Of a stretch of 64,000 nt of DNA, positions 1-64,000 are shown piece after piece. The notes below the pieces were generated by a model. It ran no database searches and was not told the DNA's origin. It saw nothing but the letters and a program-made list of their open reading frames with translations. Location: the NCBI GenBank assembly GCA_024347235.1, contig AP025283.1, positions 186,001 to 250,000 of the forward strand, read 5' to 3'. The stretch comes from Aliamphritea spongicola (GTDB taxonomy: Bacteria > Pseudomonadota > Gammaproteobacteria > Pseudomonadales > Balneatricaceae). The first letter of the stretch is position 1. The number at the start of each line of letters is the position of its first letter. Made by a program: the position numbers and the translations under genes.

Positions 1-2
1 TG

Positions 3-359
3 ACTCTGCATATGGAAGGCTGGTCGGATCTGGGGGTGGCGGTGCCGTCACCGGGTAATCAGATTCAGGGCTCTGTATTGCTGGAAGTCGATGATGAGTC
101 GCTGGCGATTCTGGATGACTTTGAAGAAGCCGACGTGGGATTGTATATGCGCAAGCTGGCCATTATCCGTCTGGAAGACGGTCAGGAAGCACAGGTGTTT
201 GTATATGCCGGTACGCCTAAGTCCCGTGAGTTTTTGCAGGGCGAATGGGATGAGCAAAGCTTTATCAGCCAGCATTATGACAGCTATAAGGAAGAGATTA
301 TTCCTGCCTTTCTTGAGGAGCGTGCACTGCGTCGGGCCGCGAAGAAGGATGCTGAATAA
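3..359 (+). CDS. Gamma-glutamylcyclotransferase/AIG2-like protein, 5' partial
   Basis: The reading frame is already open at the left edge, so the N-terminus and the usual phosphate-binding loop are outside the window. The visible part (about 118 codons) shows the second half of an AIG2/GGCT-like fold: an acidic 'LDDFEEAD' stretch followed by a tyrosine and 'MRKLAIIRLEDG', which resembles the region around the catalytic acid in this family, then 'VFVYAG'. Family members cyclise gamma-glutamyl or gamma-glutamylamine compounds, but small bacterial members are mostly uncharacterised, so the substrate is unknown. The C-terminus is Arg/Lys/Ala-rich. The gene ends just before a bidirectional terminator shared with the convergent crc gene. 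Confidence 0.6.
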   Translation, partial: TLHMEGWSDLGVAVPSPGNQIQGSVLLEVDDESLAILDDFEEADVGLYMRKLAIIRLEDGQEAQVFVYAGTPKSREFLQGEWDEQSFISQHYDSYKEEIIPAFLEERALRRAAKKDAE

Positions 360-375
360 CAGCATGAACTGATAC

Positions 376-403
376 AAAAATGCCGGCGTATGCCGGCATT
401 TTT
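376..403. terminator. Bidirectional intrinsic terminator
   Basis: A perfect 12-bp stem (376-387 with 392-403) encloses a 4-base loop; its outer pairs are an A-run on the left and a T-run on the right, so it can terminate in both directions. It sits between the convergent cyclotransferase-like gene and crc. Confidence 0.9.
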
Positions 404-408
404 ATGTG

Positions 409-1174
409 TCAGATATCGTAATCGATAATCACCGGTGCGTGTGCCGAGAAGGCTTTTCCCGGTAGATACGGGCAGACTTGATGGTTTTGCGCAGGTTTGC
501 TGTGGTGATCTGGTAATCCAGACGGGCACCTTCGTTCAGTTCCCGGGCACGGTTGTATTCCGGCCACCAGGTGTACTGATGATCAGCGTGGTTCACCTGA
601 CGGAAGGCATCCACATAGCCCATCTCATCAAATATATCCGCCATCCATTCCCGTTCGTGGGGCAGGAAACCGGATACGCTCTGATTCACGTACCAGTTAC
701 TCAGGTCAACGGGTTTGTGAGCAATGTGAAGCGGGCCACAGAAGATAAACTCACGGCGTTTGCGCAGGGTTTTAGTCAGGTGCCCCGCCAGCAGGTCCAT
801 GTATTCTTCTTTTTCCGCCTGGGCTTCATCGCTCTTCAGGCCGGATGGCATGCTCCATGAGGCAACGCTGACTTTATCAAAGTCTGCCTGAATGAAACGG
901 CCGTGGAAGTCGCACTGTTCAAACCCCAGCCCGGTCATAATGGCTTTGGGAATTTCACGGGTGTAAATGGCTACACCGCTGAAACCGTCCTCGAAGGCAT
1001 CAAAGAAATAGGCTTCATAGCCTTCGGGATGAAAACGGTCCGCATCCAGCTGATACTCTTTTGCGCGCAGATCCTGCAGACACACAACGTCTGCGTCCTG
1101 CTGGACCATCCAGTCGAAAAACCATTATCGGCAGCCTGTTCAATACCTTGGGTATTGAAGGTGATAACGCGCAT
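409..1174 (-). CDS. crc: Crc-like catabolite repression control protein (two frame breaks)
   Basis: This is an exonuclease III-fold protein of 255 residues after correction, starting 'MRVITFNTQG' at 1174. It resembles Pseudomonas Crc rather than true ExoIII. The position of the catalytic glutamate reads 'CLQDLRA', the metal/catalytic Asp-His motif near the C-terminus reads 'SAHAPV' instead of S-D-H, and the blocks 'GLGFE', 'QADFDKVS' and 'RLDYQ' match Crc. In Pseudomonas, Crc works with Hfq to silence translation of catabolic mRNAs and has no nuclease activity; I infer the same here. It lies divergent to pyrE, a neighbour it also has in Pseudomonas. Single bases are missing in a T-run near 1117 and an A-run near 455. 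Exodeoxyribonuclease III would be the generic automatic annotation. Confidence 0.75.
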
Positions 1175-1451
1175 AGAACAAAAATCCTGAAAAAGTATCA
1201 AATGTATGAAAGATTACTATCGAGCCCGCATTGTATAAGGGATGCGGCGAAAATTGAATTGATTTCATACCGGCTTTGGTGAATTTTCAGATTCAGTCTG
1301 GTGAATAAAATTGCTCTGAAGCAAGTCTGCAGACATTTAAAACTGCCGTTTGAGGTTTGGGTAGTGGGAATATGCGTGGAATTCCATGGAGAGACAGACG
1401 TTAATCCTGTATGATGCGCGCAATTTTTAACCAGTCACCGGGAAAGCCAGC

Positions 1452-2093
1452 ATGCAGGATTATCAGAGAGAATTTATTGAATTTGCCATCGACAAAGAAG
1501 TGCTACGTTTTGGCGAGTTTACTCTAAAGTCGGGCCGTACCAGCCCGTACTTCTTTAATGCAGGTCTGTTTAACAGCGGTGAAGCACTGGCCCGTCTGGG
1601 ACGCTGTTATGCGGCGGCCATCCAGCAATCCGGTATTGAGTATGATGTGCTGTTAGGCCCTGCGTATAAAGGTATCCCGCTGGCCGCCACTACCTGTGTA
1701 GCGCTGGCCACCGACTTCGGTCAGGACGTGCCTTACGTATTTAACCGTAAAGAAGCTAAGAGCCACGGTGAAGGCGGTAATCTGGTAGGTGCGCCCCTGG
1801 AGGGCCGGGTACTGATCATTGACGATGTGATTACCGCCGGTACTGCTATCCGTGAAGTGATGACTATTATCGAGCAGGCCGGTGCGACGCCGGCAGGTAC
1901 AGTTATTGCTCTGAACCGTCAGGAAAAGGGTAAAGGTGAACTATCTGCAATTCAGGAAGTTGAACGTGACTACAACATGCCGGTTGCTTCAATTGTATCG
2001 CTGGAAAATGTCCTGACCTATCTGGAAGAGCAGGGTAATAAAGCTCAGCAGGTGGATGCGATCCGCGCCTACCGTGAAGCCTACGGTATTTAA
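1452..2093 (+). CDS. pyrE: Orotate phosphoribosyltransferase
   Basis: An intact 213-residue protein, the normal length for PyrE. It converts orotate and PRPP to orotidine 5'-monophosphate in pyrimidine biosynthesis, as a cytoplasmic dimer. The PRPP-binding signature '[13 protein letters not shown]' lies around residues 120-132; the N-terminal '[14 protein letters not shown]' and the flexible loop with '[11 protein letters not shown]' are characteristic. The start at 1452 is supported by an 'AAAG' purine-rich stretch upstream. A strong terminator follows 20 bases after the stop, so the gene is probably monocistronic. Confidence 0.97.
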
Positions 2094-2114
2094 TACCGGG
2101 CTGGTCTTTCAGCA

Positions 2115-2140
2115 AAAAACACCGCCAAGGCGGTGTTTTT
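2115..2140 (+). terminator. Intrinsic terminator of pyrE
   Basis: A perfect GC-rich hairpin (115-126 paired with 129-140 in the 2100s) is preceded by an A-run and followed by five T residues. It lies directly after pyrE, and the symmetry means it can also serve the convergent small gene at 2169. Confidence 0.9.
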
Positions 2141-2168
2141 ATGTCCGGCGAAACCGCCAGCTCAGTAA

Positions 2169-2294
2169 TTACCACTGCATGATGGTAGTCAGTGCAATAG
2201 GGACCGGCATCGTAATCCAGGCCAGTGCGGCCAGATTGATGATGAACCAGATTGGTCCTGAGCTGTCACGGAAGTTTTCGTCATGATCGGCCAT
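2169..2294 (-). CDS. Small single-pass membrane protein, 41 residues
   Basis: A short ORF with a hydrophilic N-terminus ('MADHDENFRDSSG') and one hydrophobic segment (about residues 15-38, with the run 'WFIINLAALAWITMP'). A longer in-frame extension to 2444 exists, but the start at 2294 is preceded by a GGGTGAG ribosome-binding sequence at a proper distance, and the protein begins sensibly there. I do not recognise the family; it looks like the many small inner-membrane proteins of unknown role. It is convergent with pyrE. Confidence 0.6.
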   Translation of the reverse strand: MADHDENFRDSSGPIWFIINLAALAWITMPVPIALTTIMQW

Positions 2295-2624
2295 GATCTC
2301 ACCCTTTAATTGGCAATTTTTAGGGCAACGGCGGTGTTTATAAACGGCATTAAACCGTGGCAATACGGGATTGCACTGGGGACACCCTGTTGCATGCATA
2401 GAACTGTTACTGCGTGAAGTTATGCGGCGCACTTTTTCAGACACTGCGGGTAGGCGTTAAGGCCGGATTCGCAGGGTCTTAAGTATCTTGTCATGACTTC
2501 AGTCGCAGGGGATTCTATCAGTTAGCGAAGGGCGGCGGTAGTTAGCGGCTGGAGGAATTACACTTGTGTGTGATACTTTCCTTTCAGCACATGTTTTTTG
2601 AGCGTTTTCAGTCAGGTACTTCTT
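2295..2624. other. Intergenic region, no gene seen
   Basis: A 330-base divergent spacer between the small membrane protein and the DUF748 gene. It must hold the promoters of both, but I see no clear -35/-10 pair, operator or structured RNA. Confidence 0.5.
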
Positions 2625-5436
2625 ATGCGTATGCATTTCGCCGTTAAAGTCATTCTTGCCATTATTCTGTTGATAAGTCTGTTACTGCATTCCGCCGTGT
2701 ATATCGGTCGGGATCTGGCGGCGGACTGGCTGTTGGATCAGGGCGCGGAGTATGCGGGGATTGAACGCCTGAAAATTGGCTGGCTGACCGGTGTAGTGCG
2801 TCTTGAAGGGGTTGATGTACGGACTCCCGGGCAGCGGGACCTTAAACTGGAATCCCTTTACCTTAAGATTGATCTGGCAGCGCTGACTGAGCAACGGGTC
2901 TGGATCCGCCAGCTTAATATTCACGGACTCTACGGCGACATCACCCAGCACACCGAAGGTGAGCATAAAGGGGCGCTGCAGATCGGACCGGTGCTGATTC
3001 CGGCAGCGACTGAAGAACCTGCAGCAGAAGAAGATACCGGCAGCTCCGAATGGCAGGTGGGTATCAGCCAGCTGAGTATCAGTCAGCTGGACTGGAAGAC
3101 CGATTTACCCGCTCAGAAGCACCATCTGGTGCTTGCCGAGGCAGGACTGGAAGGTTTGTATTTCTGGGCCCCCGTCATGCCAGTACACTGAACCTTGCCG
3201 GTAACCTGAACGGCGCTGACTTTTCTGTCGGCGGGGATGTTGTTGCCCTGGCTGAAGATAAGTTTGCCAATCTTAAGCTGACCATCGCACCGCTGACGCT
3301 GCAGGCATTCACGTCTAAGGCTGTGCCGGGGCTGAAGGGTAATTTAAGTACTGATCTGACCGTGCACCTTAAACTCAGCGGCGATGATATTCATCTGCAG
3401 CAAACAGGTTTGCTGAAACTGGAAGATTTCAGCTGGCAGAGTGACGGTGTGGATTTGCAGCAACAGGCAGTGAGCTGGCAGGGGCAGATTGATGCCGCGG
3501 TCGTTGGCGGAGGACTTAAAGATGCCAGCCTGGACGGTGCTATAAAGGGTTCTCAGACCCAACTTAAGCTGGGAGATGTTCAGCAGGCGGACCTGCAGTC
3601 GCTCAGCTGGAAAGGAAAGATTGATGCCACCATGGAGTCGTTACAGCACAACGGTGCGTTACAGCTGGATAAGGTGCGCTGGCAGGATACCGGGCTGGAT
3701 GTGCAGCAACAGCAGCTCAGCTGGAATGGCGGTCTGACCGTTAAACTGCCAGGTCAGCAGTTAAAGAGCCTTAAACTGGACGGTAAAGTAGCCGGTACCG
3801 GTACACAGGTTGAACAGGGCAGTGCGCTGCAACTGGCGTTGCAGAGCCTGAGCTGGCAGGGCAATGTTGCCCTTGATAACAGCGGTAAGGCTGCTGAGGG
3901 TGATGCTGAAGCCACTGCTCAGCAGGATTTAGCCGTTACCGGTGAAAGCCTGCAACTTGAAGGTCTGAAAGTGCATAACCGTAAGGTCACTTCCGATCTG
4001 CTGATGCTGGCAAAAATATCGTTGCAGAAGCTGAAGTTTGAGCAGAAGAGCGGCAGCGGTGATGATGGGATGCGAGTACAGCTGGCTGAAACCGCCCTGT
4101 CAGGCATTGTGGCTCAACATAAGAAACCGCTGAGTAAAATCAACAGCCTGCAGTTGCGGGAGCTGGCCTATGATTCCCGGGGGATGTGACCATCAGTAAG
4201 GTTACCCTGCGTGATACTCAAAACCATGTTGTCATTGCCAAGGGCGGTAAACCCGCAGTGATTGATGGCTATCTGGAAGCGCTGAGCGGTCTGGCGGGAG
4301 AACCATCAGCGGAAGCTGCAGACACGAAAAACAGCAAAAAACAGGCACCTGCCGGCCCTGCAATGCGGGTGCGTATCGGTGAAATTGCCCTGGCCGGTAA
4401 GAATCAGGTGTTGTTTACCGACAACAACGCAGACCCTGCGTTTAAAGGCGATATTCTGATCAAGTCAGCCAGCCTGAAACAGTTGGATACCGCCAGCAAG
4501 AAATCTTCGCCATTTACGGCCGACATCGAACTGAAACCTTTTACCAAGCTGAAGCTCAGCGGTAAAACCAATCTGGCCGGCGGTGGCGGTGATGCGGACT
4601 GGGATGCATCCCTTACCCAGCTGGAGTTACCGCGCTTAAGTCCCTACGCGATTGAAAATATCGGTTACTTTATTGAAAACGGCCAACTGGAGCTGACCAG
4701 TAAAGGCACCCTGCGTAACGAGCAGATTGAGGGTGAAAATAATATTGTGATTAACCGGCTGTCCGTTGATCCGGTGAATCAGGACAAGGTAGCAGGCTTT
4801 ACCAAGCAGCTGTCGATGCCGCTGGGTACGGCGATCATGATCCTGCAGGATGATGACGATAACATCGAACTGGATGTGCCGATCAGCGGGTCTCTGTCTG
4901 ATCCTGATTTCGGGCTGGACAGTGTGGTTAAAATTCTGGCCGGCAAAGGCCTTAAGCAGGCTGCGTTCAGCTTTCTGGCTAAATCCTTACAGCCTTACGG
5001 GGCACTGATCAGTCTGGCGGAAACCGCCATCGATGCTGCCTCTGACGGTACCTTTATCAATCTTGAGCCGGTGGCGTTTACACCGGGATCAGCCCAGCTG
5101 AACAACAAGGCCCGGGATTATCTGGGTAAGGTTGAGTCCATGCTGAAAGAGCGTAAAGGCATGCGGCTGAATATCTGCGGACAGGCGGTATCCCAGGATG
5201 CTGCGTTACTGAATGCCCGGTTACTGGAAGCGAATGCACAGCGGGCGGAGCCGCTAACGGAAGAACAACTGGCTGCGGAGCTGAAAGCACAGCTGACGGC
5301 TCTGGCGCAGTCACGGAACGACAGCGTTAAACGTGAGCTGAGCAAACAGGTCAGCGGTGAGCGCTTATTCGTCTGTTTTGCCCTGCCAAAACTGGATGAT
5401 CCTAAAGCACTGCCGGTGGCGACGCTGGGATTGTAG
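2625..5436 (+). CDS. DUF748 / AsmA-like envelope protein (two frame breaks)
   Basis: After correction this is about 937 residues. An N-terminal membrane anchor (residues about 4-25, 'VILAIILLISLLLHS') is followed by a long periplasmic part rich in repeated beta-strand phrases such as 'LKLDGKVAGTG' and 'SLSWQG', as in AsmA-family proteins that bridge the periplasm. The C-terminal part with 'NRLSVDPVNQDKV' and 'PLGTAIMILQDDDDNIELDVPI' is typical of DUF748. Proteins of this group are proposed to move phospholipid or help outer-membrane assembly; the exact role is unknown. ATG 2625 is chosen because the hydrophobic anchor follows at once; the upstream TTG (2598) is weak. One C is missing near 3172 and one G near 4183. 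Confidence 0.8.
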
Positions 5437-5459
5437 TCCCCTTCGCTACTGGCCGGCCG

Positions 5460-7207
5460 CTACTGGCTCAGGGTCAGGCTGTTTTGTGGCTGGCTCTGAC
5501 TGCCGACAATCGGAATAACCGCAGTGATACGGGTGCCCCGGTCATGATTCTGGCGGACACTGAACGTGCCGCCCAGCGCCCGGACCCGCTCCCGCATACC
5601 GATCAGGCCGAAGCCGCTTTTAAACGCCTGGCTTTCCACATCAAACCCAACACCGTCATCGCTGATCAGCAGTTCCAGGCGGTCACCGCTGATATCACCG
5701 CGCTGGCCTTTGTCCAGCCGCTTTAATTCTATCCAGACGTTTTTAGCGTGGGCGTATTTGAGAATATTGCTGAATGCTTCCTGGGTCAGGCGAAACAGGG
5801 TGATGTTGTAATCTTCGGACATCTCATTCAGTGCCCCCGGAAATCCGTATGTAACTGAATGTTGTGCTCAGAAAACCGGTTGTTGGCAATACATTCCTGT
5901 AAGGCATCCATTAACCCCAGATCATCAAGTGCCGTGGGCCGCAGGGTGCGCATCAGGCCGTAGGTTACATCGTAAATGTTCTGTGCAATGGCATCGATTG
6001 AGTCTGCAGTCTGGTGAACAATGCTGTTTTCTTCAGGGTGTATGCGTTTAAGGATTTTGGCATCGGTGCGGATCGCGGTCAGCGACTGGCCAAGTTCATC
6101 ATGCAGTTCCCGGGATAAACTGCGCCGCTCTTTTCCTGAACCGCCAGAACCTGATGAGTCAGACGGCGGTTTTCTATCAGCTGATCACGTAATTCCTGGG
6201 TACGCATATGAATGCGCAGCTCCAGTTGCTGACGTTCTTTTTCAGTTTTTCATACAACTGCGCATGCTGGCTGGCGGATCTGACCCGCTGGCGCAGGAAG
6301 GCAAGCAGCAGGGCATAGCCACCGGCTGAACAGAATAAGATTGCCAGTAACAGCCCGGGGTTGAGGTCCTGCAGGCTGACCTTCTGAGTGATATTAAGTT
6401 TAAAGGACTGGCCGAAACGGTTAATTGTCCGGGTATCCTTCAGTGCTGGCAGCAGATCCGTTCCCAGCCCTGTGTTCTCGGTGGCAGTACGCTCATCCAG
6501 AACAATGTTATGTTCGCTGATGATCTGCGCCTGGGCACCTTCATTCATAAAGTTTGCATTGGGCAGCAGGCTGGCAATGTTGACAATGATTGAGGCGATA
6601 TAGAGGTTTTGCGCGTTCGGCGCCGCATTACGGTCGTAAAATGCGAGGAACAGAGCGTAAACCTGCGAGGTGTTTTCGCCTCTGAACGGCGCGGAGGATA
6701 CTGGCTGGTGGTAACGCTGGGCAAAACTCAGGGTTTCGCTGAGGGCTGGATCATCTTCCAGATTATGTCCCATGAGATAACGGGTGTCGGCTGTCAGTGG
6801 CTCGATAAAGGTCAGCGGGAAGTTAGTGTTGGCCAGTACTTCCTGGCTCAGATCCGGCTGGCCAAACAGGGGTTCGAACGGGCTGGCAGCAACGTGTGCC
6901 GGCGGTGGAGACGCTGCCTGTTGCTGAATCTGAAAGCGCATAATCTGCGGATAACGTTTGTGCATTTCATTCGCATAGCTGCGGATGGTGACAAAGTCCC
7001 GTGGGTTAGCGCTGACCAGCGCGGTGAAGTTCTGCAGCAGAATTTCGTTAATGTAGGTTTTTCGTAGACAGAGGAATAGACGTACTGAGTATTATTATTC
7101 AGCCGTTTTTGCAGCAGGGAATAACTCGACCTGACGGACAGTCCGAGCATTAAAACCGTGATGCTGATCCAGATCGCGGTCACTAGCGGAAACTGCGGTT
7201 TTGACAT
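5460..7207 (-). CDS. NarX-type sensor histidine kinase with CHASE-like periplasmic domain (four frame breaks)
   Basis: Corrected length is 583 residues. There is a TM helix at residues about 10-28, a large extracytoplasmic domain with CHASE-like features (to about 300), a second TM helix ('GLLLAILFCSAGGYALLLAFL'), a short coiled coil, then a HisKA_3 dimerisation/phosphoacceptor domain with 'SRELHDELGQSL' and a HATPase_c domain ('TQEAFSNILKYAHA', 'ISDDGVGFD', 'GFGLIGMRERV'). Such kinases phosphorylate LuxR/NarL-type response regulators. No such regulator is adjacent, so the kinase is an orphan here. Bases are missing near 7063 (A-run), 6241 (A-run), 6133 and 5836 (G-run). It is convergent with the DUF748 gene. 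Confidence 0.88.
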
Positions 7208-7361
7208 ATGTCTGATCTATCCATGAGTACAGGGACGAACCCTGACAATTACCTTTGCGGCGCAGACTGTTACTCCTGAAAAACATCTTTGCTGGCTGCG
7301 GTTTGCGCATCTGTGCGCGATGTTGCTGATACAAAGTCTAACCATTCTGAGGGTGGAAAAC

Positions 7362-7387
7362 AAAAAGGCACCCTAAGGTGCCTTTTT
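7362..7387 (-). terminator. Intrinsic terminator of sodB
   Basis: A perfect 11-bp stem (362-372 with 377-387 in the 7300s) has a 4-base loop and T/A-runs on both arms, 25 bases after the sodB stop codon. Confidence 0.9.
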
Positions 7388-7411
7388 CAGTGTGTTTGCA
7401 GGGTATGCAGA

Positions 7412-7996
7412 TTAGCCAGCCAGGTTCTGGTTGGCGAAGTCCCAGTTTACCAGCGCCCAGAAGGCTTTCAGGTAATCAGGACGTACATTGCGGAAATCGA
7501 TGTAGTAAGCGTGTTCCCAAAGGTCAACAGTCAGCAGGGCAGTCTGACCGCTGGTCATTGGCGTGCCAGCGTTGCTGGTGTTAACGATTTCCAGAGAACC
7601 GTCAGCGTTTTTAACCAGCCAGGTCCAGCTTGAACCGAAGTTGTTAACAGCTTTGTCGTTGAACTCTTCCTGGAATGCAGCGAAAGAACCCCATTTAGCG
7701 TTGATTGCATCAGCAATTGCGCCAGTAGGCTCGCCACCACCGTTTGGAGACAGGCTGTTCCAGTAGAAAGTGTGGTTCCAGATCTGCGCTGCGTTGTTGA
7801 AAACACCGCCGGCTGGTGCAGAAGTGATGATCTCTTCCAGAGACTTACCTTCAAACTCAGAACCTGGCACCAGGCCGTTCAGTTTTACAACGTAAGTGTT
7901 GTGGTGTTTGCCGTGGTGGAAGTCCAGAGTTTCAGAAGAAATGTGTGGTTCCAGGGCGTCTTTGGCGTATGGCAGGGCCGGTAATTCAAAGCTCAT
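7412..7996 (-). CDS. sodB: Iron superoxide dismutase
   Basis: An intact 194-residue cytoplasmic enzyme that dismutates superoxide to oxygen and hydrogen peroxide. Metal ligands are visible: His in 'LDFHHGKHH', His in '[10 protein letters not shown]', and Asp and His in 'VDLWEHAYY'. The '[14 protein letters not shown]' block with Gln is the Fe-type signature, as opposed to Mn-type enzymes. The gene is monocistronic by appearance: its own terminator follows, and a 207-base spacer precedes it. Confidence 0.97.
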
Positions 7997-8035
7997 AAGT
8001 ATGTACCTTCACGTCACGGTTTCAGCATAAAACCG

Positions 8036-8051
8036 TTAATATCGATATTAA
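8036..8051. promoter_or_regulatory. 16-bp perfect palindrome upstream of sodB
   Basis: TTAATATCGATATTAA is a perfect inverted repeat about 40 bases upstream of the sodB start codon, in the position expected for a promoter or operator. I cannot assign it to a known regulator; AT-rich palindromes can occur by chance. Confidence 0.35.
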
Positions 8052-8203
8052 TTTGTATATACAGCCAGGCAGGAAATACGATTTGGCTCGAGCCTGGAGG
8101 CCGCATAATAGCACTCAAACATAGGGTTTTGACAGAGGATTAAAGCCCTGTAATTTATAGGGGAAAAGACCCTGTCGGAAAAAGAATAGTTCAGACTGCG
8201 GCG

Positions 8204-9220
8204 TTAATCGACATTCACCAGCTCGGCAATTTTTAACAACTGAATCGGTGGGTACAGCTCTAGCTGGCGGGCCACCTGCATATTGATAAAAATGGAGTAG
8301 CGATTAAGGGAGGCGATGGGTAACTGCCCTGGCTGCTCACCTTTAAAGAGCACTTTCTCGGCCTGATTGGCTGCCAGCCGTCCCACATTGTAGTAACGGT
8401 TAGCAACTGCAATCAGACCATCAGAGCGGGTTACCATCACATCGTAGGCGCTGGCGACCGGTAAACCATGGCTGTTAGCGGCCTGAGTGAATGCGTCGCG
8501 GTGCTGGCGGTTATAGGAACTGGAACCTACATACACCGCATCGGCACCGGCGGATTTCAGCTCTGCCATAATGCTGTCCAGCTGATCTGGCAGCGGTTGG
8601 CCGTCGGGGCCCAGTTCATAGGTCCGGCTGAGCAGTTCGAAATTCATCTCTTTCGCCAGACTTTCCAGCTTGCGGGTATTCAGCACGGAATTAGCTTCAT
8701 TGCCGGCGTAAATAACACCGATGCGCTTGGCGTCCAGATAATCCTGCAGCACGCTTAGCTGTACCTGTTCCGGTACCCGGTTGCGGATACCGGTGACCAG
8801 TGGCCGGCCGCTGTCCGTATAGGATTTAATAATGCCGGCGCCCACCGGGTCAGCGACAATCATAAACAGCAGGGGAATCCCTTGCAGATATTGCTGTGCA
8901 TCCGCCCCGTTGACCGGACCAATAATGGCTTTGGATACGCTGGTGCCCCAGGTGACCACCAGGTCCGGCTGCAGCTGTCGGGCTTCTTCTATAAAGCCGG
9001 GCAGGCTGGCTTTGTTTTTAGCGGCATCGCGGATGGTCAGTTCCACCGGGAGGCGGTTATCCGCGATGTACTGTTTGAAACCTTCGCAGGCTTCTTCACA
9101 GCCCCGCCAGACCACCATATATACCTGCGCCGGGTTAGCGGCAGTGAAGGCTTCGGCTGCACTCAGCGTTGTACTGATCAGCAACGTCAGGGCGATGCAA
9201 AAGCGTCTGATTATGCGCAT
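8204..9220 (-). CDS. ABC-type substrate-binding protein (ABC_sub_bind family)
   Basis: An intact 338-residue protein with an N-terminal signal peptide ('CIALTLLISTTLSAAEA', cleaved near residue 22). The rest matches the ABC_sub_bind (TrpX-like/DUF534) family of periplasmic binding proteins: 'QPDLVVTWGTSVSKAI', 'PLLFMIVADPVGAGI', 'RIGVIYAGNEANSV' and a C-terminal 'AANQAEKVLFKGEQPGQLPI'. The ATG at 9220 has a perfect AGGAGG at the right distance and overlaps the end of the upstream transporter gene by 10 bases, so the two are translationally coupled. There is no ABC permease or ATPase gene nearby. I infer that it delivers a ligand to the sensor domains or the MFS carrier of this operon; the ligand is unknown. 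Confidence 0.85.
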   Translation of the reverse strand: MRIIRRFCIALTLLISTTLSAAEAFTAANPAQVYMVVWRGCEEACEGFKQYIADNRLPVELTIRDAAKNKASLPGFIEEARQLQPDLVVTWGTSVSKAIIGPVNGADAQQYLQGIPLLFMIVADPVGAGIIKSYTDSGRPLVTGIRNRVPEQVQLSVLQDYLDAKRIGVIYAGNEANSVLNTRKLESLAKEMNFELLSRTYELGPDGQPLPDQLDSIMAELKSAGADAVYVGSSSYNRQHRDAFTQAANSHGLPVASAYDVMVTRSDGLIAVANRYYNVGRLAANQAEKVLFKGEQPGQLPIASLNRYSIFINMQVARQLELYPPIQLLKIAELVNVD

Positions 9221-11346
9221 GCTTTGGCCTCCTGCGGCGCATCCGCCGGAAATAAACCCCGGTAAAGCAGCCGATGCCGATGATGCCCACACCGATAATG
9301 GCCATCGCGGCACCGTAGTCGTAGAACACCAGCAGAGCGGCAACCAGTAACGGGCCGATAACACTGCCGATCCGCTCACAGGTGCGCAGCACGCCCAGCA
9401 CGGTGGTACGGCCAACATCCGGGGTATATTCAGCCGCTTCCAGTGCGGCGGCAATCAGTGGTGCCTTGATAATGGCGTGCGCCATACCCATCAGGATGAC
9501 TGAAATCAGAACGGTCAGAACATCCGCATCGCCGTTGAGTAACAGTAAGACGGCACCGGAAAGCACGGTGCCGAACACCACCAGGTCAATCATGTGTTTG
9601 CTGCGGTCGGCAATGTGCGAAGCGGTTGGCCCCAGGAAGATAATAATCAGCGCATAGATCATCATGATCCGGCCAATTTCTGCCTGAGTAGCGTCCAGGG
9701 TAATCAGATACACCGGGACGAAGTAATAGAGGAAACCGGTGAGAATAATTTTTGCCGGAATTGCACAGAACAGAATGATGCCGACAAAACGGTAGTTGCG
9801 AATCAGGGCTTTCGGGCCACGGGCCTGCTCCGGTGTCGCCGCTGCTTTGTCTGTGTTAGCCGGTTTTTCGCTGCAACCCACTTCTGAACACAGCATCACC
9901 CAGGCCAGAGCGCCCGCGACCAGCGCCAGCATGGCTGCCAGAACAAAGACGGGCTGGTAGCCAATCCGGTCGGCGATGATACCGCCCAGTGCGGTACCGC
10001 ACATGGAAGCTGTCATCAGTACACCCACAAATACCGCCATGCCTTTGGCGCGGTTTTCTTTGGTCAGCAGGGCCGCCATATAGCCCTGACAGCTGATGGT
10101 AATTACCGCATAGCCTGCTGCAGTGACGCCCCGTCCGGCGATGATCGCCTCAGCACTGTTGGCAAAGGCGCAGATCAGATAACCGCTGATAGCCGGAATC
10201 AGGCCAAACATAAAGATCCGTTTGCAGCCGTAGCTGTCGGTCCAGCGGCCGGCAAAGGGGTAATGATGGCGATAACACCCATGAACACTGAAATTGGCAG
10301 GCCGATCATAATGTCCCGGCTGATCCAGCTGTTCGGTTGGTAATATTCCGCCACAAATAAGGGCATAAATGACTTTTGCAGCTCCTCCGCGAAGGAGAAT
10401 ACAAACAGTGGAATTCGTGCATCTATGATGCTGCCGCGGCTTTCGGTAAAGACTTTCTGCAGGCTGAAACGTTTCGCCAGCTGGCGCAGTTTCTCGACGG
10501 TGCCGGGCTCATCTTTCTGTTCAATGGCGCGGTCGTAAACCTGTTGGAAGTTGTTCTGGATGGCGCGCGAATCCTGATTCATCCGGTTAACAAAGAAACC
10601 GATAATGCCTTTTGCTGCTGGTTTTGCTGTACGGAAAAGTCACCTTCGGCCTGACGGGTAAGGAGCTTTTCTGAATGCTGTAACGGCCCGGATACATAGA
10701 ACATCACCAGAACCATCATCAGTTCAAACGACACCAGTAATACGGCGATCAGTACAATGGCCAGATCGAAGAAAACATTGGTCAGCTGGCTGCGGATATA
10801 GCCGTCATTGAGGCCGATATGTACCGAGCCGTAGCGGACCTCCTGCTGTGTCAGTGGCAGGTAGTAGCCTTCCATTGACTGAGCGTCACTGCCGGATACC
10901 AGCATGCGGAAAAAGTCAGCGGTGCCGCTGAGCAGGCTTTCCACCGGCGGGTTAACCGATTCAGTGGCGGTAAACAGGGTCTTATGGGAAGAGAGTGGCT
11001 GTACCAGCTGACTGATATCACCGCCCTGATAGACGATGTCCCCTGCGGTATTACTCACGGCAATATAGGTCAGCTCAGAATACTTCTCGCTCAGGTCTTC
11101 CAGGTACTCATCCAACCCGTTGATCTGACCGAACGGAATACCGACCCCGACCGCCAGACGCACATCGTCCTGAACCTCTTCAGCGATCAGATTAGCCTTT
11201 TGCAGCAGTTGCGGCTTGAGGGCCATGTTGAATTCGGTGAGGGCATAAACCGCACTGATCAGTGACGCCAGAAAGGTACTTATCAGCGTAATAATAAACA
11301 GCCGGCGGTTAACGAACGTTGCCAGCCCCTGGGTGGTATTGCTCAT
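9211..11346 (-). CDS. MFS transporter with N-terminal periplasmic sensor and HAMP-like region (three frame breaks)
   Basis: Corrected length is 712 residues, nearly twice a plain MFS carrier. Residues about 15-37 form a TM helix; 40-185 are periplasmic (sensor-like, with 'SELTYIAVSNTAGDIVYQGG' as in Cache/PAS-like folds); a second TM near 195-220 is followed by a HAMP-like stretch ('SGPLQHSEKLLTRQAEGD') and a helical linker. About twelve TM segments of an MFS carrier follow (from about 325), with 'GRGVTAAGYAVI' and 'GTALGGIIADRIGYQPVF'. Breaks lie near 10625, 10257 and 9262. With the last corrected (a G-run), the frame ends at 9211 overlapping the next gene's start. The start overlaps the upstream stop (ATGA). 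The substrate is unknown. The layout suggests transport gated by a periplasmic signal. Confidence 0.8.
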
Positions 11347-12126
11347 TTGTGTTCAGCTCCGGCAGATGGACTGACCAGTTGGCTGAGTTCCTGCTCGACA
11401 CCGGATTTTATTTTTCCCGCTGTTCCATCTGGCGGGCAAACTGATAGGAAAGCGAATCGGTTTTCATATTATCCGGTTGTGGCGGAGCATGTTTATCCCG
11501 CTGGGCGTGTAACAGGTGGAAGATCGCGTTGACTTCGCCGAAGCCAAGCCGTACCGCGAGAAATATGAACACGGCAAACACCAGAAATACTGCCAGCGTC
11601 ATCATCAGCAGCCGGTCATTCACCCGTAAAATATCGGCAGCGTAGCGGGATTTATCGTAATCGATGATGATGCTGCCGGTCAGCCGCCGGTGGCATCAAA
11701 CAGCTGCAGGCCGGTATACAGTGCGTGTTCTTCATCCAGTCGCCAGGCGGCTTCTTCGCTGAACAGTGCCCGGCGGATCAGAGGGCTGTCCGGTGTTGCG
11801 CTCAGGGTCCCGGATTCGCTGGAAAACAGTGGCTTGCCATGGCGATCAACAACATGAATAGCCCGTATCTGCGGATCCCGGTGTTTTTCCCGGATCAGCA
11901 AATCACTGAGGTTGTTCATCTCCTGCAGGGGCAGGCCGAGTTGCTCCGCCTTGATTACGGAACGTTCAATGGAGGCTGTGACCACTTCAAGCTTGGAAGA
12001 GACTACCGCAGACATCAGGCCGGAGAACTTGATGGTGTTCATCAGCAATAACAGCGCCAGGACACTGATCAGGATGGCCCAGATGGTGGCGATCAGCTTT
12101 AGATGAACCTCAAGAAATACACGCAT
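11343..12126 (-). CDS. Two-TM periplasmic sensor protein (two frame breaks)
   Basis: Corrected length is 261 residues. An N-terminal TM helix (residues about 9-31, 'LIATIWAILISVLALLLLM') is followed by a periplasmic domain (about 32-170, with 'IRAIHVVDRHGKPLFSSESG', resembling a small Cache-type sensor), a second TM helix ('LLMMTLAVFLVFAVFIFLAV') and a short cytoplasmic tail. No kinase, cyclase or methyl-acceptor output domain is visible. It is the first gene of the three-gene minus-strand operon and looks like a paralogue of the sensor half of the next gene, so the two could form a heteromeric receptor. Breaks near 11684 and 11413; after correction its stop overlaps the next start as ATGA. 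Confidence 0.7.
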
Positions 12127-12492
12127 TAATTACAGATCCGCAGAAGTTGCCCCGAAATAAGGCGGTACAGGGTTAGCCATTATTCAAAATATGTCAAAAA
12201 TGTCGGCAAATATATCACTATTACCCAAAGTGAGGAATAATCGTCCGGTCTGGGGTTATGCCTCAGGTCAGTAAATACGGGGGCATTGTGTTGTGGTGCA
12301 ACAGAATCCACGGTTTTTGTCGTTCACAGGCAAAATTATCCGGTAATTCTTTCATGCTGTTTTCAGCCAGAACTGCAAAATGCATTCTCACAATATGACA
12401 GAGACACGGGGCCGGCCCGCTTCCGGTGGTATGAAAAACACGTGCCACGGTTTACTATCTCGTCAATCATTGAAGATGAAGGGGAACACACA
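12127..12492. other. Divergent intergenic region upstream of vgrG
   Basis: A 366-base spacer separates the sensor/MFS operon from the T6SS cluster. It is AT-rich near 12180-12240 and must hold both promoters. I see no sigma-54 -24/-12 element, clear operator or RNA gene. Confidence 0.45.
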
Positions 12493-14508
12493 ATGGCTGT
12501 GTTAAGCGATCCGCAAAGCAGTAATCTGGTTGTCACGGACCATCAAGGTAACGGTTATGCTGCAACACAGCTGAAATGCCACAACGGCCTTTCAGTGCTG
12601 AGCAAGGTTGAAGCGGATCTGCTGAGCCTGGAAACCGACCCTTCAGCCTGGCTGGGAGAAGTGTTCACCTGTGAACTGTTCCAGCACCCGGGCAGTGACC
12701 GGACTGCGTTACGTACCTTTAAGGGGTGGTCACCGCTGTTGAATTACTGAACACTGATAACCAGCGGCAGCCGGGTTTCCGGATTGTGATGGAGCCCTGG
12801 CTGGCGTTACTCGCCTACAGCAGCAAGCGCCGGGTATTCCAGAACATGACTACCCAGGCAATTGTCAGTGAGATCTTCGATGAACTGGGCTTTAAGGGCC
12901 AGTATAAAATTGATTCGATGCCTTCCGCGCAACGTGAATACTGCCTGCAACTTGATGAAACCGATCTGGCCTTTGTCCGTCGCCTGCTGGCGGAAGAAGG
13001 GTGCATTTCTATTTCGGTAAAGATGACGACTCCAATACCCTGATTCTGCATGATGCCGCCAAGCCTTTTGATAAGGGCGGTAAAGTGACGCTGGATGATG
13101 CCAGCGCCCCCAGTGGTGATTACGACGTGGTGACCAACTGGTCCCCGGCGTTCAGATTTCATAACAGCAGTATCAAGCTGGGCAATTACGACTATAACCA
13201 GAGCAAACTGGTCAGCAGCAGCGCCAAAAGCAGCAAGTTTAAGCTGGCCGGTAACAGCAAAATTACCGAATCACGTTACCCGGCAGCCAGTGTGACCGGG
13301 CAGATGGATGATCTGAGCAGTGCGCTGGTGGAATGCTACCGGGCCCAGCGGGATACCGAATATCAGCTGGTGAAGGGTAATACGCTTAATACGGACCTGT
13401 GCAGCGGTACCTATCTGCAACTGGCAGCCCATAAAGACAGTGCTCAGCTGGATGATTATCTGCTGGTGAATGTTACCTATCTGGTCAGCGTTGAACGCAA
13501 TAACAGCCTGAGTTTACAGGCGGATTTCAGCTGTGTACCTCAGGGTCATCTGCATTACCCGCAGGGTTTGCCGAAGCCTCAGGTGCAGGGCTTACAGAGT
13601 GCAGTGGTCGCCGGTAAAGAAGACGGTGAGCCTGCCTGTGATGATCAGGGCCGTATCCGGATACAGTTCCACTGGGATGAAGACGCCGAAGGGGATAAAA
13701 CCAGTTGCTGGGTACGGGTTGCCCAGGCAATGGCGGGCAGCAGCTATGGCTGCCAGTTTATTCCCGGGCCGGGCAGGAAGTGATTATCAGCTTTCTGAAC
13801 GGTGATCCAGACCAGCCGGTGGTGACCGCCAGCCTGTTTAACAGCCAGAACAAACCGCCTTATCCGCAGGCGAATACCACCCAGTCGGGCATCAAAACCC
13901 AGCTAAAGGGTGAGTCCAATGAACTGCGCTTTGATGATAAAGCGGATAACGAACAGCTCTACCTGCATGCGGCCAAAGACATGCTGGTGGAAGTACTGAA
14001 TAACGCGGAAGAAAAAGTCACCGCAGAAAAGAAAGTCAGCGTTGAAAAAGATATCAGCGTCACCGGCGAAGCCAACTATAGCCTGACCACTAAAGAGAAT
14101 ATCCAGCTGGAATCAGACAAGGAATATTCCCTGCAGGCAAAAGATGCCATCAGCGGGACGTCCAAGAAAATTGAATTCAGTGCCGATGATACCCTGGAAC
14201 TGGTGGTGGGCAGCAGCAAGATTTCCATGAGCAGCTCCAAGATTGAAATCAAGAGCCCGGAAATCAGCATCAGCGGTGACTCCAAGGTAAGCATTAAAAC
14301 CGCACAGCTGGCGGCGGAAGGTTCGGCATCGGTGGATATTAAATCATCCGCCAACATGAATCTGAAAGCCGGGGCGCAGCTGAATGCAGAAGGTCTGATG
14401 GCCACGCTGAAAGGTTCAGTGTCAGCGGAAGTAAACGGTGCCGCAGAGGCGAAATTAACAGCATCAGGAATGGCGACCGTGAAAGGCGGCATCGTAATGG
14501 TTAACTGA
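12493..14508 (+). CDS. vgrG: T6SS spike protein VgrG/TssI (three frame breaks)
   Basis: Corrected length is 672 residues. The gp27-like part spans roughly residues 1-380 ('FTCELFQHPG', 'ILHDAAKPFDKGG', 'SRYPAASVTGQ'), then a gp5-OB-like part with 'RIRIQFHWDEDAEGD' and 'SCWVRVAQAMAGSSYGCQFIPR', then a long beta-helical C-terminus of short repeats ('KISMSSSKIEIKSPEISISG'). No toxin domain follows, so it is a structural VgrG that carries cargo through PAAR or adaptors. It trimerises at the tip of the Hcp tube. Breaks: near 12725, 13007 and 13773. It is first in a vgrG-DUF6931-PAAR module; the next gene starts two bases after its stop. Confidence 0.95.
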
Positions 14509-14510
14509 AT

Positions 14511-15062
14511 ATGTTGAAGAAAATCCCTTACGCAACCTGTCAGCCAATTCTGCAGCGTTATGAACCTGCAGATGAAGCGAAGGCTCTAGAGCAGGAAAGT
14601 CCGCAAACCCTGATAGAAAGTCTGCAGGAGCAGCAGCTTTATATCGAACTGATGACCTTTTTCTGCCATGCCCTGCCGATGCGTGAAACCCTCTGGCTGG
14701 CATGTCAGGCATTAAAAATCCGCGGCAAGCACTGGACTGATGATGAGAATCTGGCCATCGAAGATTGTCTGCGCTGGTTTAAAGAACCGGACGAAGCCAG
14801 CCGCCGTCTGGCGGAGCAGCATGTGCAGAAGCTGGAACTGAAATGTGCACCGGGCTGGCTGGCCCAGGCGGTTTTCTGGAATGGTAGCGGCAGCATTGCG
14901 GCCCTTGATCAGCCGCAGGTGTTACCGCCGGAATTTCTTTACGCCAAGGCCGCGGCCGGGGCGATTAATATGGCCGCAGCATTACCTGAATGGGATAAAG
15001 CAGACGCGTATAACAGCCGGGTGACCGAGCTGGCGCTGAAGCTGGCCCGGGGTGAGCGCTGA
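14511..15062 (+). CDS. DUF6931-like protein, putative T6SS adaptor
   Basis: An intact 183-residue soluble protein, mainly helical, with Trp-rich phrases such as 'ETLWLACQALKIRGKHWTDDENLAIEDC' split by short loops and a C-terminal 'AAAGAINMAAALPEW'. It resembles the DUF6931 family that is often encoded between vgrG and PAAR genes. The position suggests a chaperone or adaptor for loading PAAR or an effector on the spike, but no function is proven. The start is two bases after the vgrG stop, so the genes are co-translated. Confidence 0.6.
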   Translation: MLKKIPYATCQPILQRYEPADEAKALEQESPQTLIESLQEQQLYIELMTFFCHALPMRETLWLACQALKIRGKHWTDDENLAIEDCLRWFKEPDEASRRLAEQHVQKLELKCAPGWLAQAVFWNGSGSIAALDQPQVLPPEFLYAKAAAGAINMAAALPEWDKADAYNSRVTELALKLARGER

Positions 15063-15082
15063 GCCACAGGGAGGAAATCACA

Positions 15083-15380
15083 ATGACACTGGCAGCACGT
15101 TTAACCGATATGCACGTTTGCCCGATGCAAACCCCGGCGGTGGTACCGATTCCTCATGTGGGCGGTCCGATTATCGGCCCGGGGCGCCAACGGTTCTGAT
15201 CGGCGGTTTACCGGCGGTAGGGCTGGGTGACAGCTGTGTCTGTGTCGGCCCGCCGGACAGCATTGTTAAAGGCAGTGCCACGGTGATGGTCGGCGGCAAA
15301 CCGGCCGCCCGAATGGGGATACCACCGCCCACGGAGGCTCCATTGTGCTGGGTTGCCCGACCGTGATGATCGGCGGTTAA
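15083..15380 (+). CDS. PAAR-domain spike-tip protein (two frame breaks)
   Basis: Corrected length is 99 residues, a stand-alone PAAR protein. It begins 'MTLAARLTDMHVCPMQTP' and carries repeated glycine-rich beta turns ('VLIGGLPAVGLGDSCVCVGP', 'VMVGGKPAARMGD', 'GCPTVMIGG') typical of the conical zinc-binding PAAR tip. Histidines and cysteines suitable for zinc binding are present. It sharpens the VgrG spike and can recruit effectors. A GGAGG site precedes ATG 15083. Bases are missing in the G-runs near 15183 and 15318; after correction the gene ends at TAA 15378-15380. There is no C-terminal effector extension. Confidence 0.9.
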
Positions 15381-15573
15381 GAAAAATGGCATTAATTTAT
15401 AAAATTTTATTTTAACGCTTGTTTTTCAGACAATTTTCAGCTCAGGCACATACTCTTGCAACACATGTTTCAGAGTGGGTAATTAGCCCTAGATGCACTC
15501 AGGGTTATTGTGTATGTTATATCGACGCTGTAGCACGTACATAAGCTAAGTCGTCAATTGAATAAGGATTCTG

Positions 15574-16951
15574 ATGGAAAACTTATCAGCGCCAGTCTCG
15601 GAAAGTTCGGCCGTTGGTGAATACCTGAAAGGTAACCGGGCGGTGTACCGGGCATTAAGAAATACCTTTAATCAGGCCCAGTCTGCGTATCGCCAGCTGA
15701 TGGAATCGCCGGAAGCGATGGTGGATAACCAGCTGCAGAACCTCAATGGTGACTGCTGGCAGGCCCTTGCTGATCAGTGTCAGGAAACCTTGCTTAACAC
15801 ATCGAAAGATGTGGAAATCCTTGCTGGCTGACCACCGCCAGAATCTTCAGCCGTACCCCGCTGGCCAGTCTTGATGAAGCCTTACAGGCCTTTGTTGAGG
15901 TGGTGACCGAGTATGGCGATCAGATGCACCCCGTCCTCCGGTAGAAAAGCTTAAAGCCGATGATGAAGCCGGTCAGGCTGCTGAGTGGACAGAATTCCGT
16001 ACCCGGCCGCTGATTCAGCTGCTCGGTGAGAGTGACAACAGTGGCTTGCTCTTTATGCCACTGCAGAATATCCCGCTGATCGGTGATATTACCTACGCCC
16101 GTTATTTCAGTGCCGAACGTGCCGGCAACCTGGCTGAACTGAAAGCAGAAGCCCTGCAACTGCTGGCTTCTGAGCGCAGTGCAGTGATCGATACCCTGCA
16201 TACACTGGCAAGCTGTAAAACCCGGGTGGAAACCCTGCGGGACCTGTTTGCCGAACAGTGTCAGGCAGTGGGTATGCAGCCGGTTAACTTTGGCTTCCTG
16301 TTACGTTTATTCGATCAGTTACTGAATGCGTTACGTTTCATGCTGGAAGAACAGCTGACCCCGTGGCCGCTGGACCCGGTAGCAGAAGCACCGGCAGAAA
16401 CGGTAGCTGAAACTGGGGTTGAAACGCTGGCTGAAGCAGCTCCGCAACCGGCCGCTGAGGCACCTGTTGCAGCAGCACAGCCTGCAGTAAGCAGTGCGCC
16501 GGCTCAGCCCGCGGCGGCTGCGCCTGCGGTAGCACCGGTGGCGCTGGCAGATGTAGCCGGTGCGATTCAGTCCCGTGATCAGGCGTTCCAGAACCTGCGT
16601 CAGATTGCAGATTATTTCCGTCAGACCGAACCCCACAGCCCTGTGTACATGCTGATTGAGCGGGCGATTCGCTGGGGCTATCTGCCGTTACCTGAATTAC
16701 TGGCAGAAATGGTTGGGGATAATGCCTCCGTCATGGCCCGGATCGAAACCATGGCCGGGTTAGAAAACAACGAAAGAATTGACATACCGGGAGGCGGTAC
16801 TGGTGTTGCGCCAGTGAGTCCGGTAAATGCCGTCACGCAGGTGAACTTACCTGCTGAGGACAACAGTCAGGCTGTAGCGAGTGAACCGACGCCGGCAGAA
16901 CAACCGGCAGAACAGACAACGACGCAGAATATTTCCAGTTTTGAATGGTAA
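15574..16951 (+). CDS. tssA: T6SS baseplate/cap protein TssA (two frame breaks)
   Basis: Corrected length is 459 residues. The N-terminal ImpA_N-type region (about 1-200) includes 'PLIQLLGESDNSGLLFMPLQ' and 'GDITYARYFSAE'. A helical middle is followed by an Ala/Pro/Glu-rich low-complexity linker (about residues 265-325) and a conserved C-terminal helical domain with 'QAFQNLRQIADYFRQTEPHS' and 'RAIRWGYLPLPELLAEM'. TssA primes tube and sheath polymerisation and links to the baseplate or distal end. Breaks near 15828 and 15931. The start has an AAGGA site; the 193-base AT-rich spacer before it probably carries a promoter for the structural operon. Confidence 0.93.
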
Positions 16952-17009
16952 TTCTGCTTAAATTATTGCGGCCGCAGAGGCGGTCATTTATATCCGAAGG
17001 AGAGTCCTA

Positions 17010-17533
17010 ATGGCTTCTATTTACATGCGAATCGATGGTCTGGATGACATTAAAGGTGCAGCAACAATCGGTGATATCGGTGGTAAGAAAGGTTTCTTCG
17101 CTATCGATAACGTTTCCTGGGGTGCAGTACGTGGTGTAGGCGTCGATGTAGGTAACGCCAACAACGCAGACCAGGGCATGGTTGCACTGGGTGAACTGAA
17201 CCTGTCCCGTCAGTCTGACGGCGCGACTCCACACCTGAGCACTTTCCTGTTCGCACCGGGCGCTGAAGGTAAAACTGTAGAAGTACTGCTGACCAAGCCT
17301 TCCCGTGAAGGTAACGGTGCTGATCCTTACATGATCATCACTCTGAAAAAGCCCGTATTTCCAACTACAACATCAGCTGCGTTGACGGATCTCTGCCAAG
17401 CGAATCCATGTCTCTGACGTACACCACTATCACCAAGGTTTACTACCGCGAATCTGACGGCGGTAAGATCGAGAAGGGTGATACCGTTAAGTACGATGTG
17501 ACCACTGCGAAGCTTGAATCCAAAGCGTCTTAA
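17010..17533 (+). CDS. hcp: T6SS inner tube protein Hcp/TssD (one frame break)
   Basis: Corrected length is 174 residues. It begins 'MASIYMRIDGLDDIKGAAT' and continues with 'GKTVEVLLTKPSREG' and a C-terminal 'MSLTYTTITKVYYRESDGG', as in the Hcp family, which forms hexameric rings stacked as the secreted tube. A strong AAGGAGAG ribosome-binding site sits before ATG 17010, fitting high expression. One A is missing in the A-run near 17350; the true stop is TAA 17531-17533. It lies between tssA and tssB. Confidence 0.95.
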
Positions 17534-17555
17534 TCACTATTTTGAGGGTTGAATT

Positions 17556-18062
17556 GTGGCCTTAAATTCACAACATAAACGCGTAAGCAAAAACCGTGTC
17601 AGCATCACCTATGATGTTGAAACAAACGGAGCGGTCGAAACCAAGGAATTGCCTTTGGTTGTTGGAGTGATGGGTGACTTTTCAGCCCACAAAGAAGACC
17701 GCGAAGAAGTTGAAGACCGTAGCTTTATCCAGGTGGATAAAGATAACTTCGACAGTGTCATGAAACGGGTAGGTCCGGAGCTGAAACTGAAAGTGGATAA
17801 CACCCTGGCGGATGATGACAGCCAGATCGGTGTTGAACTGAAGTTCGATTCCATGAAGAGCTTTGAGCCGGACGCTATCGTCAGCCAGGTGGATGCCCTG
17901 CAGAAACTGGCCGATACCCGTGCTCAGCTGAAGACCTTGCTGTCTAAAGCTGACCGTTCCCGTGACCTGGAAAAACTGCTGAAAGAAGTACTGCAAAGTG
18001 CCGACACTATTAATGCGCTGTCATCTGAACTGGGCATTGAAGCGAAAGGAGACGACGCATGA
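17556..18062 (+). CDS. tssB: T6SS contractile sheath small subunit TssB
   Basis: An intact 168-residue protein (family about 160-180). It starts at GTG 17556 after a TTGAGGG ribosome-binding sequence. The family signature 'RVSITYDVETNGAVETKELPLVVGVMGDFS' (in two conserved strands) and 'PDAIVSQVDALQKLADTRAQL' are present. TssB and TssC interlock into the cytoplasmic sheath that contracts to push the Hcp tube. Its stop overlaps the tssC start (ATGA), so the two are made in step. Confidence 0.97.
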   Translation: MALNSQHKRVSKNRVSITYDVETNGAVETKELPLVVGVMGDFSAHKEDREEVEDRSFIQVDKDNFDSVMKRVGPELKLKVDNTLADDDSQIGVELKFDSMKSFEPDAIVSQVDALQKLADTRAQLKTLLSKADRSRDLEKLLKEVLQSADTINALSSELGIEAKGDDA

Positions 18063-19542
18063 GTGAAGAACAGTTAAGCTCTGGCGCCGCAGGCGCAGCA
18101 GCCGCCGAAGAAGGCAGCTTTCTGGACCGTGCCATTGCGGCCACGACCCAGACCCCTGAAGATACCACCAAAGAACTGTTTTCCGTACTGGCAGAACAGG
18201 CCCTGAGCGGCACCGTGGTATGGGATAAGAACCTGACCCTGACTATCGAAAAAGCCATCGGCGAAATCGATAAGCAGATGTCCCGTCAGCTGTCTGCCAT
18301 CATGCAGCAGGACGATTTCCAGCAGCTGGAAGGCTCCTGGCGTGGTCTGAACAAGCTGGTGAAAGAAAGTGAACTGGGCCAGAGCCTGAAAATCCGCATG
18401 GTGGATTTCCAGAAAGAAGAGCTGCTGGATCAGTTTGAAGATGCCCCTGCGGTTGACCGCAGCCCGTTATTCGAAGCCCTGTATCAGCGTGAGTTCGGTA
18501 CCGCCGGTGGTGAGCCTTACGGCCTGCTGATCGGTGACTACAACTTCTCTCACAAAGATGAAGATGTTGCCCTGCTGCGCTACATGGGTGAAACCGCTGC
18601 TGCCAGCCATGCACCGTTCATCGCGGCTGCGAATCCGGAAATGTTCGAATTCGACAGCTTCGAAACCTTTGACGAAGGCAAGCCTGTTGCCGCAGGTTTT
18701 GACTCCCGGCCTATGCTGCGTGGAATGCATTCCGTGCCAGCGATGATGCCCGCTATGTTGCCCTGACCATGCCACGCACACTGGCCCGTCTGCCGTACGG
18801 CGACAAAGGTCTGAGCACCAACGCTTTCAACTATGAAGAGCTGGGTACAGATGCCGTGGGTAACCCGCGTCCGACCGATAACAGCCAGCTGGTCTGGTCT
18901 AACGCTGCCTATGACATGGGTCTGAAAATGACTCAGGCGCACACAGCCTTTGGCTGGTGCACCGCGATCCGTGGTATGGACAACGGCGGTAAGGTAGAAA
19001 ACCTGCCTAACCTGACCTATCAGTCTGATGCCGGCGATCTGCAGCAGCAGTGCCCGATTGAAGTTAACCTGACCGATGAGCGCGAAAAAGAGCTCAGCGA
19101 TCTGGGCTTCCTGCCACTGGTTCACTACAAGAACACTAACTACGGTGTCTTCATCGGTGGCCAGACGACGCAGAAACCTAAGACTTACACCGATCCGGAT
19201 GCGACCGGTAACGCGGCGATTTCTGCCCGTCTGCCGTACATCATGGCAAGCAGCCGCATTGCACATTACCTGAAGGTAATGGGCCGCGACATGCTGGGTT
19301 CCAACCTGGAAGCCAACGACGTGCAGCGTGACCTGCAAACCTGGATTGACCAGTACACTAACTCCGGTGCGGTAGGCAATGCAGAGCGTTCCAAGACGCC
19401 ACTATGTGAATCCCGTATCGAAGTGGTTGAACAGCCAGGCCGTCCGGGTGCTTACTCGGCAGTTGCCCACCTGCGCCCATGGCTGCAGCTGGAAGAACTG
19501 ACGACCTCTGTTCGTATGGTAACCAAGATCCCGGGCGGCTGA
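18059..19542 (+). CDS. tssC: T6SS contractile sheath large subunit TssC (one frame break)
   Basis: Corrected length is 494 residues, as usual for TssC. The conserved core includes 'LEGSWRGLNKLVKESELG', 'YGLLIGDYNFSH', 'MPRTLARLPYG' and 'ASSRIAHYLKVMGRDMLGS', with 'SKTPLCESRIEVVEQPG' towards the end. It pairs with TssB in the sheath and carries the ClpV-accessible side. One C is missing near 18707, which splits it into two apparent ORFs. It is followed by a GC-rich hairpin and then a second, diverged TssC-type gene. Confidence 0.97.
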
Positions 19543-19579
19543 TGCCTCCTGTGATCTGAGTCTATAAGGCCGATAACTG

Positions 19580-19599
19580 GGCCCGCTTTCCGGCGGGCC
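19580..19599 (+). terminator. GC-rich hairpin between tssC and tssC2
   Basis: GGCCCGC (19580-19586) pairs with GCGGGCC (19593-19599) around a 6-base loop, followed by a weak T-rich tail. It could act as a partial terminator or mRNA-stabilising stem that separates high-level hcp/sheath mRNA from the downstream genes. Confidence 0.5.
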
Positions 19600-19609
19600 T
19601 TGTATTCTT

Positions 19610-21031
19610 ATGTTTCAAAATGACTGGCAAGACGCATTCAACATACTCGATCCGCAACAGGACGATTACCTGAGTCAGGCACTGACACTTATCGGTCAGT
19701 GGGATGACGCATGTCTGCAAAATACCGCCAGTTTAAAGTCCGGGCTTAACCGCCTGATTGCTGAACTAGATCAGCAACTCTCCACCCAGCTTGCTGAAGT
19801 GATGCACCATGAGGCGTTCTCCGAACTGGAAGCCCGCTGGCGCAACCTGCAAAGCCTGGTGACCCTGCCGGTCAATTATCAGCGTGTGGAAGTGAAGCTG
19901 CTGGATATCAGCTGGCGCGAAACCGCCCGTGATATCAACAGTGCTGCCAGCCTGAAGCACAGCCGTCTGTATAACAAAATCAGCAATAAAGAATTAAATA
20001 CGCTGGGCGGTAAGCCGTTCGGCGCAATCGTGATTGATCATCAGGTCGCCATGGAAATGGACTTCGATGATGATTACGACGACCTCTATACCCTGGAATT
20101 GCTGGGGCAGTTAGGGGCAATCTGTCTGTGTCCGTTTTTGCTGGCACCGGCGGAGGACTTTTTGGTTATCCGGGGCGGACTGGTTATCGGATACCCAGCG
20201 GATCGGCAAGATCCTTGATGGCCCTGACTATGTGGGCTGGCAACAGCTGCGCAACAGCGTCGGTGCGCGCTTTGTGGGGCTGGTATTGCCTCAGGTGAAG
20301 CTGCGTGACGCCTATGAAAACCATCCCATCGGGTTTGTGTTTGATGAGCCAGAACGGGATAAACCAGGCCTGTGGGGCAATGCGGCGTTTGCCTTTGCCA
20401 GTGTCATTATCCGTGAATATAACCGGATAAACTGGTTCGGGTTTATGAAGTCCCGCTGGCAGGACAAATTTCAGGGTTCACTGCTGAATTTGCCCCTAAT
20501 GCCATGCAGAATTCGCCACTGAACAAGCCGGTGACAGACGTCCGGCTGTTTGGCCGTTTAGCCAGTTTTTACAGTGAACAGGGCTTTGTGCCGCTGGCCC
20601 AGAGCAGCCTGACCGACAAGTTTTATTTTTACGGCAACAACTCGGTGTGGAAATCCCGCACCAGTGATGCGGACAAGGTGATCTGCCAGTTGCAGACCAC
20701 TTTAATGGTCTGCCGGATTGCCCATTATCTGAAAGTACAGATCCGCGGCATGATCGGTAGCTTCCGCACCGCCGCTGAATGTGAGCTGTTCCTCAGCCAG
20801 TGGCTGGATAACTACTGCAGTAATATTTCTGATGGCGATGAAGCCACGCTGGCCCGCTACCCGTTACGGAAGTCCGACCTGAAGATCAAAGAAGTGGACG
20901 GCAGCCAGGGACGTTTCAGCTGTGAGGTGGTGTTACAGCCCCAGTATCAGTTCGATAACTTCTTTGGCGAAGTGGTGCTGGCCACCGATCTGGGTGAAGG
21001 TGCTGACCTGCAGTCCGGAGTACTGGCATGA
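19610..21031 (+). CDS. Second TssC-family protein, ImpD-like (three frame breaks)
   Basis: Corrected length is 474 residues. It clearly belongs to the TssC superfamily: 'FSELEARWRNLQSLV', 'LGGKPFGAIVIDHQ', 'LVLPQVKLRDAYENHPIGF', 'VCRIAHYLKVQIRGMIGS' and 'YPLRKSDLKIKEVDG' align in order with TssC. It is more diverged than the true sheath subunit, and like Rhizobium ImpD it follows an ordinary TssC and precedes tssE. Its role is not settled; a baseplate-proximal or regulatory sheath-like subunit is possible. Breaks are near 20163 (T-run), 20172 (G-run) and 20482. It overlaps tssE by four bases. Confidence 0.85.
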
Positions 21032-21455
21032 GTTTCTGGGAAAGCTTCCTGGCGGATCAGGACTATCAGGATGAACATCAGGCCCTGCTGGCATCGGTGC
21101 AGCATCAGTTGACCTGTTTGCTGGAATCGGAGGCACCGCTGCTGCCTTTTGGGAGCGGCTGCCGGAGCTGGACAGTTCAAACCTGCGTTACGGCGTGGAC
21201 TGTCTGCAGTCGATCAGCAGCCAGATAAATAAAGATCAGCTGGCCAATAAGCTGGCCAACTGGATAAAAGCATTTGAACCACGGCTGCAAAGTGTCAGCG
21301 TGGAAGTGTTTGACCGTAAGGCTCAGTCGAACTCCATCGAGTTTTCGTTACTGGCGACCTTACGCACCGGAGATACGGTGCATTCACTGGTGTTTGACTC
21401 AAACATCAGCCTGGCAAACCAGAAAGTGGATTTAGAGGGGCAGGATATTGTCTGA
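21028..21455 (+). CDS. tssE: T6SS baseplate protein TssE (one frame break)
   Basis: Corrected length is 142 residues, a gp25-like baseplate component. 'ELDSSNLRYGVDCLQSISSQ' and 'IKAFEPRLQSVSVEVFDR' match the conserved core, including the 'FEPRL' motif. TssE sits in the wedge with TssF and TssG and starts sheath assembly. One T is missing in the T-run near 21150. The start overlaps the end of the previous gene (ATGA) and the stop overlaps the tssF start. Confidence 0.93.
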
Positions 21456-23224
21456 TCAGTTATTGCGCTATTACGAGCGGGAACTGGCCTATGTGCGCCG
21501 GGCAATGACGGCCTATGCCCAGCGCCATCCGGAGCAGGCGGCCAAGCTGCATATCGACCAGAACAGCATCGAAGATCCGAACATTAACCGCCTGATTGAC
21601 GGTATGGCGTTACTGACCGCCAAAACCGAAGAACGGCTGGATAACCGTTTTCCGGAAATTGTGCAGGGGCTGCTGTCGACCCTGTATCCGGGCTACAACC
21701 AGATATTACCCAGCTACTGTGCGCTGCAGCTGGATGCCGCCGCTGAAGATCTCAGTGAAGCGGTACGTTTACCGGCTAAAAGCCCGGTGACCATTGATAC
21801 GCCGGATGGCAAGCAGTGCCGGTTTACCACCCTGGATGATTTGCATATCCAGCCTTTCAGCCTGACGGAAGTGTCCGCCCAGACAGCCCCGTTTGTGAAT
21901 AAACCCGCCAGCGTGCGCAATGCTGAAGCGGTGATCCAGCTGAAAATCAGTTGTGCAGATCCTGAAGCCAGTTTTGCCCAGCTGGACACAGAGCATTTTG
22001 ATTTTTATGTGCGTGGGTTCGAGCAGAACTCCGCCAGCCTGATTGAATTACTGCTGACCCAGACGGAAGCGGTAGTGCTGTCTGATATCAGCGAACAGCA
22101 GCAACGCAGTGTGGATGTCAGCCGTATGAACAGCCGGATTGCTGACCCGCAATTTAACTGGCTGCCCCGTTACGGCAATCAGTTCGGCGGCTTCGATATG
22201 CTGCGGGATTACTTTACCTACCCGGACAAAGCTGCCTATTTCCGGATCGCTGATCTGGGCCGGGAAATGGCCGGTCTGGATGTTTCAGAATTACTGCTGA
22301 GTCTGTATGTACGGGAATTACCGGCCGAATTTTTACGGCTGTTTAACACCGACGTATTCAGCCTGAATACGGTGCCGGCACTGAACCTGTTTAAGCAGCC
22401 CGGCGAACCGATGAGCTACGACTTCTCCCGGCTGAGTGTACCGGTGATGGCCGACAGCGAAGCCGACAGCAATCTGGAAGTGGTGGCGGTCGACGGTGTT
22501 CGGGAAATTCATTCCGACGGTGAATATCCCCTGCGGCCGCTGTACAAAAGCAGCTACCGCCAGCCGGTGGATGCCCGCCAGTGGCAAACCGTGCAGCGCT
22601 GGGATAAAACCGGCCAGCGGCACATGGAACTGACGATTAATTGTCAGAACTCAGATTTACAGCAGGACCGCATCGTACTGGCGCTGGATCTGTGGTGCTG
22701 TAATGGCCGTCACCCCTGTGTGATCAAGGCTGGCGCGCCGGCGGAAAGTCAGGCCGCAATTGACCTGCCCGGTGAACTGAAAGTGCTGCGTGCCCCCAGT
22801 GCCCCCATTATCCGGTGTTGGATGAATCCCTTAACTGGCGGTTTATTGCCCTGCTGAATGCGAATTTTGCGTCCCTGCTGCAAACCGATGATCCCACGGA
22901 GCTCTGCAGGAAGTGCTGTCCCTGTGTAATCACCGTCATACCTGCCGTCAGGCGGACAGCATTAAAGATGTCACTTATGGGCAGCAGGTGGCTCCGATGA
23001 CCATTTGCGGGCAGAACATATTTGCTGCCGGCACCCGGGTGGATGTGGTGCTGGATGCCGCCGTGATGAGCGGCCAGAGCGCAGTATTTGCTGCGGTTTT
23101 GAACGGCCTGTTCATGCAGTTCTGCAGTTATGACCGCTTCATTGAAGTGGAGGTCAGTCACTTTGGTGATGACCGCTTCCGGCAGACCTTCCCAAGGGTA
23201 CACGGGAGCCAGTTATGTCTGTAA
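21448..23224 (+). CDS. tssF: T6SS baseplate protein TssF (two frame breaks)
   Basis: Corrected length is 592 residues, normal for TssF. The N-terminal signature 'LLRYYERELAYVRR' with 'PNINRLIDGMALLTAKTEERL' and 'IVQGLLSTLYPGYNQILPS' is clear, and a middle 'PDKAAYFRIADLG' plus C-terminal 'FAAGTRVDVVLD' follow. The start is TTG 21448, supported by a GAGGGGCAGG ribosome-binding sequence and by the 8-base overlap with tssE. Breaks lie near 22805 (C-run) and 22903. It overlaps tssG by ten bases. Confidence 0.95.
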
Positions 23225-24167
23225 TGGATACGGCCCTGCAGCGGCCCAAGCGGTTTGATTTTCTGCAGGCCATCAGGCTGTTACGCAGCATGGCGCCGGA
23301 TGCGGATGTGCAGCTGCGCGCCGAACCTATGCCGGAAGGTTATGCCCACGAAGTGCAGAGCATTCAGCAGCAGGGGCGTGATTTTAAGATCAGCCTCGGC
23401 TTGCAGGCACTGTCCGGGGTTAAAGGGGTATTGCCGGATTACCTGTACGAAGCGCTGCTGGACAGCCTGCATCAGGATGATCATGCATTAAGCGAATTTC
23501 TGGACATCTTTAACCACCGTTTCCTGCAGCTGAAGCAGCGGTCGCTGGAACAGCAAAACCTGTTGCTGCAGGACGAACAGGAACAGCTGAGCAGCCCGCT
23601 GCCTAATCAGGTCAGCCAGCGTCAGGCACTGAGTAAGCTGGCGGCGTTGCCGGTGCACAGCGGTGATGATGCAGAACTGCTGGGCTACAGCATTTTACTG
23701 GGCCTCAAAGCCCGCAGTCTCAGCGGCTTAAAGCAGTTGCTGGAAGATTACTTTGAATTGTCGGTTCAGGTCCGTGTGGGGAAAGCACCCGGCACAGGCT
23801 GCCGGCCTCGTCCCTGACCCGGTTAGGCGGTGGGCCACGGGCGAACAGCCAGTTAGGGCAGGGGATGTTGCTGGGCAAGGTCGGCACCCTGCATCTTCAG
23901 CGGCTGGAGGTGCTTATTGAACCGCGCAGTCAGGCTGAATTTATGGCCCTGAAGGATGACACGCAACTGACCCGGCGACTGCGGGAAGTGTGTCACGCCT
24001 ATCTGCGGGACAGTAACGACCTGCGCCTGTATCTGCATGTCAGACGGGCATTTATCTCTGAGCCGCAACTGAGCACCGACCGGTGTCTGGCTGTGCGGCT
24101 CGGTGAAGCGAATTGTTTAGCTCCTCAGGCGCGGCCTGATGAGTATCGAAAAATACTTTTAGTATAA
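23215..24167 (+). CDS. tssG: T6SS baseplate protein TssG (one frame break)
   Basis: Corrected length is 317 residues. It starts 'MSVMDTALQRPKRFDFLQAI' with the family motif 'RFDFLQAIRLL', followed by 'SIQQQGRDFKISLGLQALSG' and a C-terminal 'GGPRANSQLGQGMLLGKVG', again typical. TssG bridges TssE, TssF and TssK in the baseplate wedge. A single base is missing near 23782. Ten bases overlap tssF, and clpV starts 12 bases downstream. Confidence 0.93.
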
Positions 24168-24178
24168 GGAACAGGCAT

Positions 24179-26780
<2,602 letters not shown>

Positions 26781-26896
26781 GGACAACGGAGAGTCTCTGT
26801 TTGCATAACAATTGCCTGAAATGGCACCTATGTGCCGGTTTCATAAGCAGTTTGCGCGTCCCGGGCCTTGCCAGAGATGCGCAATGCAAACACAAT

Positions 26897-27621
26897 ATGT
26901 CTATGCGTAAAAACCGTCTACAGCCCTGTTTACCGCTCTGCTCAGTGTCTTTGTGATGCTGCTGCCGGCGGCTGCCCAGGCGCAGGAGCGGATCAGGCTG
27001 GCTACCCAGAGCTGGCCGCCGTTCCAGATGGTTGAAGAAGGGCAGTTAAAGGGTCAGGCCATCGAGCGGGTACAGTGTGCCCTGCGGGAAATGGGGCAGC
27101 CTTATGAGCTGCACCTGATGCGCTGGGACCGGGCCCAGCTACTGGTGGAAACCAATCAGTTTAACGGTTTCTTTTCCGGTTCACCGAACAGTTCAAGAGC
27201 CCGTTACGCGGTGCCTTCTGCCCCGGTGATTTCGGTACCGCTGAGCTGGTATCTGGCGCCGAATGTCGAGCTGGATGTCACCAGTGAAGAGGCGAAAGAT
27301 CAGGCCCGTTACGGGGCTAAATTTAATACCTCTAAATGGCTGTTTCTGGCAAAGAACGGCTATAACGTGGTGAAAAACCACAGGATGCAGAAGCACTGTT
27401 ACGGATGCTGCGTAACGGTGATCTGGACGTGGCGCTGGAATATGAAGACGTCTTCGAACTGGCCATGGAAAATCAGGGTGTATCCCCAGCGGTTTAAGAA
27501 GATTCCCTATAAAGTCCGGGATCTTAGCGTGCATTTTTCAAAAACGTTTTTGCACCAGCGGCCAAACTTTCTCAATGCCTTCAACGCTGCTCTGGTTCAG
27601 TGTATAAAGAGTGAATCATGA
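26897..27621 (+). CDS. Periplasmic amino-acid-type substrate-binding protein inside the T6SS cluster (three frame breaks)
   Basis: Corrected length is about 241 residues, matching SBP_bac_3-type periplasmic proteins. A signal peptide ('FTALLSVFVMLLPAAAQA') is followed by 'ERIRLATQSWPPFQMVEEG' and 'GQAIERVQCALREMGQPYEL', the usual first lobe; 'FNGFFSGSPNSSRARYAVPS' follows. Bases are missing near 26920 and in the A-run near 27378, and one extra C is likely near 27488. No permease or ATPase accompanies it. Its place between clpV and the FHA gene, with the stop overlapping the tagH start by four bases, shows it is part of the T6SS operon. A sensing or ligand-binding role for activation is possible but unproven. 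Confidence 0.75.
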
Positions 27622-28556
27622 CGATAAGCATCCAACTGGTTGAAGTGCCAGAAAACGAGAAGGTCCCCAGCCGGCAAGTGATTCTGCCCGCCAACGGCGG
27701 CACGATTGGCCGTGCTTATGACTGTACTCTGGTGTTACCGGATTTTGATCGCAAACTGTCCCGAAAACATCTCCGCATTGACCTTTCACCCCAGGGCAGT
27801 TTTCAGGTGACGGATCTGAGCGTCAACGGTTCTACCCTGAACCAGCAGCCGCTGAACCGCGGCATCCCTCAGCAGATCAGCGACGGCGATATTCTTAAAC
27901 TGGGTGATTACACCCTGTTACTCAGCGATATGGTGCCTTTCCTGACCGACACGGTAGAGGAAGAGGTTGTGGTGACTGAAGAACGCCGTGAGCCGGTGTT
28001 TTCAGTTGATAACCTGCAGATTGATGAATTCAGCACCCCGCTGGATGACCTTCACAGCAATGAAATTCAGGCCCCGGAAGAGGCCGGTTTCTCTGCGGAT
28101 AATGTCATGGCGGATGATCAGTTCGGCCATGATCCGTTTGATGACACCGTGGAACTGAAAACCCCGGAACCAAAGCTGACTGCTGATCCGTTCCGTACGG
28201 CAGAAGTGGTTACCCTTGAAGGCGAAGATCTCGAACCGGTTGGCGATACCGCACAGTTAAGCCGCAGTATCCAGCAGCTGCAGCGCAGCCTGCAACAACA
28301 GCAACAGATGCAGATGGGCATGTATGGGCAGGACAAACTGCTGGAATGCCTGGGCGCAACGCTGGACCGTTTTCTGGAAGAATTTGAGCCCGGGCAGCTG
28401 GAAGGCATGTTCGACGAATATACCTCCGGCTGGGGCAACCGGGACAAGAAATACTGGCGGCTATACAAGAAACAGTTCAGCCGTCGCCGCGACCGTAATG
28501 AGTTCCATCAGCAGTTTACCGCTCTGTTTATGGAAGAACTGCGGAGGAAGAAATAA
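27618..28556 (+). CDS. tagH: T6SS-associated FHA-domain protein (TagH/Fha)
   Basis: An intact 312-residue cytoplasmic protein. The FHA domain (about residues 25-105) shows 'GGTIGRAYDCTLVLPD', 'LSRKHLRI' and 'DLSVNGSTLN', the phosphothreonine-binding loops. An acidic, low-complexity middle (about 110-200) rich in Glu/Asp/Thr/Pro, with possible phosphorylation sites, leads to a C-terminal helical domain ('LGATLDRFLEEFEPGQLEGMF') seen in T6SS Fha proteins. It probably docks phosphorylated partners and gates assembly, together with the kinase-like gene at 35029. It overlaps the gene before it (ATGA) and tssJ by one base (TAATG). Confidence 0.92.
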   Translation: MTISIQLVEVPENEKVPSRQVILPANGGTIGRAYDCTLVLPDFDRKLSRKHLRIDLSPQGSFQVTDLSVNGSTLNQQPLNRGIPQQISDGDILKLGDYTLLLSDMVPFLTDTVEEEVVVTEERREPVFSVDNLQIDEFSTPLDDLHSNEIQAPEEAGFSADNVMADDQFGHDPFDDTVELKTPEPKLTADPFRTAEVVTLEGEDLEPVGDTAQLSRSIQQLQRSLQQQQQMQMGMYGQDKLLECLGATLDRFLEEFEPGQLEGMFDEYTSGWGNRDKKYWRLYKKQFSRRRDRNEFHQQFTALFMEELRRKK

Positions 28557-29053
28557 TGCGTGCCCTGTGGGTAAGTTTACTGGCGCTGGTGCTGGTGGCC
28601 TGTTCGTCCTCCGCGCCACAGGAAACCCCGCCGCCGGTGAGCCGGGTGCTGCACATTAATACTGCCGGGCAGCTGAACCCTTATGGCGGTGAAAACGCCC
28701 ATCCGGTGGTGCTGCGCCTGTATCAGCTTACTGAAGCGGGCAGCTTCCGTAATGCTGCCTTTCTGGACCTTTACCAGAATGATCAGCAGGTGCTGGCCAG
28801 TTCACTGGTGGATACCCTGTATCTGGATCCGGTGCTGCCGGCGACGGAACAGCAGATCAATATAGATGTACATTTTCGCAGCCGTTATCTGGCGGTGCTG
28901 GCCGAGTTTTCCGAGTATGAGAATGCCGTTAACCGGGCGCTGCTGAAGCTGGATGAAGACAATGAAGATCAGGAATTCAGAATAGAGGTTGCCGGGCTGC
29001 GGGTCAGTCTTGGAACGCAACCGGAGAAGTCCTGGTGGCAGACGATATTTTAG
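28556..29053 (+). CDS. tssJ: T6SS outer-membrane lipoprotein TssJ
   Basis: An intact 165-residue lipoprotein. The signal peptide ends in the lipobox 'LVAC', with the lipidated Cys at residue 16, followed by a Ser/Pro-rich tether. The transthyretin-like core shows 'HPVVLRLYQLTEAGSFRNAAF' in conserved order, then 'RYLAVLAEFSEYE'. TssJ anchors the TssL-TssM membrane complex to the outer membrane. The start overlaps the tagH stop, and tssK starts 13 bases after the stop. Confidence 0.95.
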   Translation: MRALWVSLLALVLVACSSSAPQETPPPVSRVLHINTAGQLNPYGGENAHPVVLRLYQLTEAGSFRNAAFLDLYQNDQQVLASSLVDTLYLDPVLPATEQQINIDVHFRSRYLAVLAEFSEYENAVNRALLKLDEDNEDQEFRIEVAGLRVSLGTQPEKSWWQTIF

Positions 29054-29066
29054 GCAGAGGTACCAC

Positions 29067-30388
29067 GTGAGACGACAGCAACGAGTAGTCTGGCAGGAAG
29101 GCATGTTTATCTCGCCGCAGCATTTTCAGCAGCAGGACAGACATTACCGCCACTATGCAGAGCAGTATGCCGTAGCCGCCGGCCATGACGGTTATGGGTT
29201 GTGTGAACTGCAGATCGACCGTGAACGGCTGAAAATCGGTAAAATTGTTGTCACCGTCTGCAAAGGCATTTTCCCGGACAATACCTACTTTGAAAGCAAC
29301 CACGAGCTGTTGCTGGATGTGCCGGAAAATACCCTGAATAAAAGTGTCTTTCTGGCTCTGCCTCTGGTGGTGGACGGTGAAGTTGAATATGGCCCGGCGG
29401 CGGAAAAACGCCGTCATCTGGTAGAAGATATCACCCTGTTTGATACCTCAGATGCCAGCACCAACAGCATTGATGCCAGAGTGGCCCGGCCGAATATCCG
29501 TCTGATTCTGGAAGGGAAGACACCACCGGCCTGACAGTGATTCCGGTCGCCCGTATTCTGGAACGCCGGGAAAGCGGTGCTGTGATTCTGGATCAGCGTT
29601 TTATTCCCGCCAGTCTGCACTACGGTGCATCAGCGCTGTTAACCGAGCGCCTGCAGGAGCTGCAGGTGCTGATCGAAACCCGTGCCAGCATGGTGCAGCA
29701 GCGAATCGGTAACGGCCAGCAAAGCATGAGCGAACAGAGCCTGCTGCGTGAATACCTCTGGTTGCAGACCCTGAACCGCTGGATTCCCTGGCTGACCCAT
29801 ACGCTGGATAATCCGCAGACCCTGACCAGCGAAGTGTATCTGCAGCTGGCAACGCTTTCTGCGGAACTGAACAGTTTTGTGCCGGCCATTGCCAAACCGC
29901 TGGCCTCGTTACAGTACGATGCCATGCACCGTGGTTTTATGCCGCTGTTTACCCGTTTGCGGGAACAGCTCTCGGTGGTGCAGAAAGACAGCGTACTGGA
30001 ATTCCCGTGGGATACCCGCCTGTTCGAGAAGCGCCGTCTGTTACGGGCCTCTGTGGCGGATATCAGTAACCTCAGTGGTCACCGTTTTATTCTCTGTGTG
30101 GAATCCAGTATCGGCAGCGCTGCTCTGTCTCAGCTGGTACCAAGCGCCTGTAAGCTGTGTGGCCTTTCCCAGATCGCTGAAGTGGTGCGTAACGCCCTTT
30201 CCGGCGTGACTCTGACGCCGATGCCGGTGGCGCCGAGCGAGCTGAAGTCCAAGTCTGATGCGGCCTATATCGAAATTGATACCCATCATCCTTACTGGCA
30301 GAGCCTGGTGGAAAAACGTGAACCGCTGGCGCTGCATGTGGATGTCCGGATTCCGGACATTAACGTTAAGCTGTATGTGCTGGATTAA
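29067..30388 (+). CDS. tssK: T6SS baseplate-membrane connector TssK (one frame break)
   Basis: Corrected length is 440 residues. The start is GTG 29067, giving 'MRRQQRVVWQEGMFISPQHF', the diagnostic TssK N-terminus; 'PNIRLILEGED' and the C-terminal receptor-like part ('FLPLF'-type helices, 'SSIGSAALSQLVPSACKL' and 'YIEIDTHHPYWQSL') follow. TssK trimers tether the baseplate to TssL and TssM. One G is missing in the G-run near 29516. It is followed six bases later by tssL. Confidence 0.96.
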
Positions 30389-30394
30389 GCCTGT

Positions 30395-31593
30395 ATGACT
30401 CAGGATTACCTGGACGAACTCACCGTTAACATCCGTCAGGCTGATACTGTCAGCCCGGCGACGGATCAGTCACGTCCGTTAATCCCGCTGGAAAATGCCC
30501 CGGCGCTGAAATACCAGCTGCAGAATATTCAGCAGTTGCAGCAGTTCAGCCAGTATCCCAACCCGTTACTCAATGCCTGTGCAGAGGCGCTGGCGCTGTG
30601 CGTCAGTGTGCAGCGGATGTCCCGGCCGGATGACATGCACCGTTTCCGTCAGGGACTGGTGAATGCCATTACCGATCTGAAACAGCGTATCGCCGGGCTG
30701 GATTATCCGGCGTCTGTAGCAGATAAAACCTGCTTCCTGTTCTGTATCGTGCTGGATGAGTTCATCCTTAACTGTGACTGGAATGAAGAGTGCCGCTGGG
30801 AAAACCAGACCCTGCTCAGTGAGCTGTTCGGCATGCGTGACGGCGGTGAGCAGTTCTACGTGGTAGTAGAAAAAGCCCTCAGCCAGCCGAACCTGCTGGT
30901 GGATATGCTGGAAGTTATCTACGTGCTGCTGAAAATTGGCTTTAAGGGCCAGTATCACCTGCACGGCCAGAAGCATATTGACGGCATCTACTACAAAATT
31001 GAAAGCGTGTTGCGGGATACCCGGGCACCTTCGTTACAGATTCCGTTACATACCGAAAAGCCGGCCAAGCCCCGGCGCAGCCCCGTCCAGGCGGTCAGAT
31101 GCCGTTTATGTGGCTGACGGTGCTGTTTATGTTTGCCATTGCAGCGACCTGGGTAGGGTTGTCGTTTTGGTACAAGGATACCTATGCAGCCCGCACCGAG
31201 GGTTTCAGCAAGCTGGCGGAATATACTGATAAGCTGCAAAAACGCCATGATGACAATGTGGTGGTGTACGTCAGTACTGATGATGAACTTAAGCCGGTGG
31301 CGTCGCCTGTTCCGAAACCGGCGCCGAAACCGGTCAGCAAACCTGCGCCTGCCGGTGCCACACCTGTGTGGGTGGTTCAGGTCGGCTCATTCCTGCGCCA
31401 GGCCGATGCTCAGTCCCGGGTCGACAAGTACAACTTCAGCGCCCGCGGCTCCGTAATTCAGTACTGGAAAGGCCGTTACCGTATTCTGTTACCGACCGCT
31501 AACCGTACCGCGGCGCTGAGCCTGATGAAAACCGTCCGTGAAGAAGGGGTCAGTGATGCCTTTATTTTCCGCAGTACAGGAATAGGAGGTTAG
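30395..31593 (+). CDS. tssL: T6SS inner-membrane protein TssL with C-terminal SPOR domain (one frame break)
   Basis: Corrected length is 399 residues, longer than minimal TssL (about 220-260). The cytoplasmic DotU domain (about 30-215) carries 'NPLLNACAEALALCVSVQRM', 'FCIVLDEFILNCDWNEECRW' and 'FGMRDGGEQFYVVVEKALS'. One TM helix ('LTVLFMFAIAATWVGLSFWY', about 238-258) leads to a periplasmic Pro/Lys/Ala linker and a SPOR domain (about 325-399; 'WVVQVGSFLRQADAQSRVDK'). SPOR domains bind denuded peptidoglycan glycan, so this TssL probably anchors the complex to the wall. One base is missing near 31080. Confidence 0.93.
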
Positions 31594-31594
31594 C

Positions 31595-34500
31595 GTGGCG
31601 AAAAATCCCGCCCGTTGTGGCCGTTTATTCTGGTAACTGTACTGATCGGCGTATGCCTGTTCGGCGGTGCTTACCTGTTGCAGTTCTGGACCTTTGCCAG
31701 CCCGGTTGAAATGACTGTAAGCGGCCTGACGGCCCTGTTGCTGGCGGTGATGGCCGGAGGCTTAAGCTGGAAGTTCTGGGGGCAGGCTGAGGCACCTGAA
31801 GAAGATGCTGAACAGCGCCAGCGGAAGATAAACGTAACTATCTGCAGCAACAGACTGATCTCCATTTGCAGGCCTGCTGGCAGCATGTACGGCAGTTGCG
31901 GGGCTCCCTTATACGCTGCCCTGGTATTTCATGCTTAACCGTGAGCCGGGTGATGCTGAGCTGTTACAGCATATGGGTTTTGACAAAATTAAGCTGGAAT
32001 CGACCACCCAGCCATTGCCGGTAGCTTTCTGGCTGAATGAAAGCGCCATCCTGATCGAGTTGCACGGTGATGCGGATGCCGACAGCGTGGAGTTTTGCCA
32101 GCAACTACTGGTTAAGCATCTGGCCAAACAGCGGCCACGGCAGGGGCGAACGGCATTCTGCTGAGCGTACCGGTTCAGGATGTCATGAACCGCAGCAGTG
32201 ATCAGCTGGAAGCGCTGGCGAAACAGCAGCGGGGCTTTATTAAAACCCTGAATCAGGCGTTTGGTGTCAGCCTGCCGGTGTATTCTCTGTTCACTGAAGT
32301 GTCCGCCGTCAGTGATTTCTGTCAGTTCTTTGCCAGTTTTGACGAGCAACAGCTGGAGCAGTCTTTCGGGGCAATGCTGCCGGCGGATAAACACGGCTTT
32401 GATCCCCAGTGGTTTGATTCATCTTTTGATGCCCTGCAGGAACAGTTGTCCCTTAACAGTACCCCGGCACTGAGCGCGCAGCTGGCGGAGTCTTACCGCA
32501 GTGCTGTGATTGCCGGGCCTCATCAGTTTGGCCTGCTGAAGGCGGATCTGGCCAGCTATTTCCGGCAGTTGTTCCTGGATAATCAGTATCAGACTGAAGC
32601 ACTGCAATTCCGGGGTATTTCTTTGTGAATGCCCACGGAGAAGGTTTGCCGACCGATCGTCTGACCATGCATCTGGCGTCCCGGCTGGGCTACAGCACCC
32701 TGTTGCCTGCGGGTAATGATGTGGTGCCTCATCAGTTATTTGCCCGGCAGTTAATGCAGCAGAACATCTTGCCTGAAAAGTCTCTGGTGGGGGTTAACCG
32801 CTATAAAGAAAGCAGCTACAGCCTGCTTAAGCTGGTGTTCTCGGTAGGATTGCTGGCGGTGCTGGGTGCCTGTCTGTGGCTGTTTAAGGCTAATTACGAT
32901 TACTACACGGCGATGGAACAGGAAGCGGCACAGCAGCTAACCGCTTACAAACGGCAACTGATCAACAATAAGGATCAGAGTGATGAGCTGGCGGTACCGA
33001 TCGCCAACCTGACCGAACTGCGTAAGATCCGGGCTATATTCCACCGGCCGGAGCCCTGGTATGCGATGTCGTTCCTGCCAAATCCGAGCATTAAGAAGGC
33101 CGTGGACGGTGCCTATGATGACGCCCTCAAAGATCAGCTGTTAATCGAGTTGAGGGATTACCTGCTGCGGGATCTGTACGTATATAACCGTCTGGATGAC
33201 AAGGTTAAGACCCTTGAGTTGTATAACCTGCAGAAGCAGTTGTTTAATGCCCGGCGCACTGATGTGAACAGCCTGAGCAATTACTATCTGAATTCCCTGC
33301 AGGAAGAGGGGGTGACCGACAGCCGCCTGATTAATCAGTTCAAGCTGCTGCTGAGTGATTTGTTTGCCCTTAAAGTGGCGCCGCCGAAAGACAATCAGGA
33401 ACTGCTGGAACTGGTGGATCAGTCACTGGCGACCCAGGATCTGGGGACCTGCTGTATACCCAGTTGCTGCAGCAACCGCACCTCAGCCAGAAACTGAATC
33501 TGCTGGATAAGCTGGGACAGAACTACGATGACGTGTTTACCTTTAAGGATGACAGCGTCTATAACGTGCCTTATATGTTCACCCGTGAAGGCTTTCTGGA
33601 AATCATGGGCAGCTCCGGTTTTGAGTTCGCCAATGACTGGGTTGCAGACTATAAGGACGTTGTCGGTGATATCAGCGGCAATCAGGATTTCAGTCAGATA
33701 AACCGTAAGCTGCGCCTGCGTTATACCCGGGATTATGTGGAACACTGGCAGCGTTTTGCCAGCGCCCTTGAATGGCAGCCGACCACCGGCTGGAGTGAAA
33801 TTAGCCAGCAACTGATATCCGCTACTGATCCCGCCAGCTCGCCGTTGCTCAGAGTCTATGAACTGCTGGATTATCACACCAGTCTGGAGGCGGCAGTAGA
33901 GGGAGTATTAAAAGCTCAGGAAGCCGCGAAAGCTAAGCCGGCAGATGCTGACGCTGGTGCACCTGCAGACAATCCGTTAGCACCTGCAGACTTACAGACT
34001 CCTGCCAAACATCTGGGCATTACCCAGGCAGCGGAAACCATTGCCCGGCCGTTTGCCCCGTATAAACGTCTGATACAACCGGATGATAAGGGCGTTAGCC
34101 CGCTGGGGTTTGCCACTCAGCATATGACCGCCACGCTGGAATGGTTACAGCAGGGTGTCCAGAGCAAGCAACGTGGTAATAAGTTCCTTGGCCAACTGAA
34201 CGGTGAAGTGAATAACCCGCTGCAGCGTCAGTTGGATATCGCGGTTAAATACAACGGTGTGGTGCGGGATATGCTGGAGCATACCGCCCGGCAGCTGAAT
34301 GATCTGGCAATGCTGGAAGTACAAGGGTTCCTGCAGCAGCGTTGGCAGGCAGAAGTACTGAATGACTATCTGCAGAGTGTCGCGCCTTATTACCCGGTGA
34401 ATCCTTTATCCGATCAGGATATTCCGCTGGCAACCTTTAAAGAATTCTTTGCGGCGGATGGCCGGATCAGTGACTTTGCCAAGCGCTATGAGCCGTATTT

Positions 34501-35025
34501 TACCGATAAAGAAAACATCTATCCGGGCTTACCGAGCTTTTGCAGGATCAGGATATCACCATTAACCGTCAGTTCTGGCTGATGCTTGGCCGGCTGAAGC
34601 AGGTGCAGGCGGTTATGTTTAACAACGGGGTACCGGGGTTTAATTTCTCTGTGCGGATTGATGCTATGAGCAGCGGTGTAACGGAGTTCAACCTGCGCAG
34701 TGATAAGCCACTGTATACCTACCGTAATGGCCCGGCACTGTGGGCGAAGATGAACTGGCCGGTGTCGGAAAACAGCAGCCGTACCCTGAGCCTGCAACTG
34801 AAAGGCAGCACGAAAGTGCTCAGTGAAGCCAGTTTCCCGGGTATTTGGAGCTGGTTCCGCATGGTGGATCAGCTACAGGGTGAATCCCTGCCGGATGGCA
34901 GCACCAACAGCCTGACCTGGCAGGACGGCCAGGAGTCTGCCAGCCTGCTGGCCCGGACAGAAAGCGGTGAGAATCCGCTGTATGTCGGTTTCTTTGATCA
35001 GCTGCAGTTACCTGAACGGCTGTAA
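31595..35025 (+). CDS. tssM: T6SS inner-membrane protein TssM, degenerate P-loop (seven frame breaks)
   Basis: Corrected length is 1145 residues. Two N-terminal TM helices ('FILVTVLIGVCLFGGAYLL' and 'LTALLLAVMAGGLSW') precede the cytoplasmic domain, TM3 lies near residue 420 ('LVFSVGLLAVLGACLWLF'), and a long periplasmic part ends in the TssJ-binding region ('FSVRIDAMSSGVTEFNL', 'PGIWSWFRMVDQ'). Where other TssM have a Walker A loop after 'LPWY', this protein reads 'FMLNREPGDAELL' without the GK[ST], so ATP binding is doubtful. GTG 31595 has an AGGAGG site. Breaks are near 31604, 31822, 31907, 32147, 32622, 33448 and 34537. Confidence 0.94.
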
Positions 35026-35028
35026 GCC

Positions 35029-35760
35029 TTGACCCACGAGCTCTTTACTCAGCTTGGCTACCGGGCGTCTGACGCCCGGCAGCTGAGTCAGTGGGTTTGG
35101 GTTGCCTGGCATGCTGAGGCTTGTCGCTGGGATTGTCTGAAGCTCGCTGAGAGCGCTGAACACCGTTATGGCATCCGTCGTGAAGCCTACTGGCTTCAGC
35201 GGTTACAAAATGCTTCTTATAGCAGCTGTGCGGCGTATCGGGGGCATTATCAGCTGGGCGGTTATGAAGTCCTGATCACATCCCGGGTAAATGGCCAGCC
35301 TTTATCTGAAATGTTGCGCCAGGACATTGAATTTCATCCTGAATTCAGAAATAAACTGTACCTTTCACTGCAACAGCTTCACCGGCTGGGCATCTGCCAT
35401 GGTGATATAAAACCTGCCAACATTCTGTTGCTGGACGATGAGCCTGTACTGGTGGATTTTGCCAGTGCGGCTGAACCGGGAATTGCGGTTGCTGATTTGC
35501 CGTACCGCAGTTTCAGCCCGTCTTACAGTATGCCCGCTTTACAAAGGGGTGAAGGGGCGGTGGATATCCTCCATGATTGGTATGGATATCTGGTAATACT
35601 CAGTTTGGTGAATAACCGTACACTTCTGCAGCCCGAATGGTCAGACTCAGAAGCGTTAGTTAAAGCAGTGAATATTCTGTTGTCAGACAATGATGGTCTG
35701 ACAACCGCAGCCAGAGATTTTCTGGCGCAGCAAATACAGCGCCTGCCTGATTTCAGCTGA
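35029..35760 (+). CDS. Divergent Ser/Thr protein kinase-like protein of the T6SS cluster
   Basis: An intact 243-residue protein starting at TTG 35029, four bases after the tssM stop. The kinase catalytic loop is recognisable as 'HGDIKPANILLLDDE' (HGD in place of HRD, then DxxxxN), followed by 'VLVDFASA' in place of DFG. An ATP-binding lobe with a plausible lysine in 'WDCLKLAESAEHRYG' precedes it. It lacks the membrane segment and sensor domain of PpkA. With the FHA protein it could form a threonine-phosphorylation switch, but no PppA-type phosphatase is in the cluster. Aminoglycoside-phosphotransferase-like folds are an alternative. Confidence 0.7.
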   Translation: MTHELFTQLGYRASDARQLSQWVWVAWHAEACRWDCLKLAESAEHRYGIRREAYWLQRLQNASYSSCAAYRGHYQLGGYEVLITSRVNGQPLSEMLRQDIEFHPEFRNKLYLSLQQLHRLGICHGDIKPANILLLDDEPVLVDFASAAEPGIAVADLPYRSFSPSYSMPALQRGEGAVDILHDWYGYLVILSLVNNRTLLQPEWSDSEALVKAVNILLSDNDGLTTAARDFLAQQIQRLPDFS

Positions 35761-35844
35761 GCTATCAGGCAGAGCAGGGACGATCGGAAACAGGGATGAA
35801 CAACTGGCTGCCGGTGATCCTGGCAGAGTACCGAGACAAAGCAT

Positions 35845-37180
35845 ATGAAACTGAAATTCGTAAAACGCAAAATCCAGGATAAGATGTTCGGCAACACACA
35901 GAATACTGCACTGGGTGTGCAGGTTGCTGAAATGGCCGATGCCCGTCTTGGGGCAATGTACATGCTGGCGCACACAGAGATTAAGAAGGTGCCTTCTTTC
36001 TCGCTGGACCCGGTAGGTTCTTTCGTTGTTGATACTACGCCGCTTTCTGATCTGAAGACCGGCTGTACCTATTTGCTGAATAAGTCTGAAAAGGGCCGCA
36101 AGGTTGTCGCCAAGGTTTCAGCGGTGGGTGATAAGGTGGCAGCAGTCAAAGGCAAAGTAGATGCCAAGCTGGACGAATTTAAGCAGTACATCATGCGTAA
36201 GTTGTCTGAGTACTTCGGTGTCATGGTCTCCAAGATTAAAACCGTTTACGGCGAGTCTCTGGTGGGTATCGAGTGGATTGCAGAATTTGGCATGTGGGCG
36301 GCGTCCAGTTTTGCCAAAGGTCTGGCTGACCTGATTCCTGGCTGGGGCTATGTGCAGTCACTGGCGGATGGCTATGTGGGTGTTCGCACTGCGATTCTGA
36401 AGTCAAGGACTTTATTGAGCAGATGTGGAGTGGTTATGGCGTCAAGCTGCTGGGCGGTCATCCGTCTATCATTGCCAACGCGCTGGCCCGGCATTCTGCC
36501 AAAGGGTTGCCGGTGGCATAAAAGATGTTGTGGTTGCCGGGGTTAATATTGGTCTGGAAGCAGCCGGTGATGCTGCCGGTGGTGCCGGTACCATTGTCAG
36601 TGCCGTGACCGGTGTACTGAGCCGGGTAGCCAGCCTGGTTGAATACATTATTCAGCGTTGCCTGATCAATAAGACTCTGAAGAGTGCAAAGAAAGCCTGG
36701 GATAACCGTAATTCACCAAGCTCTATTGTGAATGATCACAAGCGTTTTTCTGAGTGGTTCCAGCGTGCGGTTGTGACTACACCGGTGGTGGCGGCACTGA
36801 CCATGGGCTCCGGATTTGCGGCGCACCCGTATAAGTTCCTGCAGCTGATTCAGCCGAATGCCGGACTGGTCGGTTCTTCGGAATATGCTAAAGGGGTTCA
36901 TCATATTGAAACCCTGAAGAAGCTCTCGAACAAATACATTCAGGAATACAACGATAATTACAGTGTGGCCTTCCACAGCAGTGAAGGGGTCATTGCCGCG
37001 CGGCTGAAGGAAATGCAGGAAAACTACAGCATTCTGCATGAGTATGAGTACACCCGGGCACCGTCGTCACCGACAACGCCTCAGTCGGCGACTTCTCCGC
37101 AAACGACTCCGAATCCGGCACAACAAGTGGCTGCCACGACAGGTACCGGCTCGGCGGGAGCGGCACAGGCTTCTGTATAG
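35845..37180 (+). CDS. Unknown 445-residue protein at the end of the T6SS operon, candidate effector (two frame breaks)
   Basis: I do not recognise this protein. Corrected length is 445 residues. It has a basic N-terminus, a Lys/Val-rich helical stretch (about 75-125), a hydrophobic/amphipathic segment ('WIAEFGMWAASSFAKGLADL', about 140-165), a Gly/Ala/Val-rich hydrophobic stretch (about 225-260, 'GLEAAGDAAGGAGTIVSAV'), a helical C-terminal half and a Pro/Thr/Ser/Ala tail. There is no signal peptide. The amphipathic and glycine-rich segments could fit a pore-forming cargo protein, and its place as the last gene suggests a T6SS effector or accessory factor. No clear immunity gene follows. Breaks lie near 36406 and 36505. 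A T-rich terminator follows. Confidence 0.6.
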
Positions 37181-37228
37181 CCTGATAGCTTAACTGTGAT
37201 ATATGAACAGAAGTGATACATGAACAGA

Positions 37229-37258
37229 AACGGTGCTCTTTTGGGGTGCCGTTTTTTT
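37229..37258 (+). terminator. Intrinsic terminator of the T6SS operon
   Basis: AACGG...CCGTT with inner G-U and C-G pairs forms a roughly 10-bp stem (37229-37253), followed by a run of seven T. It lies 48 bases after the last T6SS gene. Confidence 0.75.
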
Positions 37259-37376
37259 GTGCTGGTTTTTAGCGGAGTGCAGACGTGCGAAATCACTGCA
37301 AGGGACAGTGTTAAATATAAAGCTGAAATTAAATTGTGAACGGATCGTTCTGAGAAGAGACCAAGTCAGAAAGACT

Positions 37377-37463
37377 TGGTGCAGATGGGGAGACTCGAAC
37401 TCCCACGCCCGTGAAGGCACTAGCACCTGAAGCTAGCGTGTCTACCAATTCCACCACATCTGC
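37377..37463 (-). tRNA. tRNA-Leu (anticodon CAG), copy 1
   Basis: The reverse complement folds as a class II tRNA. The acceptor stem GCAGATG pairs with CATCTGC; the D-loop region contains 'AATTGGTAGAC'; the anticodon stem CTAGC/GCTAG encloses the loop TTCAGGT with anticodon CAG; a long variable arm follows, then 'GTTCGAGTC' in the T-arm. The CCA end is encoded. Total 87 bases. Confidence 0.95.
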
Positions 37464-37572
37464 GTATCAAGTTGTCACGTTTAAGGGCGTCCCCTTTTCT
37501 TTATGTTCTGCTTTATAAGACAGTTAATCATAAAGAAGGTTTTCTTTCGCAGCGCCAACACTCTGAAAGTAT

Positions 37573-37659
37573 TGGTGCAGATGGGGAGACTCGAACTCCC
37601 ACGCCCGTGAAGGCACTAGCACCTGAAGCTAGCGTGTCTACCAATTCCACCACATCTGC
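37573..37659 (-). tRNA. tRNA-Leu (anticodon CAG), copy 2
   Basis: This 87-base gene is identical to the copy 110 bases away, including the encoded CCA. Read on the minus strand it is the upstream copy, so both are probably processed from one transcript. Confidence 0.95.
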
Positions 37660-37729
37660 TCCGAAAGAGGGGCGCATTATATATCCGTTTTTCGGTTTGT
37701 GAAGCCCCTCAATAACTTTTTCAAAAAAG

Positions 37730-38818
37730 TTATGAATTTTTCAGACAAGTCCGGATTTCGCTGCCCAGCGCGTTCAGGAAGTTGAAAATTCCGTCGTTAT
37801 CCGCAGCAATATCGCGACCCAGCGGGTCCAGCATGCCCTTACCGACTGGCAGGTCGCCAACAATTGCTCTGACTACCGGTGCTTCGAACTGAGGTTCAAT
37901 GAATACACAGGTTGCTTTGCTCTCTTCCAGTGCGGTACGGATCTGATTCAGACGCTTAGCACCAGGCTTACGGCCCGGATCAACGGTGAAGTAACCCAAC
38001 TGGTTCAGCCCGTAGTGGTCAACAAAGCCTTCAAAGGCGTCGTGGAACACATAGAAACCTTGTTTCTGAACGTCTTTGAGCTGGGCTGCCAGCGCTGAGT
38101 CGGCCGCTTTCAGGCGGTCTTCAAAGCTGTGCAGACGTTCTTCAAATTCAGCTGCCCGTTCAGGGTAATCTTCCTGTAAACGGTGGGTGATCAGTTCTGC
38201 AGCTTCAAGAATACGTTCAGGTGCCATCCACAGGTGCGGGTCATTACCGTGATCATGGTCGTGGTGGTGTTCACCTTCGGCTTCAGCATGTTCTTCATGT
38301 TCGTCATGCTCTTCGTGCTTGGCATGCTCGTCATGTTCATCGTGTTCGTCATGATCTTCGTGCTTGGCATGCTCGTCATGTTCTTCGTGCTCGTCATGAT
38401 CTTCATGCTTAGCATGCTCGTCATGTTCTTCGTGCTCGTCATGATCTTCATGCTTGGCATGTTCGTCATGTTCTTCCTGTTCGTCTTCTGAAAGCAGTGC
38501 CAGGTTGCGGGCCGGATTACGCTTCAGCGGTTTTACCAGAAAACGCTCCAGATCGGGGCCAACCCAGATCACCAGATCAGCGTCCTGCAGACGGCGAACA
38601 TCGGAAGGTTTCATGTTGTAGTGATGCGGGGAGTTGTCAGCAGAAATCAGCAGGGTGGTTTCTGCACTGTCACCCAGCAGGGAGGCGGCAATCAGCTGCA
38701 GAGGCTTGATGCTGGCGACAACTTTAACAGGTTTCTGTGCGGCGCCGGCCATACTGACATTGACGCAAGCCAGTGTCGCGCAGGACAATACGCACCATTG
38801 CAGAATTAACTTAAACAT
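37730..38818 (-). CDS. znuA: Zinc ABC transporter substrate-binding protein ZnuA, histidine-rich
   Basis: An intact 362-residue periplasmic protein. A signal peptide ('LSCATLACVNVSMAGAAQ') leads into 'VKVVASIKPLQLIAASLLGD'. Zinc-site histidines are in 'SPHHYNMKPSD' and 'YVFHDAFEGF', and an acidic ligand in 'FIEPQF'. A charged His/Glu/Asp loop (about 115-200) holds four 15-residue repeats and an HHHDHDH cluster, longer than usual, and probably collects zinc for the binding cleft. Start ATG 38818 is chosen because it begins the signal peptide. The gene is divergent from zur-znuC-znuB and shares a Zur operator with them. Confidence 0.96.
   Translation of the reverse strand: MFKLILQWCVLSCATLACVNVSMAGAAQKPVKVVASIKPLQLIAASLLGDSAETTLLISADNSPHHYNMKPSDVRRLQDADLVIWVGPDLERFLVKPLKRNPARNLALLSEDEQEEHDEHAKHEDHDEHEEHDEHAKHEDHDEHEEHDEHAKHEDHDEHDEHDEHAKHEEHDEHEEHAEAEGEHHHDHDHGNDPHLWMAPERILEAAELITHRLQEDYPERAAEFEERLHSFEDRLKAADSALAAQLKDVQKQGFYVFHDAFEGFVDHYGLNQLGYFTVDPGRKPGAKRLNQIRTALEESKATCVFIEPQFEAPVVRAIVGDLPVGKGMLDPLGRDIAADNDGIFNFLNALGSEIRTCLKNS
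38297..38476 (-). repeat. Four tandem 45-bp repeats encoding the His-rich ZnuA loop
   Basis: Four in-frame 45-bp units each encode a near-identical 15-residue His/Glu/Asp/Lys peptide (first unit 'EEHDEHAKHEDHDEH'). The last unit is diverged. Copy number changes would alter the length of the zinc-collecting loop without breaking the frame. Confidence 0.9.
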
Positions 38819-38860
38819 AAACGTATTTCCACGGGTGTTGGTTTTAAAAAATTTGCGGTA

Positions 38861-38875
38861 TGTTATAGTATAACA
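38861..38875. promoter_or_regulatory. Zur operator between znuA and zur
   Basis: TGTTATA-G-TATAACA is a perfect 7-1-7 palindrome matching the core of the gammaproteobacterial Zur box. It lies 43 bases upstream of the znuA start and 44 bases upstream of the zur start. Zinc-loaded Zur bound here would silence both transcripts. Confidence 0.9.
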
Positions 38876-38918
38876 ATGCTGCTGCCAAGCCTGATGCAGA
38901 GACGCCCGGTGAGCCAAA

Positions 38919-39405
38919 ATGACTGATGCAACGATTGCTTATCATCCCGATCATAACCATGAAAACTGCGTCAGCCATGCGCTGCAGGACGCCCAGCGGA
39001 TCTGTCAGTCAAAGGCATTCGCCTGACGGCAATCCGTGAACTGGTACTGAAACTGATCTGGCAAAGTCATAAACCACTGGGTGCCTATGATTTGCTGCCT
39101 GCCATTGCCGAAGCCGGTTTTAATTCTGCCCCTCCTACGGTTTACCGCGCGCTGGATTTTCTGCAGGAACAGGGCCTTGTCCACCGGATTGCTTCTCTGA
39201 ATGCTTTCATTGGCTGTACCAATCCTGAGCACCCGCATCAGGGGTATTTCCTGATCTGTCAGGCGTGCGGGGTAACCGTCGAGCTGAATTCCGGCAGCAT
39301 TGAAAGAGTATTCATAACAGTGCAGACGAACTGGGCTTTGTTGTGGAGCATGAGAGTGTCGAAGTCGTCGGACGTTGTCCGAACTGTGCGCCAGAGGCGA
39401 AATAA
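38919..39405 (+). CDS. zur: Zinc uptake regulator Zur, Fur family (two frame breaks)
   Basis: Corrected length is 162 residues. The His-rich N-terminus ('[13 protein letters not shown]') is followed by the winged-helix domain ('[17 protein letters not shown]', '[20 protein letters not shown]') and the dimer/metal domain with 'CQACG' and 'CPNCAPEAK', the two CxxC pairs of structural zinc. It represses znu genes when zinc is sufficient. Breaks lie near 38999 and 39310. Its TAA overlaps the znuC ATG. Confidence 0.93.
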
Positions 39406-40216
39406 TGACTGATGTATTAGTCGATCTGAAAAAGATATACATAAGTTTTGGTACCGAAGACGTTATTCAGGATGTTTCCTTTACCCTGAACCGGGGAGAA
39501 ATTACCACTCTGATCGGTCCGAACGGTGCCGGTAAAACAACCCTTGTGCGGGCGGTACTGGGTCTGGTGAAAGCGACCCGAGGAGAAGTCACCCGCCAGG
39601 CAGATCTGCGTATCGGCTATATGCCGCAAAAGTTACACATAGATTCTACCTTTCCGCTGACGGTGAAACGGTTTCTGCAAACCGCCCGCTATAGCGATAA
39701 AGCCGCTCTGCTACAGGCGCTGGAAGATGTGAAGGCCGGTGCCCTGATTGATAAGTCTGTCCACAGTCTTTCCGGTGGTGAAATGCAGCGGGTGCTGCTG
39801 GCCCGGGCACTGTTACAGAAACCTGAGTTACTGGTGCTGGATGAACCGGCACAGGGTGTGGATATTAATGGCCAGGTGGAGCTGTATAACCTGATCAGCC
39901 GTATTCGCGATCAGCATGGTTGTGCGGTTCTGATGATTTCCCACGATTTACACCTGGTGATGGCATCGACGGATAACGTCATCTGCCTGAACCGCCATGT
40001 GTGCTGTTCCGGCCGGCCGGAACAGGTCAGTAATGATCCTTCCTATATTGAACTGTTTGGGGTACCGGGGCTGAAAACCTGGCACTTTACAGCCACCATC
40101 ATAATCACCGTCATGATGATCACGGTGATGTAGTGGAAACCGGCAGTTGTCAGAACCCGAAATGTACAACACCGGAATCTCTGTTAAGCGATAAGGAACA
40201 TACTCACTGTGGCTGA
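39405..40216 (+). CDS. znuC: Zinc ABC transporter ATP-binding protein ZnuC (one frame break)
   Basis: Corrected length is 270 residues. Walker A is 'GPNGAGKTT', the ABC signature '[16 protein letters not shown]', Walker B 'LLVLDEP', and the H-loop 'ISHDLHLVM'. The C-terminus carries a histidine cluster ('[13 protein letters not shown]') and a pair of cysteines, a zinc-linked tail seen in some ZnuC. One A is missing in the A-run near 40078; only after correction does the His tail appear and the gene end at TGA 40214-40216, overlapping the znuB start. Confidence 0.95.
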
Positions 40217-40992
40217 TTTTTACTCTATGCACTGCTGGGCGGTGTCGGTGTTGCGCTGGTTGCCGGGCCACTGGGATCTTTTGTCGTATGGCGGCGGATG
40301 GCCTATTTTGGCGATACCCTGGCACATTCAGCCCTGTTAGGTGTGGCTGTCGGGGTGCTCTTTGATATTAACTTCAATCTGGCGGTTATCAGTTGCTGTG
40401 TATTGCTGGCGGTGATTCTGGTCAGTCTGCAGCGGCAGCGGCTGGTGGCAACGGATACCCTGCTGGGGATTATGGCCCACAGCAGCCTGTCGCTGGGTCT
40501 GGTGGCAATTGCCCTGCTGGATGATGTCGGGTTGATCTGATGGAATATCTGTTTGGCGATCTGCTGGCGATTCTGCCGGAAGACTTGCTATGGATCTATC
40601 TGGGCGGCTTGCTGGTTTTGGTTCTGCTGTGGAAACTCTGGACGCCGTTACTGGCAATCACCATTAACGAAGAGCTGGCCCAGGTGGAAGGAGTTAATGT
40701 TACCCTGACCCGGCTGGCGCTGATGTTGCTGATCGCGTTTGTGATTGCCATTGCCATGAAGGTGGTTGGCATTCTGCTGATTACATCTTTGCTGATTATT
40801 CCGGCCGCCGCGGCCAGACGTCTGGCCCATAACCCTGAGCAGATGGCGCTGATTGCCAGCCTGCTGGGTACGCTGGCGGTTGTGATGGGGCTACTGGCAT
40901 CCTACCAGTGGGATACACCGGCGGGGCCGTCGGTTGTGGTTGCCGCGCTGCTGGTTTTCCTGTTCCTTTACAGCCTGCCGCGCCGGGCCTGA
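40209..40992 (+). CDS. znuB: Zinc ABC transporter permease ZnuB (two frame breaks)
   Basis: Corrected length is 261 residues, all membrane-spanning, of the ABC-3 metal permease family. '[30 protein letters not shown]' marks the N-terminus and '[10 protein letters not shown]', '[20 protein letters not shown]' the conserved later helices. It forms the channel for ZnuA-delivered zinc with ZnuC. The start is GTG 40209, overlapping znuC by eight bases. One T is missing near 40220 and one G near 40532. It is convergent with the EamA gene at one-base distance. Confidence 0.93.
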
Positions 40993-40993
40993 T

Positions 40994-41855
40994 TCAGCGT
41001 TTCATCAGGGCGTTTATCAGCGCCCCGGTGATGATCAGGCCGCCACCCATCAGAGTCCAGAAAGTGGGGGTTTCTGAGAAGAAGATAATCCCCAGTATGG
41101 CTGAGAAAATAACCTGCACATACGAATAAGCGGTGGCTTTACCGGCGGATTCTGCCGCCATCGCCTTGGTCAGTCCGATCTGTCCCACCTGGGTAAAAAT
41201 CCCCACCATAATTAACAGAATCAGCGCCTCGGTGTTGGGCATGACAAAGTCATCCCCGAGCATAATCAGCGACGCGGGCAGGGCAATCAGCGGGAAGTAA
41301 AAGATAATCACCGAGCCGTCTTCGCTGCGGCTCAGCTGACGGACAATCACATAGGCTGCGGCGCTGCCAAATGCTCCGAGCAGGGCTGCACCCACGCTCA
41401 GCAGAGGCAGTGCGGAGGCCTCTGTTTCAATGCCCGGACGCATCATTACCAGCAAGCCGAGAATGCTCATGGCGATGCAGATAATGGTGGCCAGCTGAAT
41501 ACGTTCCTTAAGAAAGATCAGCGCGAGTACGGCGGTAAACGCCGGATAGGTGTACTGCAGAATGGTTGCTTCAGCCAGTGGCAGGGTGGTGACGGCGAAG
41601 TAAATCACCATCAGGAAACTGCCCCGACGGCGCCTCTGGCAATCAGCAGGGGTTTGTTATTGCCCCAGATGGAAATCCCTTTGCGTTTAACATCCACATA
41701 GCTGATGGCCAGGAAATAATGGCCCTTGCCGCCACGATTTCCATCACCGGAATACCATATCCGCCAACGGCTTTAACACTGGCTGCCATCAAGGCAAAAC
41801 CCAGTGCGGAAAGGAGCATATAGCGAACAGCAGCGGGGATGGAATCAGTCAGCAT
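40994..41855 (-). CDS. EamA/DMT-family transporter (two frame breaks)
   Basis: Corrected length is 287 residues with about ten TM helices, as expected for the EamA (drug/metabolite) family. 'MLLSALGFALMAASVKAVGG' opens the first repeat, and 'LPLAEATILQYTYPAFTAVL' and 'SYVQVIFSAILGIIFFSETP' are the diagnostic sixth-helix-type motifs of the two repeats. The substrate is not predictable; members export amino acids or metabolites. Breaks near 41727 and 41621. Confidence 0.88.
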
Positions 41856-42005
41856 ACAGGTTGATCGGTCCGGTCAGAGGGTGGTTAAACAACAGGCGGT
41901 GAATAATAGCAGAGTTAGCTGCAATTGCTGCCTCACAGCCGTGGATTATTTAACGGTGACTGCGTATTCTCAGTAGCCCCACACATACACTGATAAGGAT
42001 GTTCA

Positions 42006-42310
42006 ATGGTTACCTGTCATATCCGTTATGAAATTGATCCTGCCAAAGTGCAGGCGTTCGAAACCTATGCCCGCATGTGGCTGCCACTGGTGACTAAATT
42101 TGGTGGCCAGCACCATGGCTATTTTCTGCCCCATGAAGGCAAAAATTATGAAGCATTTGCGGCATTCAGTTTTGAATCCATGGCGGCTTACGAAGAGTAC
42201 CGGGAAAAATGGCAGCGGACGAAGCCTGTCAGGCAGCCTTTGCCTATGCACAGGAAACCGACTGCATTATCCGTATTGAACGGCAGTTTATGCGCCCGGT
42301 GTTAAGCTGA
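42006..42310 (+). CDS. NIPSNAP-family protein (one frame break)
   Basis: Corrected length is 101 residues, a dimeric alpha-beta barrel-type protein. 'CHIRYEIDPAKVQAFETYARMWLPLV' is split over the first strand and helix, followed by 'GGQHHGYFLPHEGKNYEAFA', typical of NIPSNAP proteins of unknown function. A single base is missing near 42213; corrected, the C-terminus is 'IRIERQFMRPVLS' and the stop is at 42308-42310. Confidence 0.8.
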
Positions 42311-42321
42311 CTGGTTGGGCG

Positions 42322-42345
42322 GGGAGATCCTGAGGAGGATCTCCC
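42322..42345. terminator. Hairpin between convergent NIPSNAP and udk genes
   Basis: GGGAGATCC and GGATCTCCC form a perfect 9-bp stem with a 6-base loop, centred between the two convergent stop codons. There is no T-run, so termination may be partial. Confidence 0.65.
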
Positions 42346-42353
42346 GTTAAATA

Positions 42354-42975
42354 TCAGAGCAGTTCAGAGACCTGATCGGCCAGCCGGGAAACTTCTTCAT
42401 CCAGCGTCTGGTAACCGTTGATGGTGATATCCGCGTATTCCATTGTTGGTGCCAGGAATTGTTTCAGCATCGGCCGTACGGTGGTTTCATACTGCTGCAG
42501 AATGGAGTCAGGCTGCGGCCCCGTTCTTTGGTGTCCCGCTGAATACGGCGCATCAGACAGATATCCCAGGGGTATCGATATAGACCTTCAGTTCCAGCTC
42601 GTCACGCAGGTGAGGATTATGGAACAGCATGATGCCTTCCACGATGACCAGATTTGCCGGCGGAATACGCTGGGTTTCCTTGCGGCGGTTATGATTGCAG
42701 TAATCGTATAACGGCGCTTCAATGGCTTCGCCGGACTTCAGTTTGGCCAGCTGCTGCGCCAGTAATTCATGCTCGAATGCTTCCGGGTGGTCATAGTTGC
42801 ACTGGCAGCGTTGTTCAAAGCTCATCTCAGTCTGATCATTGTAATAGCAGTCTTCCTGCAGGATGGTCACACTGCCGGCACCCAGACGTGCTTCGATCAG
42901 ATCTTTAAGATGTTCGCTGAACCAGGATTTCCCTGAACCGGACGGTCCGGAAATACCTATTACCCGTGTTGTCAT
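42354..42975 (-). CDS. udk: Uridine kinase (two frame breaks)
   Basis: Corrected length is 207 residues (E. coli Udk 213). The P-loop 'GPSGSGKS' lies near residues 10-17, and 'ILQEDCYYNDQ', 'NYDHPEAFEHELL' and 'VIVEGIMLF' follow. After correction 'DICLMRRIQRD', 'ERGRSLDSILQQYETTVRPM' and the 3' end align well. It phosphorylates uridine and cytidine in pyrimidine salvage. Breaks lie near 42569 and 42515. Confidence 0.95.
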
Positions 42976-43208
42976 GAATATTCGCCCAAAAATTTTGGCG
43001 CGCATCATACCAGCTGTTTACTAAGTAAACAAAAATATCCCGGTTGTGGATGGATATTGGCTGTAAAGTCAGGGTCAGATAAGGCTTAAGTAAAATCGGC
43101 AAATTGTTTGACCGGTGGCGCTGCTGTGTTGCAGAAACAGTGCTATAAATAGCCTCCGGACACTTTTTAAAAGCGCGCTTTACCGGCGCACTCAACACGG
43201 GATGTGTT

Positions 43209-46200
43209 ATGAAAATCGCTTATCTGGCAGTTATCTTACTGTTTGGCTTACTGACTGGCTGTAATGAAGACGCCGCTGATAACCAGGCAGCGTCACCGGC
43301 GGTGGTGGAAACCTCTGATACGGAAACAACAACAGGGCAGCAGGCGCCTTCACCAGCCGTCGCTGCGGGGCCTTTAACCGTGCTGGATATCAGTTCAGAG
43401 CAATATCAGGGCCGCCCGGCACTGGTGGTTGTGTTATCTGCCCCGGTGGATGCGGATCAGAAACTGGATAAGTGGTTAGAGGTTGAAGATGAGCAGGGTA
43501 ACCGGACTGAAGGGAGCTGGATTGTCGGTGACAGCCTGAAGCGTCTGTATTTTACGGCGGTTGAGCCAGAAAGCGGTTACCGGGTAGCGGTGCAAAAGGG
43601 GCTACCGGGTAAGCAGGATGCACTGACGGCAGGGCGTGAAGCCAGCGTGGAAGTTGCTGCAGTTACCACCCTGCTGGGGTTCGCCGGCAATGGTAATTTA
43701 CTGGCGAAAGATCTGGCAAAGGGTCTGCCGGTGATTGCGGCTAATGTCTCCCGGGTGGATGTGGATTTTTATCGCCTGCCGGCGTCCCGGCTGGTGAGCT
43801 TTCTCAGCCAGAACAGCCGCAAGGGGCAATTGAATTTCTGGCGCATTTCCGATCAGCTACAGAACTATGAACTGGTGTACACCGGCCGTTTTGAGCTGCA
43901 GCTGGCCCGTAATGAACAGGGCGTCCGTTATTTGCCGGTGAAGGATATTCCTGCTCTGACCGGCAGCGGTGTGTATGTTGCCGTGATGCGTGAGTCCGGT
44001 GATTACCGCTATGACTATCCGGCCACCTGGTTTGCGGTCAGCGATCTGGGTATCCATTTGCGTCAGTATCCGTCACAGCTGGATGTGACGGTAAACAGCC
44101 TGAAAACTGCAGCGCCGGCTGCAGGGGTTGAGTTGCAGTTACTGGATGGTAACGGCAAGGCTGTATTAACAGCAGTTACCGCTGAAGATGGTACTGCAAG
44201 CTTCACTGATGCCGTGAAGCTGGAACGCACGTTTCTGCTGGTGGCCACTACTGCAACCGGGGATACCTCTCTGGTACGGCTGTTCGGTGCCGGCCTGGAT
44301 CTGGCGGAATTTCCGGTGGATGGTCCTGCCCGCTCTGCGGAGCAGTTATTCATGTACAGCCCGCGGGATCTGTATCGTCCCGGTGAAGCAGTGACCGTCA
44401 GCGCTTTGCTGCGGGATGCGGATGGTCGCGCAGCGGCGGTTTTACAGAATCCGGACGGTTCACTGCGGCAACGCAGTGCTGAGCTGAGTCTGACCCGCCC
44501 GGACGGACAGGAAATCGCCAGCCGTACCGCAGGATTTGATGCCCTGGGTTATCTGCAGAGCGAGTGGCAGATTCCGGCAGATGCCGCCACCGGTGAATGG
44601 GCCCTGACAGCAGCTATAAACGGGGAGGACCGTTTTACCTACCGTTTTCAGGTGGAGGAGTTCTTACCGGAACGGATGCAACTGACGCTGGAGGCGCCTG
44701 AATTTATCGCGCCGAGCGAAGCGTTGCAGATTAATGCCAGTGGTGAATACCTGTACGGCGCACCGGCCAATGGCAATGTGCTGGAAAGCGAGCTGATCAG
44801 CAAGATGGCGGCACATCCGTTTCCCCGCTGGGATGATGTGTATTTTGGTCATCCGAACCGTACTGAACTGAATCGCCGGGTGACCCTGAATCCGCTGTCG
44901 TTGGGGCCGCAGGGTGAAGGTGCCGTCCGGCCCGATAACTTCTGGCAGCAGACCCGGGTGCCACTGCAACTGAGAGTTTTCCACAGCCTGATCGACAGTG
45001 GTGGCCGTCCGGTGAGCCGGCGCAGCGTGAGCTATGTATTGCCGGCGGAACGCTTACTGGGGATTCGTCCGTTGTTTGCTGAAGATACGGTGGACTATGA
45101 CACCAACGCCAGTTTTGAAGTGCTGGCAACCGCCGGTGAGGATCTGCTGGCAGCAGAGAATGTGCAGGTAAAACTGATTCGTGAATACCGTCAGTATCAC
45201 TGGGTGTATTCCGACGTGAACGGCTGGGAGTCTGACTATACCCAGCGGGAATATCCGGTGTTCTCCGATGTGATTGATCTCACAGCTGGTAGCGGTCGGG
45301 AAGTTTCTACGCCGGTTGAATGGGGTACTACCGTTTGGAAGTTACCGATCCGCAAACCGGTTTAACCAGTGGCTACCGCTTCCGGGCTGGCTGGGATCCG
45401 GGCGCAACCACCATGGCGGGCCGTCCGGACCGTATCGGTATGGCGCTGGATAAGCAGGCCTACAGCGGTGGTGATGAGGTGAGTGTGGCCATTCAGCCAC
45501 CGGCGGCCGGTAAGGGTTTTTGCTGGTGGAATCTGACAAGCCGCTGTTGCGGATACCTGTGGATATTCCACAAGACGGTGCCACTGTAAGTTTCAACCTG
45601 GACCCTGCCTGGCAGCGTCATGATCTGTATGTAAGCGTATTACTGATACAGCCCGGTGAGGCACGGGAAGAAGCACTGCCCCGCCGGATGATGGGCATTA
45701 CCCCTCTGCCACTGGACCGTGACGCGCGGCGGTTAAACATTGCGCTGGATATACCGGCGAAAACCTATTCGGACAGCCAGCTGACCGTGCCTGTACAGGT
45801 CAGCAGTAGCGGTGACCTGCCGGAAAATGTCAGTGTGACACTGGCTGCCGTGGATGTGGGGGTCCTGAATATCAGCCGTTTTGCCACGCCTGATCCGTTT
45901 GCCGACTTCTTCGCTCAGCGCCGTTATGGTGTGGTTGGCCGCGACAGCTATGGGGATCTGATAGATGCGGGCAGCGGTGAAATGGCGACGTTAAGTTTTG
46001 GTGGCGATGAAGACTTTACCGGCGCCGGAGAGCAGGGCGAGGATGTCCGTATTGTGTCGCTGTTCCAGGGGCCTGTCGCGCTGGACAGTGACGGTGCCGG
46101 TAAGGTGACGCTGGACCTGCCGGACTTCAATGGCCGGTTGCGGCTGATGGCGATGGCGTACAGTGCGGACAGCTTTGGTGCGGCTGATCAGGACATTGAA

Positions 46201-48127
46201 GTGGCCGCCCCGCTGGTGACCCAGCTGACCAAACCCCGTTTTCTTGCATCGGGTGACCAAAGCCGCTTAGCGCTGGATTTACACAACCTCAGCGGACAGG
46301 ATCAGCAGTTTGAGCTCAGTGTTCTGTTGCAGGGGCTGCGAACCGGTGAAGCCTTCAGCAGTGATGAGTATCAGCAGTCGCTGCAACTTAGTGCCAACGA
46401 AAAACGTACTCTCTATATTCCGGTAACTGCGGCTGATATCAGCGGGCTGGCGCATATCCGTCTGGATATTCAGGGATTACAGGGGTTGCCTGCTGAACAG
46501 CAGAAGGTCATACGTGACTGGTATCTTGAAGTGCGCCCAGCCTGGGCAGAGCTGAGCCTGCTGCAACAGCAGCGGCTGGCCCCGGAGAAAGCTGGCAGAT
46601 GTCACCGGCTGCGCAAGAAGACTGGCTGATTCAGGATTTACGCAGCCAGTTACGGATTTCTTCGTTGCCGCCGGTAGATTTCACATCACACTTTAATGCG
46701 TTGCAGGCGTATCCGTATGGGTGTCTTGAACAAACGACCAGCGGTGTTTTCCCGCAGCTGTACATAAACAGTGAGCTGATTCGCCGCTTCGGGTTACCGG
46801 AGTCCAGCCTTCAGTCCCGGCAGCAGGCACTGCAACTGGCGGTTTCGCGGGTGCTGGGCATGCAAAAATATAATGGCAGTTTTGGCCTGTGGAATAATGA
46901 AAGTGCAGAAGAATACTGGCTGACGGTGTATGTGCTGGATTTCCTGTTACGGGCCCGTGAAGCAGGATATCCGGTACCTGAGGGTGGCCTGAGTGATGCT
47001 ATGCAGCGGGCCGGAGAATACCTGCGCAGCCCGTCACAGCTGGAATATCTGCCGGCCAGCAGCCGGTTTGCTGTGCGGGCCTATGCGGCACAGGTACTGA
47101 GCCGTGCTGAACAGGCATCACTGGCGGACTTACGCAGCCTTTATGATTATCAGCGGGGCAATGCCGGTTTCCTCGGCTTGATTCAGCTGGGGCTGGCGCT
47201 GGATGCCAGCGGCGACAGCAACCGTGGCGAGCGGGCTCTGACTGCCGGGCTGGCGGCAGCTATGCAGTTGGAATACCGCTATGTCAGCTATGGCAGCAAG
47301 GTCGGGATCTGGCACTGGCGATCTTCTGGCTGACTGAAGCACAGCGCCCTGCGGAATACTGGACAGAGTTACTGGACAGCCTGCAGCAAGAGTTGGCAGA
47401 CCGGCGCTGGCTGAGTACCCAGGAACGTAATGCGCTGTTCTTGGCCGGTCAGGCACTGGTGGCGGAAGGAGAACAACCGCTGGATCTGAATCTGCAACTG
47501 GCCGGCGAGCAGATACAGCTGAAGGCTGCTGAAGGCTATGCCCGCCGTCTGGAAGCTGAGCAGGCTGCCGCGCCGCTGATGATTGAAAATACCGGCACAG
47601 CGGATGCCTATGTAAACCTGCGGCTGAATGGTCGTACTGCCACGGAACCAACGGCGCATAACCGCGGTTTACAGGTGCAGCGGCGTTTCTATGATGCGGA
47701 TGGTGTGGCTTTTGCGGATCAGCAAAACCTGCAGTTACAGAGTGGTCAGCAAGTGCTGGTTGAACTCTTTGTGGAAGCTTCTGCAAATCAGCCCCATGGC
47801 TTAGTGGTGGATCTACTGCCAGCGGGGCTGGAACTGGAAAATCAGAATCTGAATGATGCCTACAGCATCAGCGACCTGAGCATTGACGGAGTGGCGGTGC
47901 GGGATCTCAGTGCCAGCGCGGAAGTGAATCATCAGGAATACCGGGATGACCGCTATGTGGCGGCTGTCAGCCTGTATGAAGGGCGGCCGGTACGGTTGTT
48001 TTATCTGGCCAGAGCCGTTGCCACCGGTGAATTCAGAATACCGCCGACCTTTGCTGAAGATATGTACCGGCCTGAGGTTCGTCATCAGGGACCCGCTGCC
48101 GGACAGCTGACGGTCAGCCCAAGGTAA
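43209..48127 (+). CDS. Bacterial alpha-2-macroglobulin lipoprotein (four frame breaks)
   Basis: Corrected length is 1640 residues. A lipoprotein signal ends at 'LLTGC' with Cys18. Macroglobulin-like domains follow ('YSPRDLYRPGEAVTVSALLR' is a conserved phrase) and the thioester motif 'GCLEQTTS' lies near residue 1173, before the alpha-alpha barrel thioester domain and a C-terminal domain. Such proteins trap proteases that enter the periplasm and work with PbpC, encoded next door. The E. coli relative is YfhM. Bases are missing near 45325, 45520, 46588 and 47311. Confidence 0.94.
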
Positions 48128-48132
48128 CGTTG

Positions 48133-50435
48133 ATGACCGTAAGGGGCATACTCACCATCTATGCCGGCACTGCCTTATTGTTGGCAGTGCTGTTACTGGT
48201 GGGCGGCAGTCTTGACCACCGTTATCCGCTGCCCCTGGAAGAGGATTTCAGCACTGTGGTGACGGATGCTTCCGGTCAGCCCCTGCGCAGTTTTACCAAT
48301 TCCGTGAGCAGTGGCGCTATCCTATTTCTGACAGTCAGCTTGGGGATAACTATAAAGCGCTGCTGATTGGTTATGAGGACCGCTGGTTTTACCGGCATCC
48401 CGGGGTGAACCCGTTGGCTATGCTGCGGGCCAGCTGGCAAAACGTCAGTGCCGGCCGGGTGATTTCCGGCGGGTCGACCCTGACCATGCAGGTTGCCCGT
48501 TTGCTTGATCCACATGAACGCAGTTTAGGTGGCAAGCTGAAGCAGGTGTTGCGGGCCTTTCAGCTGGAGTGGCACCTGAGTAAAACAGAGATTCTTAACC
48601 TGTATATCAACCGGGCACCTTTTGGCGGCACCCTGTCCGGGGTGCAGGCGGCCAGTTACAGTTATTTTGGTAAACCTGCTGATGCCCTTAGCGATGCCCA
48701 GGCGGCGTTGCTGGCGGTGCTGCCGCAGGCTCCCAGCCGCTGGCGGCCGGACCGTTATCCACAGGCTGCCCGGCAGGCCGGGACAAGGTCTTACGGCGCA
48801 TGGCTGAATTACAGCTATGGCCTCAGGCAAGGGTGGATGATGCGCTGGCGGAGCCGGTGGTTTCCTGAACCGTAAAACCGCACGGTTGGCACCATTGCTG
48901 GCGAGACGTTTGCGTAATGAGTGTCCTGACTGTGGTCAGATTCAGACCCTGATCCGGCGGGATTTACAGCAAAGTGTTGAGGCTTTACTACGACAACAGT
49001 CCCGGCGTTTTCCGGACGGTGTTTCTGCTGCAGTGCTGGTGATGAATAACCGCGACGGTGCTGTAAAGGTTTATGCCGGGTCGGCGGACTTTCTGAACAG
49101 TGACCGGTTTGGTCATGTGGATATGGTTCGGGCGGTGCGTTCCCCGGTTCAACCCTGAAGCCCTTCTTATACGGCATGGCACTGGAAGACGGCCTGATTC
49201 ATTCCCAGTCATTACTCAGTGATGCCCCCGTTACCGGCAGGCTTACCGGCCGGCAAACTTCAGCGGCGGATTTAATGGCCCGGTCAGTGCTACTGAAGCG
49301 TTGCAGCGTTCCCTGAATATCCCGGCGGTGCAGTTACTGGAAGAATTTGGGGCCGAGCGCTTTGCCAGCCGTCTGCGTAATGGCGGGCTGCAGCTGAGCG
49401 GCCCCGGTGCCCGGCAGCCAAATGTGGCGATGATTCTGGGAGGTGTGGGGACCACACTGGAAAGTCTGGTGGGCAGCTACAGTGCACTGGCCCGGCAGGG
49501 GAACGCGATACAGCCCAGACTGCAGCCGGATACGCCGCAACAGACCCGCTATCTGTTCAGCCCCGGTGCTGCCTGGGTAACCTGGAAGATGCTGGCAGGG
49601 CCCCTGAAACGTTTACAGCGCAGCCAGCAGTTTCACAGTCGCTGGCCGCTGGCCTGGAAAACCGGCACCAGTTACGGTTTCCGCGAGGCCTGGGCCGTGG
49701 GTGTCAGTCAGCAGCGCACCATTGGTGTCTGGGTGGGGCGGCCGGACGGCACAGCAGCCCCGGATTGTCGGGACGGAGCAGTGCGGCACCTTTGCTGTTT
49801 AAAATCCACCGGTTGCTGGGCGGGAGCAAAGAGGCACCGTTGCCGGTACCGGAGAATGTAACGCAGGAAGCGATTTGCTGGCCGGCGGGCAGCGCGGTAG
49901 GCTCCCTGCTGAACCAGCAAAATAATAACTGTATGCGGCAGCGCCAGGCTTGGGTAATTGATGGTCAGGTGCCCCGTACTCTGCACAGTGAGGCGCTGCA
50001 GCAAACCGTCTGGCGTGACCAGGCTACCGGACTGCGGGTTGAGCCAGCCTGCAGTGATGGGCCCATGCAACAACAGCAATACAGCCTCTGGCCACGGCAG
50101 TTGGAACCCTGGTTAGTGCCGGAATGGCGCCGTTCCAGCCGGTTGCCTGAAGCCAGCTCAGCTTGCCGTTATCTGACCGGTGAACAGCAGACCATTCGGA
50201 TTACATCGCTGCCGGATGACGCACAGCTGCTGAGCCGTTCCGGTCAGACCCTGCAGTTGGATTTACAAGCGCAGGGTGGCAGTGGTAACCGCTTCTGGTA
50301 TGACAACGGTCGCTATCTTGGGCATTCGTCCGCAGGTGGCAAACTGATATACAGGGATATCTCCCGGGGAAGCATCAGCTCAGTGTGGTTGATGAGCAGG
50401 GCAATGCCGACCGGCTGAGCTTTGTCGTGCGCTGA
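48133..50435 (+). CDS. pbpC: Penicillin-binding protein 1C (seven frame breaks)
   Basis: Corrected length is 769 residues. After an N-terminal TM anchor comes the GT51 glycosyltransferase domain ('IGYEDRWFYRHPGVNPLAML', 'STLTMQVARLLDP', 'NLYINRAPFGG'), then the transpeptidase domain with the active serine in 'PGSTLKPFLYG' (near residue 338) and 'AWKTGTSYGF' (KTG near 510), and the C-terminal PBP1C-specific BiPBP_C domain. It is thought to repair peptidoglycan in concert with alpha-2-macroglobulin. The gene starts six bases after the macroglobulin stop. Breaks near 48305, 48787, 48862, 49143, 49228, 49764 and 50360. Confidence 0.94.
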
Positions 50436-50461
50436 AGTACTGAGCTGAAGAGCAGCGGGTG

Positions 50462-51414
50462 TCAGTGGAACACCTGAGCCTCACGGCTCTGCCGGCGGTA
50501 ACCGGAAGGCCCCTGATCAAAATGTTTACGGAATACCCGGCCGAACGCCGCTTCTGACTGATAGCCTACCTGTTCTGCAATCTCAATAATGGGAGCTGTG
50601 CTGTCGACCAGCAATTGCCGGGCAATCTGCATCCGCCAGTGGGTGATATAGCCAAGTGGTGTCATCGACAGGTTGTTGGTGAATTTACTGATGAATGACG
50701 TACGGGACATGCTGGCAATGTCTGACAGCTCTTCAATGCGCCAGGGGTGGGCAGGGTCTGCGTGGATTGCCTGTAATACTTTCGCCAGCCGGTTGTCGGA
50801 GAAGCCTGCCAGTACCGGCTGATCAATGCCTTCGGTATTCAGATAGACTCGCAATGCCTGGGTAAAGATGATTTCTGACATTTTCAGCGCCATCAGGTCG
50901 CTGCCCAGTTTTCGCTGCCGGCTTCTTCGCCGATAACTTTCAGGGCGGTTTCCATCCAGTGTCCGGCGATTTCACCGTAGTTACGGATATGGATGTAAGC
51001 GGGCAGCGCCTGAATCAACGGATGGCTGGCATGTTTGTTAAAGGCAAAATGCCCGCATACCAGCTGGGTTTCATGGCTGGTGCCCGGTTCGCCGTAGACC
51101 AGGGTGCCATGGCCGGTAAAGCCTGACTTTTCCAGCATCTGATCCAGTGGCAGAGCTGCGGTTTCGGTCTTCGGATCGCAGTACAGCGTATGAGGCGCAC
51201 CGCGGGTGATGATGATCAGATCGCCCTGTTCCAGTAAAACCGGATCAGCCACCCCTGCCACCCGTGCCAGGCACCGCCCCCGATACGCAAAGTGAAACCG
51301 GGAAACATCTTCAAAAGCGGGTACCTGAACGCCCCAGGGAGATGTGAATGAGGTACGGAAGTACAGCGTGCCGGCTAATTGCATGCGGTGCAGAATGTCA
51401 CTGAGAATGTCCAT
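50462..51414 (-). CDS. AraC-family regulator with cupin N-terminus (one frame break)
   Basis: Corrected length is 317 residues. The N-terminal AraC-binding/Cupin_6 domain shows 'LLEQGDLIIITRGAPHTLYCD' and 'LVYGEPGTSHETQLVCGHF', common in cupin_6 AraC proteins. The C-terminal double HTH (about 215-310) has 'WRIEELSDIASMSRTSFISKF' and 'IIEIAEQVGYQSEAAFGRVFRKHF'. The target is unknown; the divergent DUF4142 gene at 51613 is the nearest candidate. One base is missing near 50905. Confidence 0.9.
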
Positions 51415-51612
51415 AAACCTGAATCTCCCGGCTTGTCAGAAACGGTAAATATTGTTGTATCTGATCATAAATCAGCCGGTACTTAAAAACATGGGTGGCG
51501 GCATATATCCGGATGATCGGTCAAATGATAGGAATTTTCGGTCATATATCGTGCTTTTTGTTGTTATCTAATGATGGTGTTCGTTATGACTTTAATCAGA
51601 GAGGACACCGAA

Positions 51613-52148
51613 ATGAAACTGACAGCAGCAATTCTCACACTGGGATTAATGGCCGGATTACAAAGCAGCGCACAGGCGGCTGACTCCCCGGCTGAACTGA
51701 ATGATTTGCAGATTGCCCATGTGGCATATACCGCTGACAACATTGATATCCGCTATGCGCATCTGGCACTGGCACTGACGTCTGACCCTGAAATCCGCAA
51801 CTTTGCCCGTACCATGATCCGGGATCACAGTGCGGTGAATGAACAGGCACTGGCGTTGCTGGAAAAACTGAATGCCCAGCCGGAAGATAACTTTCTCAGC
51901 CAGCAGCTGAATGCCAATGCTGAAACCCTGATCGATAAGATGAGTCAGTTGAGGGGGCAGAGTTTGATAAATTTTATGCCGCCAATGAGCTGGCGTATCA
52001 CAAGGCTGTGAATGAGCTGGTGGAGTTTACTTTCCTGCCCAATATTGATCATCCGGAAGTGAAGAGTCTGTTTGAGGCTGGCCTGAAAATCTTCAAGGTG
52101 CATCAGGGCCATGCTGAACATATGGTAGAGCAGCTCAATGGCCGCTAA
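51613..52148 (+). CDS. DUF4142 periplasmic protein (one frame break)
   Basis: Corrected length is 178 residues. A signal peptide ('LTLGLMAGLQSSAQA', cut near residue 22) precedes a four-helix DUF4142 domain (ferritin-like fold): 'IAHVAYTADNIDIRYAHLAL', 'FARTMIRDHSAVNEQALALL' and, after correction, 'ELAYHKAVNELVEFTFLP'. Function is unknown; the family is linked to stress. ATG 51613 is preceded by GAGAGGACACC. One base is missing near 51966. The stop overlaps the next gene's start region by 11 bases. Confidence 0.82.
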
Positions 52149-52514
52149 TCGGCAGCCTGCGGATTATCTGCCGGCACGCCGCAACTGGCTGGGCGGTACC
52201 CTGTCAGTTGCAGGGTGGCTGGTATTGCCGCTGCCGCTGAAGGGACTGGCTGCGACCACACATGAGATTGTTATCAGTAGTCTGGTGTTTGCACCGCAGC
52301 AGATATCTGCCCGGGCGGGTGACCGGGTGACCTGGCGTAATGACGATATCGTGCCTCATACCGCAACCGCCACTGATCACAGCTGGGACACCGGTATTAT
52401 TGAACCCGGACAGCAGATAACACTGGAGATTCCGGCAGGGGCAGGGGCAGGGGCAGGGGCAGGGGCGACTTATTACTGTCTTTACCATCCCTCAATGAAG
52501 GGAGGATTCGCTGA
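52138..52514 (+). CDS. Cupredoxin (plastocyanin/azurin-like), possible Tat substrate (one frame break)
   Basis: Corrected length is 125 residues. 'ARRNWLGGTLSVAGWLVLPL' is a Tat-like signal (twin Arg followed by a hydrophobic run). The copper-binding ligands of a type 1 site are His74 ('VPHTAT') and Cys114, His117, Met120 in 'YYCLYHPSMKG'. A Gly-Ala repeat encoded by a GGGGCA tandem lies just before the copper-binding loop. A missing G near 52503 extends the apparent ORF; corrected, the protein ends '...GRIR' at TGA 52512-52514, right at a strong terminator. It is an electron carrier or copper-binding partner of DUF4142 by context. Confidence 0.8.
52438..52467 (+). repeat. GGGGCA hexanucleotide microsatellite (4 perfect + 1 imperfect)
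   Basis: Four GGGGCA units and one GGGGCG lie in frame, encoding (Gly-Ala)5 before the copper-binding loop. Because units are 6 bp, slippage would alter length but keep the frame. Confidence 0.9.
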
Positions 52515-52540
52515 ACACCGGTATAAACCGGTGTTCAGCG
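52509..52540. terminator. Hairpin between convergent cupredoxin and chemoreceptor genes
   Basis: A perfect 13-bp stem (52509-52521 with 52528-52540) has a 6-base AT loop. It overlaps the corrected cupredoxin stop and lies just outside the convergent chemoreceptor stop. Followed by a loosely T-rich stretch. Confidence 0.8.
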
Positions 52541-52545
52541 CAGGC

Positions 52546-54543
52546 TTATTTTAGCCGGAAGTTCAGCACCAGCCCGTTGAGGCGTTCTGCCAGCTGAGCC
52601 AGCATCAGAGTGGCATCAGCGGTCTGCTTAGCACCTCCAGCCGTTTGCTGTGACAGCTCGTTGATATTGGTAATGCTCATGTTGATTTCTTCGGATACGG
52701 CAGACTGTTGTTCGGCAGCACTGGCGATCTGAATATTCATGTCGCGGATTTCATTGATGGAGCTGGAAATGTTGCTGATGGCGTTGCCGGTATTACCTGC
52801 CATTTCCAGGGTTTCCTGTGTCTTTTCGCGGCTGGTTTGCATAATGCTGACCGCCTGACGGGTACCGGTTTGTAACTGGCTGATCATGGCTTCGATGTCG
52901 CTGGTCGATTCCTGAGTTTTCTGTGCCAGAGAACGAACCTCATCGGCAACAACCGCAAATCCCCGGCCCTGTTCGCCGGCCCGCGCCGCTTCGATAGCCG
53001 CATTCAGCGCCAGTAAGTTTGTCTGTTCAGCAATGCCGCGGATGACATCCATGACAGAACCGATCTGAGCACTCTGGGTCTCCAGCGCCTGAACAGACTG
53101 GGCAGCCTGACCGATATCCTGATTCAGGTTGTTGATGATCTGATTGGTTTTCTCGGTAACATCTTTTGCCAGCAGGGCTTCTTTGGAAGCGGTTTCAGCG
53201 GCATCAGAGGCGCTGGCAGCACTGCTGGCCACTTCCTGCACGGAGGTGGTCATTTGCGCAGTGGCAGCGGCAACCTGTGCAGACTCTTTCTGCTGTTGCT
53301 GAACCACACCGTTGCTTTGCTGGGTAACCACAGAGGTTTCTTCACTGGTGGTGGCAATTTCGTTACTGGCTTCAACAATTTTGCTGATCATCGCCTGCAG
53401 TGTGTGGGTCATCTGACGCATGGCACTGTAAACACTGGCCTGCTGTTCACTGTTATCGAACTGACGGGTCAGGTCACCGGCGGCAATCTGCTCTGCGATC
53501 TGACGCATCTCTTTAGGTTCGCCACCCAGAGGAAGGGTTACCGACCGGGCAACTTTCAGTGCCACAATAATGATCAGAGTGATGGCGACAGCCAGAATCA
53601 GCAAAATATCAATTTTTAGTTCGGTGATGATTGCAAAGGCTTCGGCTTCATCGATTTCGGCAATCAGCGCCCAGTTATGGCCACCGACGGATACCGGGGT
53701 ATAGGCTGACAGCACCGGATTGCCGTTATAGTCCTGAATGATGTCTGCACCGGTGTTGCCATTAATGGCTTCAGTTACAGCGACTGTATCGACACCATTA
53801 TTGGCGATATTGCCGGCAAAAGAGGCTTTGACGGAATGACCACGGGGGTCAAGGAAGGAGTCAGAGCGCATCCGTTTATCGTCACCCACCAGATAGGATT
53901 CTCCGGTTTCGCCCATGCCTTCGCGTACCTGCATGAATGTGTTTATGGCATCGATGGATAACTGAAGTGCCACAACCGCAGTCAAGCGGCCATTCTGGTA
54001 CAGGGGTTTGGCAATAAAGGCAGCGGGTTCATTGTTGGAGGGCGCATAAGGTGCAAAGTCTTCCAATACAAAACCGCGGCTGTCGCTGGCTTTCCGGAAG
54101 GCTCTGGCCAGCCCGCTGTCCCGGTAAGGGCCGGTGAGCAGGTTGGTACCGAAGTCGGCTTCTCCGGCTTCAGTGAAAAATACATCACCGGCGGGGCTGA
54201 TCAGGAATACGTCGTAGTAGCCGTAACTGCTGACGTATTTGCTGAAGAAGTTCTGGCTTTCGCCCTGGCGGGGCTGGGTGAGGGGTGTCAGGGCGTTTTC
54301 AGGATCAGTCTGTCCGTCAGTAAAGAGTGCCACGGTTTCAGTAAGAACTGTGATGTCGCCTTCACGTTCAGAGAAGAACGCTTCCAGCTGTGCCTTCTTG
54401 ATGCCCCTGACCGCTTCCAGCTGATGGAAGGCCTGTTGGGATAAGCCGTTGCTGGCCAGTGTGAAAGCAATTCCGCCGATCAGCAGCGCAGGGATCATAC
54501 CAACGAGCAGAAATATCAGAGTCAGTTTCTGGGTAAGTTTCAT
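52546..54543 (-). CDS. Methyl-accepting chemotaxis protein
   Basis: An intact 665-residue receptor, one of the few long genes without a frame break. TM1 (residues about 8-30) leads into a dCache-like periplasmic ligand-binding domain (about 35-300, with '[11 protein letters not shown]'-type and '[19 protein letters not shown]' phrases), TM2 ('[19 protein letters not shown]'), HAMP (about 330-385) and a signalling domain with the highly conserved tip '[20 protein letters not shown]'. There is no C-terminal pentapeptide tether. It controls CheA through CheW. The ligand is unknown. Confidence 0.95.
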
Positions 54544-54574
54544 GAAGCGTCCTTGTCAAACCGTCATGTTGTTT

Positions 54575-54601
54575 TGATAGGCATGCTGACGGATTAGTTA
54601 A
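54575..54601 (-). promoter_or_regulatory. Possible sigma-28 (FliA) promoter of the chemoreceptor
   Basis: On the minus strand, TTAA, a 15-base spacer and GCCTATCA resemble the FliA consensus TAAA-N15-GCCGATAA (3/4 and 6/8 matches), 32 bases upstream of the start codon. It fits known control of chemoreceptors by FliA but is a weak match. Confidence 0.4.
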
Positions 54602-54787
54602 GCTAATGTTAAGGCGCGACATTATCATTCTCATATGACAGTTGTGCAAAGCGTAAATGCTTAATTAGTCGTGTATTTTCAGAGACTGTACCCAATTTGT
54701 GTTTTGGTTAATTGCCCGTGATTATCAGAGGCAGAGAGTAAGTATCAAAAATATTTATTGATCAACTTATAAATCATTTTGATTAAC

Positions 54788-55099
54788 TCAGACACTGCCT
54801 TCCGCTTCAATCACCAGAATACGGGCTTCACCTAGCGGGTGGGCCACATGTTCGGTGCCTACCGAGGCGTAGAAAATATCCCCGGTCTTTAACCGTGCCA
54901 CATGTTCTTCACCCTGCTGGCGGTAATGCATATCCACTTCGCCATCGAGTACGGCAAAGACTTCTTCGCCGTCATTGATGTGCCATTTATAGGGCTGATC
55001 CGTCCAGTGAAGCCGGGTGGTGATCCCGTTCATGCTGGCAATGTCCTGTGCGCCCCAGGCGCGGTCAGCGGTGAAATCTCGGGCACGGAAAATTTTCAT
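54788..55099 (-). CDS. Small cupin-domain protein
   Basis: An intact 103-residue single-cupin protein. The first motif 'WHINDGEEVFAVLDGEVDMHY' carries His and Glu metal ligands and the second motif lies at 'GDIFYASVGTEHVAHP' with His. Members bind a metal and can be isomerases, dioxygenases or ligand sensors; the specific role is unknown. It follows the response regulator gene by 37 bases, in the same direction. Confidence 0.8.
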   Translation of the reverse strand: MKIFRARDFTADRAWGAQDIASMNGITTRLHWTDQPYKWHINDGEEVFAVLDGEVDMHYRQQGEEHVARLKTGDIFYASVGTEHVAHPLGEARILVIEAEGSV

Positions 55100-55136
55100 G
55101 TTGTTGTCCTGTCAGGCTGGGGCTTATGAAGCCGGA

Positions 55137-55803
55137 TTACAGTGCCAGCAGATAACCTTTGCTGCGCACGGTTTTGATGTAGCGGTAAGGGGCTGATCGT
55201 CATTGAGTTTTTGCGCAGGGTGGAAATGCGTAGGTCGATAGCCCGGTCGGTACCGTCGAACGGAATACCGCGAATGTCCTGATAGAGTTGTTCCCGGGAG
55301 ATGATTTCACCGGCTCGTTCACAGAGATAGGCCAGCAGTTCATATTCACCACTGGTCAGCTCCAGGGCGGTGCCTTTAAGGCTGGCGGTATAGGTGGTGG
55401 GGTTAATATGAATATCCTGAACCGGTGTATTGGCCGGATAGCTGCGGCGAAGCAGTGCTTCAATGTGGGCAAGTAACAAGTGCGGCCGGACCGGCTTTTG
55501 CAGATAGTTATCCACACCTAACTGAAGAGAGGCGGTGGCAACCATATCGTCGTCTTTGGCGGTCAGCATCAGTACCGGAATATCACTGGTTTTACGCAGG
55601 TGTCGGCAGATTTCCAGTCCGTCCCGGCCAGGTAGCATCAGATCGAGTATGGCCAGATCAAAACTTTCCCGGTCGAGTGTATAACAGGCGTCATCACCGT
55701 TATGGCAACAATGTACGCTAAAACCTTCTTCTTCGAGAAAGGTTTGCATCATTTCTGCCAGCGGGGCGTCATCTTCAACCAGTAATACGCGGGTATCGCG
55801 CAT
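55137..55803 (-). CDS. OmpR-family response regulator (two frame breaks)
   Basis: Corrected length is 222 residues. The receiver domain has the acidic pair 'VEDD', the phosphoacceptor in 'LAILDLMLPGRDG', and the conserved Lys in 'YLQKPVRP'. The winged-helix output domain shows 'LELTSGEYELLAYLCERAGE' and 'ISREQLYQDIRG'; after correction the end reads 'RYIKTVRSKGYLLAL', the normal OmpR-type terminus. The sensor kinase at 56365 lies close by on the other strand, with a lipoprotein gene between. Breaks near 55209 and 55192. Confidence 0.92.
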
Positions 55804-55930
55804 GGCGTTTCTCCTGCTTACAAATGCTTACACTTACACACGTTTCTGCAACGGAAGCATTTGCTTCGGCTGAGTATCATTGGCTGCAAATGTTAACCGG
55901 CATCTGTGACAGATGCCTGAACTGCAGGAC

Positions 55931-56319
55931 ATGATGAAAATGTATTCTAAAACGAATCTGACCCTGGCAACCAGCCTGATAATGACAATGTTTCTGAGTG
56001 GTTGTGCTAACACCGCTGCCGATTATGAACCGATCGTTGACGGACCAAAGGATGCGTTATTTTATGACGACCTGGCGGACTGCAAAAACTTGCTGAGCAG
56101 CGTGAATATCTTAATGACGATACCAAGTCTGAAGCCCTTCTTGGTGCAGGTATCGGGGCTGTTATCGGTGCGATTGGCGGTGATACCGGTGATATTGTTG
56201 GCGGTGCGCTGGTTGGTGGCGCGGTCAGTGCCGGTGGCCGTGCCTGGGATACCCGGGATGAGCGTAAAAATATCGTGCTTGAGTGTATGGCCGGCCGTGG
56301 CCACCGGGTTGTGGGCTAA
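55931..56319 (+). CDS. Glycine-zipper lipoprotein (one frame break)
   Basis: Corrected length is 129 residues. The signal peptide ends in the lipobox 'LSGC', and a glycine-zipper segment ('GAGIGAVIGAIGGDTGDIVG...') spans the middle, followed by 'ECMAGRGHRVVG', a C-terminus common in this lipoprotein group. A base is missing near 56096. It sits between the response regulator and the sensor kinase, divergent from the first, with the kinase 45 bases downstream. It could be the signal-generating or regulated outer-membrane component. Confidence 0.8.
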
Positions 56320-56364
56320 ACCGTTTCAGCCTGCGCCGCTTCAGGGATCTCCCGGAGGAATAAT

Positions 56365-57735
56365 ATGCGTGACTATTGGTGGGTCATGTTTGTTATTCTG
56401 GGGCTGGCATTCAGTCAATGGGTAAGTGGTAGCGATTTATGCGCAGGCTTTTTCAAAACAGTTCTCGGTATCTGCGGCATTATTGTGCTGGGTATAGTGA
56501 GTCTGGTGACCTTTGTTATTGATCCGGCATTCAATGCTTTCAGTGAAATAGAGTATCAGGAAGAAAGCTCGCTGGAGAACCGGTTGGTATATGGTCTGCT
56601 GAAAGAACAGCCATTTGCACAGTGGCAGAGCAGTATTGAGCGCTACGACAGCTTCTTTGAGCTGACCCCTTCACTGATAGAGGCCTCTGAACTGCCGGTG
56701 GACGCTCTGCCGTTCACCGCCCCGGGTGGTCAGGGTGGCCATTTCCGGGTTGATGAAGACAACATGTACTTCAGTTATTTTGCCAGCCCTCTGCCTGGCT
56801 GGCTGGTACTCTATGAAGAGGGTGACAGCGAGCTGGTGGATGAAAGCCGGGCTGAGTTTGCGGTGCTGCTGTTGTTTGCAGGCCCTCTGGTGGTCATTCT
56901 TCTGGCGATGCTGCTGGGCATCGGTTATCTGCTGTATGCCTTTGGCCGGCCGATGCGGGCGCTTGAAAAAGCAATGGAGGGATTCAGTCAGGATCCCCGG
57001 GTTCGTCTGGCGCCGGAGCACGGTAAGCTGATTCCAAATATTGTGACGGCCTTTAACGGCATGGCACAACGACTGGATACCACCCTGACTGAACAGCAGG
57101 TCATGATTGCGGCGATCCCCATGAGTTGCGTACCCCGATTGCCCGGATCCGTTTTGCCCTGGATATGTTACGTGGCAAGGAAGGAGAGTCCCTCTGGCAG
57201 GGGCTGGAAAGGGTCGATAATTATGTGGATGAATTACAGCAAACTTCTGAACAGATCCTTGAACTGAGCCGGATGGACCGGGACACCCTGTCGGTTTATC
57301 CGGTCTCACTGAATGAGATACTGGCTCAGTGCGGTGCTGATTATGAAACAACGCCAGCACTGGCGATCCGGTTGCCTGAACAGGATATTCTGACGCCGGG
57401 TGACAGCGGTTTGCTGCGCAGAGTACTGGGGAATTTGCTTGATAATGCCGTGCAGTATCACCAGAGCTATATACAGGCCAGCCTGACACTTACCGAACAG
57501 CGGGCCGTTATCTGTGTGGAAAATGATGGTGCAGATTTAACCCCTGATGATCTGGCTCAGCTGTTCCAGCCGTTTTATCGGGCAGACAGCAGTCGCAGCC
57601 GCCGTTCAGGCGGGCTGGGCATTGACTGACACTGGTTAGGCAGATCGTGGCCTGTCACCGAGGGAAGTATTCGCTGAGCTGATCAGGCCCGGGGTGTTAC
57701 GGATCAGAATTGAGTTGCCGATTTCTGGTGAGTGA
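56365..57735 (+). CDS. Sensor histidine kinase partner of the 55137 regulator (three frame breaks)
   Basis: Corrected length is 457 residues. N-terminal hydrophobic stretches, a periplasmic part (about 60-160), a TM helix ('LLLFAGPLVVILLAMLLGIG'), HAMP ('RPMRALEKAMEGFSQDP'), HisKA with 'PHELRTPIARIRFALDML' and HATPase_c ('VLGNLLDNAVQYHQ', 'SRRSGGLGIALTL') follow. The assigned start has a perfect GGAGG, but an ATG at about 56438 opening 'MRRLF', with another missing T, would give a more typical kinase start. Breaks near 57118, 57622 and 57668; the true stop is TGA 57733-57735. Confidence 0.9.
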
Positions 57736-57770
57736 ACAGGCCGGACAATAATCCGGCCGGTTGCAGTGTC

Positions 57771-58357
57771 TCAGAGGGCGAAGCTTTCCGCCAGTTGCTG
57801 GCAGGGCTGGTAGCGAATGCAGCTGACTTCGTGATCATTCACCATGCCGGTTGCCTGCATAAAGGCGTAGCAGATGGTTGGGCCGACAAAGTTCATACCG
57901 AGTTTCTTCAGTGCTTTACTCATCGCGACTGATTCCGGGGTGGAACCCGGTACTTCGCTCATGTCCTTCCAGCTGTTCTGTACCGGTTTGTAGTCGACAA
58001 ACTGCCAGATATATTTGGCAAAGCTGCCATGTTCTTCCTGCAGTTTAAGAAACACTTTCGCGTTCTTTACCGATGCTTCCAGTTTGCCCCGGTGGCGCAC
58101 AATGCCGGCATCCTGCAGCATGGATTCGATTTTGGCTTCATCAAAAGCAGCCACTTTTACAGGATCAAACCCTCATACTGGTGGCGGTAACCTTCCCGTT
58201 TTTCTAGGATGGTACGCCAGCTCAGCCCCGCCTGCGCGCTTTCCAGAATCAGGTATTCGAACAGGGTCTGGTCATCGGTTTGCGGTACACCCCAGACTTC
58301 ATCATGGTAGCGGGTTTCCAGTTCAGTCGCGGTGGACCAGGCACAGCGTTGGCACAT
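57771..58357 (-). CDS. tag: DNA-3-methyladenine glycosylase I (one frame break)
   Basis: Corrected length is 195 residues. 'MCQRCAWSTATELETRYHDEVWGVP' carries the N-terminal Cys and His, and 'NDHEVSCIRY' the C-terminal His and Cys of the Tag zinc site. 'GLSWRTILEKREGYR' and 'GPTICYAFMQATGMVNDH' are typical. It removes 3-methyladenine from alkylated DNA. A single C is missing near 58166. Confidence 0.95.
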
Positions 58358-58406
58358 GCTAAATATCCTTATCTGAAGTCAGGGAGTTGTACGGCTTAGC
58401 CGATAA

Positions 58407-58661
58407 TCAGTGTTTGCTGCCAGGATTTGGGTGAAACATCAGTGGCTGCGCCGGTTCCAGTTCAACCTTGCCGCCCCGGTTCACCCGGGTCTGCATTTCT
58501 TCAGTTGGCTGGTCGGAACCGTCCATCGCCATGGAGTCTTCAAAATCACAGCGCACACATTCACGGTATTCGCGGCCGTCTGCCCGGTACATTTTCAGGG
58601 TGTCCATTTCAGCGCACCGGGGACAAACAGCCCCGGCGATAAAACGTTTAACAATCGTCAT
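58407..58661 (-). CDS. yheV: YheV-like zinc-ribbon protein
   Basis: An intact 84-residue protein beginning 'MTIVKRFIAGAVCPRCAEMD' and carrying 'CVRCDFED', so two CxxC pairs form a zinc ribbon. It resembles the YheV family. A longer ORF extends upstream to 58913, but that part is out-of-frame prlC coding sequence. The start at 58661 is eight bases after the prlC stop, so it is in an operon with prlC. Function is unknown. Confidence 0.85.
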   Translation of the reverse strand: MTIVKRFIAGAVCPRCAEMDTLKMYRADGREYRECVRCDFEDSMAMDGSDQPTEEMQTRVNRGGKVELEPAQPLMFHPNPGSKH

Positions 58662-58668
58662 AGTGTTC

Positions 58669-60707
58669 TCAGTTTTGCTGGCTGACGATCCCGGAATGAC
58701 GCAGCAGTGCATCAACTTCCGGTGGCCGGCCACGGAAAGCGGTGAACAGTTCCATCGGTTCGCGGGAGCCGCCCATTTCCAGAATGTTGCTGCGGAAATC
58801 GCGACCTGCCTGCGGGTCAAAGATGCCTTCTTCCTCGAAACGGGAGAATGCATCGGCCGACAGAACCTCTGCCCATTTATAGCTATAGTAGCCTGCGGCG
58901 TAACCGCCGGCAAAAATGTGCGAAGCTGTGCTGGAAACGGTTAAATTCCGGTGCTTTTATGACAGCAACCTTGCTGCGCACGTCGTTCAGAACCGCCTGT
59001 ACGTCTGTCTCACCTGGCTGATATTCCGCGTGCAGACGGAAGTCGAACAGGGAGAACTCCAACTGACGAACCATCATCATGCCAGACTGGAAGTTCTTCG
59101 CTGCCAGCATTTTATCCAGCATGTCCTGTGGCAGGGTTTCGCCGGTTTCATAATGTCCGGAGATCAGCGCCAGCGCTTCAGGCTCATAGCACCAGTTTTC
59201 CAGGAACTGGCTCGGCAGCTCAACCGCATCCCAGGCGACGCCGTTGATGCCGCTGACATCGGCGGATTCGATTTTGGTCAGCATATGGTGAAGACCGTGA
59301 CCGAATTCATGGAACAGGGTGGTGACTTCGTTGTGGGTCAGCAGTGCAGGTTTATCCCCACCGGTGAGTTGAAGTTACAGACCAGATAAGCAACCGGCAG
59401 CTGAATGGCACCGTCGTTCAGACGGCGGCGTACACGGCATTCGTCCATCCAGGCACCGCCACGCTTTTCTCCCGGGCGAACGGGTCAAGGTAGAAGCGGG
59501 CAATGGTCTCGCTGCCACGGATGACGTTAAACAGGCGGGCATCTTTATGCCAGCTGTCAAACTCGGTGACTTCTTCAATTTCAATGTCGAACAGTTTGCC
59601 GGTTACCTGAAACAGGCCGCTGAGTACTTTCGACATAGGGAAGTACGGACGCAGTTCTTCCTGGGAGATGGCGTAGCGATCCTGCTTGAGTTTTTCGCCG
59701 TAATAGCTGATATCCCAGGCTTCCAGTTTATCCAGCCCCTGCTGTTCCTGGGCAAACTCAGTCAGTTCTTCCAGTTCCTGACGGGCCACCGGCAGGCTTT
59801 TGCCGCCAGATCTTCCAGGAAGTGGATAACCTGTGAGGTGTTCTCGGCCATTTTGGTGGCCAGAGAATATTCGGCGTAGTTGGCAAAGCCCAGCAGCTGC
59901 GCCAGTTCGCTGCGCAGTTCCAGAATTTCGGTCATCAGCGGGGAGTTATCCCATTTGCCAGCGTGGGGGCCCTGATCAGATGCCCGGGTGGCAAAGGCTT
60001 CGTAGACTTCGCGGCGCAGTTCACGGTTATCCGCATAGGTGATGACCGGGAAGTAGGACGGAAGTCCAGGGTGATCATCCAACCTTCTTTATCTTTAGCT
60101 TCTGCCTGCTGTTTGGCGGCGGCAATGGCCATTTCCGGCAGGCCGGCCAGTTCGGCTTCGTCGGTCAGCAGTTTGCTCCAGCCGTCCGTTGCATCCATCA
60201 GGTTTTCAGAGAACTTGGTGGTCAGCTCAGACAGGCGTTGCTGTAATTCGGCGTAGCGTTGTTTATCTTTATCTTCAAGGGCGATACCGCTGAGGGTGAA
60301 GTCCCGCAGGGCGTTGTTGATAACTTTTGCTGGGCTTCGTTCAGCACCGGATAGACATCGGATTCCCGCAGGGCTTTGAAGGCTTCATACAGTGACTGAT
60401 GCTGGCCCATTTCGGTCCAGTACTGGGACAGCTTGGGCAGGCAGGCATTGTACGCATCCCGCAGGGCATCGCTGTTCACCACGGCATTCATGTGGGATAC
60501 CGGTGACCAGGCCTGTGACAGGCGGTCATTCAGGGCTTCCAGCGGGGCAACCAGATTTTCCCAGCTGGGGGCAGTCAGGTTGTTCAGAATGGTTTCCAGT
60601 TGCTGACGGTTGTCGGCCAGTAACTGATCAATGGCCGGTTCGATCTGGTCCGGCTGCAGGGTGCTGAATGGAGGTAACAGATTGTTTTGCAGCAGAGGAT
60701 TCGACAT
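58669..60707 (-). CDS. prlC: Oligopeptidase A, M3 family (seven frame breaks)
   Basis: Corrected length is 681 residues (E. coli PrlC 680). The active-site motif '[13 protein letters not shown]' contains HExxH; the third zinc ligand Glu lies in '[18 protein letters not shown]', and the C-terminal '[20 protein letters not shown]' is characteristic. It is a cytoplasmic zinc peptidase that degrades signal peptides and short peptides. Breaks lie near 60322, 60058, 59800, 59460, 59357, 58917 and 58900. Confidence 0.96.
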
Positions 60708-60927
60708 ATACTAGCTCCGGTAAATAAGAAATCGCCTTGCCTGATGGTGGCCGGGTTGGTCCGGCTGAATGTGGTGGCAGGCCTGTTCTCTTTATGTAAG
60801 GGCAAAAGACTTTTTCAATCAGGGACTTGGTCTTATGATTGTGACAAATAACCTGGGTTCCGTTGCCGTCATATTCGTTATCAGTGGCAAGCGGTAATCC
60901 TGATACAGCAGACAGGGGTATAACAGC

Positions 60928-61465
60928 ATGAATGTACGCACTTTCCAAGGTATGACACCAAAATTAGGGGAACGGGTATTCGTTGATCCCAGTGCGGTTG
61001 TGCTGGGGGATGTTGAACTGGGGATGATGTATCCGTCTGGCCGCTGACGGTTATTCGCGGCGATATGCACCGAATCAGGGTTGGCGACCGCACCAGTGTG
61101 CAGGACGGCTCCGTACTGCATATTACCCACGCCAGTGATTACAACCCGGGGCTATCCGCTGCTGATCGGCTCTGACGTGACTATCGGGCATCAGGCCATG
61201 CTGCATGGTTGCACCATCGGTGACCGGGTTCTGATCGGTATGGGCGCTATGGTGATGGATGGCGCGGTGGTGGAAGACGAAGTGATTATCGGTGCTGGCA
61301 GTCTGGTGCCGCCGGGCAAAACACTGGAAAGCGGTTACCTGTATGTGGGCCGGCCGGTGAAGCAGGTACGGGCGCTGACCGAAAAAGAAATCAGCTTTTA
61401 CCTATACCGCCGGAAATTATGTGAAGCTTAAAGATCAGCACCGTGAAGAAGCATACGGTGAATAA
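60928..61465 (+). CDS. Gamma-carbonic anhydrase-like hexapeptide protein, YrdA type (several frame breaks)
   Basis: Corrected length is about 180 residues. The left-handed beta-helix repeats are clear ('VFVDPSAVVLGDVELGDDVSVW', split by strands; 'IGDRVLIGMGAMVMDGAVVE'). Zinc-ligand histidines lie in 'HITHAS' and 'IGHQAMLHGC'. A single G is missing near 61020, two Gs near 61151 and one or two bases near 61400; corrected, the protein ends 'NYVKLKDQHREEAYGE' at 61465. Such proteins bind zinc, and some hydrate CO2. Confidence 0.9.
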
Positions 61466-61494
61466 CAGGCCGTGAACACAGGGATGCCCGCTAT

Positions 61495-62030
61495 ATGATT
61501 TCATCTGATCTTTTAACTGTCCGCGCTGTCCGGGAAGCTGATCTGGAAACCTTTTTGCACACCTGAGTGATATGCAAAGTCTGGGTGAGTTTTTGCCGGT
61601 GATTATGCCTTCGGAAACTCAGCTGCGGCAGGATTTTGCCAAAGACGGCCTGATCGGCCCGGACTATCAGCGTTATCTGATTGTTGCCTCGGACGGTGAG
61701 ATGCTGGGGTATATCTGGGCGTTCAAGTCGGTCCCGTATTTTGATGCCACCGAAATAGGCTATCAGATCTTCAGCGGAGCCCGGCGGGGTAAGGGCTATG
61801 CCAGCGAAGCGCTGAGGCTGTTACGGGATTATCTGTTTGAGGCCAGTCAGGTGAACCGGCTTGAACTGCGCATTGCTGTGGATAACGCGGGCTCACTGAA
61901 AGTAGCTGAGAAGCTGGGCTTCACCCGCGAGGGTGTTTGCCGGGAAGCTGCCTATTCAAAAGGCCGCCTGCACGATATGTGTATTTATTCGCAGCTGCGC
62001 CGTGAATGGCAGGATAATCAGGAGAGCTGA
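61495..62030 (+). CDS. GNAT-family N-acetyltransferase, RimJ/RimL type (one frame break)
   Basis: Corrected length is 178 residues. The acetyl-CoA binding motif reads 'GARRGKGYASEALRLL', followed by 'RLELRIAVDNAGSLKVAEKLGF' in conserved order, as in ribosomal-protein or small-molecule N-acetyltransferases. One T is missing in the T-run near 61555. The creB start follows at once. The substrate is unknown. Confidence 0.88.
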
Positions 62031-62031
62031 A

Positions 62032-62712
62032 GTGAAACGGATTCTGATTGTCGAAGACGAAGTATCTATTGCTGACAACATCAGCGTTGCCCTGCAACTG
62101 GAAGGCTTCAGCAGCGAACACTGTGTGCTGGCCAGCGAGGCACTGGCGCGTCTGCAAGCGGAACCGTTTGAGCTGGCCATTGTGGATGTTGGCCTGCCGG
62201 ATATGAATGGTTTCGAGCTCTGTAAGGCAATTCGCCGTGAATCCGATATCCCACTGATTTTCTGACCGCCCGGGCCGATGAGATCGACCGTATTCTGGGG
62301 CTGGAACTGGGGGCAGATGACTATGTTACCAAGCCGTTCAGCCCCGTGAGCTGACTACCCGGGTGAAAGCCATATTACGCCGTGCACGGCCAGCAACCCC
62401 GTCTTCACCGGCTGCGGTCAGCATGCCTTTTGTGGTGGATTCTCTTCATGCATCCATTCAGTTCAGGGGCAGGTGCTGAACCTGACCCGTATTGAATTTT
62501 TGATGCTGCAGACCCTGGCAGCCCATCCGGGGCAGGTATTCAGCCGCGGGCAACTGATGCATGCGGCCTGGGAACATCCTCAGGTGAGTCTGGAGCGTTC
62601 CGTGGATACCCATATCAAAAGCCTGCGGGCCAAGCTTAAACAGGTTGATCCTGACGATGATTCTATCCAGACCCACCGTGGGCTGGGTTACAGCCTGACG
62701 GTATCAGGCTGA
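62032..62712 (+). CDS. creB: Response regulator CreB (three frame breaks)
   Basis: Corrected length is 227 residues, starting at GTG 62032. The receiver shows 'IVEDE', the phosphoacceptor in '[14 protein letters not shown]' and '[20 protein letters not shown]' split by strands, and 'KPFSPREL'. The winged helix has '[20 protein letters not shown]' and '[13 protein letters not shown]'. These phrases match CreB closely (a DVGLPD-type loop and LGLE-GADDYV). It controls genes for carbon metabolism and, in pseudomonads, beta-lactam response. Bases are missing near 62262, 62344 and 62467. Confidence 0.88.
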
Positions 62713-64000
62713 TGAGCAAGCTGATTGCCGGTCTGGGGCTGAACCGCTTTGGTGTAAAGCTGTTTCTGGCGTATTTTGCCATCCTTGGGCTGGGCATTTA
62801 CCTGTTACTCAATACCCTGCTGGGGAAATTAAACCGGGTCTGCGACAGGCAATGGAAACTGCATTGGTAGACACCGCGAATATACTGGCGGAATACGTGG
62901 CACCGGCGACACCAGAGCAACCGTTGCAGCTTGAGCAGTTGTCTCAGGTACTGGACAGCACATTACGCCGGCCCATCAATGCCACGATATGGTCCCATAA
63001 AAACCGCCACCGTGCTGCGAGTATACGTAACTGATGCCACCGGTAAGGTGGTGTTTGATTCCGCCGGCCGGGATCTCGGGGCAGATTACAGCCGCTGGAA
63101 TGATGTCTATCTGACCTTGAGAGGTCAGTACGGTGCCCGCAGCACTCAGGAAAATCCCGGTGATGAATTCAGCTCGGTGATGTATATCAGCGCGCCGGTG
63201 TATGCCCGGCAGGACGGTACCGAACCCCGGCAGATTCTGGGGGTGCTGTCGGTGGGTAAATCCAATATCAGTGTGGAACCTTTCTGGCAGCTGGCCCGGG
63301 ATAACATCCGTTCCATGGGCGTCTGGTTACTGGTGCTGGCGGCGATACTGGGGGCGTTGCTGTCTACCTGGCTGAGTCTGAGTATTGGCAAACTGGTCAG
63401 CTATGCCCGCCGTACCGGTGCCGGTGAAACGGTTCAGCCGCCAACGCTCAGTGATCCGGATCTGGCGGTACTGGCACAGGCGATGGATGAAATGCGCACC
63501 GCGCTGGACGGTAAGCAATATATCGAGAGTTATACCCTGAGCCTGACCCATGAAATGAAGAGCCCGCTGACCGCGTTACAGGGAGCGGCTGAACTGATTC
63601 CACAGGTGAATGACCCGCAGATGCAGCAGAAGCTGGCGGCGAATATCGAACTTGAAAGTAAGCGCTTACGTGCGCTGGTGGATCAGGTTTTATCACTGGC
63701 CCGGCTGGAAAACCGTCAGCAGCTTGAGCAACCACAGACATTGCAGCTGAATGAACTTATACAACAGGAGCTGGACCAGTTACAGTGGCTGGCCGCGCAG
63801 CGGCAGGTGGGGTTAACCTTCAGTTGCCATCCTGAAGGTGGTGTCTTCTGTGTGTCCGGAGATGCGCTGTTGCTGGCACAAGCGGTGCGTAATCTGCTGG
63901 AAAATGCACTGGATTTCAGCCCTGCTGACAGCACAATTTCGGTACAGCTCAATGCAGCTTCCGATGGTTTGCTGACCCTGGATATCACCGATGAGGGCAG
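62712..64000 (+). CDS. creC: Sensor histidine kinase CreC, 3' partial (two frame breaks)
   Basis: The gene starts one base before the creB stop ends and runs off the window. TM1 ('KLFLAYFAILGLGIYLLLN'), a periplasmic domain with 'VYVTDATGKVVFDSAGRDLG', TM2 ('VWLLVLAAILGALLSTWLSL'), HAMP-like region and HisKA with 'TLTHEMKSPLTALQGAAELI'-like sequence (here 'SLTHEMKSPLTALQG') are followed by the start of HATPase_c ('AVRNLLENALDFSPAD'). This matches CreC. Breaks near 62830 and 63002. Confidence 0.87.

Follow-up and report, generated by a model that had tools for sequence, protein, structure and literature searches.

A binding protein, two homologous sensors and an MFS carrier encoded by a conserved gene module that adjoins T6SS clusters in part of its range

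Introduction

When the genes for a periplasmic binding protein, an MFS carrier and a membrane sensor are coupled, what kind of system do their products form? This question is raised by a locus in the window, i.e. the whole 64,000-nt stretch of Aliamphritea spongicola DNA analysed here. A previous sequence-only reading described three coupled genes for a two-TM sensor, a sensor-MFS protein of 712 residues and an ABC_sub_bind protein, with neither an ABC transporter nor an output kinase. It suggested either a binding-protein-fed, signal-gated transporter or a receptor signalling through a carrier, and proposed profile searches and a neighbourhood survey.

Results

The triad in the window

The three genes lie in the window with the position, strand and content described previously. 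They are transcribed from the minus strand in the order two-TM sensor, sensor-MFS, ABC_sub_bind protein (SBP):

8204..9220, minus strand: SBP (ABC_sub_bind, PF04392), periplasmic, 338 aa, intact (PF04392, E 6e-25)
about 9222..11346, minus strand: sensor (TM-Cache-like-TM)-HAMP-like-MFS protein, split over three frames (tblastn of the protein of same-genus genome G001; MFS_1)
about 11346..12126, minus strand: stand-alone two-TM periplasmic sensor, split over three frames (tblastn; profile-profile match)

The profile searches proposed previously returned PF04392 for the SBP (6e-25) and MFS_1 (PF07690) for the largest MFS piece of the window (1.7e-33); for an intact relative, the MFS_1 E-value was 1.7e-41. 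In same-genus relatives, the intact proteins have 261 aa (sensor), 712-713 aa (sensor-MFS) and 338 aa (ABC_sub_bind protein), and the gene ends overlap. The middle gene is a single open frame of 715, 712 and 713 aa in three same-genus genomes (gene models of 713, 712 and 713 aa). Thus, the length of 712 residues given previously holds for these relatives, but not for the window, in which the gene has no single open frame.

Frame breaks are found throughout the window. By tblastn against G001, 24 of the 34 window genes compared (at least 180 aa, at least half covered; window span 456-55803) were split over frames, including those for TssC and TssM. Because so many of the compared genes are broken and the source assembly has a completeness rating of 78%, the breaks likely stem from assembly error with many indels; with 24 of 34 genes affected, the sequence does not favour the reading that they are real pseudogenes.

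Downstream of the triad and on the same strand as the SBP gene, window positions 5463-7996 encode a HisKA_3 histidine kinase and a Fe/Mn superoxide dismutase. The kinase gene lies two genes downstream of the triad and, among the loci searched, has this position in this genus only. The kinase (P0006) and SodB are not supported as parts of the system, being near the triad only in L112 among the best 80 of 90 related loci described below.

Conservation of the triad

We scanned a species-genome collection once with a profile of eight sensor-MFS proteins; 107 stretches fitted one peptide pattern, 90 of these encode relatives, and the best 80 of the 90 were kept (the best 80 loci). The MFS protein served as the seed of the scan, and the counts therefore tell in what fraction of its loci the partners are found. 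The same record occurs twice as L104 and L145, L105 and L150, L042 and L171, and L039 and L112. With a sensor-only profile (A4), many weak matches were obtained, most of which fell behind the second TM in other proteins; of these, the matches in frame with an MFS were kept (G099, G200, G530, G441), and G250 and G083 were added with a weaker sensor match.

The relatives are from Vibrio, Photobacterium, Marinomonas, Marinobacterium, Roseobacters, Pseudovibrio, Rhodospirillaceae and others, and moreover from Chitinimonas, Massilia, Candidimonas and relatives of Desulfovibrio. According to the previous reading, the proposal would fail if the homologues usually lay apart or if the MFS N terminus were a separate gene. 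Instead, the SBP gene was present in 75 of the best 80 loci, and a match to the sensor profile shared one frame with the MFS in 78 of them, the exceptions being L178, which is cut by a contig edge, and L187. At least 240 residues precede the MFS in 79 of the best 80 loci. A chimera or frame artefact was ruled out by the in-frame sensor and MFS in 78 of these 80 loci.

In 66 of the 75 SBP-containing loci among the best 80, the SBP gene is on the same strand at most 437 nt downstream. Of the remainder, one is immediately upstream (L143), two are convergent (L171, L172) and six lie at a distance of 1.5 to 1.9 kb on the opposite strand. The SBP gene was missing from five of the best 80 loci (L125, L187, L166, L184, L190); the contigs of L125 and L187 end within about 230 nt. 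Of the best 80 loci, 57 have a separate sensor gene upstream, with a 4-nt overlap in 36. The neighbourhood survey thus found the triad kept in many Proteobacteria. In total, we conclude that the module is real and widely conserved.

Variant arrangements were also seen. In L143 (6137-11995), a single SBP gene is flanked by two sensor-MFS genes behind one stand-alone sensor gene, while in L162 (10836-13116) and L164 (11969-14114) a tandem pair of SBP genes follows a fused sensor-sensor-MFS gene.

TrpY-like permease and ATPase genes

A TrpY-like permease was found in none of the best 80 loci. An ATPase-type frame is present somewhere in 12 of these 80 loci, including L152, in which a 618-aa ATPase-type frame without a permease lies directly downstream of the SBP gene. 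A TrpY-like permease is encoded in 12 of 16 control ABC_sub_bind loci of related genomes, and an ATPase likewise in 12. These controls were hand-picked from 46 non-triad matches, with the numerous 380-418-aa ABC_sub_bind matches of the window's genus under-represented, and 12 of 16 is therefore no family-wide rate. Since four of the 16 controls also have no permease, lacking one does not set the triad apart. As judged from these gene contents, the triad is not a TrpXYZ system. Another kind of ABC_sub_bind protein of about 380-400 aa, encoded without an adjoining TrpY-like permease, was observed in L202, L206 and L207, three loci sampled from these matches of the window's genus.

Sensors, HAMP-like link, carrier and binding protein

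The stand-alone sensor is homologous to the sensor borne by the MFS protein (profile-profile probability 97.5, E 7e-12), and in nine loci both sensors are fused to one MFS; the predicted model of one such 911-aa sensor-sensor-MFS protein has a pLDDT of 90.9. Weak matches to dCache_1 (E up to 0.1) were obtained for seven of 26 stand-alone sensors, and one Cache match scored 25.5 bits, under the cut-off of 45. The order of helices and strands in the predicted model is consistent with Cache; a structure search with the whole model returned MFS entries and thus hardly probed the sensor fold. HAMP (PF00672) was matched in four of 38 rows scanned, most members having no HAMP match, and the HAMP-like stretch has a weak match (8e-4) to a kinase.

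The carrier has the MFS_1 profile and, as predicted, a complete MFS fold, and its charged residues are conserved. TRAP and TTT membrane families are absent from the Pfam matches of this membrane subunit, which is MFS_1. Among solved structures, those of efflux carriers and vesicular amine carriers are nearest. For the SBP, the AlphaFold model has a pLDDT of 93.6, and the nearest solved folds are 6hni/6hnj, 3lkv and 3lft; the title of 3lft includes L-Trp, and we take 6hni to be tyrosine-binding. The NCBIfam TrpX model scored 96.8 on the SBP against a cut-off of 390.

Apart from T6SS genes, 10 of 86 loci encode relatives of a HAMP-SpoIIE-HATPase_c_2 protein (domains read in one member), and a Cache-cyclase family is present in four loci. 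Moreover, two ABC_sub_bind genes of other subfamilies lie beside genes for Cache-HAMP proteins ending in a histidine kinase (L107) or in GGDEF-EAL (L108). A similar input pair can thus precede an enzyme or, in the triad, a carrier.

A T6SS cluster beside the triad

The window genes divergent from the triad form a T6SS cluster, as identified by Pfam on the G001 orthologs. It encodes VgrG, ImpA/TssA, Hcp, VipA, VipB, a second VipB, TssF, TssG, a ClpV-type ATPase and an FHA protein, and further VasE/TssK, DotU/TssL, IcmF/TssM and a Pkinase-domain protein. Positions within the cluster are:

12442..14505, plus strand: VgrG-like spike protein (Phage_GPD, Phage_base_V) that opens the divergent T6SS cluster; frame-broken (tblastn; Pfam on G001 ortholog)
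15574..16948, plus strand: TssA (ImpA_N); frame-broken (tblastn; Pfam on G001 ortholog)
18059..19536, plus strand: TssC sheath protein (VipB, PF05943); frame-broken (tblastn)
19610..21028, plus strand: second VipB-family sheath protein, presumably ImpD-like, marker of this T6SS lineage; frame-broken (VipB, 8e-76 on G001 ortholog)
24226..26777, plus strand: ClpV-type ATPase of the T6SS; frame-broken (tblastn; AAA_2, ClpB_D2-small)
26801..27618, plus strand: second, unrelated binding protein (SBP_bac_3) between the ClpV and FHA genes; frame-broken (SBP_bac_3, 8e-7 on G001 ortholog)
27618..28553, plus strand: FHA-domain protein (TagH-like) of the T6SS (FHA, 6.6e-14 on G001 ortholog)
31597..35022, plus strand: TssM (IcmF); frame-broken (tblastn; Pfam on G001 ortholog)
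35029..35757, plus strand: small Pkinase/APH kinase-like protein directly after TssM, candidate relay (Pkinase, 2.5e-9, above cut-off, on G001 ortholog)

For the T6SS genes provisionally labelled DUF4123, TssA2 and, with a query, TagF, Pfam gives DUF6931, the second VipB match and the Pkinase domain. The kinase-like protein is a possible cytoplasmic relay to the FHA protein. While the sequence-only reading was right about the triad, it overlooked that its neighbours are T6SS genes, that related triads are embedded in T6SS operons in other families, and that kinase-like, FHA and SpoIIE-type genes are nearby in one lineage or another. Its statement that there is no output kinase is amended by the HisKA_3 gene and by the T6SS Pkinase-domain protein, each of which is at most a candidate output of the triad.

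T6SS linkage across genomes

T6SS genes of two or more kinds were present in the fetched stretch of 29 of the best 80 loci, while the fetched stretches of the other 51, some of them on short contigs, contained no T6SS core gene. Because of these 51 loci, control of a T6SS cannot be the general function of the triad. None of the 16 control loci, for which the stretches were shorter, contained T6SS genes. In 23 of the 29 linked loci among the best 80, the SBP stop codon is at most 60 nt from the next T6SS gene on the same strand, which encodes VgrG in Vibrio, Photobacterium and Marinomonas and TssA in alphaproteobacteria; in the window's genus, by contrast, triad and VgrG gene are transcribed divergently. 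On a quick tree of the MFS proteins, which has some weak deep branches and leaves out L106 (VgrG-like frames only), the T6SS label changed eight times compared with 25 times in shuffles. Of the 31 T6SS-linked rows, 26 fall into one clade, with L110, L146, L149, L161 and L176 elsewhere, and T6SS linkage in this main clade may be one event.

Within the window's genus, four of 17 genomes have the triad, and these four alone carry a T6SS with two VipB proteins. This T6SS adjoins the triad in the three same-genus genomes whose loci were read, as in the window, and five other genomes of the genus have a single-VipB T6SS without the triad. The four triad-bearing genomes are probably close kin, and their co-occurrence therefore counts as one event.

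In the order, four of 293 genomes (G000, G099, G083, G041) have a close second VipB (more than 600 bits, or split as in the source genome), and an MFS and SBP module lies inside the T6SS cluster in all of them. The module of G083 and G041 is divergent: the MFS protein has 834-851 aa with about 400 residues ahead of the carrier, the SBP has 403-426 aa, and the module is placed after the kinase-like gene. Thus, two divergent versions of the module occur within one T6SS lineage. Many clusters have a more distant second VipB; the module was in none of the nine of them that were examined (257 to 336 bits; one cluster over 20 kb only). An SBP_bac_3-like gene lies between the ClpV and FHA genes in all four genomes with the close second VipB. 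We conclude that the triad is probably tied to T6SS function in the window's lineage.

Discussion

Both of the earlier suggestions, a signal-gated transporter and a receptor that signals through a carrier, are favoured by the comparative evidence because the triad is conserved, the paired sensors are homologous, a HAMP-like link is present in some members and a TrpY-like permease is absent; as far as genomes can tell, they are partly supported. We give about an even chance to a receptor-gated carrier in which a sensor pair read by the binding protein has the MFS as its output, and which the window's lineage uses as a T6SS input. A soluble periplasmic binding protein would capture a small molecule, and the loaded protein would be recognised by two Cache-like sensors acting as a pair, namely the stand-alone one and that borne by the MFS protein. 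Together, the sensors could supply a HAMP-like linker with the four helices required as its input, although the MFS stays single copy. The linker would then set the conformational state of the MFS, and either transport or this state would be the output. For the window's lineage, the module in the T6SS cluster would be the environmental input of the cluster, with the kinase-like and FHA proteins encoded there as the likely relay. This reading is based on gene order, fusions, sensor homology, permease absence and T6SS linkage, and on the predicted folds of the carrier and the SBP. From these, we infer the pairing of the sensors, docking of the SBP on them, coupling of HAMP to MFS and control of the T6SS. 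The weak Cache matches, the unmatched HAMP in most members and the SBP-less L166, L184 and L190 count against it. So do the 51 of the best 80 loci with no T6SS core gene in the fetched stretch, the four permease-less controls, the possibly single origin of T6SS linkage in the main clade, and the nearness of the MFS to efflux and vesicular amine carriers, a kinship that does not point to a carrier taking up ligand from a binding protein. The fuller proposition that a HAMP-type linker drives a transporter rather than an enzyme, with an SBP and an asymmetric Cache pair gating a single MFS, and that one T6SS lineage has taken up this device as its environmental trigger on at least two occasions, we put forward tentatively, at somewhat less than an even chance.

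Alternatively, the SBP could pass its ligand to the MFS in a binding-protein-dependent secondary transporter, with the Cache-like domains as a docking platform only. This would fit the SBP in 75 of the best 80 loci with a TrpY-like permease in none, the complete predicted MFS fold and the conserved charged residues; it leaves the HAMP-like link and the sensor pair unexplained, has no place for L166, L184 and L190, and its MFS is nearest to solved carriers of the efflux and vesicular amine kinds, which counts against it as well. We consider this unlikely. The conserved charged residues also argue against a transceptor, i.e. an MFS receptor for which transport has become dispensable and which signals to partners in the cytoplasm (the kinase-like and FHA proteins where there is a T6SS cluster, a SpoIIE-type phosphatase elsewhere). 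In support of such a receptor, the kinase-like gene adjoins the SBP and MFS genes in G083 and G041 (domain from the G001 relative) and SpoIIE/HATPase_c_2 relatives are found in 10 of 86 loci; however, no output partner common to all lineages was seen, and we regard it as rather unlikely. Finally, ordinary efflux or uptake genes might reside in T6SS clusters by chance, because the main T6SS clade could be one insertion and 51 of the best 80 loci have no T6SS link. This seems quite improbable given that the insertion sites differ (before VgrG, before TssA, after the kinase-like gene), that two divergent MFS types are involved and that there are further single linked cases (L146, L149, L161, L176).

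The receptor-gated carrier can be compared with several known systems. TrpXYZ-type ABC importers share the binding-protein family PF04392 and the nearest solved folds (6hni/6hnj, 3lkv, 3lft) with the triad, which differs in having no TrpY-like permease alongside the SBP. TRAP and TTT systems are binding-protein-dependent secondary transporters in which the binding protein likewise serves a non-ABC carrier, whereas the carrier of the triad is an MFS_1 protein with a built-in sensor. In the SBP-read receptors LuxP-LuxQ and NspS-MbaA, a binding protein is also found beside a membrane sensor with a periplasmic domain; their outputs are a kinase or GGDEF-EAL, while that of the triad would be a transporter. 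UhpC is a transceptor that works with the kinase UhpB and thus is an MFS protein in sensing, as proposed here; it is not known to have a periplasmic sensor, HAMP or SBP, whereas the triad includes a sensor and an SBP. The TagQRST-PpkA-Fha pathway similarly combines an envelope module in a T6SS cluster with kinase-like and FHA proteins, but includes the TagST ABC transporter in place of an SBP and an MFS.

If the proposed gating is true, a secondary transporter can be under the control of a linker classically used for signalling from periplasm to cytoplasm, and the fields of receptor signalling and carrier gating would be joined in a tractable one-chain system. Moreover, the external cue to which many T6SSs respond is an open question, and the triad would offer a candidate answer, with a predicted ligand-binding protein in the cluster.

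In the literature covered by title or abstract, which largely excludes subscription papers, no description of the system was found, and such genes appear only as T6SS neighbours. A passage of PMC5371669 concerns a left junction (V.), and according to Table 5 of PMC10385127, a Vibrio T6SS in which tssC is duplicated has three transporter genes between tssH and the FHA gene, listed as MFS transporter, ABC transporter protein and transporter protein; the accompanying passages are silent on what they do.

Divergent sensor-MFS genes were also observed in L178, L182, L185, L186 and L188, in Desulfo-type and two alphaproteobacterial genomes. There, the sensor-MFS gene is followed by a family with a GCS2 match (in one member), and the SBP gene is on the opposite strand.
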